Origin: a virus
Reading direction: 5' to 3' (one strand)
Virus record (IMG/VR): IMGVR_UViG_3300051212_000975
Span: 1-49,919 of that record
Length of the DNA stretch: 49,919 nt
The position numbers and the translations under genes were made by a program. The notes beneath the pieces are model-generated. The model ran no database searches. It saw only the letters and a program-made list of their open reading frames with translations, and was not told the origin of the DNA. Numbering within the stretch: position 1 is the first letter of the stretch; each line of letters begins with the position of its first letter. Below, one piece after another: positions 1-49,919 of this stretch.

Positions 1-927
1 ATTTAATGTACCAACAAACTTAGTGTTTGTAGGTGCTTCGAATGTACCTTCTGTTGTACGTGCAAATGCTGAAGTTGTAGCTGACTGTAGAACAGTCAAT
101 GCTGCTGAAGAAACAACTGCCCAGTTACCTGCACCACGACGAGTACGTTGTGCGATTAGGTTAGCAACACGATTGATTAGAACAGCTAGAGCAGCGTGTT
201 CGTCACCAACGTAAGTAGCAGTACCTGATACTGTAGCTTGGTTGTATGTGAACTCTGTTGATGCAAGAGTACGTAGGCTTAACAAGATTTCCTGATCAAT
301 TTCAGCGGTGATTTCTTGTGCTAGAGCAGCCATAATTTCTGCTTCAACATCAATACCATGCTGACTTTGTGCATCTTGTGCAGCTTCAAATGTCCAACGA
401 GCTTGTAGCTTACGTGACTTAGCTTCAACTGCCTGACGTAGAATTTGAACGCTGATCTGACGACCGCCGTTACCTTCCATCGCAGCAGTATCGTTAGCAG
501 TATAGCTAGTTACTGTTGGGTTAGCAGCGCCACCTGGTGTACGTGAGTACGCCTGAGCGATCTTGAATGGGCTTAATGCTTCTTCACCTGCTGTTACACT
601 TGTTTGTGCTGCGCTGTTATCAGTCAATGACTGAGCATAACGTACACGTAGTGTATGAATCTGACCAACTGGACCAGTCATTGGCTGAACACCGACTAAT
701 TCGTTAGCGATAACAGTAGGCATAACACGACGGATAACCGGTAGAATTACACGGTTAAGAGTAGCGATATTACCTGCTGTTGTTGTACCAGCTGAACTTT
801 CAGATAGTAACTGTTTGCGAGTATTTTCTAATAAAACACCCATAGTTGAACGACGATTTCCTTTTAAGCCTTCCATCAGAGCTTCTTTGGCTTCGTCCCA
901 ACGGCTTTCTAAGAGTACTTGTGACAT
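1..927 (-). CDS. 23: Major capsid protein gp23 (partial, C-terminus beyond window)
   Basis: Reading the minus strand from the ATG at 927-925 gives an uninterrupted frame of 309 codons that runs off the left edge, so the C-terminal part is missing. It begins MSQVLLESRWDEAKEALMEG and continues with the gp23 hallmarks NRVILPVIRRVMPTVIANELVGVQPMTGP and a region of VRYAQSL type. It forms the hexameric capsid lattice of T4-like heads. A Shine-Dalgarno sequence AGGAG lies 10 nt before the ATG. The N-terminal propeptide probably ends at a gp21-type site, L41-S42-E43 followed by SSAGTT (an inference from the L/I-x-E rule for T4 prohead protease). Codon choice looks more restricted than in neighbours, as expected for the most abundant virion protein. 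It lies last in the minus-strand head cluster, 34 nt after gp22. Confidence 0.96.
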   Translation of the reverse strand, partial: MSQVLLESRWDEAKEALMEGLKGNRRSTMGVLLENTRKQLLSESSAGTTTAGNIATLNRVILPVIRRVMPTVIANELVGVQPMTGPVGQIHTLRVRYAQSLTDNSAAQTSVTAGEEALSPFKIAQAYSRTPGGAANPTVTSYTANDTAAMEGNGGRQISVQILRQAVEAKSRKLQARWTFEAAQDAQSQHGIDVEAEIMAALAQEITAEIDQEILLSLRTLASTEFTYNQATVSGTATYVGDEHAALAVLINRVANLIAQRTRRGAGNWAVVSSAALTVLQSATTSAFARTTEGTFEAPTNTKFVGTLN

Positions 928-961
928 AATTATATTTCTCCTAATCTAATGTCTTTTTATT

Positions 962-2068
962 TTAAAGCCCTGCCAAACGCTTAATATCGATTACATTGTC
1001 ACGATGTGACTCATCATCAACTTTTGGTTTGATTGCAGCTTTATCTCCAGTTACTTCTTTTACTGATTCATTAATCATAGCCTTTTTAGTAACAGGCTTT
1101 TCTGATCCAGTATTGAGTACTGCTGGAAGATACTTGTCAAAAGCGTTCTGCAGACGTGGTGTCTGTACGCTTTCCAATAAGTTCTTCATTAAACCTGCTT
1201 TCTCCTCATTTAGAGTTGATAGCAATTCACCCATGATCTTATTGCGCTCATTGGATTCTTTAATAACACGAACTTCTTGTTCCTTACTTTCAATTAAGAC
1301 TTTCGCCTTATTGATTCTTTCGGCGGATTCTGCCAATTGACGATCTTTTTCTTCTAGCATTGATAGTAAACTACGTGTGTCAGCCTTCTCATTGAGATGT
1401 GTTGAACTGTACTCACTAGCATATGCTTCAAAAATCTTACGACCAAAATTGTTTTCACGTGCAATTTTGATATCTTCTTTCAATTGACCTAACTCACCCT
1501 TGAGGTGATTAGTAACAGCGGAATTTAAACGCTTAGAACTTTCTGTAACAAATTTGTTCTTCAGTAATTCTAATTGTTTGCGTCCTTCAGCAACTAACTT
1601 AACCTTTGCTTCAACTACAGCTTGTTTGTCTTGCGCAAATTCTTTTATTTCACGTGCTAAGGCGTGAACAACAAATTGCTCAAGTTTTTCTTGACCTTCT
1701 AACTGTAGTTTACGATCATTACGTAATTCTTTGATTTCTTCTGCTAACTTAGTAACCATAAAGTCATTAAATTTTGCAGCATTTTCACGTAACTTGATCT
1801 GTGCTTTTACGCGGTCTTCGTTCATTGCTTGTCTTTCGGAATAGAATTCTTGAATCTCTTCCTCTAGATTTGCAGTTACCATTTTATCAAGGGCTTCCAC
1901 CATTACATTCTTATCATGCTCATATCTTTGTGCGAATTCTTCGTGTAATTCTGCACGTACTTGCTCACGAGCCTCATTCAACTTAGATTCCCATGCCTCA
2001 TTAATTGCTTGGCTGGTTTCTTCATTGATAATTCCGCTCTCAAGTAATGGTTTAATAGCATCAAACAT
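962..2068 (-). CDS. 22: Prohead core scaffold protein gp22
   Basis: A 368-residue, highly charged, helical protein. Residues about 25-310 look like continuous coiled coil rich in E, K, Q and L, with no enzyme motif. It starts MFDAIKPLLESGIINEETSQ. Size, composition and position between gp21 and gp23 match the internal scaffold of T4-like proheads, which is assembled inside the shell and then degraded by gp21. Sites of L-x-E type, such as L8-L9-E10, fit that protease. The start is preceded by AAGGGGA. The gene is separated from gp21 by only 12 nt, so the two are surely co-transcribed. Assignment rests on synteny and composition as much as on motif. Confidence 0.9.
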   Translation of the reverse strand: MFDAIKPLLESGIINEETSQAINEAWESKLNEAREQVRAELHEEFAQRYEHDKNVMVEALDKMVTANLEEEIQEFYSERQAMNEDRVKAQIKLRENAAKFNDFMVTKLAEEIKELRNDRKLQLEGQEKLEQFVVHALAREIKEFAQDKQAVVEAKVKLVAEGRKQLELLKNKFVTESSKRLNSAVTNHLKGELGQLKEDIKIARENNFGRKIFEAYASEYSSTHLNEKADTRSLLSMLEEKDRQLAESAERINKAKVLIESKEQEVRVIKESNERNKIMGELLSTLNEEKAGLMKNLLESVQTPRLQNAFDKYLPAVLNTGSEKPVTKKAMINESVKEVTGDKAAIKPKVDDESHRDNVIDIKRLAGL

Positions 2069-2080
2069 GCTTGATTCCCC

Positions 2081-2713
2081 TTATAGCTTGAGGTCCTTGA
2101 TAAGACGAACCACTTCGTCTTTCAGGTATCTCTGTACTTTTTTGTCGTTTTGTGCATCTTTTGCAATACCAAGTAACTTATGACCATGCTTCATATTCAT
2201 CATGCCTTCATAAATTGCTTTTGGGTATGCATTAGGAGCACTAGGCTGTGCGACAATATCCACAGTGACTATTTCAAAGTCACTAACCTTACCAGTAGCA
2301 TCATCAACGTTTCCGCTTCCTCTACTACTAACACCTAGTTTTACACCACTCTCTAACATCGTTGAAACAAGTTGTCCCATTGGAGTAGGTAATATTTTTA
2401 ACTTGCCAAAACCATTAGGACCATCCATCCACATGTTTGTTATCATGTGACTTACACGGTCTAGATTGATTTTTAAATCGTCTGGATGGTCAACTTCACC
2501 TAAAACACTGTTACCATTCATAATTTGCTCATTGAGTTGTTCAACTGCTGACTCAATTTGATCGACTGGGTAAACACGCTCATTGGCGTTTTTTACTCCA
2601 CCTTGAATAAAGACGCCTTTCATATAAAGGTTCTTTTTGTCCCCATCTGAGATACTTTCGACCACGATGTTAGCGCGGTCGAAGGTCAGATTTTCTCTAA
2701 GATACAAAGCCAT
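2081..2713 (-). CDS. 21: Prohead core protein protease gp21
   Basis: A 210-residue serine protease of the herpesvirus-assemblin/T4 gp21 fold. The catalytic histidine is in GEVDHPD (H76) and the nucleophile in GVSSRGSG (S129/S130, followed by R131 and G132), the expected H...S-x-R-G arrangement. Further family features are the early NERVYP segment and the VDIVAQPSAPNAYP segment near residue 160. It cleaves gp22, the core proteins and the gp23 propeptide during head maturation. It sits between the acidic core gene and gp22 in the order known from T4 (20-67/68-21-22-23). The upstream sequence has AAGGA somewhat far from the ATG. Confidence 0.94.
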   Translation of the reverse strand: MALYLRENLTFDRANIVVESISDGDKKNLYMKGVFIQGGVKNANERVYPVDQIESAVEQLNEQIMNGNSVLGEVDHPDDLKINLDRVSHMITNMWMDGPNGFGKLKILPTPMGQLVSTMLESGVKLGVSSRGSGNVDDATGKVSDFEIVTVDIVAQPSAPNAYPKAIYEGMMNMKHGHKLLGIAKDAQNDKKVQRYLKDEVVRLIKDLKL

Positions 2714-2728
2714 TTGCTTTAGAGTTCC

Positions 2729-3589
2729 TTATTTCTTAATAATCTTTTTTACAGACTTCTTGCTCTCACCTAGTGGACTCTTAGTATTTGATCCATTATC
2801 TCCATGTTTTGGGCTAGGAGCTTTTTCTAAGTTCATGCCTTTCTGTGATGGACGATTCTTCCACTGTGATGCATGTTCTACATCTTTAGTGTCAGGACTT
2901 GCTAATCCACCTTTTGTTCCACCTGTTGAGCTTTCGCCACTGAAGTTAACTGGCTTAGCACCTGTTTGTGTAACTTTTGGCTTTGTTAGTGTTGGGCTCT
3001 TTGACTGTGCACCATTATCACCACCAATTTTGCTGTCATACAAACCTGGTACTTTTGTTAATTGTACAGATTCTTCTAGGCTTTCTTCTACTGATTCTTC
3101 ATCATCTTCTTCTGATTCGGTAACGTCTTCTTCGTCATCATCACTATGACGAGCTTCCATCATATCTTCATCGTCCATGTCGCCCATGTCGTCACCCATA
3201 TCGCCCATGTCGTCACCCATGTCGTCATCGTGACCCATAATTTCTTCAAACTCAGCCATCAACTGATCAAGTTTATCTTCGAGGTCAACGACACGATCTT
3301 CTAAATCTTCTGATTCATCTTCATCGCCAAAACCTTCTTCGTCATCTATTTCGATGTCGGCAAATTCATCCTCTTCTTCGCTCATACCTTCTTCATCAGA
3401 CATTACATCTGATTCAATTTCATCTAGTAGACCGCCGGACATATCTTCTGCCATTGCTTCTTCGTCCATTATTGACTCATATATTTCTCTTGATTTTTCA
3501 ACCACTATATCGTGAAATAATGCACGTGCTTGTTCTTCATTCTCATTGATAATTAACTCAATAAGTTGTTCAAATTTTCTGTTATCCAT
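2729..3589 (-). CDS. Acidic prohead core protein (gp67-like)
   Basis: A 286-residue, extremely acidic protein. The N-terminus (residues about 1-45, MDNRKFEQLIELIINENEEQ onward) is a short amphipathic helical region like that of T4 gp67. It is followed by a D/E-rich stretch with a coiled-coil segment near residues 95-118 and an MGDD/MGDM repeat at about 119-138. The C-terminal 100 residues are basic, G/S/T/P-rich and end KKSVKKIIKK. Position between gp20 and gp21 and composition point to a prohead core component removed by gp21. It is much longer than T4 gp67 (about 80 residues), so it may combine the roles of gp67 and gp68. An AAGGAG ribosome site precedes the ATG. It has its own late-type promoter and is separated from the gene upstream by a terminator hairpin. 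Confidence 0.75.
   Translation of the reverse strand: MDNRKFEQLIELIINENEEQARALFHDIVVEKSREIYESIMDEEAMAEDMSGGLLDEIESDVMSDEEGMSEEEDEFADIEIDDEEGFGDEDESEDLEDRVVDLEDKLDQLMAEFEEIMGHDDDMGDDMGDMGDDMGDMDDEDMMEARHSDDDEEDVTESEEDDEESVEESLEESVQLTKVPGLYDSKIGGDNGAQSKSPTLTKPKVTQTGAKPVNFSGESSTGGTKGGLASPDTKDVEHASQWKNRPSQKGMNLEKAPSPKHGDNGSNTKSPLGESKKSVKKIIKK
3176..3235 (-). repeat. In-frame short tandem repeat coding MGDD/MGDM
   Basis: A run of near-identical units based on cccatgtcgtca and cccatgtcg (plus-strand view) encodes alternating MGDD and MGDM in the acidic prohead protein. The unit lengths are multiples of three, so copy-number change would keep the frame. Confidence 0.7.
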
Positions 3590-3625
3590 TGTAAATTTCT
3601 CCTTTAGAAATGGCTTTGTAATAGT

Positions 3626-3633
3626 TATTTATT
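3626..3633 (-). promoter_or_regulatory. Candidate late promoter (AATAAATA) for the acidic core gene
   Basis: Minus-strand AATAAATA lies 37 nt upstream of the ATG at 3589, just after a terminator hairpin and with a clear ribosome site between. It resembles the T4-type late -10 box TATAAATA recognised by gp55. No -35 element is expected for that class. Confidence 0.5.
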
Positions 3634-3641
3634 GGGTATAT

Positions 3642-3674
3642 AAAAAAACAGCACAAAATGTGCTATTTTTTTAC
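3642..3674. terminator. Bidirectional intrinsic terminator
   Basis: The stem AGCACA (3650-3655), loop AAA and TGTGCT (3659-3664) is flanked by an A-tract on the left and a T-tract on the right, giving a U-run in either direction of transcription. It lies between the 72-aa gene and the acidic core gene and should end the gp20/72-aa transcript before a new late promoter restarts transcription. Confidence 0.75.
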
Positions 3675-3697
3675 GTTTTTTTGTAGAATATAGAATT

Positions 3698-3916
3698 TTA
3701 GGCTGGGGGAGGTGCTGCTGGTTTATACTGCTTTCTAACTTTTTCTAAATTTTTTGCCTTTTCAAAATTTCTAACATCAAGCATTTTACGTAATTTTCTA
3801 ATTTGACGTAATGTTAGTTTTGTTTTACGGCTTTCTTTCCATTTAGGTTTACTGTTATCAGATTCAGTGTCTTGATAACCGGGTACCGCTGGATTGAACA
3901 TTTCAAAAAGTTTCAT
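3698..3916 (-). CDS. Small basic protein between portal and core genes (unknown)
   Basis: A 72-residue protein starting MKLFEMFNPAVPGYQDTESD, with a basic helical middle (KLTLRQIRKLRKMLDVRNFEKAKNLEKV in outline) and a proline-rich end. No enzyme motif is visible. The slot between gp20 and the acidic core gene is that of the small prohead-core genes 67/68 in T4, so a head-assembly role is likely but not shown. It has no Shine-Dalgarno sequence; the late-type box GATAAATA ends 7 nt before the ATG, suggesting a leaderless transcript. A terminator follows it. Confidence 0.7.
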   Translation of the reverse strand: MKLFEMFNPAVPGYQDTESDNSKPKWKESRKTKLTLRQIRKLRKMLDVRNFEKAKNLEKVRKQYKPAAPPPA

Positions 3917-3923
3917 AATATAA

Positions 3924-3931
3924 TATTTATC
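3924..3931 (-). promoter_or_regulatory. Late promoter GATAAATA abutting the 72-aa gene
   Basis: Minus-strand GATAAATA followed by TTATATT and then ATG. The T4 late start point lies about 6 nt after this octamer, which puts the predicted first transcribed base at or next to the A of the start codon. The same octamer precedes four structural gene blocks on the plus strand. Confidence 0.65.
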
Positions 3932-5707
3932 TTACATCGCTGGGGCCGGAGCCGCTGCAGCTGGGACTCCGCCACCGGGCATTGCTTGAGGACCTGCGAC
4001 ACCAGGTGCTACCTCAGGTGGAGGCATACCTTCTTCTCCCTCCATACCTTCTGCTGTTTCTAAATCAGTATCAATGTCACCTGCACTTATTCCAATACTA
4101 CGTAGATCACTGCCTTTTGCATCGTCTGTGACTTCGGATTCACGTTCCTCTTCCCACATGCGTTCATTTTCTGTAATCTCTTCCTCAGTTAATCCTAAGA
4201 ATCTTTGTAATGCAAAACGTTTACTTATATAGGGAAAGGCTTCCATCGTTGAGAAAGTAGCAACACGATCTTTGTCTAACTCACTTTGACGATATGCTGC
4301 AAAGTTTTGTGGAGCATTAAACTTAATGTTGAATAATCCACTATCAATATTAAATCCTCTCCAACGCAAAAATAACTTAAACTCATCGTCTAGTTTTTGA
4401 GCGATATAGTTCTGTAATCTCTCACAATATTGATTGAAGCGGAACTCTTGTATCATTGCTGTTCCAACACGACCGTCATTTAATGGTACTTGACCATCAT
4501 CAGGTCCAGTTGGTAAATAGCTACTAGGCACACGCAATCCACGTGCTAATCTATTATTAAAATACTTTAAATCGTCAATTTCACCTAAGTTTTGTCCGCC
4601 CTGTAGCATCTCTACGGTGCTACCTCTACCGTCAGCAGTAGTTGGAAAGAAATAATCTTCATTAATACTTAATGGATTATACGTAGCATCTAACACGCTA
4701 GAACCACCCTGAGAAGTAGGTATTCTGCGCTGATGGATCTCATTTTTTACACGGTCAACGAATGCCATAGCCATATGACTTGGCATGTTTCCAACGTCAA
4801 TTTTAAACACTCTACGTTCGGGCGCACGACTAACACGATAGATTAATATAGCATCTTCTAACAATTCTTTTTGTTTGTAAACTTTGAAAATACTCTCTAA
4901 AATACTCTGCCCAAACGGCCAATATCTATCTAATCCCTCTGTCAAACTTAGATGAACCACATGTTTAGCATCTATTGCTGCTTCATTTTGTCCTAAACTA
5001 AATCTGCTTCCTGTAGTACCGTAAGGTTCGTTTGGTACTGTATAGCTGTATGGTGCACTATATCCTGCTGTTGGTGGTTGGGCCTGAAAGTCTGTGGTAG
5101 TTTTTGCTGCTATTGTTAAGTTTTGCAAGTTAACGTTTATATCCTTAACTACATATTGTTCAGGTAACTTACCTTCACTTTCATTCACAATAACTTTACC
5201 TACTTTTGTTGCATCTACCCAGTAAAGTTTAAAGTTTTCTGGATCACGTATAAAGAATTGATCTCCGTACTTGATTGTATTTCTAAAAATTTTAAATATT
5301 CTATTGTCAAAATCATTGAGTTTACACCATTGCTGTAACTGCTTTTTTAATAATTCTACTTCGTGAGGAGTTGGATCTTCTTTAAATTCTAGACTAAAAG
5401 GTGTATTATTATGTTCATTCCTCTGTGTGCTAAACTCTGCAATGATGTCCAAACAAGCATTAATTTCAGCGTCTACATCCATCATTTCATATTGGTTATA
5501 ACGCTCTACACGATTTGGGTGACCAGTATAGACTTCAGGAAGTCTACTCATGTAATTTTTGTAACCAAACTCTGCGTTATTCCAGCCGCCAGTTTGCTCA
5601 TTGTTATAGCCAGGTCCGTTCCAAGCGCCACTATTACTGTTGTTACCTGAAATAGGACTGAGTTGACCTGTAGTGTTTACAGTAGAAAAACGTTTTTTAT
5701 ATGCCAT
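3932..5707 (-). CDS. 20: Portal vertex protein gp20
   Basis: A 591-residue portal protein, close to T4 gp20 in length. Diagnostic segments include YEMMDVDAEINACLDIIAEF near residue 75, FKIFRNTIKYGDQFFI near 140, SILESIFKVYKQKELLEDAILIYRVSRAPERRVFKIDVG near 270-305, and a segment of LYKYFNNRLARGLRVP type near 385. It forms the dodecameric ring through which DNA is packaged and to which the neck attaches. The C-terminal 40 residues are an A/P/G-rich tail (ending PAAAAPAPAM). The start has no Shine-Dalgarno sequence; a CTAAATA box lies 6 nt before the ATG. It follows the M15 tape-measure gene by 15 nt and its stop abuts the promoter of the 72-aa gene. Confidence 0.96.
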   Translation of the reverse strand: MAYKKRFSTVNTTGQLSPISGNNSNSGAWNGPGYNNEQTGGWNNAEFGYKNYMSRLPEVYTGHPNRVERYNQYEMMDVDAEINACLDIIAEFSTQRNEHNNTPFSLEFKEDPTPHEVELLKKQLQQWCKLNDFDNRIFKIFRNTIKYGDQFFIRDPENFKLYWVDATKVGKVIVNESEGKLPEQYVVKDINVNLQNLTIAAKTTTDFQAQPPTAGYSAPYSYTVPNEPYGTTGSRFSLGQNEAAIDAKHVVHLSLTEGLDRYWPFGQSILESIFKVYKQKELLEDAILIYRVSRAPERRVFKIDVGNMPSHMAMAFVDRVKNEIHQRRIPTSQGGSSVLDATYNPLSINEDYFFPTTADGRGSTVEMLQGGQNLGEIDDLKYFNNRLARGLRVPSSYLPTGPDDGQVPLNDGRVGTAMIQEFRFNQYCERLQNYIAQKLDDEFKLFLRWRGFNIDSGLFNIKFNAPQNFAAYRQSELDKDRVATFSTMEAFPYISKRFALQRFLGLTEEEITENERMWEEERESEVTDDAKGSDLRSIGISAGDIDTDLETAEGMEGEEGMPPPEVAPGVAGPQAMPGGGVPAAAAPAPAM

Positions 5708-5713
5708 GATTAG

Positions 5714-5721
5714 TATTTAGT
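5714..5721 (-). promoter_or_regulatory. Late-type promoter ACTAAATA abutting gp20
   Basis: The minus strand reads ACTAAATACTAATC immediately before the gp20 ATG. The 12-mer ACTAAATACTAA recurs exactly upstream of the first tape-measure gene at 10468-10457, supporting a shared element. The predicted start point falls at the ATG. Confidence 0.5.
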
Positions 5722-5722
5722 A

Positions 5723-8278
5723 TTAATTGCTCATGTACAGTTTAATATCACTGTAAATGCTATTACTTTCTGATATTTTGCGGGTAAGAGTATCTATTTT
5801 ATCAAGTAAAACAGTAGCAAGTTCGTCTGATTTTGGTTTTACAGGAGCTGAAGGAGTACGAATATTTGGTTTTGTGATAGTGCTTCTAATGTTTGAAAAA
5901 TCATTCATGTTTCCAGACTGCTTTAATTCTATAGGAATAGCACCATTAAAGGGTATTTTTGCCTCTGTTCCGTGCATATCAATCCAGTCTCCGCCCTGAA
6001 AAATGCCACCCATTCTTGCTTTTGGCATTACATGTACAGGGTCGTCTGCTATAGGATAATGTCTGCGTAAGTTATACTCATCAAGTAATCCATTTTTTTC
6101 TAACCAATCTAATTGATCCTGATTTATATCAACTGCTGTACCTCTCCCATGACCACCAGGCGATTTTGCTGGCATATACAACCAACCATACTTACTAGTT
6201 TTAACTTTAGGGTTTGGATTTGTTTCGTGTGGGTAACGTCCACCTGCGGCACGCCACTCATTGTACATATCTAATTGTTCTTCATCTGAACGATATGAGC
6301 TGGTAACATGTAATTTTTGTCCAGTTAACTCAAAGTATTTTTGAGCCATTGATAATACTTTTTGTTGAAAATCAGGTTTAACTTGGGTCCAACGTTCGTA
6401 ATCAGAACCCTTACCATCAATGTAAGTTTTGTATGCTGTTGTTTTCCTTGTTTCTGCACGGTCACTTTCTGCTTTTTGACCTTCAGCAACTTTCTTACGT
6501 TTGATTAAATCTTCACGTTTTGTTTGTAATTCGTCAGATGTTTGTCCAAATTTTTCTTTTTCTTCTTTTTTACTAGTCTGTATAGTTTCTTGATATTTTC
6601 TTATATCTGATTCTGTCGTTGTTAATTCTTCGGTTAATCTAGCTTTATCTGCAGGTGACTGTGAAATTTTAGACTGAAGTTGTTTTTGTTTTTGTATAGC
6701 AGCCTGTAACTTTCTGTCATTTTCTTTTTGAAAATTAGCAAATGATTCTTGTTTTTTAATTTGAAGGTCTGTTTCATTAATAGATTTGTTTAAATTTTGA
6801 ATGTAACTTTTAATCTGTGATGTGTCACCTAACGCCACTAATGCTTCATCAATTTTGCTACTATCTAAGCCCAACATCCAAGCACCTAATCTGATAGTAC
6901 CAATAGCGGTTTGTTTAACAAAATCTGCTAATTTTCTTAAGGTTCCATTTACCGGTTCTTGTATTAGTGCAACAAGTTTGTCTTTTGCTATACCTGAGCT
7001 TTGAGCCAACTCAAAACTTGCAATTTGCACATCTTTTAATGCATCGTTGACCTTTTCTCCATTTTTTTGTCCTTTCTTATAAGCTTCTATTTCTGCATTA
7101 ATGTCTTGTAAACTTCTAATACTTTCTAATTTGTCGGCACCTTCTAACACTTGAATACTAGTGAGAGTTTTAGTTTGAAAATCTGTACTTTGTATTAATG
7201 ATCTTCTATTTTGTTTTTCAAATTCTTTAGCAGATTTTCCAATTAATTGATTAAACTCTAGAGTTGTAATTCTTCCTGCATCCAAATCTGCTTTATATTG
7301 AAATATTTTCCCCTTAGTTTGCGCTAATAATGCCTCTCCCTCTTTAGTAGTTGCAGTACCAGTTGCAAGAAAATCTCTTACCGCTTTTGCCATTTCAGGC
7401 CCAAAGAATGTTTTTGAAATAGCTTCAGCCTGTGAATATCTGTCTGCTATAATTTTACCTTGCGCTGTTTTTCTTAGTTGAAGTAATCTTGTTCCAAATG
7501 CTGCATCTCTTGCCTGCTCCGCAATTCTAGCCGATATTTCTGTAACACTATCACCAGTTAATCTTGATAAACCAACAAGTGAAGTTACATAAGCTCGGCT
7601 TTCATCTCTCATTTTTTCATCATTTTTTGCATACCTTGATCCTAAGTTTTGTGACATTGATACATAGTCAGCCTGTAAAGTTACTAAATCATTTTGGCTA
7701 ACTCCTAACCTCATGAATTCACTAACTACACCATCACCTGTTCTTACAATTTTACTGAATTCTTTTGCTCCTGAATTAGATGTTTCTCCTAATCCAGTTA
7801 ATTTAGTTCCTAATTTTTCGTATGATTTAATTAAACCCGCATTATTTTTTGACCAAAATCCTGCTTCATTAATTATTTTCGTTAACCCTTCTACACTTGT
7901 TCCTACTCCTATTCCAAATTTTGAAACAGTATCAAATGCTTGAACTTGTGCATCATTGCTTTCAAGAACCGCCGTAACTAGTCCTTTAGCTGATGCAATT
8001 AAAGTTTCTACTGCGAATCTTGTGCCGGGTAACTTTTCAAGTGAAAATATTGCTGTTCGTTTTAAAAATTTTGTTGAATCATCAACAGATTTTGTCCATT
8101 TTGTAAATGATGCATCACTTGATAACAATGCTGTAGTTGTTGCTCCTATGGTATCTTTTAAACTAGAAAGTGCGCTGTCCAGTCCACGTGCAGAATTTCC
8201 CACAGAACTTACTGCATTATTGTATCTCTTAAGCGCAGAGGTAATTTCTTGTACTGAATCTGATGCGTTATCTGCCAT
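5723..8278 (-). CDS. Tape-measure-like tail protein with C-terminal M15 (VanY-type) peptidase
   Basis: An 851-residue tail protein. Residues about 1-300 resemble the neighbouring 711-residue protein (shared pattern DT-x-x-KFG ... KLGTKLTGLG ... RLG-x-SQ-x-x-x-x-x-QADY ... LTG). Residues about 490-620 are highly charged and probably coiled coil. Residues about 650-755 form a peptidase M15/VanY domain: S660-S661-Y662-R663-S664, zinc ligands H710 and D717 in GGHGRGTAVD, and H749 in DPVHV. The last 35 residues again match the paralogue. It is predicted to span the tail tube lumen and cut peptide cross-links in peptidoglycan during DNA entry. A tape-measure role is inferred from length, the paralogue and the nearby chaperone gene. 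The start ATG has AAAGAG upstream and lies 3 nt after the preceding gene. Confidence 0.8.
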   Translation of the reverse strand: MADNASDSVQEITSALKRYNNAVSSVGNSARGLDSALSSLKDTIGATTTALLSSDASFTKWTKSVDDSTKFLKRTAIFSLEKLPGTRFAVETLIASAKGLVTAVLESNDAQVQAFDTVSKFGIGVGTSVEGLTKIINEAGFWSKNNAGLIKSYEKLGTKLTGLGETSNSGAKEFSKIVRTGDGVVSEFMRLGVSQNDLVTLQADYVSMSQNLGSRYAKNDEKMRDESRAYVTSLVGLSRLTGDSVTEISARIAEQARDAAFGTRLLQLRKTAQGKIIADRYSQAEAISKTFFGPEMAKAVRDFLATGTATTKEGEALLAQTKGKIFQYKADLDAGRITTLEFNQLIGKSAKEFEKQNRRSLIQSTDFQTKTLTSIQVLEGADKLESIRSLQDINAEIEAYKKGQKNGEKVNDALKDVQIASFELAQSSGIAKDKLVALIQEPVNGTLRKLADFVKQTAIGTIRLGAWMLGLDSSKIDEALVALGDTSQIKSYIQNLNKSINETDLQIKKQESFANFQKENDRKLQAAIQKQKQLQSKISQSPADKARLTEELTTTESDIRKYQETIQTSKKEEKEKFGQTSDELQTKREDLIKRKKVAEGQKAESDRAETRKTTAYKTYIDGKGSDYERWTQVKPDFQQKVLSMAQKYFELTGQKLHVTSSYRSDEEQLDMYNEWRAAGGRYPHETNPNPKVKTSKYGWLYMPAKSPGGHGRGTAVDINQDQLDWLEKNGLLDEYNLRRHYPIADDPVHVMPKARMGGIFQGGDWIDMHGTEAKIPFNGAIPIELKQSGNMNDFSNIRSTITKPNIRTPSAPVKPKSDELATVLLDKIDTLTRKISESNSIYSDIKLYMSN

Positions 8279-8281
8279 AAA

Positions 8282-10417
8282 TTATCTCTTTAGGTATACC
8301 AACATATCATTTTGTAATTGATTATTTTTTGAAATGTTATCTAACAGTGTGTCCATTTTACTTGCTACTAAGTTGATAATTCCACTTTTATCATCATTAG
8401 CAGTTTGATTAAAACTCACGGTGTTTGTTTGATTTATATTATTGACCATTGATGCTGCATATCCACTAAGTAAACTAGCTATATCATCAGACTGAGATAA
8501 TGGATTTTTTCGTTTACTTAATAGCTCGCTAGGTAGATTTTTAAAACTAACTGGTATGCTTTTGCCATCTGGTAACGGTACAACTGCTTGAAGGTCATCA
8601 TTTAAAAATCCATTATATCCCTCAGTAGGCCCTGATGATATACCAAAATTTAAATTATTGGTTGTTGAAAAATCTCCACCACCTGTTCCATTAGCACTGC
8701 CACTTGTTGAAACTGGTGGAGAAAGATTAGGTCTATCACTACCTGTTAATGCCTTTAACCGTTTTTTAAGTGCATCTATTTCTTTTTCTTGTAATTTTAT
8801 TTGTTGATCAACATATGCCTTTTTTACTACGTCTGCTGGTTTACTTAAATCAATACCCAGTGCTTCTAATTTTGTAGTCTGCTCTTTATCTTTTTGCAAA
8901 TCAACAAGCCTGCCCTGCTTCTCTAATAAAATTTTATTAAGTTCACCGGCGTCTTTAAACATATACGGAAAGTCTGCATCTACAACACCTAAATGAGAAA
9001 GTGTTGACATCAAACCTTGGGTTAGTTGATCTAAACCTTTTAACATATACGTAAAAGCTGGATTTACATAATCCGCAATTAATTTTACTAGTGTTTGAAA
9101 TGCAGTTTGTACTTCAAGTTGTGTTTCAATAAGCTTAATTTGTGTTTCTTTGATTCCACCTTCTTTTGGAACCATTTGAGATTCAGTTTGTCGCTTTATA
9201 TTTTTTTCACGTTCAGAGTTAAATTCTTTAGAATTTGAGGCGTTTCGTTCAGCACTTACTTTGGCCTTGTCAGCCATTTCTTTGTTCATTATAACCATTT
9301 CACTACTAGTTTCATTAAATCTATTATTTGCTTCCCTATACCTTTTGTTAAATTCGTTTATATCAATTGTACCTTCTTTATACTGTTTCATCCACTTATA
9401 TATTGAATCACCTGCTACCAAACGCATAGCTTGAGCTTCATCACTTTGTGCTGCAGGACCACGTGCAAATAGATCCATAAAACCTTTTTTGGTATCTTCA
9501 CCAAATGCTTCATCAACTTGAGTTAATCCAGCTAATATTCTAGTTCTAACTTCTTCCTCATCCTTACCTGATTTTTTAGCCTCTTCCCTTATAGACATAT
9601 TAAAGGCATAATCTTTTAGAGCTTCCTGTTGTTTTGCTTTAATTGCTTCAGGAGTTTGACCCGTTAATGCAGCTAACTCCATAAGTTGTTTGCTATAGTT
9701 AAGACTGCGTTCTCTTAATTGAGTTAAATCTTTAGTTCGTATGCCTCCAAGTTTAATTTGCTGTTTAATATAATCAGCTTGATTTTGTGTTATTTCTTTT
9801 TGAGAGTAACCTAACCGTATATAAGCTGCTCTTTGTTCTTTGCTTATTGTGGCAATATCAAAAAAAGTTTTGATTCCCTGCCCTGCAGTAGATCCTAATC
9901 CAGTTAAATCAGTACCTAACCCAGTAGTAATTGACACTAGATCAGTTAATTGATCTCCTAAATACCCTGTGTTTTTAGTAATATCAAATAAGCTATCTGC
10001 TGTTCCCTCACCAGCGTAACCAAATTTAGCTAATGTATCATATGCACTTAAGTACTGATCATTTTGTTTAAAAACAGACCCAACTAAATCACCAACTACT
10101 TCTGTTACAGCACCTAATGCCTTTCCAAGAGTACCAAAATTTGCAAAAATGCCACCAAGTCCTCCGGTGACTTGAGTAACTGTTTGATTATATTTGTTAA
10201 AAGTAACTTCACTGGATGAGATTGCCCTATTGAAGGATACTACCCCACCCTGTATTTGTTTCATTGCAAAACTAGTATTAGAGATACTTTCTGCAGTCAT
10301 CCCTAATGATTTGCCAACCCTTTCAAAAATGCCGGCACTGGCGTTACTCTGCGCGGATAATTTATCCGCAGCGTCCGATAATCTTGCAAGTTCTGCTCTT
10401 AGTTGTGCGTCATCCAA
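8282..10417 (-). CDS. Tape-measure-like tail protein, paralogue without peptidase
   Basis: A 711-residue protein using a TTG start at 10417-10415, chosen because GGAGG (10431-10427) lies 9 nt upstream. The first in-frame TTG at 10435 overlaps that ribosome site, and the nearby ATG is out of frame. Residues about 90-260 align with the next gene: YDTLAKFGYAGEG, GLGTDLTGLG, IRLGYSQKEITQNQADYIK, LMELAALTGQTPEAIKAKQ. A charged helical segment (about 510-560) and a G/S/T-rich linker follow. Next is the AVVPLPDGKSIPV segment, typical of tape-measure C-termini, then a terminal helix shared with the paralogue. It probably acts with the downstream paralogue as tape measure or inner-tube protein. A late-type promoter precedes it and the gp26-type gene diverges from it. 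Confidence 0.72.
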   Translation of the reverse strand: MDDAQLRAELARLSDAADKLSAQSNASAGIFERVGKSLGMTAESISNTSFAMKQIQGGVVSFNRAISSSEVTFNKYNQTVTQVTGGLGGIFANFGTLGKALGAVTEVVGDLVGSVFKQNDQYLSAYDTLAKFGYAGEGTADSLFDITKNTGYLGDQLTDLVSITTGLGTDLTGLGSTAGQGIKTFFDIATISKEQRAAYIRLGYSQKEITQNQADYIKQQIKLGGIRTKDLTQLRERSLNYSKQLMELAALTGQTPEAIKAKQQEALKDYAFNMSIREEAKKSGKDEEEVRTRILAGLTQVDEAFGEDTKKGFMDLFARGPAAQSDEAQAMRLVAGDSIYKWMKQYKEGTIDINEFNKRYREANNRFNETSSEMVIMNKEMADKAKVSAERNASNSKEFNSEREKNIKRQTESQMVPKEGGIKETQIKLIETQLEVQTAFQTLVKLIADYVNPAFTYMLKGLDQLTQGLMSTLSHLGVVDADFPYMFKDAGELNKILLEKQGRLVDLQKDKEQTTKLEALGIDLSKPADVVKKAYVDQQIKLQEKEIDALKKRLKALTGSDRPNLSPPVSTSGSANGTGGGDFSTTNNLNFGISSGPTEGYNGFLNDDLQAVVPLPDGKSIPVSFKNLPSELLSKRKNPLSQSDDIASLLSGYAASMVNNINQTNTVSFNQTANDDKSGIINLVASKMDTLLDNISKNNQLQNDMLVYLKR

Positions 10418-10444
10418 AGAATAATTCCTCCACAAAGAATGGTT

Positions 10445-10451
10445 CTAAATA
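10445..10451 (+). promoter_or_regulatory. Candidate late promoter CTAAATA for the gp26-type gene
   Basis: Plus-strand TCTAAATATC starts about 53 nt before the ATG at 10498. It faces away from the minus-strand box at 10461-10468, giving a divergent pair inside an 80-bp region. Confidence 0.4.
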
Positions 10452-10460
10452 TCATGTTAG

Positions 10461-10468
10461 TATTTAGT
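10461..10468 (-). promoter_or_regulatory. Candidate late promoter ACTAAATA for the tape-measure genes
   Basis: Minus-strand ACTAAATACTAA, identical over 12 bases to the element at the gp20 start. It lies about 44 nt before the TTG start of the 711-residue protein, with the GGAGG ribosome site in between. Confidence 0.45.
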
Positions 10469-10497
10469 TTACTAAAAATCACACTTTTGGAGAAAGT

Positions 10498-11328
10498 ATG
10501 TCAATAGAAAACAACCCGTTAAAACAGTATTTCCGTAGACCAAGCATTTATTTGAAACTCCCAAGCAAGGGAGTAGATTATACCCCAGATATCATTTCGA
10601 TCCCTGACAACGGAGAAATACCAATTTATCCAATGACTGCTATTGATGAAATTACTAGCAAAACCCCTGATAGTTTGTATAATGGAACTGCTGTAGCTGA
10701 TATTATCAGAAGTTGTGTCCCTGCAATACGTGACCCATGGAAAATCAGTAGTACTGACTTAGATGCAATTCTTGTTGCTATTCGTATCGCTACTAACGGA
10801 AATGACATGGATATTGAGACACATTGCCCAAAATGTGATGAAGATTTCAAATATGGTATTAACCTATCTTTTATCCTTAACAACTTTGTAGCAGGAGATT
10901 ATAGCAATCCAATAACTATGGGCGACTTACAAGTTAAGTTTAGGCCATTAAATTATAAAGAATTGACAGAAAATGCGATAAGACAGTTTGAAATACAAAA
11001 AGCATTAACCATGATTACCAATATGGAGGATACTCCTGAACGTGATAAAAAATCAAGTGACCTGTACAAAACCATAGCGTTAAGTACTTTAGATATTATT
11101 GCAAGTACAATAGCATCCATATCAAGCACTGAGTTTACAGTAACCGAAAAGGCGTATATTTTAGATTTCCTACAAAATGCAGACAAAAGAGTTGTTGAGA
11201 AGATCAAAGAGAAAAGCCTTAGCCTTAGAGAAACTACACAGATGAAACCATTACAAGTTAAATGTTCTGGCTGTAGTCATGAGTATGATCAAATGTTTAC
11301 ATTAAACGTTAGTGATTTTTTCGTCTAA
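10498..11328 (+). CDS. 26: gp26-type tail assembly chaperone / baseplate hub subunit (zero-frame product)
   Basis: A 276-residue member of the T4 base-plate gp26 family. Recognisable parts are FRRPSIYLKLPSKG at the N-terminus, GEIPIYPMTAIDEITSKTPD (39-58), NGTAVADIIRSCVPAI, and two distant CxxC pairs, C110/C113 and C256/C259, which probably bind one zinc ion. In T4 gp26 is counted among hub assembly proteins. Position next to the tape-measure genes and the frameshift at its 3' end suggest it is the G-like tail assembly chaperone. The ribosome site TGGAG precedes the ATG. The last sense codons (gat ttt ttc gtc taa) contain a -1 slippery heptamer. Confidence 0.85.
   Translation: MSIENNPLKQYFRRPSIYLKLPSKGVDYTPDIISIPDNGEIPIYPMTAIDEITSKTPDSLYNGTAVADIIRSCVPAIRDPWKISSTDLDAILVAIRIATNGNDMDIETHCPKCDEDFKYGINLSFILNNFVAGDYSNPITMGDLQVKFRPLNYKELTENAIRQFEIQKALTMITNMEDTPERDKKSSDLYKTIALSTLDIIASTIASISSTEFTVTEKAYILDFLQNADKRVVEKIKEKSLSLRETTQMKPLQVKCSGCSHEYDQMFTLNVSDFFV
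11316..11322 (+). promoter_or_regulatory. -1 ribosomal frameshift slippery heptamer T TTT TTC
   Basis: In the zero frame the codons are gaT TTT TTC, the X XXY YYZ form required for simultaneous slippage of both tRNAs. It lies two codons before the zero-frame stop and is followed after a 7-nt spacer by a strong stem-loop. All three standard elements of programmed -1 frameshifting are present. Confidence 0.85.
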
Positions 11329-11552
11329 GGCTTCTATACCTTGACTCCGAAGGTATTGGGAAGCTGATAGACGGAATGGAAAAGGAGTGTAAAGCTATTA
11401 AGAAAAATGCACAAAGAATAGCCTGGTATATGCGCGGGTCAGTTAGTTATACTGATGTATTAAATATGAGTCCTACAGAAATAGCTTCATTAAATGAAAT
11501 CATTGAAGAAAATCTAGAAACAACAAAAAAAACAAACATTCCATTCTTTTAA
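11322..11552 (+). CDS. gp51/T-like extension of the gp26-type protein, made by -1 frameshift
   Basis: After slippage at 11316-11322 translation continues for 76 codons in the -1 frame to TAA at 11550-11552, giving a 351-residue fusion with the preceding gene. The extension reads ...YLDSEGIGKLIDGMEKE, then a basic helix, then IAWYMRGSVSYTDVL, SPTEIASLNEIIEENLE and the end TKKTNIPFF. The WYMRG...SP-x-E...IIEENLE-x-TKKT-x-x-PFF pattern looks like the C-terminal domain of tail assembly chaperones that bind the tape measure (lambda GT is the model). There is no well-placed ribosome site for independent initiation, although ATG at 11376 could give a 58-residue protein. The ratio of short to long product would be set by slippage efficiency. 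Confidence 0.85.
   Translation, partial: RLRLLYLDSEGIGKLIDGMEKECKAIKKNAQRIAWYMRGSVSYTDVLNMSPTEIASLNEIIEENLETTKKTNIPFF
11330..11364 (+). promoter_or_regulatory. Frameshift-stimulating stem-loop
   Basis: GCTTC (11330-11334) pairs with GAAGC (11360-11364) and ATACCTT (11336-11342) with AAGGTAT (11350-11356). A 1/3 internal loop and a 7-nt hairpin loop separate them. It starts 7 nt after the slippery heptamer, within the 5-9 nt usual for -1 frameshifting. Confidence 0.8.
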
Positions 11553-11570
11553 GATGAACTTCGTTCATCT
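11552..11570. repeat. Perfect hairpin at the end of the gp26/gp51 frame
   Basis: AGATGAAC (11552-11559), loop TTC, GTTCATCT (11563-11570), starting at the last base of the stop codon. It lacks a following T-tract. A second inverted pair TAATTCC / GGAATTA encloses about 35 nt and is followed by a TTTTGTTTT stretch near 11620, so the two together may end the plus-strand transcript. Confidence 0.5.
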
Positions 11571-11639
11571 AATTCCTTCGTTATTCACTCACTTCGTTCG
11601 TTCATATACTCGGAATTATTTTGTTTTAGGAAGTATATT

Positions 11640-11975
11640 GCCGATTAGAAGCCATGGTAGTGCTATTCAGCACTACCAATGGTAAAGGTACTTGCCATGA
11701 CCGTCATCCATGTTGTCTGTTCCCCACATAACTAGCCCTTTCGCTGCTATGTGCCACCGGTTGCTCTGTAAGGTTTATTGGGACTGTAGTGAGATTATTC
11801 ATCTCAGCAACGCATGTTACATAGTCGCAAGACAAAGTTAACTATGTACTCATTCAGGGTTCGCTCCACACGATTGCCCTGTCGGTGTTCCCTAGAATCA
11901 CTTCTAGGCATACTCCAGATCCGTCGGCACAGCACTACCTGTACGTTCTCAAGGAGGACCGACAACTCGGTCGTC
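11640..11975 (-). ncRNA. Candidate structured RNA of unknown class
   Basis: This 340-nt stretch has no protein frame and is visibly richer in G and C than its surroundings. It holds seven hairpins. In plus coordinates these are 11957-11972 (6 bp), 11891-11908 (7 bp), 11855-11881 (5-bp end stem), 11819-11847 (7 bp), 11790-11806 (6 bp), 11725-11753 (6 bp) and 11652-11682 (13 bp with one bulge). Read on the minus strand the loops are purine-rich (GTGA, GAAT, GAATA, GTTG, plus an internal GCGAAAG), and GTGA is a GNRA loop, which favours that orientation. It also follows the gp55-gp46 operon in the same direction. Short minus-strand strings resemble group I intron core elements. No tRNA, tmRNA or RNase P signature is seen. 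Confidence 0.6.
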
Positions 11976-11992
11976 TAATTGTTTAAAACTGT

Positions 11993-12562
11993 TTAAATTT
12001 GTATTGTTAAGATTGATTCTTGTGACGTGGTGTCTATTGATTTGCCTGAGTAAGATTTAATGATGTCTTTGTTTTGTGCCATAAATGTGTCAAATTCCAT
12101 AATGTACCAATCACCAAACTTTTTACTTCCATAAAAGAAAAAGTTATCAGTAATCCAAGTTAGTTGGCATTGAACTGCTACATAGCGACCTATGCGATTA
12201 AACTTCATAAACAATATGTTTAAATCACCTGGATCAGCTACAGCTAATAACTGTTCTAACCAACTATCAAGTACTTTATGTTCTCCACTAAGTAACAAAT
12301 GAAATGAAAAATCGCTGTAGAATTTACATTCTGCATTGAATTTTGGAAAACTCTCGCCGGGTACTATATCACCCTTAAAGCTACGAATTTGTCCTTCATG
12401 TAGAATTTGTGTGCGATTTTGATTTTTGCCTCCAATGTAAGCTCCAGATCCAGGTGCACGAATAAAACTTTCGCCGTATAAATCGCTGAGATATTTAGCT
12501 ATCTCTCGCTCAAATCCAGATCCTTTTGCTTTTTGTGGTGAAGGCATGTTTTTACTTATCAT
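11993..12562 (-). CDS. Hjc-like PD-(D/E)XK nuclease, putative Holliday-junction resolvase
   Basis: A 189-residue protein with the Hjc-type arrangement KGSGFEREIAKYL (E18/E20), RAPGSGAYIGG, GDI (D65) and AECK (E78-x-K80). These are the acidic and lysine residues of a metal-dependent PD-(D/E)XK nuclease core. In T4 junction resolution is done by the unrelated gp49, so this may be its functional replacement; RusA/VRR-type repair nuclease activity is an alternative. AAGGA lies only 2 nt before the first ATG. M6 is another possible start but has no better site. It follows the nucleotidase gene by 5 nt in the gp55 operon. The structured RNA candidate begins about 20 nt beyond its stop. Confidence 0.65.
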   Translation of the reverse strand: MISKNMPSPQKAKGSGFEREIAKYLSDLYGESFIRAPGSGAYIGGKNQNRTQILHEGQIRSFKGDIVPGESFPKFNAECKFYSDFSFHLLLSGEHKVLDSWLEQLLAVADPGDLNILFMKFNRIGRYVAVQCQLTWITDNFFFYGSKKFGDWYIMEFDTFMAQNKDIIKSYSGKSIDTTSQESILTIQI

Positions 12563-12567
12563 CGTCC

Positions 12568-13053
12568 TTAGTCTTGTATATTTTTTAATGCTTCTATTGT
12601 GTCGTTAAAATTCTTGTGAAGTATACCAATGCCACCAGCGGCTCGCCATTCTTCTATGTTACTTGTTCTGTCATCTATAAGTATATCGCCAATCTGACAA
12701 TGTTCGTGTTTGTCTTTGCTGTAAGGCCCAAACATAACAGGTATGTTTGGGAAATGTTTCTGTGCCCATAACACCTTATCATAGAATGACCATTGTAAAT
12801 CATTGTTCTTTGGTACTGCGGTTAAAAAGTAAAAATTATATTTGTTCCACGCAAATTCCCGACAAAAATCTACAAGTTCATCTGCATAGGGCGTCTTATC
12901 TAAATCTCTATATAATCTTTCGTTTAGTGCTAATTTATCCCATTTGTCATCAGGATAAATTCCACCGCTTGGTAAAGCACCTATCGCATGAAATGCGTAC
13001 TTGTCAAAATCGGCTACTACGCCGTCCATATCTAAATATAATGTTGATTTCAT
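12568..13053 (-). CDS. HAD-family 5'(3')-deoxyribonucleotidase
   Basis: A 161-residue protein with the HAD nucleophile motif LDMDGVVADF (D8, D10), motif II threonine in FLTAVP and the acidic motif GDILIDDRTSNIEEW. The pattern and length fit the NT5C-like nucleotidases common in T4-like phages, which dephosphorylate (deoxy)nucleoside monophosphates. The likely role is adjusting the nucleotide pool during replication. Its ATG overlaps the gp46 stop by 4 nt (ATGA), so it is translationally coupled. Confidence 0.85.
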   Translation of the reverse strand: MKSTLYLDMDGVVADFDKYAFHAIGALPSGGIYPDDKWDKLALNERLYRDLDKTPYADELVDFCREFAWNKYNFYFLTAVPKNNDLQWSFYDKVLWAQKHFPNIPVMFGPYSKDKHEHCQIGDILIDDRTSNIEEWRAAGGIGILHKNFNDTIEALKNIQD

Positions 13054-14810
13054 TCTACATCCACTGAAGTATTATAACTTGTAAATCCATTTTCTTTAAT
13101 AACTTTTAGTACACTAGGTACACGTCCTGCTAGTTCTTCACGATGACTTACTAACCAAATTGATTTTTGTCGTCTACGTGACATATCTTTTAGAATTGCA
13201 ATACTATTCTCAACTCCCATTGTATCAAGACCGCTATCAATTAATTCGTCAATAAACAATGTGTTGATAGGAATATACAAGTTCTCCCACACATCACGAA
13301 ATGCAAAACTTAATCCTAATATTAATCTATTACGTTCACCACGTGACAAGTTATCAAAATCTAACTCACGACCAAGTTCTGTAATCTCTACACTCAAATC
13401 ATTTAAGAATACAACTTGATGTGGTAATCCTAACTTGTCTAAGTAATTTGTAAGTCTACCATTTAAATAACTTAGATTTTGATCTATGATCTTTTTGCGA
13501 ACAAAACTATCCTTACTAGTTAATAAATCTAACAAGAACTTTTGATGTTCCATAATTCTTGTGAGCACATTTATATTATTAAAATCTATTGTTTGTAGTG
13601 CTTGATTTTCCATCTCTGTTATTTGTTCAGAATATGGATCAGTCTCTTCCGCTTTCTTTCGTATGATATCCTCAAGATTTGTCATTTTGTTTGCATGTTC
13701 AAATGCTTGCTGTTCTGTATCATAGAAACATTTAGGCATTTGTCCTAAATCACCAATGTCTTGTATTTGTCCTAATAGTGTTTCTATTTCTCCACTAGTA
13801 GTCAAAACTTGCAATGCTGATTCCTGCAATGCTTTTTCTTTTCCCGCTAAAACTTCTTCGTGTTTTTCATCATGCATGGTTTGTCCACATGCATAACATT
13901 CGTGTTTCTTTAGTTTTTCAACTTCTAATTTTAGTTTTTCTAATTGCTTTGATTCTTTTCCTAATGCTAGTTCTGCACTTGAAAGCCATTTCTGTAAATC
14001 AGCCTTTTCTTTTACTTTTGTGTTATACACAGCTAGGTCTTTATGCGCTTGCAACTCACTAGCAATGTCTACATCATGCAATTCTAACCATTGAGTCATC
14101 AATGCATTTGTATCAGTTTCATTTTTTTGTTTCCAAAGTGTTTGTCTGCGTTTTAATGAATCAATTTGCTCTTTTACTCTTTTGTTGGCTTCTTCAACCG
14201 CTTTAATTTTAAATTCTTCTTGTTGTATATTGTCTTTAGAATCTTTTATTAATTGTTTGATTGACTCAGCTTTTTCACTTAGTAACGTAATACCTAATAA
14301 TTGCTCAATGATATTACGTTGATCATTTGCCTTCATTGCTAAAAAAGGTTCACTATAAGTATTCAATGCAACAATGTGCTTGAACATGTCTAAACTCATG
14401 TGTATTACTTTCTCAATGGCTATTTGTGTTTCTTTATTTTCACCTTGAGCATCGTCTTTACTTGTCTGTTCATTATTGGTATAGAAGCGTAGAACATTGG
14501 GCTTACGACCACGTTCAATTTTATAGTCAATACCGTTCACACTAAACTCTAGTGTAACCATCATTCCCTTACCATTGGTACGATTGACTAGATTATCTTT
14601 GCGAATGTTATTGATTGGACTACCAAATAATGCATAGCATAGTCCCTGTATTAATGTAGTTTTACCTGTACCATTGCGAGCACCATCACCTCCTAAGTCT
14701 AAGTTTTCACCTAAAATAAGTGTGAGATCGGTACGATCAAAATTTACTGCTTGAGTAACAGCACCTATGCTTAAAAAATTACGTAGGGTTATATTTTTTA
14801 ATTGTATCAT
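13050..14810 (-). CDS. 46: Recombination endonuclease subunit gp46 (SbcC/Rad50-like)
   Basis: A 586-residue SMC-type ATPase. The Walker A motif is GARNGTGKTT (43-52). Two coiled-coil arms flank the zinc-hook CYAC (C305, C308). The ABC signature LSRGE is at 488-492, Walker B TLFIDELIDSGLD at 517-529 and the switch histidine at H556. With gp47 it forms the Mre11/Rad50-type complex that resects DNA ends for recombination-dependent replication and host DNA breakdown. It overlaps gp47 by 4 nt and the nucleotidase gene by 4 nt. Confidence 0.96.
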   Translation of the reverse strand: MIQLKNITLRNFLSIGAVTQAVNFDRTDLTLILGENLDLGGDGARNGTGKTTLIQGLCYALFGSPINNIRKDNLVNRTNGKGMMVTLEFSVNGIDYKIERGRKPNVLRFYTNNEQTSKDDAQGENKETQIAIEKVIHMSLDMFKHIVALNTYSEPFLAMKANDQRNIIEQLLGITLLSEKAESIKQLIKDSKDNIQQEEFKIKAVEEANKRVKEQIDSLKRRQTLWKQKNETDTNALMTQWLELHDVDIASELQAHKDLAVYNTKVKEKADLQKWLSSAELALGKESKQLEKLKLEVEKLKKHECYACGQTMHDEKHEEVLAGKEKALQESALQVLTTSGEIETLLGQIQDIGDLGQMPKCFYDTEQQAFEHANKMTNLEDIIRKKAEETDPYSEQITEMENQALQTIDFNNINVLTRIMEHQKFLLDLLTSKDSFVRKKIIDQNLSYLNGRLTNYLDKLGLPHQVVFLNDLSVEITELGRELDFDNLSRGERNRLILGLSFAFRDVWENLYIPINTLFIDELIDSGLDTMGVENSIAILKDMSRRRQKSIWLVSHREELAGRVPSVLKVIKENGFTSYNTSVDVE

Positions 14811-15823
14811 ATGTTTCTATAAATGTCCAACAATAACTTTTTATCATAAAAGTCACTCTCAATTACACTAATTTGGTCTAACACAATTTGATCAACTGAT
14901 TCAAACTTCAATTCACCAACCGTCACATCATTGTTTAATTGATCAACTTTCATTGGTATTAGTGCCATTTCACGCAATCCATGTTGTGGAATTAATGTTT
15001 CACGAATAAAGTTAGCCTCTTCATAACTTATGTCTATATCTAAATGAACTCTTATATGAGAATCTTTTAGTAATAATCCTTCAGGATTTTCTAATATTTC
15101 ACTTAATTTATAAACACGATATTTAGGTTGACCTGGCCAACTATGAAACTCAGGCTCAGCACCGTACTCAAGTATCATCATACCACGTGCATCGTCACCT
15201 GCATCAGCATAGTTATGTGGGAAAGCATTACCTATATACCATACATTGTTACGTGCTTGACGTTTATGAAAATGCCCGGTGAAAACTTTTTCAAAGCCGT
15301 TCATGTGTACATCATTAAGTTCACCGTGATCTGGCATTTCAACCATAGCATTCATATAGAATCTAGGCAATTCAAAATGTCCGAATAGATATTTGCCACC
15401 TAGTTTTTGTAGTCGCTTCCAATCTTCTTGTACAAGCCAAGGTGCAATTACAACATCCTTTGTTATAAACCAATCATTTACTATTTCAACATTCGGTAAA
15501 TGTTTAGCCCACTCAACACTATGAATATCCCTACGATCCCTGTAATAAAGATCGTGGTTACCAGGAATAAAATAGACCCTATCAAAGTTGTCATTTAATT
15601 TCTCCAATGCTCTAAGACCATATTGCATGGTATGGATATTAATGCTTGCACGATGATGGTTATAATCTCCCAAGAAGAAACAAGTCTCACACCCTTCTTT
15701 CTTTGCTTGAGAGATAAACCAATCTACAAACTTTTCACAGTCTTGGTTGTGCTGTAAACTATTTGATTTTAATCCAAAGTGTATATCTGTAAAGACTGCT
15801 GCCTTCTTAAATAAATTTGTCAT
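14807..15823 (-). CDS. 47: Recombination endonuclease subunit gp47 (SbcD/Mre11-like)
   Basis: A 338-residue calcineurin-type phosphoesterase. Metal-binding motifs appear in order: D13-x-H15 (FTDIHFG), GDYNHH (52-57), PGNHD (87-91), FGHFE near 145, and TGHFHKRQ near 185. It is the nuclease partner of gp46. A well-formed extended -10 promoter (TGCTATAAT) ends 6 nt before the ATG and there is no Shine-Dalgarno sequence. It can therefore be expressed from its own, possibly leaderless, transcript as well as by read-through from gp55. Confidence 0.96.
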   Translation of the reverse strand: MTNLFKKAAVFTDIHFGLKSNSLQHNQDCEKFVDWFISQAKKEGCETCFFLGDYNHHRASINIHTMQYGLRALEKLNDNFDRVYFIPGNHDLYYRDRRDIHSVEWAKHLPNVEIVNDWFITKDVVIAPWLVQEDWKRLQKLGGKYLFGHFELPRFYMNAMVEMPDHGELNDVHMNGFEKVFTGHFHKRQARNNVWYIGNAFPHNYADAGDDARGMMILEYGAEPEFHSWPGQPKYRVYKLSEILENPEGLLLKDSHIRVHLDIDISYEEANFIRETLIPQHGLREMALIPMKVDQLNNDVTVGELKFESVDQIVLDQISVIESDFYDKKLLLDIYRNI

Positions 15824-15829
15824 TTAATC

Positions 15830-15858
15830 ATTATAGCAATTAATAAAACGATAAACAA
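15830..15858 (-). promoter_or_regulatory. Sigma-70-type promoter for gp47-gp46
   Basis: On the minus strand: -35 TTGTTT (15858-15853), 17-nt spacer, extended TGC and -10 TATAAT (15835-15830). The -10 is a perfect match and ends 6 nt before the gp47 ATG, so the expected start point is at the ATG itself. Confidence 0.6.
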
Positions 15859-15867
15859 TTTAATCGG

Positions 15868-16764
15868 TTATTCTTCATAAGTGGAAAACCCTTCGCTATG
15901 TGTGCGACTCCAACTCGGGTTCAATCCATTGATTTCTAATATGTCATCACGTATATTTTGATTTCGTTTTTCTGAATTTAACACACGACAGAAACTATTT
16001 GTAATAGCTGCTGTATAATAGGCAAACGGATTTTGGCTTTTTGCCTCGTTGAAACGCAATCCAACATAAGTTAATTGAAGAATGGCACTGTTACGCATCT
16101 CATCATTGTATGTATATCCACGCCAATTAAATTTCATTGCGTATTTTTCACAGAGCATGATGTACATACGTGCTAATTTGTTTGTGATATTTCCGTGATC
16201 TTTGTTGAAAGATCCTGTTTTTAAATCTCCCTCCCAATGACTTTTTCCTATGCAATGAAAAGTTTTGTTCTCATCCATACGAAAATGTTGAAATGGTGGA
16301 AAGTTCACACGTACATGTACCATGTCATCTACTTCATCTTTTAGAGCTGGATCCTCTAGTTCAGTAAAAACATCATCAGTCGAATCTTCAAACTCAAAAA
16401 TATCTTTTGCTGATTTTTTCTTTTCAACTTTTCTAGGTTGTTTTGGAGCTACTGGAACATGATCCCATGTCATAACTCTAAACACTAAATCAGAATTAGG
16501 AATTTTTTTTGGATTCACAGTTTCACCGGTTTCTACACTGAGTCTGGCTGCTCTGTTTTCTTTTGCTTCTTTTATGATCTTTGGTTTTGATGCATATTTT
16601 AAGCTTTCTTCAATGCTAGCATGTGGCATATCTACGATAAAATCATACCTATGATCGGTATTTTTATCCAAATACGTACAATATGTATTTTTACTAGCGT
16701 GTATTTCTTTGAGAATATCTTTGTTGTTTAAGTAATTTACTGGCTTTTTTGGTGTTATTGTCAT
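15868..16764 (-). CDS. 55: Late-gene RNA polymerase sigma factor gp55, with long N-terminal extension
   Basis: A 298-residue protein whose C-terminal part (about 185-290) carries the gp55 sigma region-2-like core: NKLARMYIMLCEKYAMKFNW, RGYTYNDEMRNSAILQ, and NPFAYYTAAITNSFCRVLNS, then KRNQNIRDDILEINGLNPS. gp55 recognises the TATAAATA-type -10 element of late promoters. T4 gp55 is 185 residues; here about 150 additional N-terminal residues include a K/E/D-rich linker (about 130-170). The extension is unlike anything I recognise. It is the first gene of the minus-strand operon, has a host-type promoter, and diverges from the late tail operon. Confidence 0.85.
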   Translation of the reverse strand: MTITPKKPVNYLNNKDILKEIHASKNTYCTYLDKNTDHRYDFIVDMPHASIEESLKYASKPKIIKEAKENRAARLSVETGETVNPKKIPNSDLVFRVMTWDHVPVAPKQPRKVEKKKSAKDIFEFEDSTDDVFTELEDPALKDEVDDMVHVRVNFPPFQHFRMDENKTFHCIGKSHWEGDLKTGSFNKDHGNITNKLARMYIMLCEKYAMKFNWRGYTYNDEMRNSAILQLTYVGLRFNEAKSQNPFAYYTAAITNSFCRVLNSEKRNQNIRDDILEINGLNPSWSRTHSEGFSTYEE

Positions 16765-16789
16765 AAGTTAGTTGGGTTAAGTTGCTACT

Positions 16790-16819
16790 ATTGTAACAGT
16801 TAAGATGGGGAAAATGCAA
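16790..16819 (-). promoter_or_regulatory. Sigma-70-type promoter for the gp55 operon
   Basis: On the minus strand: TTGCAT (16819-16814), 18-nt spacer, then extended TGT and -10 TACAAT (16795-16790). It gives a leader of roughly 20 nt before the gp55 ATG. The -35 match is partial; the extended -10 carries the call. Confidence 0.5.
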
Positions 16820-16861
16820 GTTTTTTCTAATGAAAAGGTAAAAAACGTCATAATATTTAGC

Positions 16862-16869
16862 GATAAATA
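16862..16869 (+). promoter_or_regulatory. Late promoter GATAAATA for the tail operon
   Basis: Plus-strand GATAAATATTAAAA is followed by a short leader with AAGAGGA before the ATG at 16891. It is the first late promoter of the 27-kb tail and baseplate block. Confidence 0.7.
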
Positions 16870-16890
16870 TTAAAATAAGAGGAAAAATAT

Positions 16891-18192
16891 ATGGCATTTG
16901 TCAATGGATTTGACGCTGATAAAGCTCAGGCCTATAATGAGTTACGTCAGTCTAGTCCTAATTTAAGTCAGGCACAACTGTTCAGCCAAGCTGGCATTTC
17001 AGCCGCAGAGCAAGGGTATTATCAACCGTCTCCAATTGGGTTTTTGATTCAAAACCCTACCCCCACAAACGTTAATACTACATTGTTTGCTCCGTCCGGA
17101 ACGAACATCACAGCAGCGAATTTTCCTATTCCCTCTCCGCAGCAAACGGTTACTTCAGAATTTAGTAGCCCGCTTAATTTAGGAGAATCTAACTTAAGTG
17201 ATTTACCAAGAGGAGTAAGCACAAGTGCTAATATTAATCCAGATACAGAGCCAGTTAATGAATTTGCTAGACCTTTAAATCTTAATCCGGCCCAGTTAGA
17301 CGAACCAGCGTCTGGAGTAAATCTTGGTGGACTTATAACCACACAAGAACAGGGAGTACAAAGAGATCAAGCGCAATTTTTAGCCACACAAGATTGGAGA
17401 TTTAGAATAAGTCTTGCACCAGGTTCAACATATTTGTATAATGATCCTGACGCAAGAAATGGTGCGCATATCTTAAACCCATTGAACACTACACAGGGTG
17501 TCATATTTCCTTATACGCCACAAGTGTCAGTATCTTACAATGCAAGCTACGAACCAACAGATTTAGCACATACAAACTATAGAATTTACCAATACAAAAA
17601 TAGTAATGTTGGGGATATTAACATAACAGGTGATTTTACTGCACAAGATACTCATGAAGCAAATTATTTACTAGCAGTGATACATTTTTTTAAGTCTGTA
17701 ACAAAGATGTTTTATGGAAGAGATGAAGATCCCGTAAGAGGAACTCCACCTCCATTGTGTTATCTCTCAGGATTTGGTAGATACCAATTTAATTATCATC
17801 CTGTTGCTATCACTTCATTTTCATACTCATTACCTAATGATGTTGATTATATAAAAGCTGGAGTTATAAGTAACACAGGAGGACAAAACATTGAAGGTCA
17901 AACAAACACACCAAAAAATATTTCAGGAGGTTCTTCAATAGGCACGTTGCTATCATCATTTTTCAGACTTAAAAATGCAGGATTATCTCCTGGAGCTAAA
18001 TCAACTAGACCTGAATTTCAAAGAGGTGATATATCCGATCCAACTTATGTTCCAACAAAAATTCAAATTCAACTTGGCTGTATACCAATCATATCTAGAG
18101 CAGCAATGGCTAACGACTTTAGCGTAAAAGAATATGCTACTGGTAGACTATCTGTTGGAACCTATAGATCGAACAGAGGAGGAATTTGGTAA
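16891..18192 (+). CDS. Tail/baseplate structural protein (possible tail tube-baseplate junction)
   Basis: A 433-residue protein. The first 150 residues are low-complexity N/P/S/T-rich. The conserved-looking part begins near 165: DWRFRISLAPGSTYLY, GVIFPYTPQVSVSYNASYEP, DINITGDFTAQDTHEANYLLAVIHFFKSVTKMFYG and PPPLCYLSGFGRYQF. It ends with a QIQLGCIPIISRAAMANDFS segment. Aligned in order with gp53, gp5, gp25 and gp6, it must be a baseplate or tube-cap component. The GCIPIS-like motif is also present in T4 gp54, so a gp48/gp54-type role is possible but unproven. It carries the first ribosome site of the late operon. Confidence 0.6.
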   Translation: MAFVNGFDADKAQAYNELRQSSPNLSQAQLFSQAGISAAEQGYYQPSPIGFLIQNPTPTNVNTTLFAPSGTNITAANFPIPSPQQTVTSEFSSPLNLGESNLSDLPRGVSTSANINPDTEPVNEFARPLNLNPAQLDEPASGVNLGGLITTQEQGVQRDQAQFLATQDWRFRISLAPGSTYLYNDPDARNGAHILNPLNTTQGVIFPYTPQVSVSYNASYEPTDLAHTNYRIYQYKNSNVGDINITGDFTAQDTHEANYLLAVIHFFKSVTKMFYGRDEDPVRGTPPPLCYLSGFGRYQFNYHPVAITSFSYSLPNDVDYIKAGVISNTGGQNIEGQTNTPKNISGGSSIGTLLSSFFRLKNAGLSPGAKSTRPEFQRGDISDPTYVPTKIQIQLGCIPIISRAAMANDFSVKEYATGRLSVGTYRSNRGGIW

Positions 18193-18491
18193 TGTTATAT
18201 CCATCAACAAGTCCTTATTACTTGACAAGCCTAGTTAATAATCAATTTTTAGATATAATGGTTGATAGACCATTACCTAAAAAAGCAGGTGACATTTATT
18301 GGGAAATAACTCCGACTTATAATTTGCGTCCGGACTTATTAGCCTATGACTTATATGGTAATCCATCTCTTTGGTGGGTGTTTGCTCAACGCAATCCTAA
18401 TAGGTTACAAGATCCACTCTTTGATTTTGTTACAGGAGTAGGAATTTATCTACCGCAACAAGAAACATTAACAGCAGCTTACGGTATATAA
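18192..18491 (+). CDS. 53: Baseplate wedge protein gp53-like
   Basis: A 99-residue protein starting MLYPSTSPYYLTSLVNNQFL. I use the ATG at 18192, which overlaps the previous stop (TAATG) and has AGGAGG upstream, rather than the TTG two codons earlier. The segment DIYWEITPTYNLRPDLLAYDLYGNPSLWWVFAQRNPN, then DPLFDFVTG, is the gp53/LysM-like pattern of T4-like wedge proteins. It is half the length of T4 gp53 (196 residues), keeping only the C-terminal LysM-like part. It is expected to join adjacent wedges around the hub. Confidence 0.75.
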   Translation: MLYPSTSPYYLTSLVNNQFLDIMVDRPLPKKAGDIYWEITPTYNLRPDLLAYDLYGNPSLWWVFAQRNPNRLQDPLFDFVTGVGIYLPQQETLTAAYGI

Positions 18492-18492
18492 T

Positions 18493-20865
18493 ATGGCAGA
18501 TCAAAATCAATCACAAGACGATGGATACGCACCAGAAGGTGAAACAGTTGGTGGTAGACCAATTGAAGTCACTGGACAAACAGGCAGTGATTATTTAGTT
18601 GCTCTTTTTAAAGGTAGACCTTCTAATCCATTAACTGAGTATGCTACCTTTACCTACAAATTAACTCTTTACATGGTAACTGCAGAAGCATACATTAGAT
18701 TTATAGAATCTGGCATGACATATATTGGTAATCAAGAAGGATTTTATACTGTTGCAGAATCAGGTGGTAGTCCACAAAGAGGCGATGCCCCAAGAATAAA
18801 TGAAAATGCAGAATATTTTATAGATGATTTAACTTTTAAAACATTTTGTAATCCAAAATCAATGGAAGCCCCAACAAATTCAATTAATTTTGAATTTAAA
18901 ATATATGAGCCATTGGGCTTTAGTTTTACTAGCGTCTTAAAACAACGTGCTTTAGAAACTTCTTTGAATAGTAGCCTACCAGGAATAAGAGACAATAAGG
19001 ATAGTGTTAAACAATTTTACGTACTAGCAGTTAGTTTTACTGGATATGATGATGCAGGACGAAAAGTATTAGAACGTCTTGGGGGTACAGAAACAGGACG
19101 TTATTCTAATCGAGATGCCGGAGGGCTTAGTTCTAATTTTGGAAGTAATGTAAGTTTTTTCCCAATAACTATTACTGATTTTTCATTTCGTTTAGACGGT
19201 AAAAGCACAGTATATAGCGTAAAAGCTGCAGTGTTATCTATTCAAGAGGCATATGGTGTTAAAAGAAATATGGTACCTGAAGATAGAGAAGTTTCAGGTA
19301 CAACAGTTGGTGAAGTTTTAATTGGTAATGAAGCAGAAGCAGATAACCCAAATGCAAAAGGCATAATACAACTTTTAAATGAACGTGAACAACAACTAGT
19401 TAAAAACGGACAAGCCAAATACGCCAACAAATATAGTATCGTTATTGATAACAAAATTAAATTTGCTAGGCTCACAACGGAAGATAGGTATTATAAAGAG
19501 AAAGCTGTTATGGGTACGCCTACTAATAGCAGTAAGATAAGTGGAAAAGATAGCAAAAAGAATTTAACATACAATCCAAACACTAGAACTTTAGCTGTCG
19601 CTGGTGGAATAACATTAACAAAATTTATTGACAATGTAATTTTGGAAAGTGAATATGTATACGAATCACTAGACACAGTTTATAAAGAAGATGGCGTCCT
19701 TAAGGATAAACCAAAACAAGGTAACAAAGGATCAAGTAAATTAGATTGGTACTCTATAAATCCAGTAGTAAAACCTGTAGGATATGATTCGCTACGAAAT
19801 GATTATGTATTTGACATAACATATAATATAGCTCCATATAAGGTTCCTTATATAAAATCAGTGTTTGTTGATCCTGCTAATAAAACGGATTATTATGGTC
19901 CTTACAAAATTTATGATTATTATTTTACAGGTAATAATACGGAAGTTTTAAATTTTGAAACTTCATATAGCGCACTTTATTTTTTACCTGGTGGGTCTGA
20001 TGATCAAAAACAACAAACAACTGATGGGTTAGCAAACACTCCGGTTGTACCAGGTGCAAAAAATATTTCTATGGAAAATAAAGCTTCTAAAGGTGGAATT
20101 CCTGTTGGAAGTATTAAAACTAATTTATACAGTCCAGGCGATCAAATTAAAGCTAAACTGCAAATAATGGGAGACCCAGACTATTTAATGACTTCAATTG
20201 GTACAGCAAGTAACGCAAGCACTCCAAGAGAAGCAGCTTATACTAACAACTTAGCTATTAATCCAGTTGGTGGACAAATTTTTATTGAGATAAATTTTTA
20301 TGAAGGAACTGACTACAATATAAGCACAGGCTTATTAGGAATTAACAAAAACATTACATTCTATGATACAGAATCTATTCCTCAAAATGCTTATAATGAT
20401 AACGAATCTGTCTCAGGGTTAGTTTATATGGTATTAAGTGTAGTTAGTACCTTTAGTAAAGGTAGATTCACACAGGATTTGGATTTAGTATTATGGAGTG
20501 ATCCTAACATAAAACCTAAGTCTGCGAAAACTAGTGAAGGTAGAGAGACAACTACTAGTCAAGCAGAACAATTAGGCACTAATACTTATGGTTTTGCGAA
20601 TCAAGAATTTCCAGTTAATGAAACACCACAAACACAAGAAACAACACAAGCACCAACATACGAACAAACACAAAGTTCTATAATTGCAACCATTACAGGT
20701 AATAGTGCAACACCAACAGCATCTACAGTGGGTAGTAATGTAAATGTAGCATTTAATCAACAAGGAGCATTTTATGGACCAACTGTAGTTGATGATGATT
20801 CATTACAAACAGATAGTTTAGTAAGCGATTTTTTAAGAGTCAATCAAGAGGGCAGAGCAGTATAA
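18493..20865 (+). CDS. Baseplate hub/structural protein (gp27-position)
   Basis: A 790-residue protein with no enzyme motif. Beta-rich blocks include YATFTYKLTLYMVTAEAY near 50-70, NSINFEFKIYEPLGFSF near 130, FFPITITDFSFRLDG near 220 and AKLQIMGDPDYLMTSIG near 560. That last block is of the kind found in hub domains of gp27/VgrG type. The last 130 residues are T/Q/N-rich and disordered. It lies between gp53 and the gp5-like spike, so it probably supplies the hub ring that holds the spike. The assignment to gp27 is inferred. No clear Shine-Dalgarno sequence; it starts 1 nt after the previous stop, suggesting coupling. Confidence 0.55.
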   Translation: MADQNQSQDDGYAPEGETVGGRPIEVTGQTGSDYLVALFKGRPSNPLTEYATFTYKLTLYMVTAEAYIRFIESGMTYIGNQEGFYTVAESGGSPQRGDAPRINENAEYFIDDLTFKTFCNPKSMEAPTNSINFEFKIYEPLGFSFTSVLKQRALETSLNSSLPGIRDNKDSVKQFYVLAVSFTGYDDAGRKVLERLGGTETGRYSNRDAGGLSSNFGSNVSFFPITITDFSFRLDGKSTVYSVKAAVLSIQEAYGVKRNMVPEDREVSGTTVGEVLIGNEAEADNPNAKGIIQLLNEREQQLVKNGQAKYANKYSIVIDNKIKFARLTTEDRYYKEKAVMGTPTNSSKISGKDSKKNLTYNPNTRTLAVAGGITLTKFIDNVILESEYVYESLDTVYKEDGVLKDKPKQGNKGSSKLDWYSINPVVKPVGYDSLRNDYVFDITYNIAPYKVPYIKSVFVDPANKTDYYGPYKIYDYYFTGNNTEVLNFETSYSALYFLPGGSDDQKQQTTDGLANTPVVPGAKNISMENKASKGGIPVGSIKTNLYSPGDQIKAKLQIMGDPDYLMTSIGTASNASTPREAAYTNNLAINPVGGQIFIEINFYEGTDYNISTGLLGINKNITFYDTESIPQNAYNDNESVSGLVYMVLSVVSTFSKGRFTQDLDLVLWSDPNIKPKSAKTSEGRETTTSQAEQLGTNTYGFANQEFPVNETPQTQETTQAPTYEQTQSSIIATITGNSATPTASTVGSNVNVAFNQQGAFYGPTVVDDDSLQTDSLVSDFLRVNQEGRAV

Positions 20866-20866
20866 T

Positions 20867-23737
20867 ATGGATAATATAATTAAAACTTCTGGTACTACTG
20901 AACAATATAAACTTAATCCGGGAGGATCAATTTCGTATCCGTTTGCAGTTAAAGGTATTGTAAAACAAAACGTTGATACCATTAGAACTGGAAGAATAAA
21001 AGTTTACATTGCAGACTTTGGGGCGTTAGATCCAAATGATTCAAACTCATGGGTTACAGTAAGTTATATGTCGCCCTTCTATGGATTTTTAGCAGGCGAT
21101 TATTCACCTGGCACAGGTAGTTCAAAGTATGGAACTTTCTTAGAGAACCCGCATTCTTATGGATTTTGGGCTACTAGTCCCGATATAGGTTCAGAAGTTG
21201 TTTGTTTATTTTTATACGGTAAAAAAGATTTTGGTTACTACATAGGTTGTATTCCGCAGCCTGGTGTAACACATATGGTTCCTGCGATCGGATCTACTAA
21301 CGATATTACACTGGATAATGCAGAGGCAGAAAAATTTGGAGGTTCATCAAATTTACCCACAGTTGAAATGAATGTAAAAAATACTCAACTATATAATACT
21401 CCTACCTTCTACGATGAACCTAAACCAGTTCATAAAATTATAGCAACACAGCTTTGGCAACAAGGATTAATCAGAGATTCCGTTAGAGGAACAATTACAA
21501 GTAGCTCAACGAGAGAAAGTCCATCGCAGGTTTTTGGAATATCGACGCCTGGTAGACCAATTTATAAAGGTGTATCAGGTGGTAGTGAGAATGAAATAGC
21601 TAAAAATATTGATTCTGCATCTGCTGAGCAAGCAAAATTAATAGGACGTAAAGGTGGACACACACTAGTATTAGACGATGGTGATCTACTTGGTCAGAAC
21701 AACTTAGTAAGAATACGTAGTGCATCGGGACATCAAATCACTATGAGTGACGATGGTCAAACTCTTTTTATTATTCATAGTAATGGACAAAGTTATATTG
21801 AATTAGGTAAAGAGGGAACAGTCGATATATACGCAACAAATAGTTTTAACGTAAGAACTAAAGGTGATTTAAATTTACATGCTGACAATAATATTAATAT
21901 CAATGCAAAGAAACAATTAAACATTTATGCTGAAGAAATTAATTTTAATAGTGACAAAAACACAAATGTAAGAGTTGGAGAAAATTTTAGTCAACAAACA
22001 GTAAAAAATCATACTGTTAAGGTTGACCAATCAATGAGTTTTCTATCTAAGAGTAATTCATCATTTAAAAGTGATTCCGTCACATACATTAATGGAAGCA
22101 AAATTAATTTAAATACAGGAAGTTCATCAACAGTGCCGGCGGAAGTAAAACCTATTCCAGTAGTACAACATAGCGATACATTCTTTGATGAAACACAAGG
22201 TTGGGTACCTGCCCCATCAAAATTACCTAGTGTTAATTCACGTGTGCCAACACATACGCCATGGACAGATGCTAATAAAGGTGTTGACGTAAAAATTGAT
22301 GAAAGTGCAGCAGGTAATTTCCCGTCAACCCCTTCAGCACCATTGCAAGCTACAAATGCAGCAAGTTCAAATGTTCCAGTACAAGTCACAACACCATCAG
22401 TAACCGCCACCACTCCTAATACTAAATCTGCAAAAGGTAATTTTGACAAAAATACTACCTCAGCAGTTGTGTCTCAGGCTGCAGTTTCAGCAGGAACAGA
22501 TCCAATAAAAGGACAAGCTGCAATTGCAGGTGGAGGAATAGTTACTAACAATGGTAATAAAACAGCGGTGTTAGGAAAACTTGCTCACTCTCCAAATCAA
22601 TTAGAACAAGCAGGAGTTCTTAAGCCAGGATCAAGTAGTGTAGCTAATAAATTAATACAAGATAATAAAACATTAGATCAGGCACTGCCACCAAATTTAT
22701 TTACAGGTAAAGATGGTATAACAAATGTAAATGCATATAATAAAACTAGCAGTGCTCAAACGTCTACTCAAGTGCAACTTATGAACAATGGGTTTAATCA
22801 ATTACAGGCAAATGGTGTAATTACTGGAAAAGAAAGTCCTACACAAATTGCAGGATTGGTTAATGGAGTAGCAGCGTTTGGAATAGGTCCTGTAACATCT
22901 TACGTAAATGGAGCGGGAGGATCCAACCTCACACCGTCTAGTCAAAGTAACAATGGTTCAATAGCTTCAACAATATCATCTGGAAACTATGCTGCAAACA
23001 TGGCTGAAAAGGTTCTTGGACCGGTCGGTTCAATGGTAGGATCAATAATTGCAACAGGTGCTGCAATAGGATCTGCAGTAGTAGGTGCAGCATCAACAGT
23101 GTTTGGAGCGATCAAAAACAGCTACACAAAACTTACAGCTAAAACTCCGCAAAATTTAACTGCGCTGAATAGTAAGAATACACAAAATGCAGGGGAAGTA
23201 GTTGGAGGATTATATGGTGGAGATAATGCAATCAGTAATAATGTAAGTTCATCCTATACTGGTTTTACTGCGCCCACACAACCTTCAACAGAAAGTTTAG
23301 TAAACTCTGCTGTGTCTAGTGTTCCTTCAGATCAGTTAGCTAGTTTACAAAGTGCAAGTAAGGCTATATCTTCAAATGGCCCTAATCCTGTTAAAATGCC
23401 AACGGCAGCAACTGATACGATAGATAGATCATCAATAAAAGCAGCTACCACAGAAATTTACGGCGATAGTAGAATTTCTCTGCCATACTCAGATAGTGCA
23501 AGTTCTAAACCACCTAATGCTGAAATATTAGAACAGTACAATGATTTAACAGCGCAATTACAAGTTCAAGAGGCTTTAAAAATAGAAAATAGAAATAAAT
23601 GGCGTGAAGCAAAAGCAACTTATGGAGATAACGCATATCAAACAGTAACTGCCCTACGTAATTATAAGGACACATTAAATGAAATTACCTATTTGCAGAC
23701 TGCTATTGATGCAGCTTATGCAGAACTATATACTTAA
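20867..23737 (+). CDS. 5: Baseplate central spike protein gp5-like, without lysozyme domain
   Basis: A 956-residue protein. Residues about 20-140 form the gp5/VgrG-type OB-fold (GIVKQNVDTIRTGRIKVYIADFG, WVTVSYMSPFYG, GSEVVCLFLYGKKDFGYYIGCI). Residues about 260-400 are the trimeric beta-helix needle (RKGGHTLVLDDGD, VRIRSASGHQITMSDDGQ, YIELGKEGTVDIYATNSFNV, HADNNININAKKQLNIYAEE). The region between contains no T4-type lysozyme. A long S/T/A/N-rich C-terminus follows, with a 40-residue alanine/glycine-rich hydrophobic segment near 712-751 and a short coiled coil at the end. The spike pierces the outer membrane. Lysis of peptidoglycan probably falls to the M15 domain of the tape-measure protein. 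Confidence 0.85.
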   Translation: MDNIIKTSGTTEQYKLNPGGSISYPFAVKGIVKQNVDTIRTGRIKVYIADFGALDPNDSNSWVTVSYMSPFYGFLAGDYSPGTGSSKYGTFLENPHSYGFWATSPDIGSEVVCLFLYGKKDFGYYIGCIPQPGVTHMVPAIGSTNDITLDNAEAEKFGGSSNLPTVEMNVKNTQLYNTPTFYDEPKPVHKIIATQLWQQGLIRDSVRGTITSSSTRESPSQVFGISTPGRPIYKGVSGGSENEIAKNIDSASAEQAKLIGRKGGHTLVLDDGDLLGQNNLVRIRSASGHQITMSDDGQTLFIIHSNGQSYIELGKEGTVDIYATNSFNVRTKGDLNLHADNNININAKKQLNIYAEEINFNSDKNTNVRVGENFSQQTVKNHTVKVDQSMSFLSKSNSSFKSDSVTYINGSKINLNTGSSSTVPAEVKPIPVVQHSDTFFDETQGWVPAPSKLPSVNSRVPTHTPWTDANKGVDVKIDESAAGNFPSTPSAPLQATNAASSNVPVQVTTPSVTATTPNTKSAKGNFDKNTTSAVVSQAAVSAGTDPIKGQAAIAGGGIVTNNGNKTAVLGKLAHSPNQLEQAGVLKPGSSSVANKLIQDNKTLDQALPPNLFTGKDGITNVNAYNKTSSAQTSTQVQLMNNGFNQLQANGVITGKESPTQIAGLVNGVAAFGIGPVTSYVNGAGGSNLTPSSQSNNGSIASTISSGNYAANMAEKVLGPVGSMVGSIIATGAAIGSAVVGAASTVFGAIKNSYTKLTAKTPQNLTALNSKNTQNAGEVVGGLYGGDNAISNNVSSSYTGFTAPTQPSTESLVNSAVSSVPSDQLASLQSASKAISSNGPNPVKMPTAATDTIDRSSIKAATTEIYGDSRISLPYSDSASSKPPNAEILEQYNDLTAQLQVQEALKIENRNKWREAKATYGDNAYQTVTALRNYKDTLNEITYLQTAIDAAYAELYT

Positions 23738-23750
23738 GTGAGATTAAAAA

Positions 23751-24206
23751 ATGGTTATATATAAAGGATTTAGTACACTTTTTACAAACAAACAGAAACC
23801 ATCAGTAATACCTCCGGGTATAAGCGGTGGACCTGGTTCGGTTGTAACCCCGTTATATCCAAATAAAAAATTTAGTTTATTCGACGATCAATTAGTGATT
23901 GTTGATTTTCTTAATGCATTGAACACACCTCAGGGACAAAAAGTGGGTAATCCAGCGTACGGTACCTCTATTTGGACTTATATATTTGAACCCAATATTC
24001 CTGAGGTTCAAATACAAATTGACAATGAAATACGCAGAGTTGCAGCACTAGACCCTAGAATTATTTTAGGTAGACTTACCACGTACCCTTATGAAAATGG
24101 ATTCTTAACAGAAATTGAAATGGCTGTATCAACTACAAATCAGGTTCAGTTACTACAACTAAACTTTGATAGGGGTAGCGGTCTTGTATCGTTAAATAAC
24201 CGTTGA
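23751..24206 (+). CDS. 25: Baseplate wedge subunit gp25
   Basis: A 151-residue gp25/W-like sheath initiator. The body reads LVIVDFLNALNTPQGQKVGN, PAYGTSIWTYIFEPN, then a segment of IDNEIRRVAALDPRI type and GRLTTYPYENGFLTEIEMAV, which is the family core. It bridges the baseplate and the first sheath ring. It is followed by a short gap that carries the gp6 late promoter. Confidence 0.93.
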   Translation: MVIYKGFSTLFTNKQKPSVIPPGISGGPGSVVTPLYPNKKFSLFDDQLVIVDFLNALNTPQGQKVGNPAYGTSIWTYIFEPNIPEVQIQIDNEIRRVAALDPRIILGRLTTYPYENGFLTEIEMAVSTTNQVQLLQLNFDRGSGLVSLNNR

Positions 24207-24227
24207 AAATAGTGGGTTTTTAGATTA

Positions 24228-24235
24228 GATAAATA
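24228..24235 (+). promoter_or_regulatory. Late promoter GATAAATA for gp6
   Basis: GATAAATATTAAAAAGAG lies upstream of the ATG at 24255. The 12-base core GATAAATATTAA matches that at 16862. Confidence 0.7.
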
Positions 24236-24254
24236 TTAAAAAGAGATAAAAAGT

Positions 24255-27200
24255 ATGGCTACAAGTTCAAGACAGGCTACAATATTTGGCGTAAATGACT
24301 GGAAAACCGTTTATAAAACATACAGTCAAGCAAATTTTCAGAGCTACGATTATGAAACTTTAAGGAAAAGTTTCATAGATTATCTACGTCTTTATTACCC
24401 TGAGACCTTTAACGATTATGTAGAAAGCAGTGAATTTATAGCCCTGCTTGACGTTATAGCCTTTATGGGTCAGGCTGTAGCATTTAGAGATGACCTAAAT
24501 ACACGTGAAAATTTTATTGATACTGCAGAACGCAGAGATAGTGTCATTAAACTTGCAAATCTAGTAAACTATAATCCTAAACGCAATAATGCTGCTCAAG
24601 GTTTTTTAAAGATCACTAGCATTACAACCACTGAAAATGTTATTGATATTAATGGATTAGGGCTTGCGGGAATTCCGATTTTTTGGAATGACCCAGCTAA
24701 TCCAAACTGGTTAGAACAATTTAATTCTGTGATTAATGCCACTTTAGTTGACAGTCAAAGAGTTGGTAGACCCGGCAATACACAAGAAATTTCCAATATT
24801 AAAACTGAAGAATACACTGTTAGAATACCAACTACAGTATTACCGGTAATACCTTTTAACGCTACTGTGGGTGGCGTTACAATGAATTTTGAATGTGTAA
24901 GTGCAACTTCACTTAATGAAACATATGTTTATGAAATACCTCCAAATCCTAAAGGAACGTTCAATGTACTATACAGAAACGATAAATTAGGATATGGTAG
25001 TTTAAATACAGGTTTCTTTTTATATTTTAAACAGGGATCATTAATTAATTTTGATTTCACATTAAATCAACAAATTGCAAATCAAGTTATACCGATTGGG
25101 GAAATACAGGGTGTTAATAATACCGATACTTGGTTATACAAAATTGATCCTACAACTAATGAATTGTTAAATTGGATACAAGTCGAAAATCTCTATGCTA
25201 ATACATACTTACGTGAGGAAAACTCAAGAAAAGCAGTATTCTCTGTAACATCAAGATTTAATGATCAAGTAAATTATATATTTGGCGATGGGGTTTTCAG
25301 TGAAATTCCAGTTGGATCATTTAGATCATATGTAAGATCAAGCAACGGATTGCAGTATACAATCGATCCAGCAGAACTTACAAACACAACATTAACTTTT
25401 AGCTATGTAAGTAAATTTAATCGAATTGAAACATTAACACTAACTGTAGAACTCACGCAGCCAATTAATAACGCACAATCTAGAGAATCAATTGGTGATA
25501 TAAAAGCCAAAGCACCTGTTCATTTTTATGCACAGAATAGAATGGTTAACGGTGAAGATTATAATAATTTTCCATATACATTGTACAGTTCTATAATAAA
25601 AACGAAAGCGTTGAACAGAAGCTCAATTGGTATTTCAAGAAATTTTGATTTATTAGATCCAACTGGAAAATATTCTAGCACTACGAGTTTTGCCGATGAC
25701 GGAGCTTTGTATTATAACGGTGATGATAAGTTTTATGACTTTAATGCCAGTGAAGCATCTGGATCAGCAAACAGACTGTTTAGTAATCAACTTTTAGAGA
25801 TAATTTCAAATAGAAACTTATATCAATATTACGTAGTAAATGCTAATAGATATAATATTGATGTCGCATCAGGTGACGGAGTAACAACTTGGAACCAAAC
25901 AAGCTATGACGGTACATTGGTAACCGGATACTTTGAAAATTCTAATGGTCCTGTAGCAGCAGGAATTTATAATGCATACAATATGAAGTATTGTACCGCA
26001 GGTGCACTATTAAAATTTGTAGCACCATCCGGATATTATTTTCAAAACGATAGATTAGTATCGGGCGTCGCCCCTTCTATAAACAATACCTTTATGTGGG
26101 TTAATGTATTAAACGTAGTGGACGACGGATTTAACGGCGGTGAGGGCAATCTTTATAATGGTTTAGGACCCGTAAGTTTAAGTAAATTTGTTTCTACTGG
26201 TGCAATCTTAGACACAATTATACCTGTGTTTGACAATATATTACCAACTACTATACTACAACTAGTTTTAGATTATTTTGAAAATTTACAAAGTTTTTCA
26301 TTGTACTATGTTAATAGCTTACCAGTAAATGTTGATAGATGGTTTTTAGGTGATTATAATAGATCGGATGCACTTATTAAGTTTGAGAGTTTAGGTGCCG
26401 GCTCTTATCGTATAACAAGTAAAGCGATTACTTATTATTTTGGAAGTGTTAAAAACACTAGATTTACTTTTGATTCTGAAAAAATAATATTTGATCCATT
26501 GACAGGAACATTAGCATATGATAAGGTAAAAGTTTTAAAAACTAATACAACTTCAAACACATTATCTATATTAGGTGAAGATTTTAATTTAAACGTGGTT
26601 GGACAAACAGTTGAGAGTGATGGTTATCCAGATGATTATTCAATTGAAGTTAGCAGTCTTGATTCGAAAAACTCATCGTTAATTGATAATCCAGATTTTT
26701 TCAGCACTATCACAGGTTATACCTTTAACTCTAATAATACAGCATATTTTGTTTTCATTGAGACCGTCACTGATATCAACTATCTTACAAAAAATGGATT
26801 AACCGAACCAACACTAATAAACTACTCTTACGGTAACAAAAATGATGTTGAAGTAGTTAAGTATGAATATCCAGTTGGTCAAGTGTTTTATGCATTTAGT
26901 GAAAATAAATTTTACAAATCTGTAGCCGATACTACATCGTTAAATATTATCAACTTAATTGAAGTTACTAACTATACGGCTCTTACAGGTAGACAAAGTT
27001 TGTTCTTTCAGTATAATCATTTAAGTAATAATACAACTAGAATTGATCCAGGCACAACGAACATAATTGATCTTTATGTTGTGACTTTGGCATATTATAC
27101 ATCCTACACTAATTGGATAAAAGATACTACAGGAACAATAACAGAACCAGCCAAACCTACTGTGGAACAACTTTCACAAGAATATAATAAAGTAAATGAT

Positions 27201-27611
27201 TATAAAATGATGAGTGACACGGTAGTGTTTAACAGTGCAACTTTTAAGCCATTGTTTGGTGATAAAGCAGCTCCTCAGTTACAGGCTACTGTTAAAGTTA
27301 TCAAATCTAGTTTAACAACTGCTAGTGATAGTGAGGTTCGCTCTGCAGTTTTAACTGCGATGAATGATTATTTTAGTATAGATAATTGGGACTTTGGTGA
27401 CACATTCTTTTTCAGCGAATTAAGTGCTTATTTGCATTCAAATTTGAATGGACTAATTAGTTCAGCTATTTTAGTACCTAAAGATCCTGCATTAACTTTT
27501 GGTGATTTATATGAAATAAGATGCGCTCCTTATGAAATATTCGTAAATGGTGCACAATCAAACGATATAGTTATAATTTCAGCCATTACACCTGAACAAT
27601 TACAACCTTAA
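24255..27611 (+). CDS. 6: Baseplate wedge subunit gp6
   Basis: An 1118-residue protein; T4 gp6 has 660. The N-terminal signature is typical: FQSYDYETLRKSFIDYLRLY, PETFNDYVESSEFIALLDVI, AFMGQAVAFRDDLNTRENFI and a RDSVIKLANLVNYNPKRN-type segment. The J-like C-terminal region resumes near 990 (DTVVFNSATFKPLFGDKAAP onward, VRSAVLTAMNDYFSIDNWDFGD). About 450 extra residues between these parts are beta-rich with many N, Y and S, presumably peripheral domains. It forms the dimeric core of each wedge with gp7 and gp53. Confidence 0.92.
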   Translation: MATSSRQATIFGVNDWKTVYKTYSQANFQSYDYETLRKSFIDYLRLYYPETFNDYVESSEFIALLDVIAFMGQAVAFRDDLNTRENFIDTAERRDSVIKLANLVNYNPKRNNAAQGFLKITSITTTENVIDINGLGLAGIPIFWNDPANPNWLEQFNSVINATLVDSQRVGRPGNTQEISNIKTEEYTVRIPTTVLPVIPFNATVGGVTMNFECVSATSLNETYVYEIPPNPKGTFNVLYRNDKLGYGSLNTGFFLYFKQGSLINFDFTLNQQIANQVIPIGEIQGVNNTDTWLYKIDPTTNELLNWIQVENLYANTYLREENSRKAVFSVTSRFNDQVNYIFGDGVFSEIPVGSFRSYVRSSNGLQYTIDPAELTNTTLTFSYVSKFNRIETLTLTVELTQPINNAQSRESIGDIKAKAPVHFYAQNRMVNGEDYNNFPYTLYSSIIKTKALNRSSIGISRNFDLLDPTGKYSSTTSFADDGALYYNGDDKFYDFNASEASGSANRLFSNQLLEIISNRNLYQYYVVNANRYNIDVASGDGVTTWNQTSYDGTLVTGYFENSNGPVAAGIYNAYNMKYCTAGALLKFVAPSGYYFQNDRLVSGVAPSINNTFMWVNVLNVVDDGFNGGEGNLYNGLGPVSLSKFVSTGAILDTIIPVFDNILPTTILQLVLDYFENLQSFSLYYVNSLPVNVDRWFLGDYNRSDALIKFESLGAGSYRITSKAITYYFGSVKNTRFTFDSEKIIFDPLTGTLAYDKVKVLKTNTTSNTLSILGEDFNLNVVGQTVESDGYPDDYSIEVSSLDSKNSSLIDNPDFFSTITGYTFNSNNTAYFVFIETVTDINYLTKNGLTEPTLINYSYGNKNDVEVVKYEYPVGQVFYAFSENKFYKSVADTTSLNIINLIEVTNYTALTGRQSLFFQYNHLSNNTTRIDPGTTNIIDLYVVTLAYYTSYTNWIKDTTGTITEPAKPTVEQLSQEYNKVNDYKMMSDTVVFNSATFKPLFGDKAAPQLQATVKVIKSSLTTASDSEVRSAVLTAMNDYFSIDNWDFGDTFFFSELSAYLHSNLNGLISSAILVPKDPALTFGDLYEIRCAPYEIFVNGAQSNDIVIISAITPEQLQP

Positions 27612-27625
27612 ATGAGAAAAAAAAT

Positions 27626-30600
27626 ATGGTAGCTCAAGTTAGAACAATTGATTTTCTTCCTGAAATATTTAAAACAACACCTAATGATAATTTTCTATCC
27701 GCCACATTAGACCAGTTAGTAAAACAACAAGATTTAGAAAAATTACAAGGTTATATAGGTAGACGGTTTGAGTATGGATTAACTCCTAACTCCTATTATA
27801 TACCTGAAATTAACAAGACACGAACAGATTATCAATTAGAACCTGCTATTGTTTTTAAAAAAAATGAAACTAGTAAAGCATTAGATTTTATCTCTTATCC
27901 TGAAATTATTGACGCACTCAAATTACAAGGTGCGCCAATTACAAATAATTCACTATTATTTGACAATCAATTTTATAGTTGGGACAGTTTTGCGGATTTG
28001 GACAAATTATCAAATTACAGTCAATATTATTGGCTTCCTTTTGGTCCCGACGTAGTTAATGTTGAACCATTACCAGTAAATTTAACTTCGTTTTTTGACG
28101 TACAAAGTCAAGTTAATGAGTTCACTTTTGTTCAAGATAATTTTCAAATAGAAGAATTTAATCCAACAATCACTTTATTAAGAGGCGGAACTTACTATTT
28201 TAATGTTGATCAAACTTCACAATTTTGGATTCAAACCGTTCCAGGACTTTCGGGATCTATTCCTAACAGACCAAATTCTAGTTCACGGGATGTTTTTGGG
28301 GTTGAAAATAATGGAATATCTAACGGCGTATTGACCTTTCAGGTTCCTCTTTCAGATGCGCAACAAAATCAAAACTATCAAGGCAATGTAAATGTTGATT
28401 TAGTAAGTGATCAGCCCTTTGCCCTTATACACGGTCAAAGATTAAGCACTATTGGTAATATAGATGGTGCTACTAACTTACTTGATAAAACTGTGATGTT
28501 TTTTGGTTCAGGAGCATTACAAACAGCTTCAATAGATAGTTTTTTTGATAATTTAGGATTTGATCAAGAGACAATAACTCCTATAGGGTATGATGCTGCT
28601 TCTTCTGTAAACGTAAATCAATACTTTTTTGAGATAGGATATGAAGAAACAGAAATACCAGGGGATCCAATTATTAATCTAATTCCTTCAAGTGTAATAC
28701 CTCAAAACACCAATATAACAGTATTGGCAGGAATTAAGTATATTAGTAAAAAATTTGTGCGTTTACAAACAGGCGAAATTCAACTTATCCCTGAAGTTAC
28801 AGCTCCATTAGATATACTTTATTATCAAGACAGCCAAAATTTAAAAAAGTACGGCGTAATAAAAATTGTTGATTCTAACGAAACAAATTTTATTAATGTA
28901 GAAAATGATATTTTAGGAAAAGCTACATACACCTCACCAAACAACGTTAAATTTACAAATGGTCTAAAAATAAGTTTTTCAGGGGATGTAATACCAGAAA
29001 AATACAAGAATGACCAATATTATGTAGAGGGAGTGGGATCAAGCATAAAATTAATTCCTAATACTGCATTGGTAACACCTGAATCATATTCACAAAGTGT
29101 TTATGAACCATATGATGCTTCACCATATGATATAGCTCCATACTCTGACATAGTAGAATCTCCTATAGCTCAGGATTACATTACAATTAATAGAGCAGCT
29201 AATAACTTAAATGCCTGGTCACGTGGTAATAGGTGGTTTCATTCACAAGTAATACAAGAAACGATAAAACATACAAATAGTCAAAATTTACTCAATGTTA
29301 TCAATAGTAACGAAGCAAGAGGTAAAAGACCAATCATTGAATTTTATCCTAATTTAAAATTATTTAATTTAGGAACTGCTGCAAAAGCACCGGTGGATTA
29401 CTTTGATGTTACCGCTACAGACGCATTTACTCAGGTTGCCAATCAACTACAATATTACCCAGATGGATCTAGTTTTGGGCTCTTTGATGGATGCAAAGTT
29501 ATTTTTAGTGCTGATGAGGATATTAATGTAAGAAACAAAATTTTTAGAGTTAACTTTATATCAACGTCTGTTGCTACACAAACTTCAACTGTTGTAAGTG
29601 CGACCTCTGCATCAACTGATAGACTTACTGTGACCAATTCTACTCAGTTTAGTGTAGGTAGTTTGGTGTCACTTAATCAAGATATAGGCAATTTAACAGC
29701 TTTTACAAAATATTATGTATACGATAAACCTAATTCTACCTCTATTCGATTAAGTACCGACCCTAATTTATCTTCATTTATTCAATTGGATACTGCGACT
29801 GGTAGTGTTTTAATTACACAGTCACCACCTATAATTACGCTGACAAAGATAGCAGATGGTGATGTGTACGATTTGGATCAGACAGTTGTATTATTAGGGG
29901 ATAGTAGAAAGGGCGACACATATTGGTTTGATGGCACTTACTGGTTTAAGGGGCAATTAAAAACAACAGTAAATCAACCACCTTTATTTGATATATTTGA
30001 TAAAAATGGATTAAGTTTTGGAGACACTGATTACTATAACAGTAGCAGTTTCATAGGATCTTCTTTATTTCAATATGCAGAAGGAACAGGCAATGATGAC
30101 GTAGTATTGGGCTTCCCATTAAAATATAGTTCTGTAAATAACATAGGTGATATTCAGTTTACAGTTTCATATAATACAGATCAGTTTACCTATGTATTAA
30201 ATGGCATTGCAACTACGCAAAAGGTAAATGAAGGATATGTTTATGAGTACACTTCAAGAGAAAATTATACAAGAGAATTAGGTTGGAAAACAGCAATCTC
30301 TGATAGTTTTCAATATCAAGCTTTTACTTTTAACTATAATCCTTTAAATGGTGAACCAATCTTTATTTGTGATATACCAGCAAAATCAATTGATTCTACT
30401 GCATGGCCTGTAGTACAAGTTTATGTAAGAGATAACATTTTGTTTGACAGTGAATTTACCTACACAGTTGAAAATAATGTGACAACTATAAATTTAAACG
30501 CTACTCCTGTTGTTGAAACTCCAATTCAAATTTTAATATACAGTGATGCTGTAAGTAAAAATGCATATTTTACTATACCTACAAATTTAGAAAATAATAT

Positions 30601-33600
30601 TTTTAATTCTGAAATAACAAGTCCTAATTTAGGTGATATTAAAAATCATTACTTAAGTATTTGTACTAATAGTAAAAAGATACAAGGGCAAATATTTGGT
30701 TCAAATAATTACAGAGATTTGCCAAATTTGGTAAAGTATGGAACTAAAATTATTCAAAATAGTGCACCTCTTTCTTTGACAGGAGCTTTATTAAAAAATA
30801 CAAATTACAATCTTATAGATTCATTAAACTATAGCTCAACAGAATATATAAAATTTAAAAATTTACTTATTGACGTAGTTAATAAAACTCCATATGAAAG
30901 TTATCAAGTAGCATCAACTATATTAGATAATGCCATTGCTGAAATTTCTTCTTATAAAACGACTAGTAATTCTTTCTTTTGGTCAGACATGCTACCAAGT
31001 CGTGGGGCGTACATTACTAACCGGTACAGTTTTAATGCAGACGTAAATCAATCTCAATTTGCTTTAAGTAAAATTTATGATTTTACCTCTGCTAATTACA
31101 ATAGTGTTTTAGTTTATTTAATTAGAAATACTCAAGGAGTTTTAGTTGAAACACAATTAATAAAAGATGTTGATTATGTGGTTAGCGCAGATGAACCATT
31201 ACTAACTTTATACACAGATTTGATAATTGGTGATGTAATTGTAGTAAATGAATACAACCAAACTTACGGAAGTTTTGTACCGAACACACCTACTAAATTA
31301 GGATTCTATCCTTCAACTGTTCCCGAAGTTGTGTATGATACAACTTATATTAATCCTACTTGGTTTATAAAAGGTCATGATGGCTCACTTACAACCTTAT
31401 ATGGCAGTTATAATAATGGATATTTAAATGACTATAGAGATCAGGCAATTTTTGAATTTGAGTGCAGAATTTATAATAATTTAAAAGTTAGTTCTAAAAT
31501 TCCAATATCAAGTGATGAAGTATTGCCAGGACAATTTAGAACAACAAATTATGGCTACGATGAAATTCTACAACTCTACTCATTATCTTTCTTGAACTGG
31601 GTAGGTCAAAATAGAATAGATTATAAATCTCAATATTATATCACAACTAACGCATACACCTATAATTATTATCAGGCTACAAATAGATTAGATAATACAA
31701 TAGTTAAACGAGGCAATTGGAAAGGATTATATAATTGGTTCTTTGACACAACAACTCCAAATTCTACCCCATGGGAGATGATAGGATATACCAATAAACC
31801 TAGTTGGTGGGATAGTTATTACGGTTTACCTCCCTATACTAAAAATAACCTAGTGTTGTGGACTGATATGGAAAACGGATATGATTACAATGGTGGTGAT
31901 CCCATTATAGTTGAATCCAGAAAAAGACCAGGTCTATTAAAGATATTGCCAGTTGATGATTTAGGTAACCTAGTAGACCCCATGAATTCAGTTATAGGTA
32001 ATTATGATACACTAACATTTCAAACACAATGGAAAGTTGGTGATTGGGGCCCTGCAGAGTATAGTTATTTAAAGAGTAGCTCTTGGCCATTCGATTTAGT
32101 TAAAATTTTAGCACTTTGCAAGCCTGCGAAGTTCTTTGCTTTGGGAGAAAATTTAGACACTTACAAGTACAACGAAGAATTTAACCAATATTTACTTAAT
32201 AACAAGTTTAGATTTACAACTACTGGTTCAGTTGTTTATGGTAGTGGTGTAGCGCAACATAGTTATTTAAATTGGATCGTTGATTACGTACAGAGCACCG
32301 GAAATTCAGGATATAATGTGTTAACTGAATATCTTAATAATTTAGATGTAAGATTAGTTTATAGATTAGCTGGTTTTAGTGATAAGGAATTGTTAAAATT
32401 TTATGTAGATAAGGGATCACCAAATAGCAAAAATAATACATTGTTAATACCAGATGAGAGTTATACTGTTTTACTACACGAAAATCAACCATTTGATACG
32501 ATAATTTATAGTTCCGTTATTATTCAAAAAACTGATACGGGATATCAAGTGTATGGTAATAGTCAAAATAAAATTTACTTTAAAATACTTGCACCAATAA
32601 TAAATGGAAAATACGACACTATAACATCAGGATCATTGTCTGTAAAAGTTTCTAAAAACTTTAGTCAGCGAGTAGTTGTTGTGCCGTATAGTACTGAATT
32701 TACTACACCACAAGAACTTGCCGAATTCATAAACGCTTACGGTAATTATTTAAGTTCTCAGGGATTATTATTCGATCAGGTTGAAAATAATTTAATATTA
32801 AACTGGAACCAAATGATTCAAGAGGTCTTAGCTTGGATTCAGGCAGGTTGGGAAACAGGATCCATTTTAAATATTAATCCATTAGCAAAACAGTTGGTCA
32901 TTAGTAAAGAGAATTCTATAGTACAACCACTTACAATTCAAGATCAAAATTACGTATTAAATCAAAACTTAATACCTATACAAATTAAAGACATGTCAAT
33001 TGTCCGAGAAGGAGTAGATTTTTCTGTAATTCCAATTAAAGTTGACGATACAATTGCATACTTTAATGCAAATTTAAGCAATATTGAACATGCAATTATA
33101 TTTGATAATGTAACCTTATTTAATGATTTAATATATGATCCAAATACTGGTTTAAGACAATATCGTATGCTATTAAAAGGTGCAAAAACAGCTACATGGG
33201 ACGGCACCGTTGACACAAAGGGTTTTATTCTAAATCAGGATAATGTCATAGAATGGCAATCAAATACAAAATACACTAAAGGTATTATTGTAAAATATAA
33301 AAATAATTATTATGCTGCAAATGAGATCGTACTACCAGCAGAAACTTTTCAACAGGGCTTATGGGTAAAAGTTGATTATGAATTAATACAAAAAGGATTA
33401 TTACCTAACGCAAGTAGCAGGGCATATGAAAGTACATTGTATTATAATTCATATCAAGCTAATTTAGAAAATGATGCCGACCTTTTAGCCTTCTCATTAA
33501 TAGGGTATAGACCAAGAGATTATTTGGCTGCTGCAAATTTAGATGACATTTCTCAGGTAAATTTATACAAAACTATGATAGTTGAAAAGGGTAGCAAACA

Positions 33601-36600
33601 AGCCACATCAGCTATTCAAAATATTACGCTTCAAACAGGCGGAATAAATTACACTACCTATGAAAATTGGGCAATAAATATTGGACTTTATGGTGGAGTG
33701 TTAAACCAAAATTTCATTGAATTTAAATTAGAAGAACAAAAACTAAATGGTAATCCTGCTATAATAAGCATTATAAACGGAATAGCAGAAGAAGGATCAA
33801 TGCAAGAAGTTCCTCTTTATGGTTTAACAAATTATGGCAGAGTTCCTGAAAGTGTGAACATATTACCGTTATTACCATCTTACAAAATGAATCAGTTACC
33901 TTCTGCAGGGTATGTTAATTTTGAAGATGTTGTTGCACATTCATTTAGAGTGGGTAATTTAAATCAAAATGCAGTCTCAATTTATAACATATACAAGAAT
34001 CAATATATTTGGATAGCAGACTTTCAGGGAAACTGGAAAGTTTATGCAACTATCTCTTTAAATCCTGAATCTCCTGTTTCCATAATAAATGTTATTAACA
34101 ACTTAAACGATACATGCACTGTGATTTTTGATAAACCACATAATTTATCTACTAACGATGTAATTCTCATACTTAATTATTCTAATTTTGTAGATGGCTT
34201 TTACATTATAACCAAAATTAGCAATGCAACATCAGTGATTATAGATTTGAGTTTACCATTGTCTCTATCAAATGTAGAGGGAAGTGGGATCGTATCTAAG
34301 TTACAAAATCAAAGAGTAAACTCTCCTAAAGATGTAATTAACCTTAATTTGACTGATACTGAATTTGTTTTAAGCACAGTTTGGGTAGATGAAAACACAG
34401 ATGGTACCTGGGCTGTATACAGAAAAGGAATAAACTACCAAACTGCAACATCATTTAACAAACCTGAACCTACTACATCTTTTGGAAGTAGTGTTGCATA
34501 TGACACAAAATTAGGTTATTTTTTAGCTGATTCAGGTGCAGGAAAGGTTTATAGATATAAGTACGAATCAAATATAAATTACTGGAATCTAGACGAAACA
34601 ATTACACTATCAACAAGCCCTGCTGGATTTGGCACTAGCATGGACAAAAAGCAAAATTTCTTAGCAATATTAAAATCTGCAGCAACAAGTACAGTCTATA
34701 TCTATGAGCTTGTGCAAACTGAAAAAATTGAAGCTGTGGCATTACAATCTTCATTCAACATAAGCGGCATTACGGACAAAATTGTGATGTCTGATGATTG
34801 TAATTACTTTTTTGTAAGTAAAAAATCAACAAGACAAGTTTTTGTTTATAGAAAAAATACAAATCTAACATATACTAGTATAGGTTATAGTTTGGTTTCC
34901 GCAATTTCAGTCAATGAAACACAATTTCAAGTATCAGGGGATCGTAGGTCACTATTATTAGAAGGACAAATGGTAAGTTTTTCTAATGTAACAGGAACTC
35001 AAACATACAAAATAATAACCGGTGATTACAATGCTGGCACTAATAGAACAACATTTACGATTGAAGGAAATTTTTATTCTGATGTTGCTTCTGGTACCAC
35101 AGTTTATCGAGCTTATTATAACTATACCAGTGTGGCAACGGTTACAGGTTCAGGTTCCGCAACTAATTTTGGAACAAACATATCTACCAATTATAATGGC
35201 ACACAACTTTTTGTAAGCGCACCAAATCAAGATTACAGTGCATTTACTGATATGGGTGCTGTTTATGTTTACAATAGAGTAAGGCAAGTATTTGAAAATA
35301 AATTTACTCCTATTCAAACGATAGCTACAGATTTTACCTTAGCATGGACTCCAACAAATTCTGTAACTGTGTTATTAAATGGGGATGTTTTAGATACAAG
35401 CTCTTATACTGTATCTACTAATATTCTAACTGTTTTACCACAGATTGTACTAACAGCAGGGGATTTGATAGTTGTAGAAAGCAATGACTTTATTTTAAGT
35501 CAAACTTTAGTTGGATATAGTGAAGTTGCTAATCCACGTGTAGGTATATTATATGGTAAGGGATTAGATAATAACAATTTAGGTAATGAATTATTAGTTG
35601 GAGCACCATTTGATATTGTTGACGCTACTGGCACAGAAGGAACTGTTTATAGATATACGAATGCTGGTAAAAAGTTTGGTATAATTACAGGTACAAGTGC
35701 ATACACATTAGCAAGCCAAATAAACATTTTAATAAATGGTTATCTAGTAATATTGCCGGCTACTGGGATAAATGATGCTATTACAGCAATCAATGAAGCA
35801 AATATTCCAAATGTCATAGCATCTAAAACAGTGGATAATAAACTAGTTATTCAATTAATTAATCAAAGTTTAAATGTTATTGAAGATAAATTAAACTTGA
35901 CAGTGTTTGCCGAAGCCAATTTTGCAAGTTTGGGAATAACTTATTATAAAAAAACACAAGAACTGCACGATACTAATATACAGAATAATACTCAATATGG
36001 CACTGCAATTAAATTTAATGAAGCAAATTCAGTTGTAATAACCGCACCAACAAGTAATAGGTATACTCAAACTTATTTTGATTTTACAGACGACGAGGAT
36101 TACACTAACGATACAATTTTTGACAACAATTTTACAGTTTTTGTTGAAATTTTATCTGATGCAGGGTCTGCTTATGTGTATGATTATTTAGGAGTTTACA
36201 ACGAAAGTATTGATAATTTAGGAAAATTCGTTTTTGGTCAATTAGTAAATGATAGCGTAACCACAATAGGTAACGTACCATATTATGGAAATAATATAGC
36301 ATTTAACAATTACAATATAATTATTGGTTCTCCGCAGTATCTTACAGGTACAGCAAATGGTAGAGTTAATATCTTTAGAAATACAACCAACAAATCAAAC
36401 TGGTACGTTTATAGAAGTCCAACTAACACTGTTGATATTGAGAAGCTACATATAGTGTCAATTTACAACAATTTGAATAATTTAAATATAGTTAATTTAG
36501 ATTACATTGATCCATTACAGGGTAAACTTTTAGGTGTTGTTAGAGAAAATCTTGATTATATTTCAAGTACAGATCCTGCTGGATATAATATCAATAATAA

Positions 36601-39600
36601 CAGAAAAGTTGTGTGGGGACAGGAATATGTAGGTAAATTATGGTTTGACACTGCACAAACAAAATTCATTGATTATCATCAAAATGACATTGTTTATAAT
36701 AGTAAATATTGGGGAACAGTGTTTCCAGGGAGTGATGTTTCAGTTTACACATGGATTCAGAGCAATGTATTACCAATAGACTACACTGGTGCTGGAACTG
36801 TATTTGATATTGATGCATACACAACTTTATATGAAGTCGTAGAGGGAACAGTAGTTACACGATATTACTATTGGGTTAAAAATATAGGTGATATACTAAG
36901 AGAGGATAAAAAACTTTCTGATAACATCATTTCATCCTATATTGCAAATCCAATTACTTCAGGAGTGCCATTTTTAGCTCCATTAAAACAAAATGTATTT
37001 GCTTTATATAATTCTTTTGAATTTATAAGTTCTAATTTTACAAGCCTACATTTAGGTTATAAATCAAATGGTGACAGCGATGTTGCTCACACAGAATTTA
37101 AATTAATTAGAGATGGGTACGCAGAAGATTTTCTACCTGGATTACCCACACTATATAACAATCTTGTAAGACCAAACGGCTTATATCAAAAATTATTAGA
37201 TAGTTTTGCAGGTGTAGATGCACAAGGTCAAGCTGTGCCAAATCCTTTCTTACCTAGATTATTACAGACTGGAACTAGCCTAAGACCTAATCAAAGTTTT
37301 TTCTATGATAGATTAACGGCATTAGAAAATTACATTCAATTTGCAAATAACGTAATGTTAAAATTTCCCATTACAGAACTTAAGAATCCTAGTTTCTTGT
37401 CATTGGGTGGCGTTGCATTAACTGGAGTCAATGCTCCGGCTTTCTTTACTATTAGTGGTGATAATTTTGATACAAATGATTATTGGGAGTATACAAATTG
37501 GTGGGCTGAAGGATATTCAAATTCTACTCGAACCGACATTGATGTGCCAAAATACTATGATTTAGATAAATTAACTCCTTTTGAAAACATGATAGCAGGT
37601 GTTAATGCAAATAGCAACGGTAAGCGTGAAGTTTATATTTATCGTAATAATAACTGGGAAAGAATAGGTCTTGAGTTAGGCACCATACAAATAAAAAGTT
37701 CATTATATGATTATAGCATAAATGGTATAGGATTCGGTGATAGTTTTTTTGACAACGATCCTTACGATAGCTTTCCTTCTTTAGAAACTTACTACATAAT
37801 CCGTGGTCTTAATGAAGAAGTATTTACGGAAAATTTACTTATATATAGAAATCAGGGGTTAATTTTACTCTTTAATTACATAATTACAGAAAGTGATGAA
37901 TTTGGTAATTATTTACCTTGGTTAAACAAGACTAGCTTCTTAGATGTAGATCATACTTTACGAGAACTTGAGCAAATAAAGAATTTTCAAAGAGATAACG
38001 AAGATTTTTTATATGGATACATCAATGAAGTTAAGCCATACAGAGTCAAATTAAAAGATTTTAGTTTGAAATACACTAAAACAAATGTTTATGACGGTGA
38101 CATTACAGATTTTGATTTACCCGCACAATGGAATAATGAATTGCAGTCCTTTGTTACACCGGAACTAGTTTTTAGTGATACGACTGCTTTTTCTCAATAC
38201 AATGCATCTGATGCGATATGGAACGATCCACAATATAGCCAGTGGTTTAGTAATTACGGAGTGAAACTACAAGGAAAAACAAATTATTTAATAGGATTAT
38301 TAAAAGAATATGTTCCTGTTGCAACTAAGGTAATTGTTGTAGATAATGCGTTTGGATATCCTGTGGTAGGCGTAATAAAAATTGATGATGAATACATTGG
38401 CTATACTAGTGTAGATAGAGATTTAGGTATATTATCCGGATTAACACGCGGTGCATTAGATTCAGAAGTTGTAGATCACTTACCAGGATCAAAAATTTAC
38501 ATAGACTTGCCTGCAGTTAGCGTCATATATTCGGGCAGAGGCTATACAGAACCACCTAACATTGTTACTTATGTTGATACTTCTGTTTTTCCTGCTCCTA
38601 AAGTGCAGGCATCATTAAAAGCACAACTATCAGGTGATCAAGTGGTCAACGTATCAGTGTTGAATTCAGGTGAAGGATACAAAGTTTTACCTGAACTTAT
38701 AGTCGAACCGGCTATTGAACATTATTTTGATACCGCTGATATAAATTATACTAATTTTACTGTTAATGTTCCATTTTCTTTATTTGAGACTGGAGATCTA
38801 CTGCAGTATAAAAAGGGCAATAATGACTTACCTATTTTAGGGTTATTAGATAAAGAATATTATTACATTGGACTCATTGAATATGGATTACAAAAACCTG
38901 AAGTAACTTTAGAAAATCAAGATAGACCAACTGCAATAGCTTTTTATAATTCAAAAATAAATGCAATAACAGATACTCATAGATTACCTTTAATTCAAGG
39001 TAGAAGCGAAAGCACTGAACATGTTCTAACATTGGGTGCTAGATTAGTACCAATATCAAGTAATGCACCTACAAGACAAATTACTCCTGTTCTTAAGTTT
39101 GATAGAACAAGTTACAGACCAACTGTAACTATTTGGGAACCTAATCAATTTTATATTGCAACTTACAATGGCATAGGTAATGATGCAAGTTATGGTAGTA
39201 AGTTAGCAACAGCAATAACCTATAATTCTGTTTCAGGTTCGGTTAGTCCATCGGGAGGGTCTGATGCGATATTTAACGTATATGCATGGATTTACGGAAA
39301 TGAAGATGAGCCACCAGACTTTTACTCCTCTGGAGATAATTTAGGAGTTTATACTGCAGATTTAAATAGTGGTGGTTTAGGATACGCACCGGCTGATGTA
39401 ATAACAATTTCAGGTAACGATTTAGGTGGTGTCGCACCTACAAATAGTTGTACGATTACTGTGCTTACCACTACACTTTCAGGGTCAATACTTACATATT
39501 CAGTTGAGGGAGTACCATCAACAGTTGTCCTATCAAGCTTACAAGGAGCTACCGTACCAATTACGCTAGTTACAACAGAGACAGGTACTAATAATGTGAT

Positions 39601-42600
39601 TATAACTGTAAATTACACAAATAGTAGTTTGTCTCCGGGTTATCTTAATAAAACACAACTATATTTTTATAAAGTAGCAAGACTAACAAGCCCATACATC
39701 TATGATGATTCTGGATCAGGTGGAGCCATAATATGGATAACAAGTCCTAGAATTTATGGTCAAACTGTTTTAAACGAATATGATATTGATATAAAAGATT
39801 TCGGAAATATATATAGCACAGGTGATACAATAACTATCCCTGGCACATCGTTGGGTGGAACAACTCCTTCAAATGATTTAATAATAAACATAACATTTGC
39901 ACTTTCGGGAGCAATAGTATTTTACGAACTTACTGGTATTTGTGCTAATGCATATGCTCAATATTATACAGTGCCAATAAATGCAACTCAGTGCAGATTA
40001 TACAACGATGCTATACTTACAGATCCTGTAAAAAATACCATTGCTAATCCATTTATCTTTGGTATTGGTGATATTGGATTTTATCCTGAGCCGTTTACAT
40101 CACCTTCAGCTTCACTTGTGGCTTACAACAATAAGTTATATAAGTGTATAGTATCAAATACTGATGCAACTTTTGATTTAGCTAAATGGGAGCTATTACA
40201 AAGTGACTATCAATATATAAATGCGTTAGACAGAATTGTTACATATTATCAACCAACTGTTAACATGCCCGGTAAATATTTACCATTATTAATGACAGGT
40301 TTAGAATATCCAAATGGCACAAACTTAGGCAATAAATTTGATGCTGATATTGATTTGGATGTCAATTTACAGGGACAGCCTTTTTATCCTAGAGAGATTG
40401 ACATAAAAAGTGTTGTGTATGATGGAAGTAAGTATGTAGCGGTGGGAAATACCCCCACTTACGCTACTATTCTTTATAGTACTACAGGCAGAGATTGGTT
40501 ATTTAAAAAAATTAGTGATGTCCCAATTGATGTTACAAGTTTAATTTATTCAGGGTCTTTCTTTGTTATATCTGCTTTAAATTCAAGTGCTCCTATATTA
40601 ATAAGTTATGATGGTTTTAATTGGGTAAGTGTAGGATCATATACAGTCTATGATGATGCTCCATTTGATGTTACTGATTTTGATACTCTATCTGTAGAAA
40701 CTCCTAATGATGAGTTATATGATGTTGTTTATTACAATAATAACTACGTAACTGTCGGCAATAATATTTTAAGTAGTATCAATGCCACTAGTTGGGGAAC
40801 AGGGTTTAGTTTTAACAGTAGATTACCAAACGTTCTAAAATCTGTTACATATGTAGCAGGATCTAGTAGTTTGAGTTTTCAAGGATTTGTAGCTGTAGGT
40901 AATGGTACATCTATAATTGAGGGAGCAGATACTCCATCTCCTGTTTTCGCTAATCAGGCAAGAGTAATCACAAGTTACGATGGGGTTACATGGAATAACA
41001 CTAATCAAAATTTTGACGCCAACCTCAATGTTGTTTTTGGCTCGCCAACAAAAATTATAGCAGCAGGTAAATCAGCATTAACAACACCATATGTCTACGA
41101 TAATTCTGGATTAGGGGGAGCAATTATATGGGTCACTAGTACTAGCCTTAATGAATACGCTATTGATATTAAGAATTTTGGCAGTATATACTCTACTGGT
41201 GATACTATTACTATAGCAGGAAACTTATTGGGAGGTACAACACCTACTAATAATTTAGTAATTACAGTAACGTTTGCCCTTGCAGGAGCAATAGTTTCCT
41301 ACTCTCTGAGTGGTGTTTACTCAAATAAAATTTATTGGTCAACAAATGCAAGTAATTGGACTGCAGCAACAATTTTAGGGCCTGCATTTACTCAACAGAT
41401 TAATCATGGTATATATGCACTGAACACCTATGTTTTAGTTTGTAACAATGGATTTATCTTGTATAGCGGCGATGGTGTAGTTTGGAATCAAACTGCTAAA
41501 ATATCCACAAATAATTTAAATGAGATAGCATTTGACGGAACATATTTTATTATAGTTGGTGAAAATTCTACAATTCTTAGAAGCACTAATGTTATAGACT
41601 GGGAAAATATTTCTTTCTTAGTTACTGATGAGCCTGAATATAATATTAAGGGAGAAACTTTCTTATCAGGGTATGGACCTGAAGAAATGATTCCTGCAAT
41701 AGTTTCAGATAATTTACAATTGACTGTAAAAACAACACCTGGTTCACTTTGGGATCCAACAACTTACGAAAATTTTGGATTTAATGTTGTTGGAATTACG
41801 CTTGATTTAGAACAAACTACAAGTTTCTATTTTGGCACAGTATCAAAGTACCCAACACAGATTGCAGTTTATGTTGTGTCTAATTCAAATACAAGAGCAA
41901 CAAGAATTTACAGCATAGATGATGTACCAACACAGACAAGTTTAACAAAAATTGAATCTATTGATTGGGTAAATAAGGTTGTAAATTTGACAGGTACACT
42001 AAGTGCAACTGAACAAATTTACTTTGAGGTTTATGATATTGGTGGAGGAAATCAACAGGTCAAAGGCACATCTGACACAACACCTATTAAACTTGACACT
42101 AAAAATAGTGTAAGTTATATAGATACAAACTACCCATATAAAGATGATGTTTATCTGTACCCATTAGTTTATATAAATGGAATTAAACAAGTAGTCAACG
42201 TTGATTATAAAATTGAACCTGACGCAACTAACAGAATAAAAATAGTATTCACTACAATAATTGACACTCTTACAGAGTATGTAAGCTATGCTTTATTTGG
42301 TCCTGCTTCAACTAACTACCAGTATTGTATGCCAGAAACACAGGTATTTCAATATACTAGTGGACCACAAACATTCACATTAACTAATTCAATGAGCGGA
42401 GCTAATCCTTCTAATGCAGTGGTTGAGGTAAATGGAATAAGAGCAAGAAATACTACTGATTATACTATAGTTGGTAGCACGTTAACTGTATTACCTGTAA
42501 TTGCAGCAAACACTATAGTTAGTGTCACTTCATTTAATGACACAACTGATCAGTCTTTTGTAACACAGAGTTCTACTACAATAGAAGTAATACCAATTTA

Positions 42601-43720
42601 CTATGTAAACACTCCTGCTACTCCGGTTATTATTACTACAGCGATTAACCCAAATTTTACTAATACAGATCAAGTATTGATAGACGGAGTTAAAAACATA
42701 CCTGAAATTAACAACAACATATTTTATGTAAGAGTGTTACCTACATACGTAGAGAATGCTGTCACTTACTACCCATTTGAATTGTATCTTGATACTAATT
42801 TAAGTATTCCTGTAGTCGGTAACACATATGGAACATACTTTGTTAACGGAGCAGGATCAGGCGGATATATTTGGAAATATTCAAATACGATACAATTGAC
42901 TCAGCCTGGATTTGACGTAACTGATGTTAATCGTCTGTTTGTACATATAAATGGTACTAGAGTTACTCCTGATAACTTAAGGATTAATCAACCAAACAAT
43001 AGACTAAGTATTATGTCTCCTATAGCATTAGGAAATACTATTATTGTTACCAGTTATATGCCTTCGCCAACTCCAAATGAACTTTGGTATACATTATTAG
43101 TTAATAAGAAGGGCGAAATGACAATAGCCAACAGCAACCTTCAGAATAGAACGTGGTTAGTTGAACCGTTGTATCCTACTGACACTGAAATATCTGTCAA
43201 AGATGTATCAAAATTAGTTGATATAACCTATGAAAGAGTAAATGTATCCTATAATACCAGCACTGAAAAACTTTACTGCTTCTTAAATTATAATATTTTA
43301 GATATTGTCTTACTCACAGTATATAATATTACTACGGGGGCTGAATTGGCAAAAACTTCTTATTATTTAAATACAGTGAATTCTACAACAGAGGTAATAT
43401 TTACAGCTGGAGTCGAAGATAATGATGAACTTGAGTTCACTCTAAGATTCGGAGACACTATAATTATAAACGGAGAGAAAATAGGATTTAGGGGCATTAA
43501 TATTGAAGAAAATACTGTTACTAGTATAACCAGAGGTGCTGAGGGGACAGCGGTACTTCCGGTTCATGAGATATACTCAAATGCACTAAGTCTTTCTACT
43601 AAGGATATATTAGACTCATTCTATTACGACAAGGTTTGGAATAGTGACGATTATTCAGTTGACGGGGATCCATTACAAATAAGTGACTCTGTTCCTGCTA
43701 ATTTCTTAAAAAGAGACTAA
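27626..43720 (+). CDS. Giant baseplate/virion structural protein in the gp7 position (5364 residues)
   Basis: One uninterrupted frame of 5364 codons (near 600 kDa), about five times T4 gp7. The N-terminus (IDFLPEIFKTTPNDNFLSAT, QLEPAIV, SQYYWLPFGPDVV) and the block near 1390-1425 (PWEMIGYTNKPSWWDSYYGL, then LWTDMENG) look like the large wedge-associated proteins that follow gp6 in marine T4-like phages. An FG-GAP-type beta-propeller occupies about 2285-2915. A block near 3180-3250 reads GLYQKLLDSFAG...RPNQSFFYDRL. A hook of EYIGYTSV...LTRGALDSEVVDHLPG type at about 3585-3625 recurs at the C-terminus (5272-5320, ITRGAEGT). GxGY-x-x-P motifs lie at 3632-3695. Asp-box-like S-x-DG-x-x-W repeats run from about 4258 to 4665, interrupted by a duplicated module. 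The end, DGDPLQISDSVPANFLKRD, is phage-like. Exact homology to gp7 is not certain. Confidence 0.8.
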   Translation: MVAQVRTIDFLPEIFKTTPNDNFLSATLDQLVKQQDLEKLQGYIGRRFEYGLTPNSYYIPEINKTRTDYQLEPAIVFKKNETSKALDFISYPEIIDALKLQGAPITNNSLLFDNQFYSWDSFADLDKLSNYSQYYWLPFGPDVVNVEPLPVNLTSFFDVQSQVNEFTFVQDNFQIEEFNPTITLLRGGTYYFNVDQTSQFWIQTVPGLSGSIPNRPNSSSRDVFGVENNGISNGVLTFQVPLSDAQQNQNYQGNVNVDLVSDQPFALIHGQRLSTIGNIDGATNLLDKTVMFFGSGALQTASIDSFFDNLGFDQETITPIGYDAASSVNVNQYFFEIGYEETEIPGDPIINLIPSSVIPQNTNITVLAGIKYISKKFVRLQTGEIQLIPEVTAPLDILYYQDSQNLKKYGVIKIVDSNETNFINVENDILGKATYTSPNNVKFTNGLKISFSGDVIPEKYKNDQYYVEGVGSSIKLIPNTALVTPESYSQSVYEPYDASPYDIAPYSDIVESPIAQDYITINRAANNLNAWSRGNRWFHSQVIQETIKHTNSQNLLNVINSNEARGKRPIIEFYPNLKLFNLGTAAKAPVDYFDVTATDAFTQVANQLQYYPDGSSFGLFDGCKVIFSADEDINVRNKIFRVNFISTSVATQTSTVVSATSASTDRLTVTNSTQFSVGSLVSLNQDIGNLTAFTKYYVYDKPNSTSIRLSTDPNLSSFIQLDTATGSVLITQSPPIITLTKIADGDVYDLDQTVVLLGDSRKGDTYWFDGTYWFKGQLKTTVNQPPLFDIFDKNGLSFGDTDYYNSSSFIGSSLFQYAEGTGNDDVVLGFPLKYSSVNNIGDIQFTVSYNTDQFTYVLNGIATTQKVNEGYVYEYTSRENYTRELGWKTAISDSFQYQAFTFNYNPLNGEPIFICDIPAKSIDSTAWPVVQVYVRDNILFDSEFTYTVENNVTTINLNATPVVETPIQILIYSDAVSKNAYFTIPTNLENNIFNSEITSPNLGDIKNHYLSICTNSKKIQGQIFGSNNYRDLPNLVKYGTKIIQNSAPLSLTGALLKNTNYNLIDSLNYSSTEYIKFKNLLIDVVNKTPYESYQVASTILDNAIAEISSYKTTSNSFFWSDMLPSRGAYITNRYSFNADVNQSQFALSKIYDFTSANYNSVLVYLIRNTQGVLVETQLIKDVDYVVSADEPLLTLYTDLIIGDVIVVNEYNQTYGSFVPNTPTKLGFYPSTVPEVVYDTTYINPTWFIKGHDGSLTTLYGSYNNGYLNDYRDQAIFEFECRIYNNLKVSSKIPISSDEVLPGQFRTTNYGYDEILQLYSLSFLNWVGQNRIDYKSQYYITTNAYTYNYYQATNRLDNTIVKRGNWKGLYNWFFDTTTPNSTPWEMIGYTNKPSWWDSYYGLPPYTKNNLVLWTDMENGYDYNGGDPIIVESRKRPGLLKILPVDDLGNLVDPMNSVIGNYDTLTFQTQWKVGDWGPAEYSYLKSSSWPFDLVKILALCKPAKFFALGENLDTYKYNEEFNQYLLNNKFRFTTTGSVVYGSGVAQHSYLNWIVDYVQSTGNSGYNVLTEYLNNLDVRLVYRLAGFSDKELLKFYVDKGSPNSKNNTLLIPDESYTVLLHENQPFDTIIYSSVIIQKTDTGYQVYGNSQNKIYFKILAPIINGKYDTITSGSLSVKVSKNFSQRVVVVPYSTEFTTPQELAEFINAYGNYLSSQGLLFDQVENNLILNWNQMIQEVLAWIQAGWETGSILNINPLAKQLVISKENSIVQPLTIQDQNYVLNQNLIPIQIKDMSIVREGVDFSVIPIKVDDTIAYFNANLSNIEHAIIFDNVTLFNDLIYDPNTGLRQYRMLLKGAKTATWDGTVDTKGFILNQDNVIEWQSNTKYTKGIIVKYKNNYYAANEIVLPAETFQQGLWVKVDYELIQKGLLPNASSRAYESTLYYNSYQANLENDADLLAFSLIGYRPRDYLAAANLDDISQVNLYKTMIVEKGSKQATSAIQNITLQTGGINYTTYENWAINIGLYGGVLNQNFIEFKLEEQKLNGNPAIISIINGIAEEGSMQEVPLYGLTNYGRVPESVNILPLLPSYKMNQLPSAGYVNFEDVVAHSFRVGNLNQNAVSIYNIYKNQYIWIADFQGNWKVYATISLNPESPVSIINVINNLNDTCTVIFDKPHNLSTNDVILILNYSNFVDGFYIITKISNATSVIIDLSLPLSLSNVEGSGIVSKLQNQRVNSPKDVINLNLTDTEFVLSTVWVDENTDGTWAVYRKGINYQTATSFNKPEPTTSFGSSVAYDTKLGYFLADSGAGKVYRYKYESNINYWNLDETITLSTSPAGFGTSMDKKQNFLAILKSAATSTVYIYELVQTEKIEAVALQSSFNISGITDKIVMSDDCNYFFVSKKSTRQVFVYRKNTNLTYTSIGYSLVSAISVNETQFQVSGDRRSLLLEGQMVSFSNVTGTQTYKIITGDYNAGTNRTTFTIEGNFYSDVASGTTVYRAYYNYTSVATVTGSGSATNFGTNISTNYNGTQLFVSAPNQDYSAFTDMGAVYVYNRVRQVFENKFTPIQTIATDFTLAWTPTNSVTVLLNGDVLDTSSYTVSTNILTVLPQIVLTAGDLIVVESNDFILSQTLVGYSEVANPRVGILYGKGLDNNNLGNELLVGAPFDIVDATGTEGTVYRYTNAGKKFGIITGTSAYTLASQINILINGYLVILPATGINDAITAINEANIPNVIASKTVDNKLVIQLINQSLNVIEDKLNLTVFAEANFASLGITYYKKTQELHDTNIQNNTQYGTAIKFNEANSVVITAPTSNRYTQTYFDFTDDEDYTNDTIFDNNFTVFVEILSDAGSAYVYDYLGVYNESIDNLGKFVFGQLVNDSVTTIGNVPYYGNNIAFNNYNIIIGSPQYLTGTANGRVNIFRNTTNKSNWYVYRSPTNTVDIEKLHIVSIYNNLNNLNIVNLDYIDPLQGKLLGVVRENLDYISSTDPAGYNINNNRKVVWGQEYVGKLWFDTAQTKFIDYHQNDIVYNSKYWGTVFPGSDVSVYTWIQSNVLPIDYTGAGTVFDIDAYTTLYEVVEGTVVTRYYYWVKNIGDILREDKKLSDNIISSYIANPITSGVPFLAPLKQNVFALYNSFEFISSNFTSLHLGYKSNGDSDVAHTEFKLIRDGYAEDFLPGLPTLYNNLVRPNGLYQKLLDSFAGVDAQGQAVPNPFLPRLLQTGTSLRPNQSFFYDRLTALENYIQFANNVMLKFPITELKNPSFLSLGGVALTGVNAPAFFTISGDNFDTNDYWEYTNWWAEGYSNSTRTDIDVPKYYDLDKLTPFENMIAGVNANSNGKREVYIYRNNNWERIGLELGTIQIKSSLYDYSINGIGFGDSFFDNDPYDSFPSLETYYIIRGLNEEVFTENLLIYRNQGLILLFNYIITESDEFGNYLPWLNKTSFLDVDHTLRELEQIKNFQRDNEDFLYGYINEVKPYRVKLKDFSLKYTKTNVYDGDITDFDLPAQWNNELQSFVTPELVFSDTTAFSQYNASDAIWNDPQYSQWFSNYGVKLQGKTNYLIGLLKEYVPVATKVIVVDNAFGYPVVGVIKIDDEYIGYTSVDRDLGILSGLTRGALDSEVVDHLPGSKIYIDLPAVSVIYSGRGYTEPPNIVTYVDTSVFPAPKVQASLKAQLSGDQVVNVSVLNSGEGYKVLPELIVEPAIEHYFDTADINYTNFTVNVPFSLFETGDLLQYKKGNNDLPILGLLDKEYYYIGLIEYGLQKPEVTLENQDRPTAIAFYNSKINAITDTHRLPLIQGRSESTEHVLTLGARLVPISSNAPTRQITPVLKFDRTSYRPTVTIWEPNQFYIATYNGIGNDASYGSKLATAITYNSVSGSVSPSGGSDAIFNVYAWIYGNEDEPPDFYSSGDNLGVYTADLNSGGLGYAPADVITISGNDLGGVAPTNSCTITVLTTTLSGSILTYSVEGVPSTVVLSSLQGATVPITLVTTETGTNNVIITVNYTNSSLSPGYLNKTQLYFYKVARLTSPYIYDDSGSGGAIIWITSPRIYGQTVLNEYDIDIKDFGNIYSTGDTITIPGTSLGGTTPSNDLIINITFALSGAIVFYELTGICANAYAQYYTVPINATQCRLYNDAILTDPVKNTIANPFIFGIGDIGFYPEPFTSPSASLVAYNNKLYKCIVSNTDATFDLAKWELLQSDYQYINALDRIVTYYQPTVNMPGKYLPLLMTGLEYPNGTNLGNKFDADIDLDVNLQGQPFYPREIDIKSVVYDGSKYVAVGNTPTYATILYSTTGRDWLFKKISDVPIDVTSLIYSGSFFVISALNSSAPILISYDGFNWVSVGSYTVYDDAPFDVTDFDTLSVETPNDELYDVVYYNNNYVTVGNNILSSINATSWGTGFSFNSRLPNVLKSVTYVAGSSSLSFQGFVAVGNGTSIIEGADTPSPVFANQARVITSYDGVTWNNTNQNFDANLNVVFGSPTKIIAAGKSALTTPYVYDNSGLGGAIIWVTSTSLNEYAIDIKNFGSIYSTGDTITIAGNLLGGTTPTNNLVITVTFALAGAIVSYSLSGVYSNKIYWSTNASNWTAATILGPAFTQQINHGIYALNTYVLVCNNGFILYSGDGVVWNQTAKISTNNLNEIAFDGTYFIIVGENSTILRSTNVIDWENISFLVTDEPEYNIKGETFLSGYGPEEMIPAIVSDNLQLTVKTTPGSLWDPTTYENFGFNVVGITLDLEQTTSFYFGTVSKYPTQIAVYVVSNSNTRATRIYSIDDVPTQTSLTKIESIDWVNKVVNLTGTLSATEQIYFEVYDIGGGNQQVKGTSDTTPIKLDTKNSVSYIDTNYPYKDDVYLYPLVYINGIKQVVNVDYKIEPDATNRIKIVFTTIIDTLTEYVSYALFGPASTNYQYCMPETQVFQYTSGPQTFTLTNSMSGANPSNAVVEVNGIRARNTTDYTIVGSTLTVLPVIAANTIVSVTSFNDTTDQSFVTQSSTTIEVIPIYYVNTPATPVIITTAINPNFTNTDQVLIDGVKNIPEINNNIFYVRVLPTYVENAVTYYPFELYLDTNLSIPVVGNTYGTYFVNGAGSGGYIWKYSNTIQLTQPGFDVTDVNRLFVHINGTRVTPDNLRINQPNNRLSIMSPIALGNTIIVTSYMPSPTPNELWYTLLVNKKGEMTIANSNLQNRTWLVEPLYPTDTEISVKDVSKLVDITYERVNVSYNTSTEKLYCFLNYNILDIVLLTVYNITTGAELAKTSYYLNTVNSTTEVIFTAGVEDNDELEFTLRFGDTIIINGEKIGFRGINIEENTVTSITRGAEGTAVLPVHEIYSNALSLSTKDILDSFYYDKVWNSDDYSVDGDPLQISDSVPANFLKRD
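39690..39950 (+). repeat. Duplicated module, copy 1, in the giant protein
   Basis: Encodes PYIYDDSGSGGAIIWITS..., then LNEYDIDIKDFGNIYSTGD and TITIPGTSLGGTTPSNDLII. The protein is closely similar to copy 2 at 41083-41330, and the DNA is recognisably alike (about 70 percent by eye). Confidence 0.8.
41083..41330 (+). repeat. Duplicated module, copy 2, inserted in the Asp-box propeller
   Basis: Encodes PYVYDNSGLGGAIIWVTS, LNEYAIDIKNFGSIYSTGD, TITIAGNLLGGTTPTNNLVI. It splits propeller sequence that continues with IYWSTNASNW. A more diverged relative (DLNSGGLGYAPADVITISGN) lies at 39319-39520. Confidence 0.8.
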
Positions 43721-43728
43721 AAATAGAA

Positions 43729-43736
43729 GATAAATA
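43729..43736 (+). promoter_or_regulatory. Late promoter GATAAATA abutting the 48-aa gene
   Basis: GATAAATA is followed by TATATT and then ATG at 43743, with no Shine-Dalgarno sequence. The predicted start point is at the ATG. Confidence 0.65.
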
Positions 43737-43742
43737 TATATT

Positions 43743-43889
43743 ATGACTGAAAAAGACCAAATAGATTACAAAAAAGAAAAAAGTGAGCCTAAACCGGACG
43801 AAAACGCTGGGTTCATTTTTAGTTCAGCAATTAAGATTTTTGACCCAAAAACGTCAGAGGTACTAGTACAAAAAAGAGGCGACGATTGA
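43743..43889 (+). CDS. Small conserved-looking virion-cluster protein (48 residues)
   Basis: A 48-codon gene from ATG 43743 to TGA 43887-43889. It starts MTEKDQIDYKKEKSEPKPDE, has a charged, probably disordered first half, then GFIFSSAIKIFDPKTSEVLV and the end QKRGDD. The second half resembles the start of the next protein (KISDPVTGEIYVDKK), suggesting a shared small beta motif. It is supported by the abutting late promoter and the 1-nt stop/start overlap with the next gene (TGATG). Function unknown. Confidence 0.7.
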   Translation: MTEKDQIDYKKEKSEPKPDENAGFIFSSAIKIFDPKTSEVLVQKRGDD

Positions 43890-44509
43890 TGTCCACAATA
43901 AATTATCAATTAAAAATAGAAGGTTTTGTCAAAATTTCTGACCCTGTAACAGGGGAAATTTATGTAGACAAAAAGAACGCTATCCACTATGAAAATATGT
44001 CAGAATCCATAGCAGATACGTTGAGTAATAGGGGATACGGTGGTATTTTCAAAATGGCATTTGGTAACGGGGGTGCTAGCATTGACAGCACTGGAATTAT
44101 CACTTACTTGCCACCTAATACTACGGGACAAAATGCAGCATTATACAATCAAACTTATGAGAAAATCGTAGATGACACCAGCGTACTTAACACTGACCCC
44201 GCTAGAAATAAGATGGTAGTATCCCACGTAATTGGTAAAGTTTATAGCGATATTGTGGTTCAATGTTTACTTGATTATGGTGAACCATCGGGACAATCAG
44301 CGTTCGATAATAGTACACAACTAGAATCAACCTATACATTTGATGAAATAGGATTACTAGCTGATTACGGAACCGACACTGCAGGAAACGATCAAACAAG
44401 ACTTTTGCCTCACGTGATATTTCACCCGGTGCAAAAAAGTCTAAACAGGCAGATTCAAATAGATTATACTGTGCGTATTCAAAGTTTAACAAACCTTGTT
44501 ACCATATAA
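43889..44509 (+). CDS. Virion structural protein (baseplate/fibre-associated, unknown)
   Basis: A 206-residue protein starting MSTINYQLKIEGFVKISDPV at the ATG overlapping the previous stop; the preceding in-frame TTG is not needed. Segments KNAIHYENMSESIADTLSNR, FKMAFGNGGASID, LYNQTYEKIVDDTS and STYTFDEIGLLAD suggest a compact beta-rich virion protein of a type common near baseplate genes of marine T4-like phages. No enzymatic motif. Exact role unknown. Confidence 0.65.
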   Translation: MSTINYQLKIEGFVKISDPVTGEIYVDKKNAIHYENMSESIADTLSNRGYGGIFKMAFGNGGASIDSTGIITYLPPNTTGQNAALYNQTYEKIVDDTSVLNTDPARNKMVVSHVIGKVYSDIVVQCLLDYGEPSGQSAFDNSTQLESTYTFDEIGLLADYGTDTAGNDQTRLLPHVIFHPVQKSLNRQIQIDYTVRIQSLTNLVTI

Positions 44510-44517
44510 GATAAATA
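44510..44517 (+). promoter_or_regulatory. Late promoter GATAAATA for the fibre genes
   Basis: GATAAATACTAAAATT begins immediately after the preceding stop codon. A leader containing TTGGAG leads to the ATG at 44546. Confidence 0.65.
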
Positions 44518-44545
44518 CTAAAATTAAAAATTGGAGTAAAACCAC

Positions 44546-45739
44546 ATGGCATATACAATTATTCGAAGCGACGGTACTGTACTTACTACTATTCAAGACG
44601 GTACTATCAATACTACTAGCTCATCGTTAGGACTTCCTGGACGGAACAAATCTAATTATGGTCAAGTTTTAGATACTAACTTTGTTAGGCAACTAGAAAA
44701 CTATGCCGCAAGTTCTCCTCCTCCTAATCCTCTGAGGGGGCAATTATGGTTTAATACAAATACAAATACACTTTGTGTTTGTCCAGCTGACGGAACACTA
44801 GTCGCTAGTAATTGGATTACACTTACGTCAACAACTGCAGCAGGGAATGCTACGTTAGCTAACATAAATGCAACAGGAAACATTATAGCTAATAATATTA
44901 CCTCTAATAATGCAATAATTGGTAATTCTATAACAGTGACCACAGCCAATGTTACTGGTAATTTATTTGCTGCTAATGCTAACTTGACAGTAGCATTAAT
45001 TGGATCTGCCAATACAACTTCAATTACTACAGGTGGAACAGCAACAGTGGGCACGATAGTTGGTGCTTGGTCCGCACAAGGTAATTGGACTATGCAAAAT
45101 GGTAATATTGCATGGACTTCTAACTCATTTGGTATCAAATGTGATAGGTATATGTATGCCAATGGTGCAACATTCAATCCTGCGGGTACATATACAAATG
45201 CGAATGTTTTTGATTACTTAACAGGTTCAAATGCTGTTACTCAATTTACAGGAAATATAGCTCCAAATAAAATTACAACTACAGAATTAGCAGGCGGCGG
45301 AAATATTACTGGTATTTGGCAATTAAGTCCTAGTGCAAGATTACAAGCAACATATGCTGACTTAGCAGAAAGATTTGAGTCAGATCAACCATATGATGCA
45401 GGCACTGTAGTTGAATTGGGCGGTATAGCAGAAATTACCGCAGTAGTTGACGAACTAAGTAATAACGTATTTGGTGTAATAAGTACAACTGCTGCTTACA
45501 TGATGAATAGTGCTGCAGGAGATGATAACACACACCCAGCAGTTGCCATAAGTGGTAGAGTACCAGTTAAGGTAAAGGGTAAGGTTAAAAAGGGTGATCG
45601 TCTTGTTAGTGCAGGTAGCGGATATGCAAGAGCAGCAAAAGATGGAGAAGCTGGTTCATTCAATGTTATTGGTAGAAGCCTTACAACAAAAACATCAGAC
45701 GGTGACGGTGAAGTTACAGCAATTGTTGTGATTAAGTAA
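44546..45739 (+). CDS. Tail fibre-like protein with C-terminal ADLAE-type domain
   Basis: A 397-residue protein. The N-terminus has the fibre-attachment pattern SSSLGLPGRNKSNYGQVLDT and NFVRQLENYA...PLRGQLWFNTNTNTL. The middle (about 90-170) is a run of N/T/A/I repeats such as ANINATGNIIANNITSNNA, likely a triple beta-helix shaft. The C-terminal 130 residues (QATYADLAERFESDQPYDAG, TVVELGG, ISGRVPVKVKGKVKKGDRLV) form the cap domain often found at the end of phage fibres and related to autoproteolytic fibre heads. Whether it self-cleaves cannot be seen here. It probably contacts the host surface. Confidence 0.8.
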   Translation: MAYTIIRSDGTVLTTIQDGTINTTSSSLGLPGRNKSNYGQVLDTNFVRQLENYAASSPPPNPLRGQLWFNTNTNTLCVCPADGTLVASNWITLTSTTAAGNATLANINATGNIIANNITSNNAIIGNSITVTTANVTGNLFAANANLTVALIGSANTTSITTGGTATVGTIVGAWSAQGNWTMQNGNIAWTSNSFGIKCDRYMYANGATFNPAGTYTNANVFDYLTGSNAVTQFTGNIAPNKITTTELAGGGNITGIWQLSPSARLQATYADLAERFESDQPYDAGTVVELGGIAEITAVVDELSNNVFGVISTTAAYMMNSAAGDDNTHPAVAISGRVPVKVKGKVKKGDRLVSAGSGYARAAKDGEAGSFNVIGRSLTTKTSDGDGEVTAIVVIK

Positions 45740-45749
45740 GGAATTTATT

Positions 45750-46748
45750 ATGACATATCAACAGTACGGTAGAATTGATGCATCGGACTACAATGGATTC
45801 GTTGGAGCAAATCCTACTTCAATGGCAAATACATTGAATGCAGTGCTTGCTACAGGTAATGGTAGATCAGGATTAGGCCAAACGTCTGTTTCTCAAGTGC
45901 AGGCTAACGATGCTAATACTAAAGTAACCAATGAACAATGGAATTTACTCATCAACAACATACAAAATTTAGCATCACACCAAGGAAGCACAATAACACC
46001 AATTTCAGTTACAGCAGATGGTCAATTAATTAGTGCGTATATGACCGGAACTACTCCGGCAACTTCAATCTTTGCTAATAATTTAAATACTATTTTTACA
46101 AATAGAAATAATGCAGCAGCGCAGGGATCTTCAAGCACTGATACTGAAGTATATGCATTGTCATGGAATAATAAATTAACTTTTACTCATGTCATTACAT
46201 TTGAATCGGGAGATAAAGCTAGATATTTCTTTAATGCAGGCGGACAAATTGCTTTAAGTTTTTCACATCCTACAGGAACTAACATGAATAACTTATGGAA
46301 TACTTTAGCTGCAGCATGTGGAACCATTACATTAAGTGCAGTGAATAGTGGCACTCAAACGATTGCAGGAATAGTATTTAATGGTGTTACTCGCACGGGT
46401 GGCTCTGGAACTCCATTTACATTAGAACCAAATAAAGGCTACTACGCACTCTCTACTACTGACGTTACTATATTTAAAATGCTAGCTACTGTAGGCCCTA
46501 GTGGATATCTTTCTAGTTTCATTGAGGTAAAAGCTAAAACAGATGGTACCCAAGGATTAAATGGTGATGTAGGTCGCACTATAACTTTAACTACTATTTG
46601 GGATTCTAGCCCTGATGGTGGCAACACTAATTTAGGTAGATCAGGTCCCAACTCTACAGTTACATGTGTTGTAAGAAACCCGAGCAGTTCATACTTATCA
46701 CCTACTTGGGGTAATTTCACTGTTACCAGTTCTGTATCGGGTAGTTAA
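45750..46748 (+). CDS. Tail fibre/virion structural protein
   Basis: A 332-residue protein starting MTYQQYGRIDASDYNGFVGA, a start seen in fibre-cluster proteins of marine T4-like phages. Residues 55-75 are helical, the rest beta-rich (NKLTFTHVITFESGDKARYF, TVTCVVRNPSSSY). No catalytic motif. AAGGAA precedes the ATG, and the gene follows the fibre gene by 10 nt. Likely a second fibre or fibre-connector subunit; exact role unknown. Confidence 0.65.
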   Translation: MTYQQYGRIDASDYNGFVGANPTSMANTLNAVLATGNGRSGLGQTSVSQVQANDANTKVTNEQWNLLINNIQNLASHQGSTITPISVTADGQLISAYMTGTTPATSIFANNLNTIFTNRNNAAAQGSSSTDTEVYALSWNNKLTFTHVITFESGDKARYFFNAGGQIALSFSHPTGTNMNNLWNTLAAACGTITLSAVNSGTQTIAGIVFNGVTRTGGSGTPFTLEPNKGYYALSTTDVTIFKMLATVGPSGYLSSFIEVKAKTDGTQGLNGDVGRTITLTTIWDSSPDGGNTNLGRSGPNSTVTCVVRNPSSSYLSPTWGNFTVTSSVSGS

Positions 46749-46773
46749 TTTTTTTTGAGAGCGAATCTATATT

Positions 46774-46780
46774 CTAAATA
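46774..46780 (+). promoter_or_regulatory. Candidate late promoter CTAAATA abutting the 101-aa gene
   Basis: TTCTAAATA is followed by TTTTG and then ATG at 46786, with no Shine-Dalgarno sequence. The spacing repeats that at gp20, the 72-aa gene and the 48-aa gene. Confidence 0.45.
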
Positions 46781-46785
46781 TTTTG

Positions 46786-47091
46786 ATGAATATAGAAACT
46801 CTTGTCAAAGAAACCAAAGCCAAATTTGATCATAATTTGGCTAAGCATTATCTAAAAGAAAAACACACATCCAAACTAATATTTGCTGACCAAGGGGGAC
46901 TTTGGAAAGCCGATCAACTACTACTGTCATTATTAGTTTCTGGAGCATCAAAACAATTTATTTTGTTAGATTTGAATGATAATCCAATCAAAGTAAACAG
47001 AGCCGAACTATTTCAAAAAGCACTTGATGTCTATTACGAAGTTATGGAAGCATGGTATCAAGAGTATGAAGAACTACGAAATAAACGATGA
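46786..47091 (+). CDS. Small helical protein after the fibre genes (unknown)
   Basis: A 101-residue protein starting MNIETLVKETKAKFDHNLAK, ending EAWYQEYEELRNKR. I use the ATG at 46786, not the TTG just before it. It is mostly helical with a central FADQGGLWKADQLLLSLL segment. Position directly after two fibre-type genes would suit a fibre assembly factor, but nothing in the sequence proves that. Its stop overlaps the next ATG (ATGA). Confidence 0.65.
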   Translation: MNIETLVKETKAKFDHNLAKHYLKEKHTSKLIFADQGGLWKADQLLLSLLVSGASKQFILLDLNDNPIKVNRAELFQKALDVYYEVMEAWYQEYEELRNKR

Positions 47092-47849
47092 AAGGTGTTC
47101 TACTATTTGCGTTTAACACGCCCGACGTAGACTATGTTAAAATGGCTAGCATCACTGCTAAAAAAGTAAATTCTTTTTTAGATTTGCCCTGCACACTCAT
47201 AACTGACTGTGAAACAAATTTAAAATTTGATAATGTACTTTATTTAGAACGTGATGCTTCTAACTATAAACGGCAAAAAGTATGGAATAATAAAGGTAGG
47301 TACAATGCATATGATCTTTCTCCGTATGATGAAACTATAATACTTGATGTTGACTATGTTTTAAATTCAAATAAATTAACACAAGTCTTTGATTTTTATG
47401 ATGATTTCTGCGTTCATAACTCAAGTGGTTATCTAATGTATCCTAACATTGAGCAGGAGAAATTAGGGCAACATAGTTTTAATACTCTTTGGGCAACGGT
47501 TTTGTTTTTTAAAAAAACAGAACGAGTTAAATTACTTTTTGACTGTGTAAAAATGGTGCAAGAGAACTATGATCATTATGTAGATTTACATGGTATGTGG
47601 TCAGACACATTTAGAAATGATCATGCTTTTGCAATTGCTAACAGAATACTTAATGGTCATTTAGAGGATAAAAGTAATTATATACCTTGGAATTTATTAC
47701 ATATTGGTGAAAAAACATATGTTGAAAAACTATCAGAAACTAACTATAAAGTAATCCTAAAAGAAGATAAATCGAAATACATTTTAATTAAAGATATTGA
47801 TTTTCATATGTTAAACAAAGACAATTTTATAGAGATGTTCGATGAATAA
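47088..47849 (+). CDS. GT-A-type glycosyltransferase candidate 1
   Basis: A 253-residue protein starting MKGVLLFAFNTPDVDYVKMA. The pattern of a beta-strand with nucleotide-sugar contacts at the N-terminus, then SPYDETIILDVDYVLNS (DVD as the DxD metal motif) and a later NTLWATVLFFKKTERVKLLF segment, fits GT-A (GT8-like) transferases. Donor and acceptor cannot be told. Placement after fibre genes suggests modification of virion or host surface sugars. It shares architecture with the next gene, with which it overlaps by 8 nt. Confidence 0.6.
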   Translation: MKGVLLFAFNTPDVDYVKMASITAKKVNSFLDLPCTLITDCETNLKFDNVLYLERDASNYKRQKVWNNKGRYNAYDLSPYDETIILDVDYVLNSNKLTQVFDFYDDFCVHNSSGYLMYPNIEQEKLGQHSFNTLWATVLFFKKTERVKLLFDCVKMVQENYDHYVDLHGMWSDTFRNDHAFAIANRILNGHLEDKSNYIPWNLLHIGEKTYVEKLSETNYKVILKEDKSKYILIKDIDFHMLNKDNFIEMFDE

Positions 47850-48639
47850 AGGTTTCATAGTCATTGCACAAAACACCGACACGGTAAATTATATTCATTG
47901 TGCCGAAATGCTGGCATTAAGTTTAAAAAATGTAATGCCTAACGCAAACATATCTCTAATTTCGGATGACATTGAATGTAGTAAATATTTTGATTATGTA
48001 ATTGCACTTCCGTATGGTGATTTAGCTAAAGACTCAGAATGGAAGTTAATCAATGATTGGCAAGTATACGAGGCTAGTCCTTATGATTACACAATTAAGT
48101 TAGAAGCAGATATGTATATACCAGTTAATATTGATTATTGGTGGGATGTGCTAAAAGAAAGAGAAGTTGTTATTAGTTCTAATATACGAGATTATAGAAA
48201 TAATATAGCTGACAATAACTTTTATAGAAATTTTATTTACAATAATAATTTACCAAATGTTTATAACGCTATCACTTATTTTAAAAAGGGTAAATTTGCA
48301 AATAACTTCTTTGACACTGTGAGACTTTGTTTTGAAAATTGGGAATCCTTAAAATCGATATTGAAGTGTAATGTTGATGAGCAAGCGACCACGGATTGGG
48401 TATATGCTATATCGTGTATGATACACGGTATAGAAAACACTACTTTACCAAACTTTGATGCGTTTAGTATGATTCATATGAAACAATATATTAATGACTT
48501 AATCTGTGAAGATTGGACTGATGAATTAATATATGAAATCAATAAAAATTGTTTACGTGTAAACACTTTTCCACAATTATATCCTTTTCACTATCATGTT
48601 AAGAACTTTTCATGTAAAATTGCAAATGAACTTACCTGA
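47842..48639 (+). CDS. GT-A-type glycosyltransferase candidate 2
   Basis: A 265-residue protein beginning MNKGFIVIAQNTDTVNYIHC, with EMLALSLKNVMPNANISLIS, then SPYDYTIKLEADMYIPVN, where EAD-M occupies the DxD position, and NAITYFKKGKFANNFFDTVR. The SPYD...DxD and YFKK blocks align with the previous gene, so the two look like an ancient tandem duplication. Loss of the first aspartate of DxD (EAD) leaves activity open. It overlaps the next gene by 14 nt. Confidence 0.6.
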   Translation: MNKGFIVIAQNTDTVNYIHCAEMLALSLKNVMPNANISLISDDIECSKYFDYVIALPYGDLAKDSEWKLINDWQVYEASPYDYTIKLEADMYIPVNIDYWWDVLKEREVVISSNIRDYRNNIADNNFYRNFIYNNNLPNVYNAITYFKKGKFANNFFDTVRLCFENWESLKSILKCNVDEQATTDWVYAISCMIHGIENTTLPNFDAFSMIHMKQYINDLICEDWTDELIYEINKNCLRVNTFPQLYPFHYHVKNFSCKIANELT

Positions 48640-48913
48640 ATTTAGACTATACTACGATGAGAATGGTAAAGTGTTATTCTACACTTGCGACAAACCTGAG
48701 GGTAATTACCTTGTTATAGATGCTGACATATATTTTCAATCTAGGTTTGATATTAAAATTATAGAGGGAAAGATAACAAAACTTTATGATAAGATGCTAA
48801 TAGCAAAATTAACACCGTCTGATTTAGGCACATCTTGTTATTTTGATGATGTTAGTATTATATATAATGATGAGAAATCAAAAAAATGGAGTTTAAAAAC
48901 AAATGAACGTTGA
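48626..48913 (+). CDS. Small protein within the glycosyltransferase cassette (unknown)
   Basis: A 95-residue protein from ATG 48626 (MNLPEFRLYYDENGKVLFYT); ten codons of open frame before it look non-functional. Beta-rich, with YLVIDADIYFQSRFDIKIIE and a charged C-terminus. It overlaps its neighbours by 14 and 11 nt, so it is expressed together with them. I do not recognise it. Confidence 0.6.
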   Translation: MNLPEFRLYYDENGKVLFYTCDKPEGNYLVIDADIYFQSRFDIKIIEGKITKLYDKMLIAKLTPSDLGTSCYFDDVSIIYNDEKSKKWSLKTNER

Positions 48914-49841
48914 TATAGCAGATTTGGACTGTATCTATCTAAGTTATGATGAACCACAAAAAGAAGAATTTTGGGTTAAAATTAAAAACATGATACCATG
49001 GGCAAGACGAGTTGATGGAGTAAAAGGTAGTGATGCAGCACATAAAGCTGCTGCTGAGGAATCTGACACTGAAAGATTTATATTAATCGATGGAGATAAT
49101 CTCCCAGACTTTGATTTTTTTAATTTGACATTAGATTTTACGGATAAAGATGAAAGTTATCAACAAGCACAATATCGTTGGAGAGCTAGAAATATTATTA
49201 ATGGATTACAATATGGCAATGGTGGCATAAGCAGTTGGACTAAAACTTATGTGGAGAATATGAGAACACATGAAGCCAGTGATGGTAATAATGTCACTAC
49301 CGTTGATTTTTGTTTAGACTATGCAAATAGTTTATATTGGAGTATGTATGACTGCTACAGTACCACTTATCCTAATCATTCTCCTTTTCAGGCATGGCGT
49401 GCAGGATTCCGTGAAGGCGTAAAAATGTGTTTAGTAAAAGGAGAAAAGCCAGATGTAGATACATTTAAACAAAGCGTTGCTAGTAGAAATTTGGATAACC
49501 TCACAATTTGGCACAATGTAGGATCAGACGTTCAAAATGGATTATGGGCAATATATGGAGCACGATTAGGAACATATATGACTATGTTAACTGATTGGAA
49601 TGCAAATGAAGTTCAATGGTTTGATAATTTTGAAAGTTTATGGGAAGAACATAAAGAGGTTGTTCTTCAGGATGAAATTGAAAAGATAGGCATGCTGTTA
49701 GAAACCAAATTAGGCTTGCCTATGTGTAGATTAAGTATTGAACAAAGCAAATTCTTTAAGCGACACTATAATACTAACAGACACAATTTAGGTCCCCTTG
49801 TAAAAGAAATCGATGTTATTCGTCAACTAGAGGGTTGGTAA
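48903..49841 (+). CDS. Glycosyltransferase-like phage protein (DGDN motif)
   Basis: A 312-residue protein. The N-terminal half reads DIADLDCIYLSYDEPQKEEF, WARRVDGVKG, AHKAAAEESDTERFILIDGD, then N-L-P-D-F-D. This is the arrangement of phage GT-A-like proteins in which D-G-D serves as the metal/sugar motif. The C-terminal half is helical with W/Y-rich segments. It closes the cassette begun at 46786. Substrate unknown; fibre, capsid or lipopolysaccharide modification are all possible. Confidence 0.6.
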   Translation: MNVDIADLDCIYLSYDEPQKEEFWVKIKNMIPWARRVDGVKGSDAAHKAAAEESDTERFILIDGDNLPDFDFFNLTLDFTDKDESYQQAQYRWRARNIINGLQYGNGGISSWTKTYVENMRTHEASDGNNVTTVDFCLDYANSLYWSMYDCYSTTYPNHSPFQAWRAGFREGVKMCLVKGEKPDVDTFKQSVASRNLDNLTIWHNVGSDVQNGLWAIYGARLGTYMTMLTDWNANEVQWFDNFESLWEEHKEVVLQDEIEKIGMLLETKLGLPMCRLSIEQSKFFKRHYNTNRHNLGPLVKEIDVIRQLEGW

Positions 49842-49919
49842 GATTGAATAGCGTTAAAGATTTCTTCAGGTAAAATGTCATTCATTGTAGGAACAAAACT
49901 TGCACTTTGTATTTCATTT
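49823..49919 (-). CDS. Possible 3' end of a minus-strand gene entering from the right edge
   Basis: The minus strand is open from the window edge to TGA at 49825-49823 and reads NEIQSASFVPTMNDILPEEI, then FNAIQSYQPSS. It would converge with and overlap the preceding plus-strand gene by 19 nt. With only 31 codons visible, this rests on protein-like composition alone. Confidence 0.35.
   Translation of the reverse strand, partial: NEIQSASFVPTMNDILPEEIFNAIQSYQPSS

Follow-up and report, generated by a model that had tools for sequence, protein, structure and literature searches.

The window analysed here is the whole 49,919-base virus record IMGVR_UViG_3300051212_000975, which is assigned to a T4-like myophage by its portal gp20 match. 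The features of the locus are listed in Table 1. The gp26-type gene ends with the sequence GAT TTT TTC GTC TAA. Within this sequence, the heptamer T TTT TTC is phased for tandem −1 slippage, as an earlier note on this DNA had described, and it lies two codons before the gp26 stop. The −1 frame entered at the heptamer starts with the codon CGT at 11322 and closes with the TAA codon at 11550–11552. The lengths given in that note for the −1 frame (76 codons) and for the two products (276 and 351 residues) all hold. The same applies to the 7-nt spacer between the heptamer and the GCTTC stem, which shortens to 6 nt if the closing G.U pair is counted. The stem does consist of two parts, as had been claimed, but with 7 + 7 bp, including G.U pairs, it is slightly longer than the 5 + 7 bp that had been proposed.

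Table 1. Features of the gp26-type locus and of the compared loci. Unless a locus is named, positions refer to the window.
Feature	Position	Strand	Characteristics
Tape-measure-like gene, 851 aa	5723–8278	−	Tandem paralogue
Tape-measure-like gene, 717 aa	8282–10435	−	Tandem paralogue
gp26-type gene, zero-frame product of 276 aa (short form, TAC-N-like)	10498–11328	+	PF12322 T4_baseplate, E 3.8e-18; phrog_150, E 8.5e-20; T4 gp26 profile, E 3.7e-12
Slippery heptamer T TTT TTC	11316–11322	+	In phase; no synonymous variation; 66/68 homologous and 80/80 cyanophage-type loci
Zero-frame stop TAA	11326–11328	+	Second codon past the slip site; shifts by 1–11 codons among relatives, heptamer fixed
Stimulatory two-part stem-loop	11329–11365	+	Outer part 11329–11335/11359–11365; inner part 11336–11342/11350–11356; folding and covariation
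−1 frame extension, 76 codons and stop TAA (gp51 C-terminal domain, TAC-C-like)	11322–11552	+	pN/pS 0.28–0.39; homology to the T4 gp51 C-terminus; predicted helical, pLDDT 87
Predicted frameshift fusion product, 351 aa (long form, TAC-NC-like)	10498–11552	+	Deduced from the component features; alignment with the cyanophage fusion, E 5.8e-16, 277 columns
Candidate structured RNA, ~370 nt	about 11612–11989; core 11754–11886	−	
Unannotated gap, RaK2/GAP32-type phages	L004 4037–4874; L006 4043–4848; L062 4043–4847; L063 4043–4830		

The two tape-measure-like genes form a tandem pair on the minus strand, and their products are 26% identical over 433 columns (E 5e-26). The longer product contains a VanY/endolysin-like peptidase stretch at residues 631–723. 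Several named relatives possess a single gene of ~700–1000 aa at the place of this pair.

A protein search among named phages retrieved 62 relatives with identities of 26–40%, nearly all of them jumbo-type myophages, and a scan of IMG/VR yielded 50 further loci. The earlier note had proposed that homologous gp26 genes be searched for a conserved slippery site and −1 extension. Both are kept in 66 of the 68 homologous loci that are readable through the stop codon, and the heptamer is present in all 80 loci of a separately collected cyanophage-type set. The two exceptions among the 68 loci are XacN1, which carries T TTT TTT instead, and L070, whose extension is unconvincing and not homologous. 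Altogether, the same arrangement is found in about 145 contigs and isolates. Since 66 of 68 homologous loci retain both elements, the combination of heptamer and extension is beyond chance. In 52 distinct gp26 sequences, a set that was chosen for carrying the motif and is therefore to be read beside the unselected 66 of 68 loci, the two phenylalanine codons are TTT TTC without exception, and the base preceding them is always T, though the residue encoded there is variable. In this motif-selected set, third-base identity stays below 97% in every other codon column, and all other conserved gp26 residues in these 52 genes are encoded by 2–7 codons each. The zero-frame stop changes its identity as well as its position among the relatives (Table 1), whereas the heptamer is immobile.

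The 50-nt stretch 11323–11372 has a minimum free energy of −21.0 kcal/mol (z = −4.45), and none of 200 shuffled sequences folds as well. Covariation in the stem was assessed in a gap-free alignment of 29 distinct sites. In these sequences, 83% of the cells are paired in the structure of the window, compared with 36–55% when the partners are slid, and 24 cells show double changes, compared with 9.1 in shuffles. The compensatory pairs include a change from G-C to A-U (columns 15–49) and changes from C-G to U-A (columns 19–45 and 24–38). The outer part of the stem is general within the lineage and the inner part is variable. The stretch tested in phage BF gave no good fold, and sharing of the stem by more distant relatives was not seen. 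These observations show that an RNA structure, presumably stimulatory, is present downstream of the slip site. Such a structure is usual, though not universal, for frameshifted tail assembly chaperones.

The slip site contains a run of six T residues, at which a fusion mRNA could also be generated by transcriptional slippage rather than by ribosomal frameshifting. Transcriptional realignment is known at longer homopolymer runs, and six residues are short for such an event. Furthermore, the register of the run is in every case exactly that required for a tandem tRNA slip, a C invariably closes it, and the covarying stem located 6–7 nt downstream fits a paused ribosome. Transcriptional slippage is thus extremely unlikely to be the source of the fusion.

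Selection on the extension was examined by computing pN/pS for 32 distinct sequences. In the first 12 codons past the slip site the ratio is 0.37 in the −1 frame and 0.94 and 1.65 in the other frames. Further on, the −1 frame keeps the low ratios given in Table 1, compared with about 0.9 to 2.4 in the other frames. Purifying selection acts on the −1 frame, beginning right at the slip site. In the relatives, the extension is 57–81 codons long. The possibility that the arrangement is a coincidence or a sequencing artefact, with gp26 simply ending at its stop and the downstream frame being untranslated, has a probability close to nil: the arrangement recurs across all the contigs and isolates counted above, and pN/pS lies well below 1 in the −1 frame only. 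As a general explanation, coincidence is refuted by the conservation.

It is also conceivable that gp26 terminates at its stop and that the C-terminal domain is made alone as the product of a separate gene, through reinitiation or translational coupling near the stop. The extension is annotated as an open reading frame of its own in several named records (121Q gp595, Phosso 319, S-SSM7 gp51), an overlapping ATGA occurs where the stop is TGA, and many cyanophage-type extensions contain an ATG at codon 4. The starts are nevertheless not conserved. There is no start codon before codon 12 in 31 of the 53 distinct extensions, the extensions of PA5oct-like phages contain no ATG, GTG or TTG at all, and an SD-like site ahead of any start in the first 40 codons is found in only 4 of the 53. 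Residues R1, L4 and L5 of the extension are invariant, and in most loci they precede any possible start codon; the residues ahead of the starts are thus the most conserved ones, and they are under selection. An invariant heptamer would moreover be without reason if the domain was initiated independently. The pattern named in the earlier note as refuting frameshifting, namely separate genes with ribosome sites of their own and without a slippery site, is not what these homologous loci display. Given that the starts are scattered, or missing in the PA5oct-like phages, and that few SD-like sites occur, independent initiation is not the conserved way of expressing the extension, and two separate genes are a very unlikely explanation. 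Such initiation may contribute additionally in the cyanophages and at loci whose stop is overlapped by an ATG.

Taken together, the invariant heptamer, the covarying stem, the selection on the −1 frame from the slip site onward and the lack of a conserved start or ribosome site support programmed −1 frameshifting. We consider it very likely that frameshifting on T TTT TTC yields a gp26–51 fusion and thereby a short and a long tail-assembly chaperone. In the proposed mechanism, the majority of ribosomes would read gp26 to its stop and produce the short protein. In a minority of ribosomes, the P- and A-site tRNAs on TTT TTC would slip back by one base, aided by the stem-loop 6–7 nt downstream. 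Judging from the conserved anatomy, the slipped ribosomes would translate 76 more codons and release the 351-aa fusion. By analogy with lambda gpG/gpGT and in line with the published assignment for T4-like phages, the short form is the probable coat of the tape-measure protein, to which tail-tube or hub subunits are probably delivered by the C-terminal domain of the less abundant long form. In T4, the corresponding long form is the product of a gene of its own, gene 51.

The zero-frame product belongs to the T4 gp26 family. It matches PF12322 above the gathering score, the baseplate hub family phrog_150 and, in the hhalign comparison, T4 gp26 (Table 1). Profile comparison of residues 1–206 of T4 gp51 with T4 gp26 gave an E value of 2.9e-28, so that gp51 consists of a gp26-like domain followed by a C-terminal tail. 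Comparison of the extension with T4 gp51 had been suggested in the earlier note. A direct match at the right place of the gp51 C-terminus was obtained by hhalign, with a modest score (E 2.2e-4 at a probability of 21%; the lowest E value among 60 column-shuffled controls was 0.012). The entire fusion of this lineage matched T4 gp51 only weakly at best, and a bridge through the cyanophages was therefore built. E values of 3.1e-9 and 5.4e-17 were obtained for the cyanophage −1 extension against the T4 gp51 C-terminus and for the complete cyanophage fusion against full-length T4 gp51, respectively. The cyanophage sequences in turn align with those of this lineage, both as fusions (Table 1) and as extensions alone (E 2.8e-5, against 0.012 for the best of 60 shuffled controls). 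These profiles show homology between the extension and the T4 gp51 C-terminus, which is clearest by way of the cyanophage extensions. The extension alone had no significant match in Pfam and PHROGs, and a nucleotide search with the locus against named phages gave no match.

The structural model of gp26 has a pLDDT of 87. Comparison of the gp26 profile and model with the PDB at the levels of sequence and fold gave chance-level matches only; the similarity of the model to the HK97 chaperone 2ob9, which has the TAC-N fold, is not significant (Foldseek E 5.0, probability 0.06). Among predicted viral structures, those matching gp26 are T4-like hub proteins. The extension model is helical (Table 1), and its best matches in BFVD (E 3e-3) are small uncharacterised phage proteins of 60–73 aa. 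Its fold resemblance to the tape measure chaperone of phage Moogle is weak (E 0.80, probability 0.80).

By analogy, gp26 appears to be the short and the gp26–51 fusion the long form of a tail-assembly chaperone. This reading is suggested by the lambda-like layout, the neighbouring tape-measure-like genes, the published assignment and the annotation of Acinetobacter phage Konradin, whose depositors labelled gp26 and gp51 as tape measure protein assembly chaperones. The classification of T4 gp26, which has long been regarded as a hub component (PMC3004832), counts against it. The arrangement of the genes does so as well: as the earlier note had stated, the two tape-measure-like genes directly adjoin the gp26-type gene, but they are divergent from it rather than downstream in one operon, and their identity comes from a weak match to phrog_28420 (E 2.5e-4). 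The claim that gp26 and gp51 are the tape-measure chaperone pair of T4-like phages is thus supported in outline by the gp51-like extension and the frameshift, with the function deduced from analogy, while T4 itself uses two separate genes.

The locus resembles lambda gpG/gpGT in the −1 slip close to the 3′ terminus of a probable tail chaperone gene, in the predicted minor long form with an extra C-terminal domain and in the adjoining tape-measure-like genes. It differs in the divergent gene order and in the insignificant fold similarity to the related HK97 chaperone. The heptamer of lambda G/GT is also different from T TTT TTC. In T4, gp26 corresponds to the zero-frame product, and the tail that follows the gp26-like domain of gp51 to the extension. 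Genes 26 and 51 of T4 are, in contrast, separate and divergent on opposite strands, and gene 26 reads GAG TTC TTT GAG and thus has no slip site. The layout at the 3′ end of the gene recurs in the cyanophages (Kyanoviridae, e.g. S-SSM7), in which GAT TTT TTC is followed by one codon and the stop, and in which the annotated 'gp51' comprises the −1 extension only. Their extension is shorter (about 60–66 aa) and often has an in-frame ATG at codon 4. The TAC locus of Vandenendeviridae and Andersonviridae (Adele, Moogle; PMC12846349) likewise has a conserved −1 frameshift, which takes place on a poly-T motif shortly before TAC-N ends; there, the motif is GTTTTT, and the fold resemblance of the present extension to the Moogle chaperone is weak.

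The earlier note had suggested that a frameshift in gp26 might be undescribed in this lineage. It has already been reported for T4-like phages by Vladimirov, Gautam & Davidson (Virology 2022), as cited in PMC10885494 and PMC12846349. According to the citing passage of the PRFect paper (PMC10885494), some T4-like phages carry the short gene alongside a long gene of the fusion type that stands on its own. In the Adele paper (PMC12846349), the same study is cited for TAC-N plus a frameshifted TAC-NC with poly-T slip sites in T4-like phages. As far as these citing passages convey, that arrangement is the one seen here; the present analysis documents the covarying stem-loop in this lineage. The phenomenon is known, and the lineage of the window is a new example of it. 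The abstract of the original study reportedly names genes 26 and 51 and states that frameshifting is retained in several T4-like groups. The short gene and the separate long fusion-type gene are presumably these two. A literature search on slippery-site frameshifting in baseplate hub genes found only TP901-1.

Many differently annotated jumbo phages are probably further members. The −1 extension is deposited as a separate hypothetical gene in 121Q (L004) and Phosso (L003) and as 'gp51' in the cyanophage S-SSM7 (L082), and it is left unannotated in the PA5oct-like genomes (L005, L067, L068). Many deposited genomes of jumbo phages and cyanophages thus mis-split or miss the extension, which matters for proteomics. 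Frameshifting is widespread among the gp26/gp51 relatives, whereas T4 uses two genes. The results lend independent support to the view that gp26 and gp51, long listed as parts or chaperones of the T4 hub with unclear roles, are tape-measure chaperones. The conserved heptamer and the covarying stem open the mechanism to direct tests in cultivated relatives, for example 121Q, RaK2 or S-SSM7.

A candidate structured RNA is located behind the gene on the opposite strand (Table 1), between a PDDEXK/RusA-like gene upstream on its own strand and the convergent gp26/−1 reading frame. It was also found in L011–L051 and L168–L247. The RNA region is more conserved than the gp26 gene: L027 shows 95% identity in the RNA region and 72% in the gp26 DNA, and L040 shows 79.5% identity over 386 nt of the RNA region with a gp26 protein identity of 47%. 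The minus-strand consensus fold comprises 64 pairs, 37 of them with compensatory changes, and has an energy of −62.9 kcal/mol, compared with −51.0 kcal/mol for the plus strand. The RNA had no match in Rfam 15 up to an E value of 1, and three blastn queries failed to recover it from named phages. Its covariance model did not find it in nine jumbo genomes, where a single chance-level match was obtained (SCTP-2, E 0.37). In IMG/VR, the core motif was located in at least 120 stretches of uncultured-phage contigs, and the full junction is present in 73 of the 80 examined. In a scan of the neighbourhoods, which also took in nine loci from bacterial contigs, the −1 extension lies nearby at 74 RNA loci and the PDDEXK/RusA-like nuclease gene at 66; in the listed cases, the former is convergent and the latter lies upstream on the strand of the RNA. 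The RNA is likely to be a genuine new class. A functional link to the chaperone gene, in which the RNA would be the other half of a conserved tail-to-tail module and act on or together with that gene, for example through convergent transcription, is unlikely.

L058 has a weak and divergent match to the RNA at the corresponding location (E 0.0024). The core motif was also encountered in nine contigs of a bacterial genome collection (L288–L296), mostly MAGs, which may be phage contigs or chance matches. In RaK2/GAP32-type jumbo phages, an unannotated gap of ~800 nt, to which the RNA model of this lineage gave no match, separates the extension from the endonuclease VII gene (Table 1).
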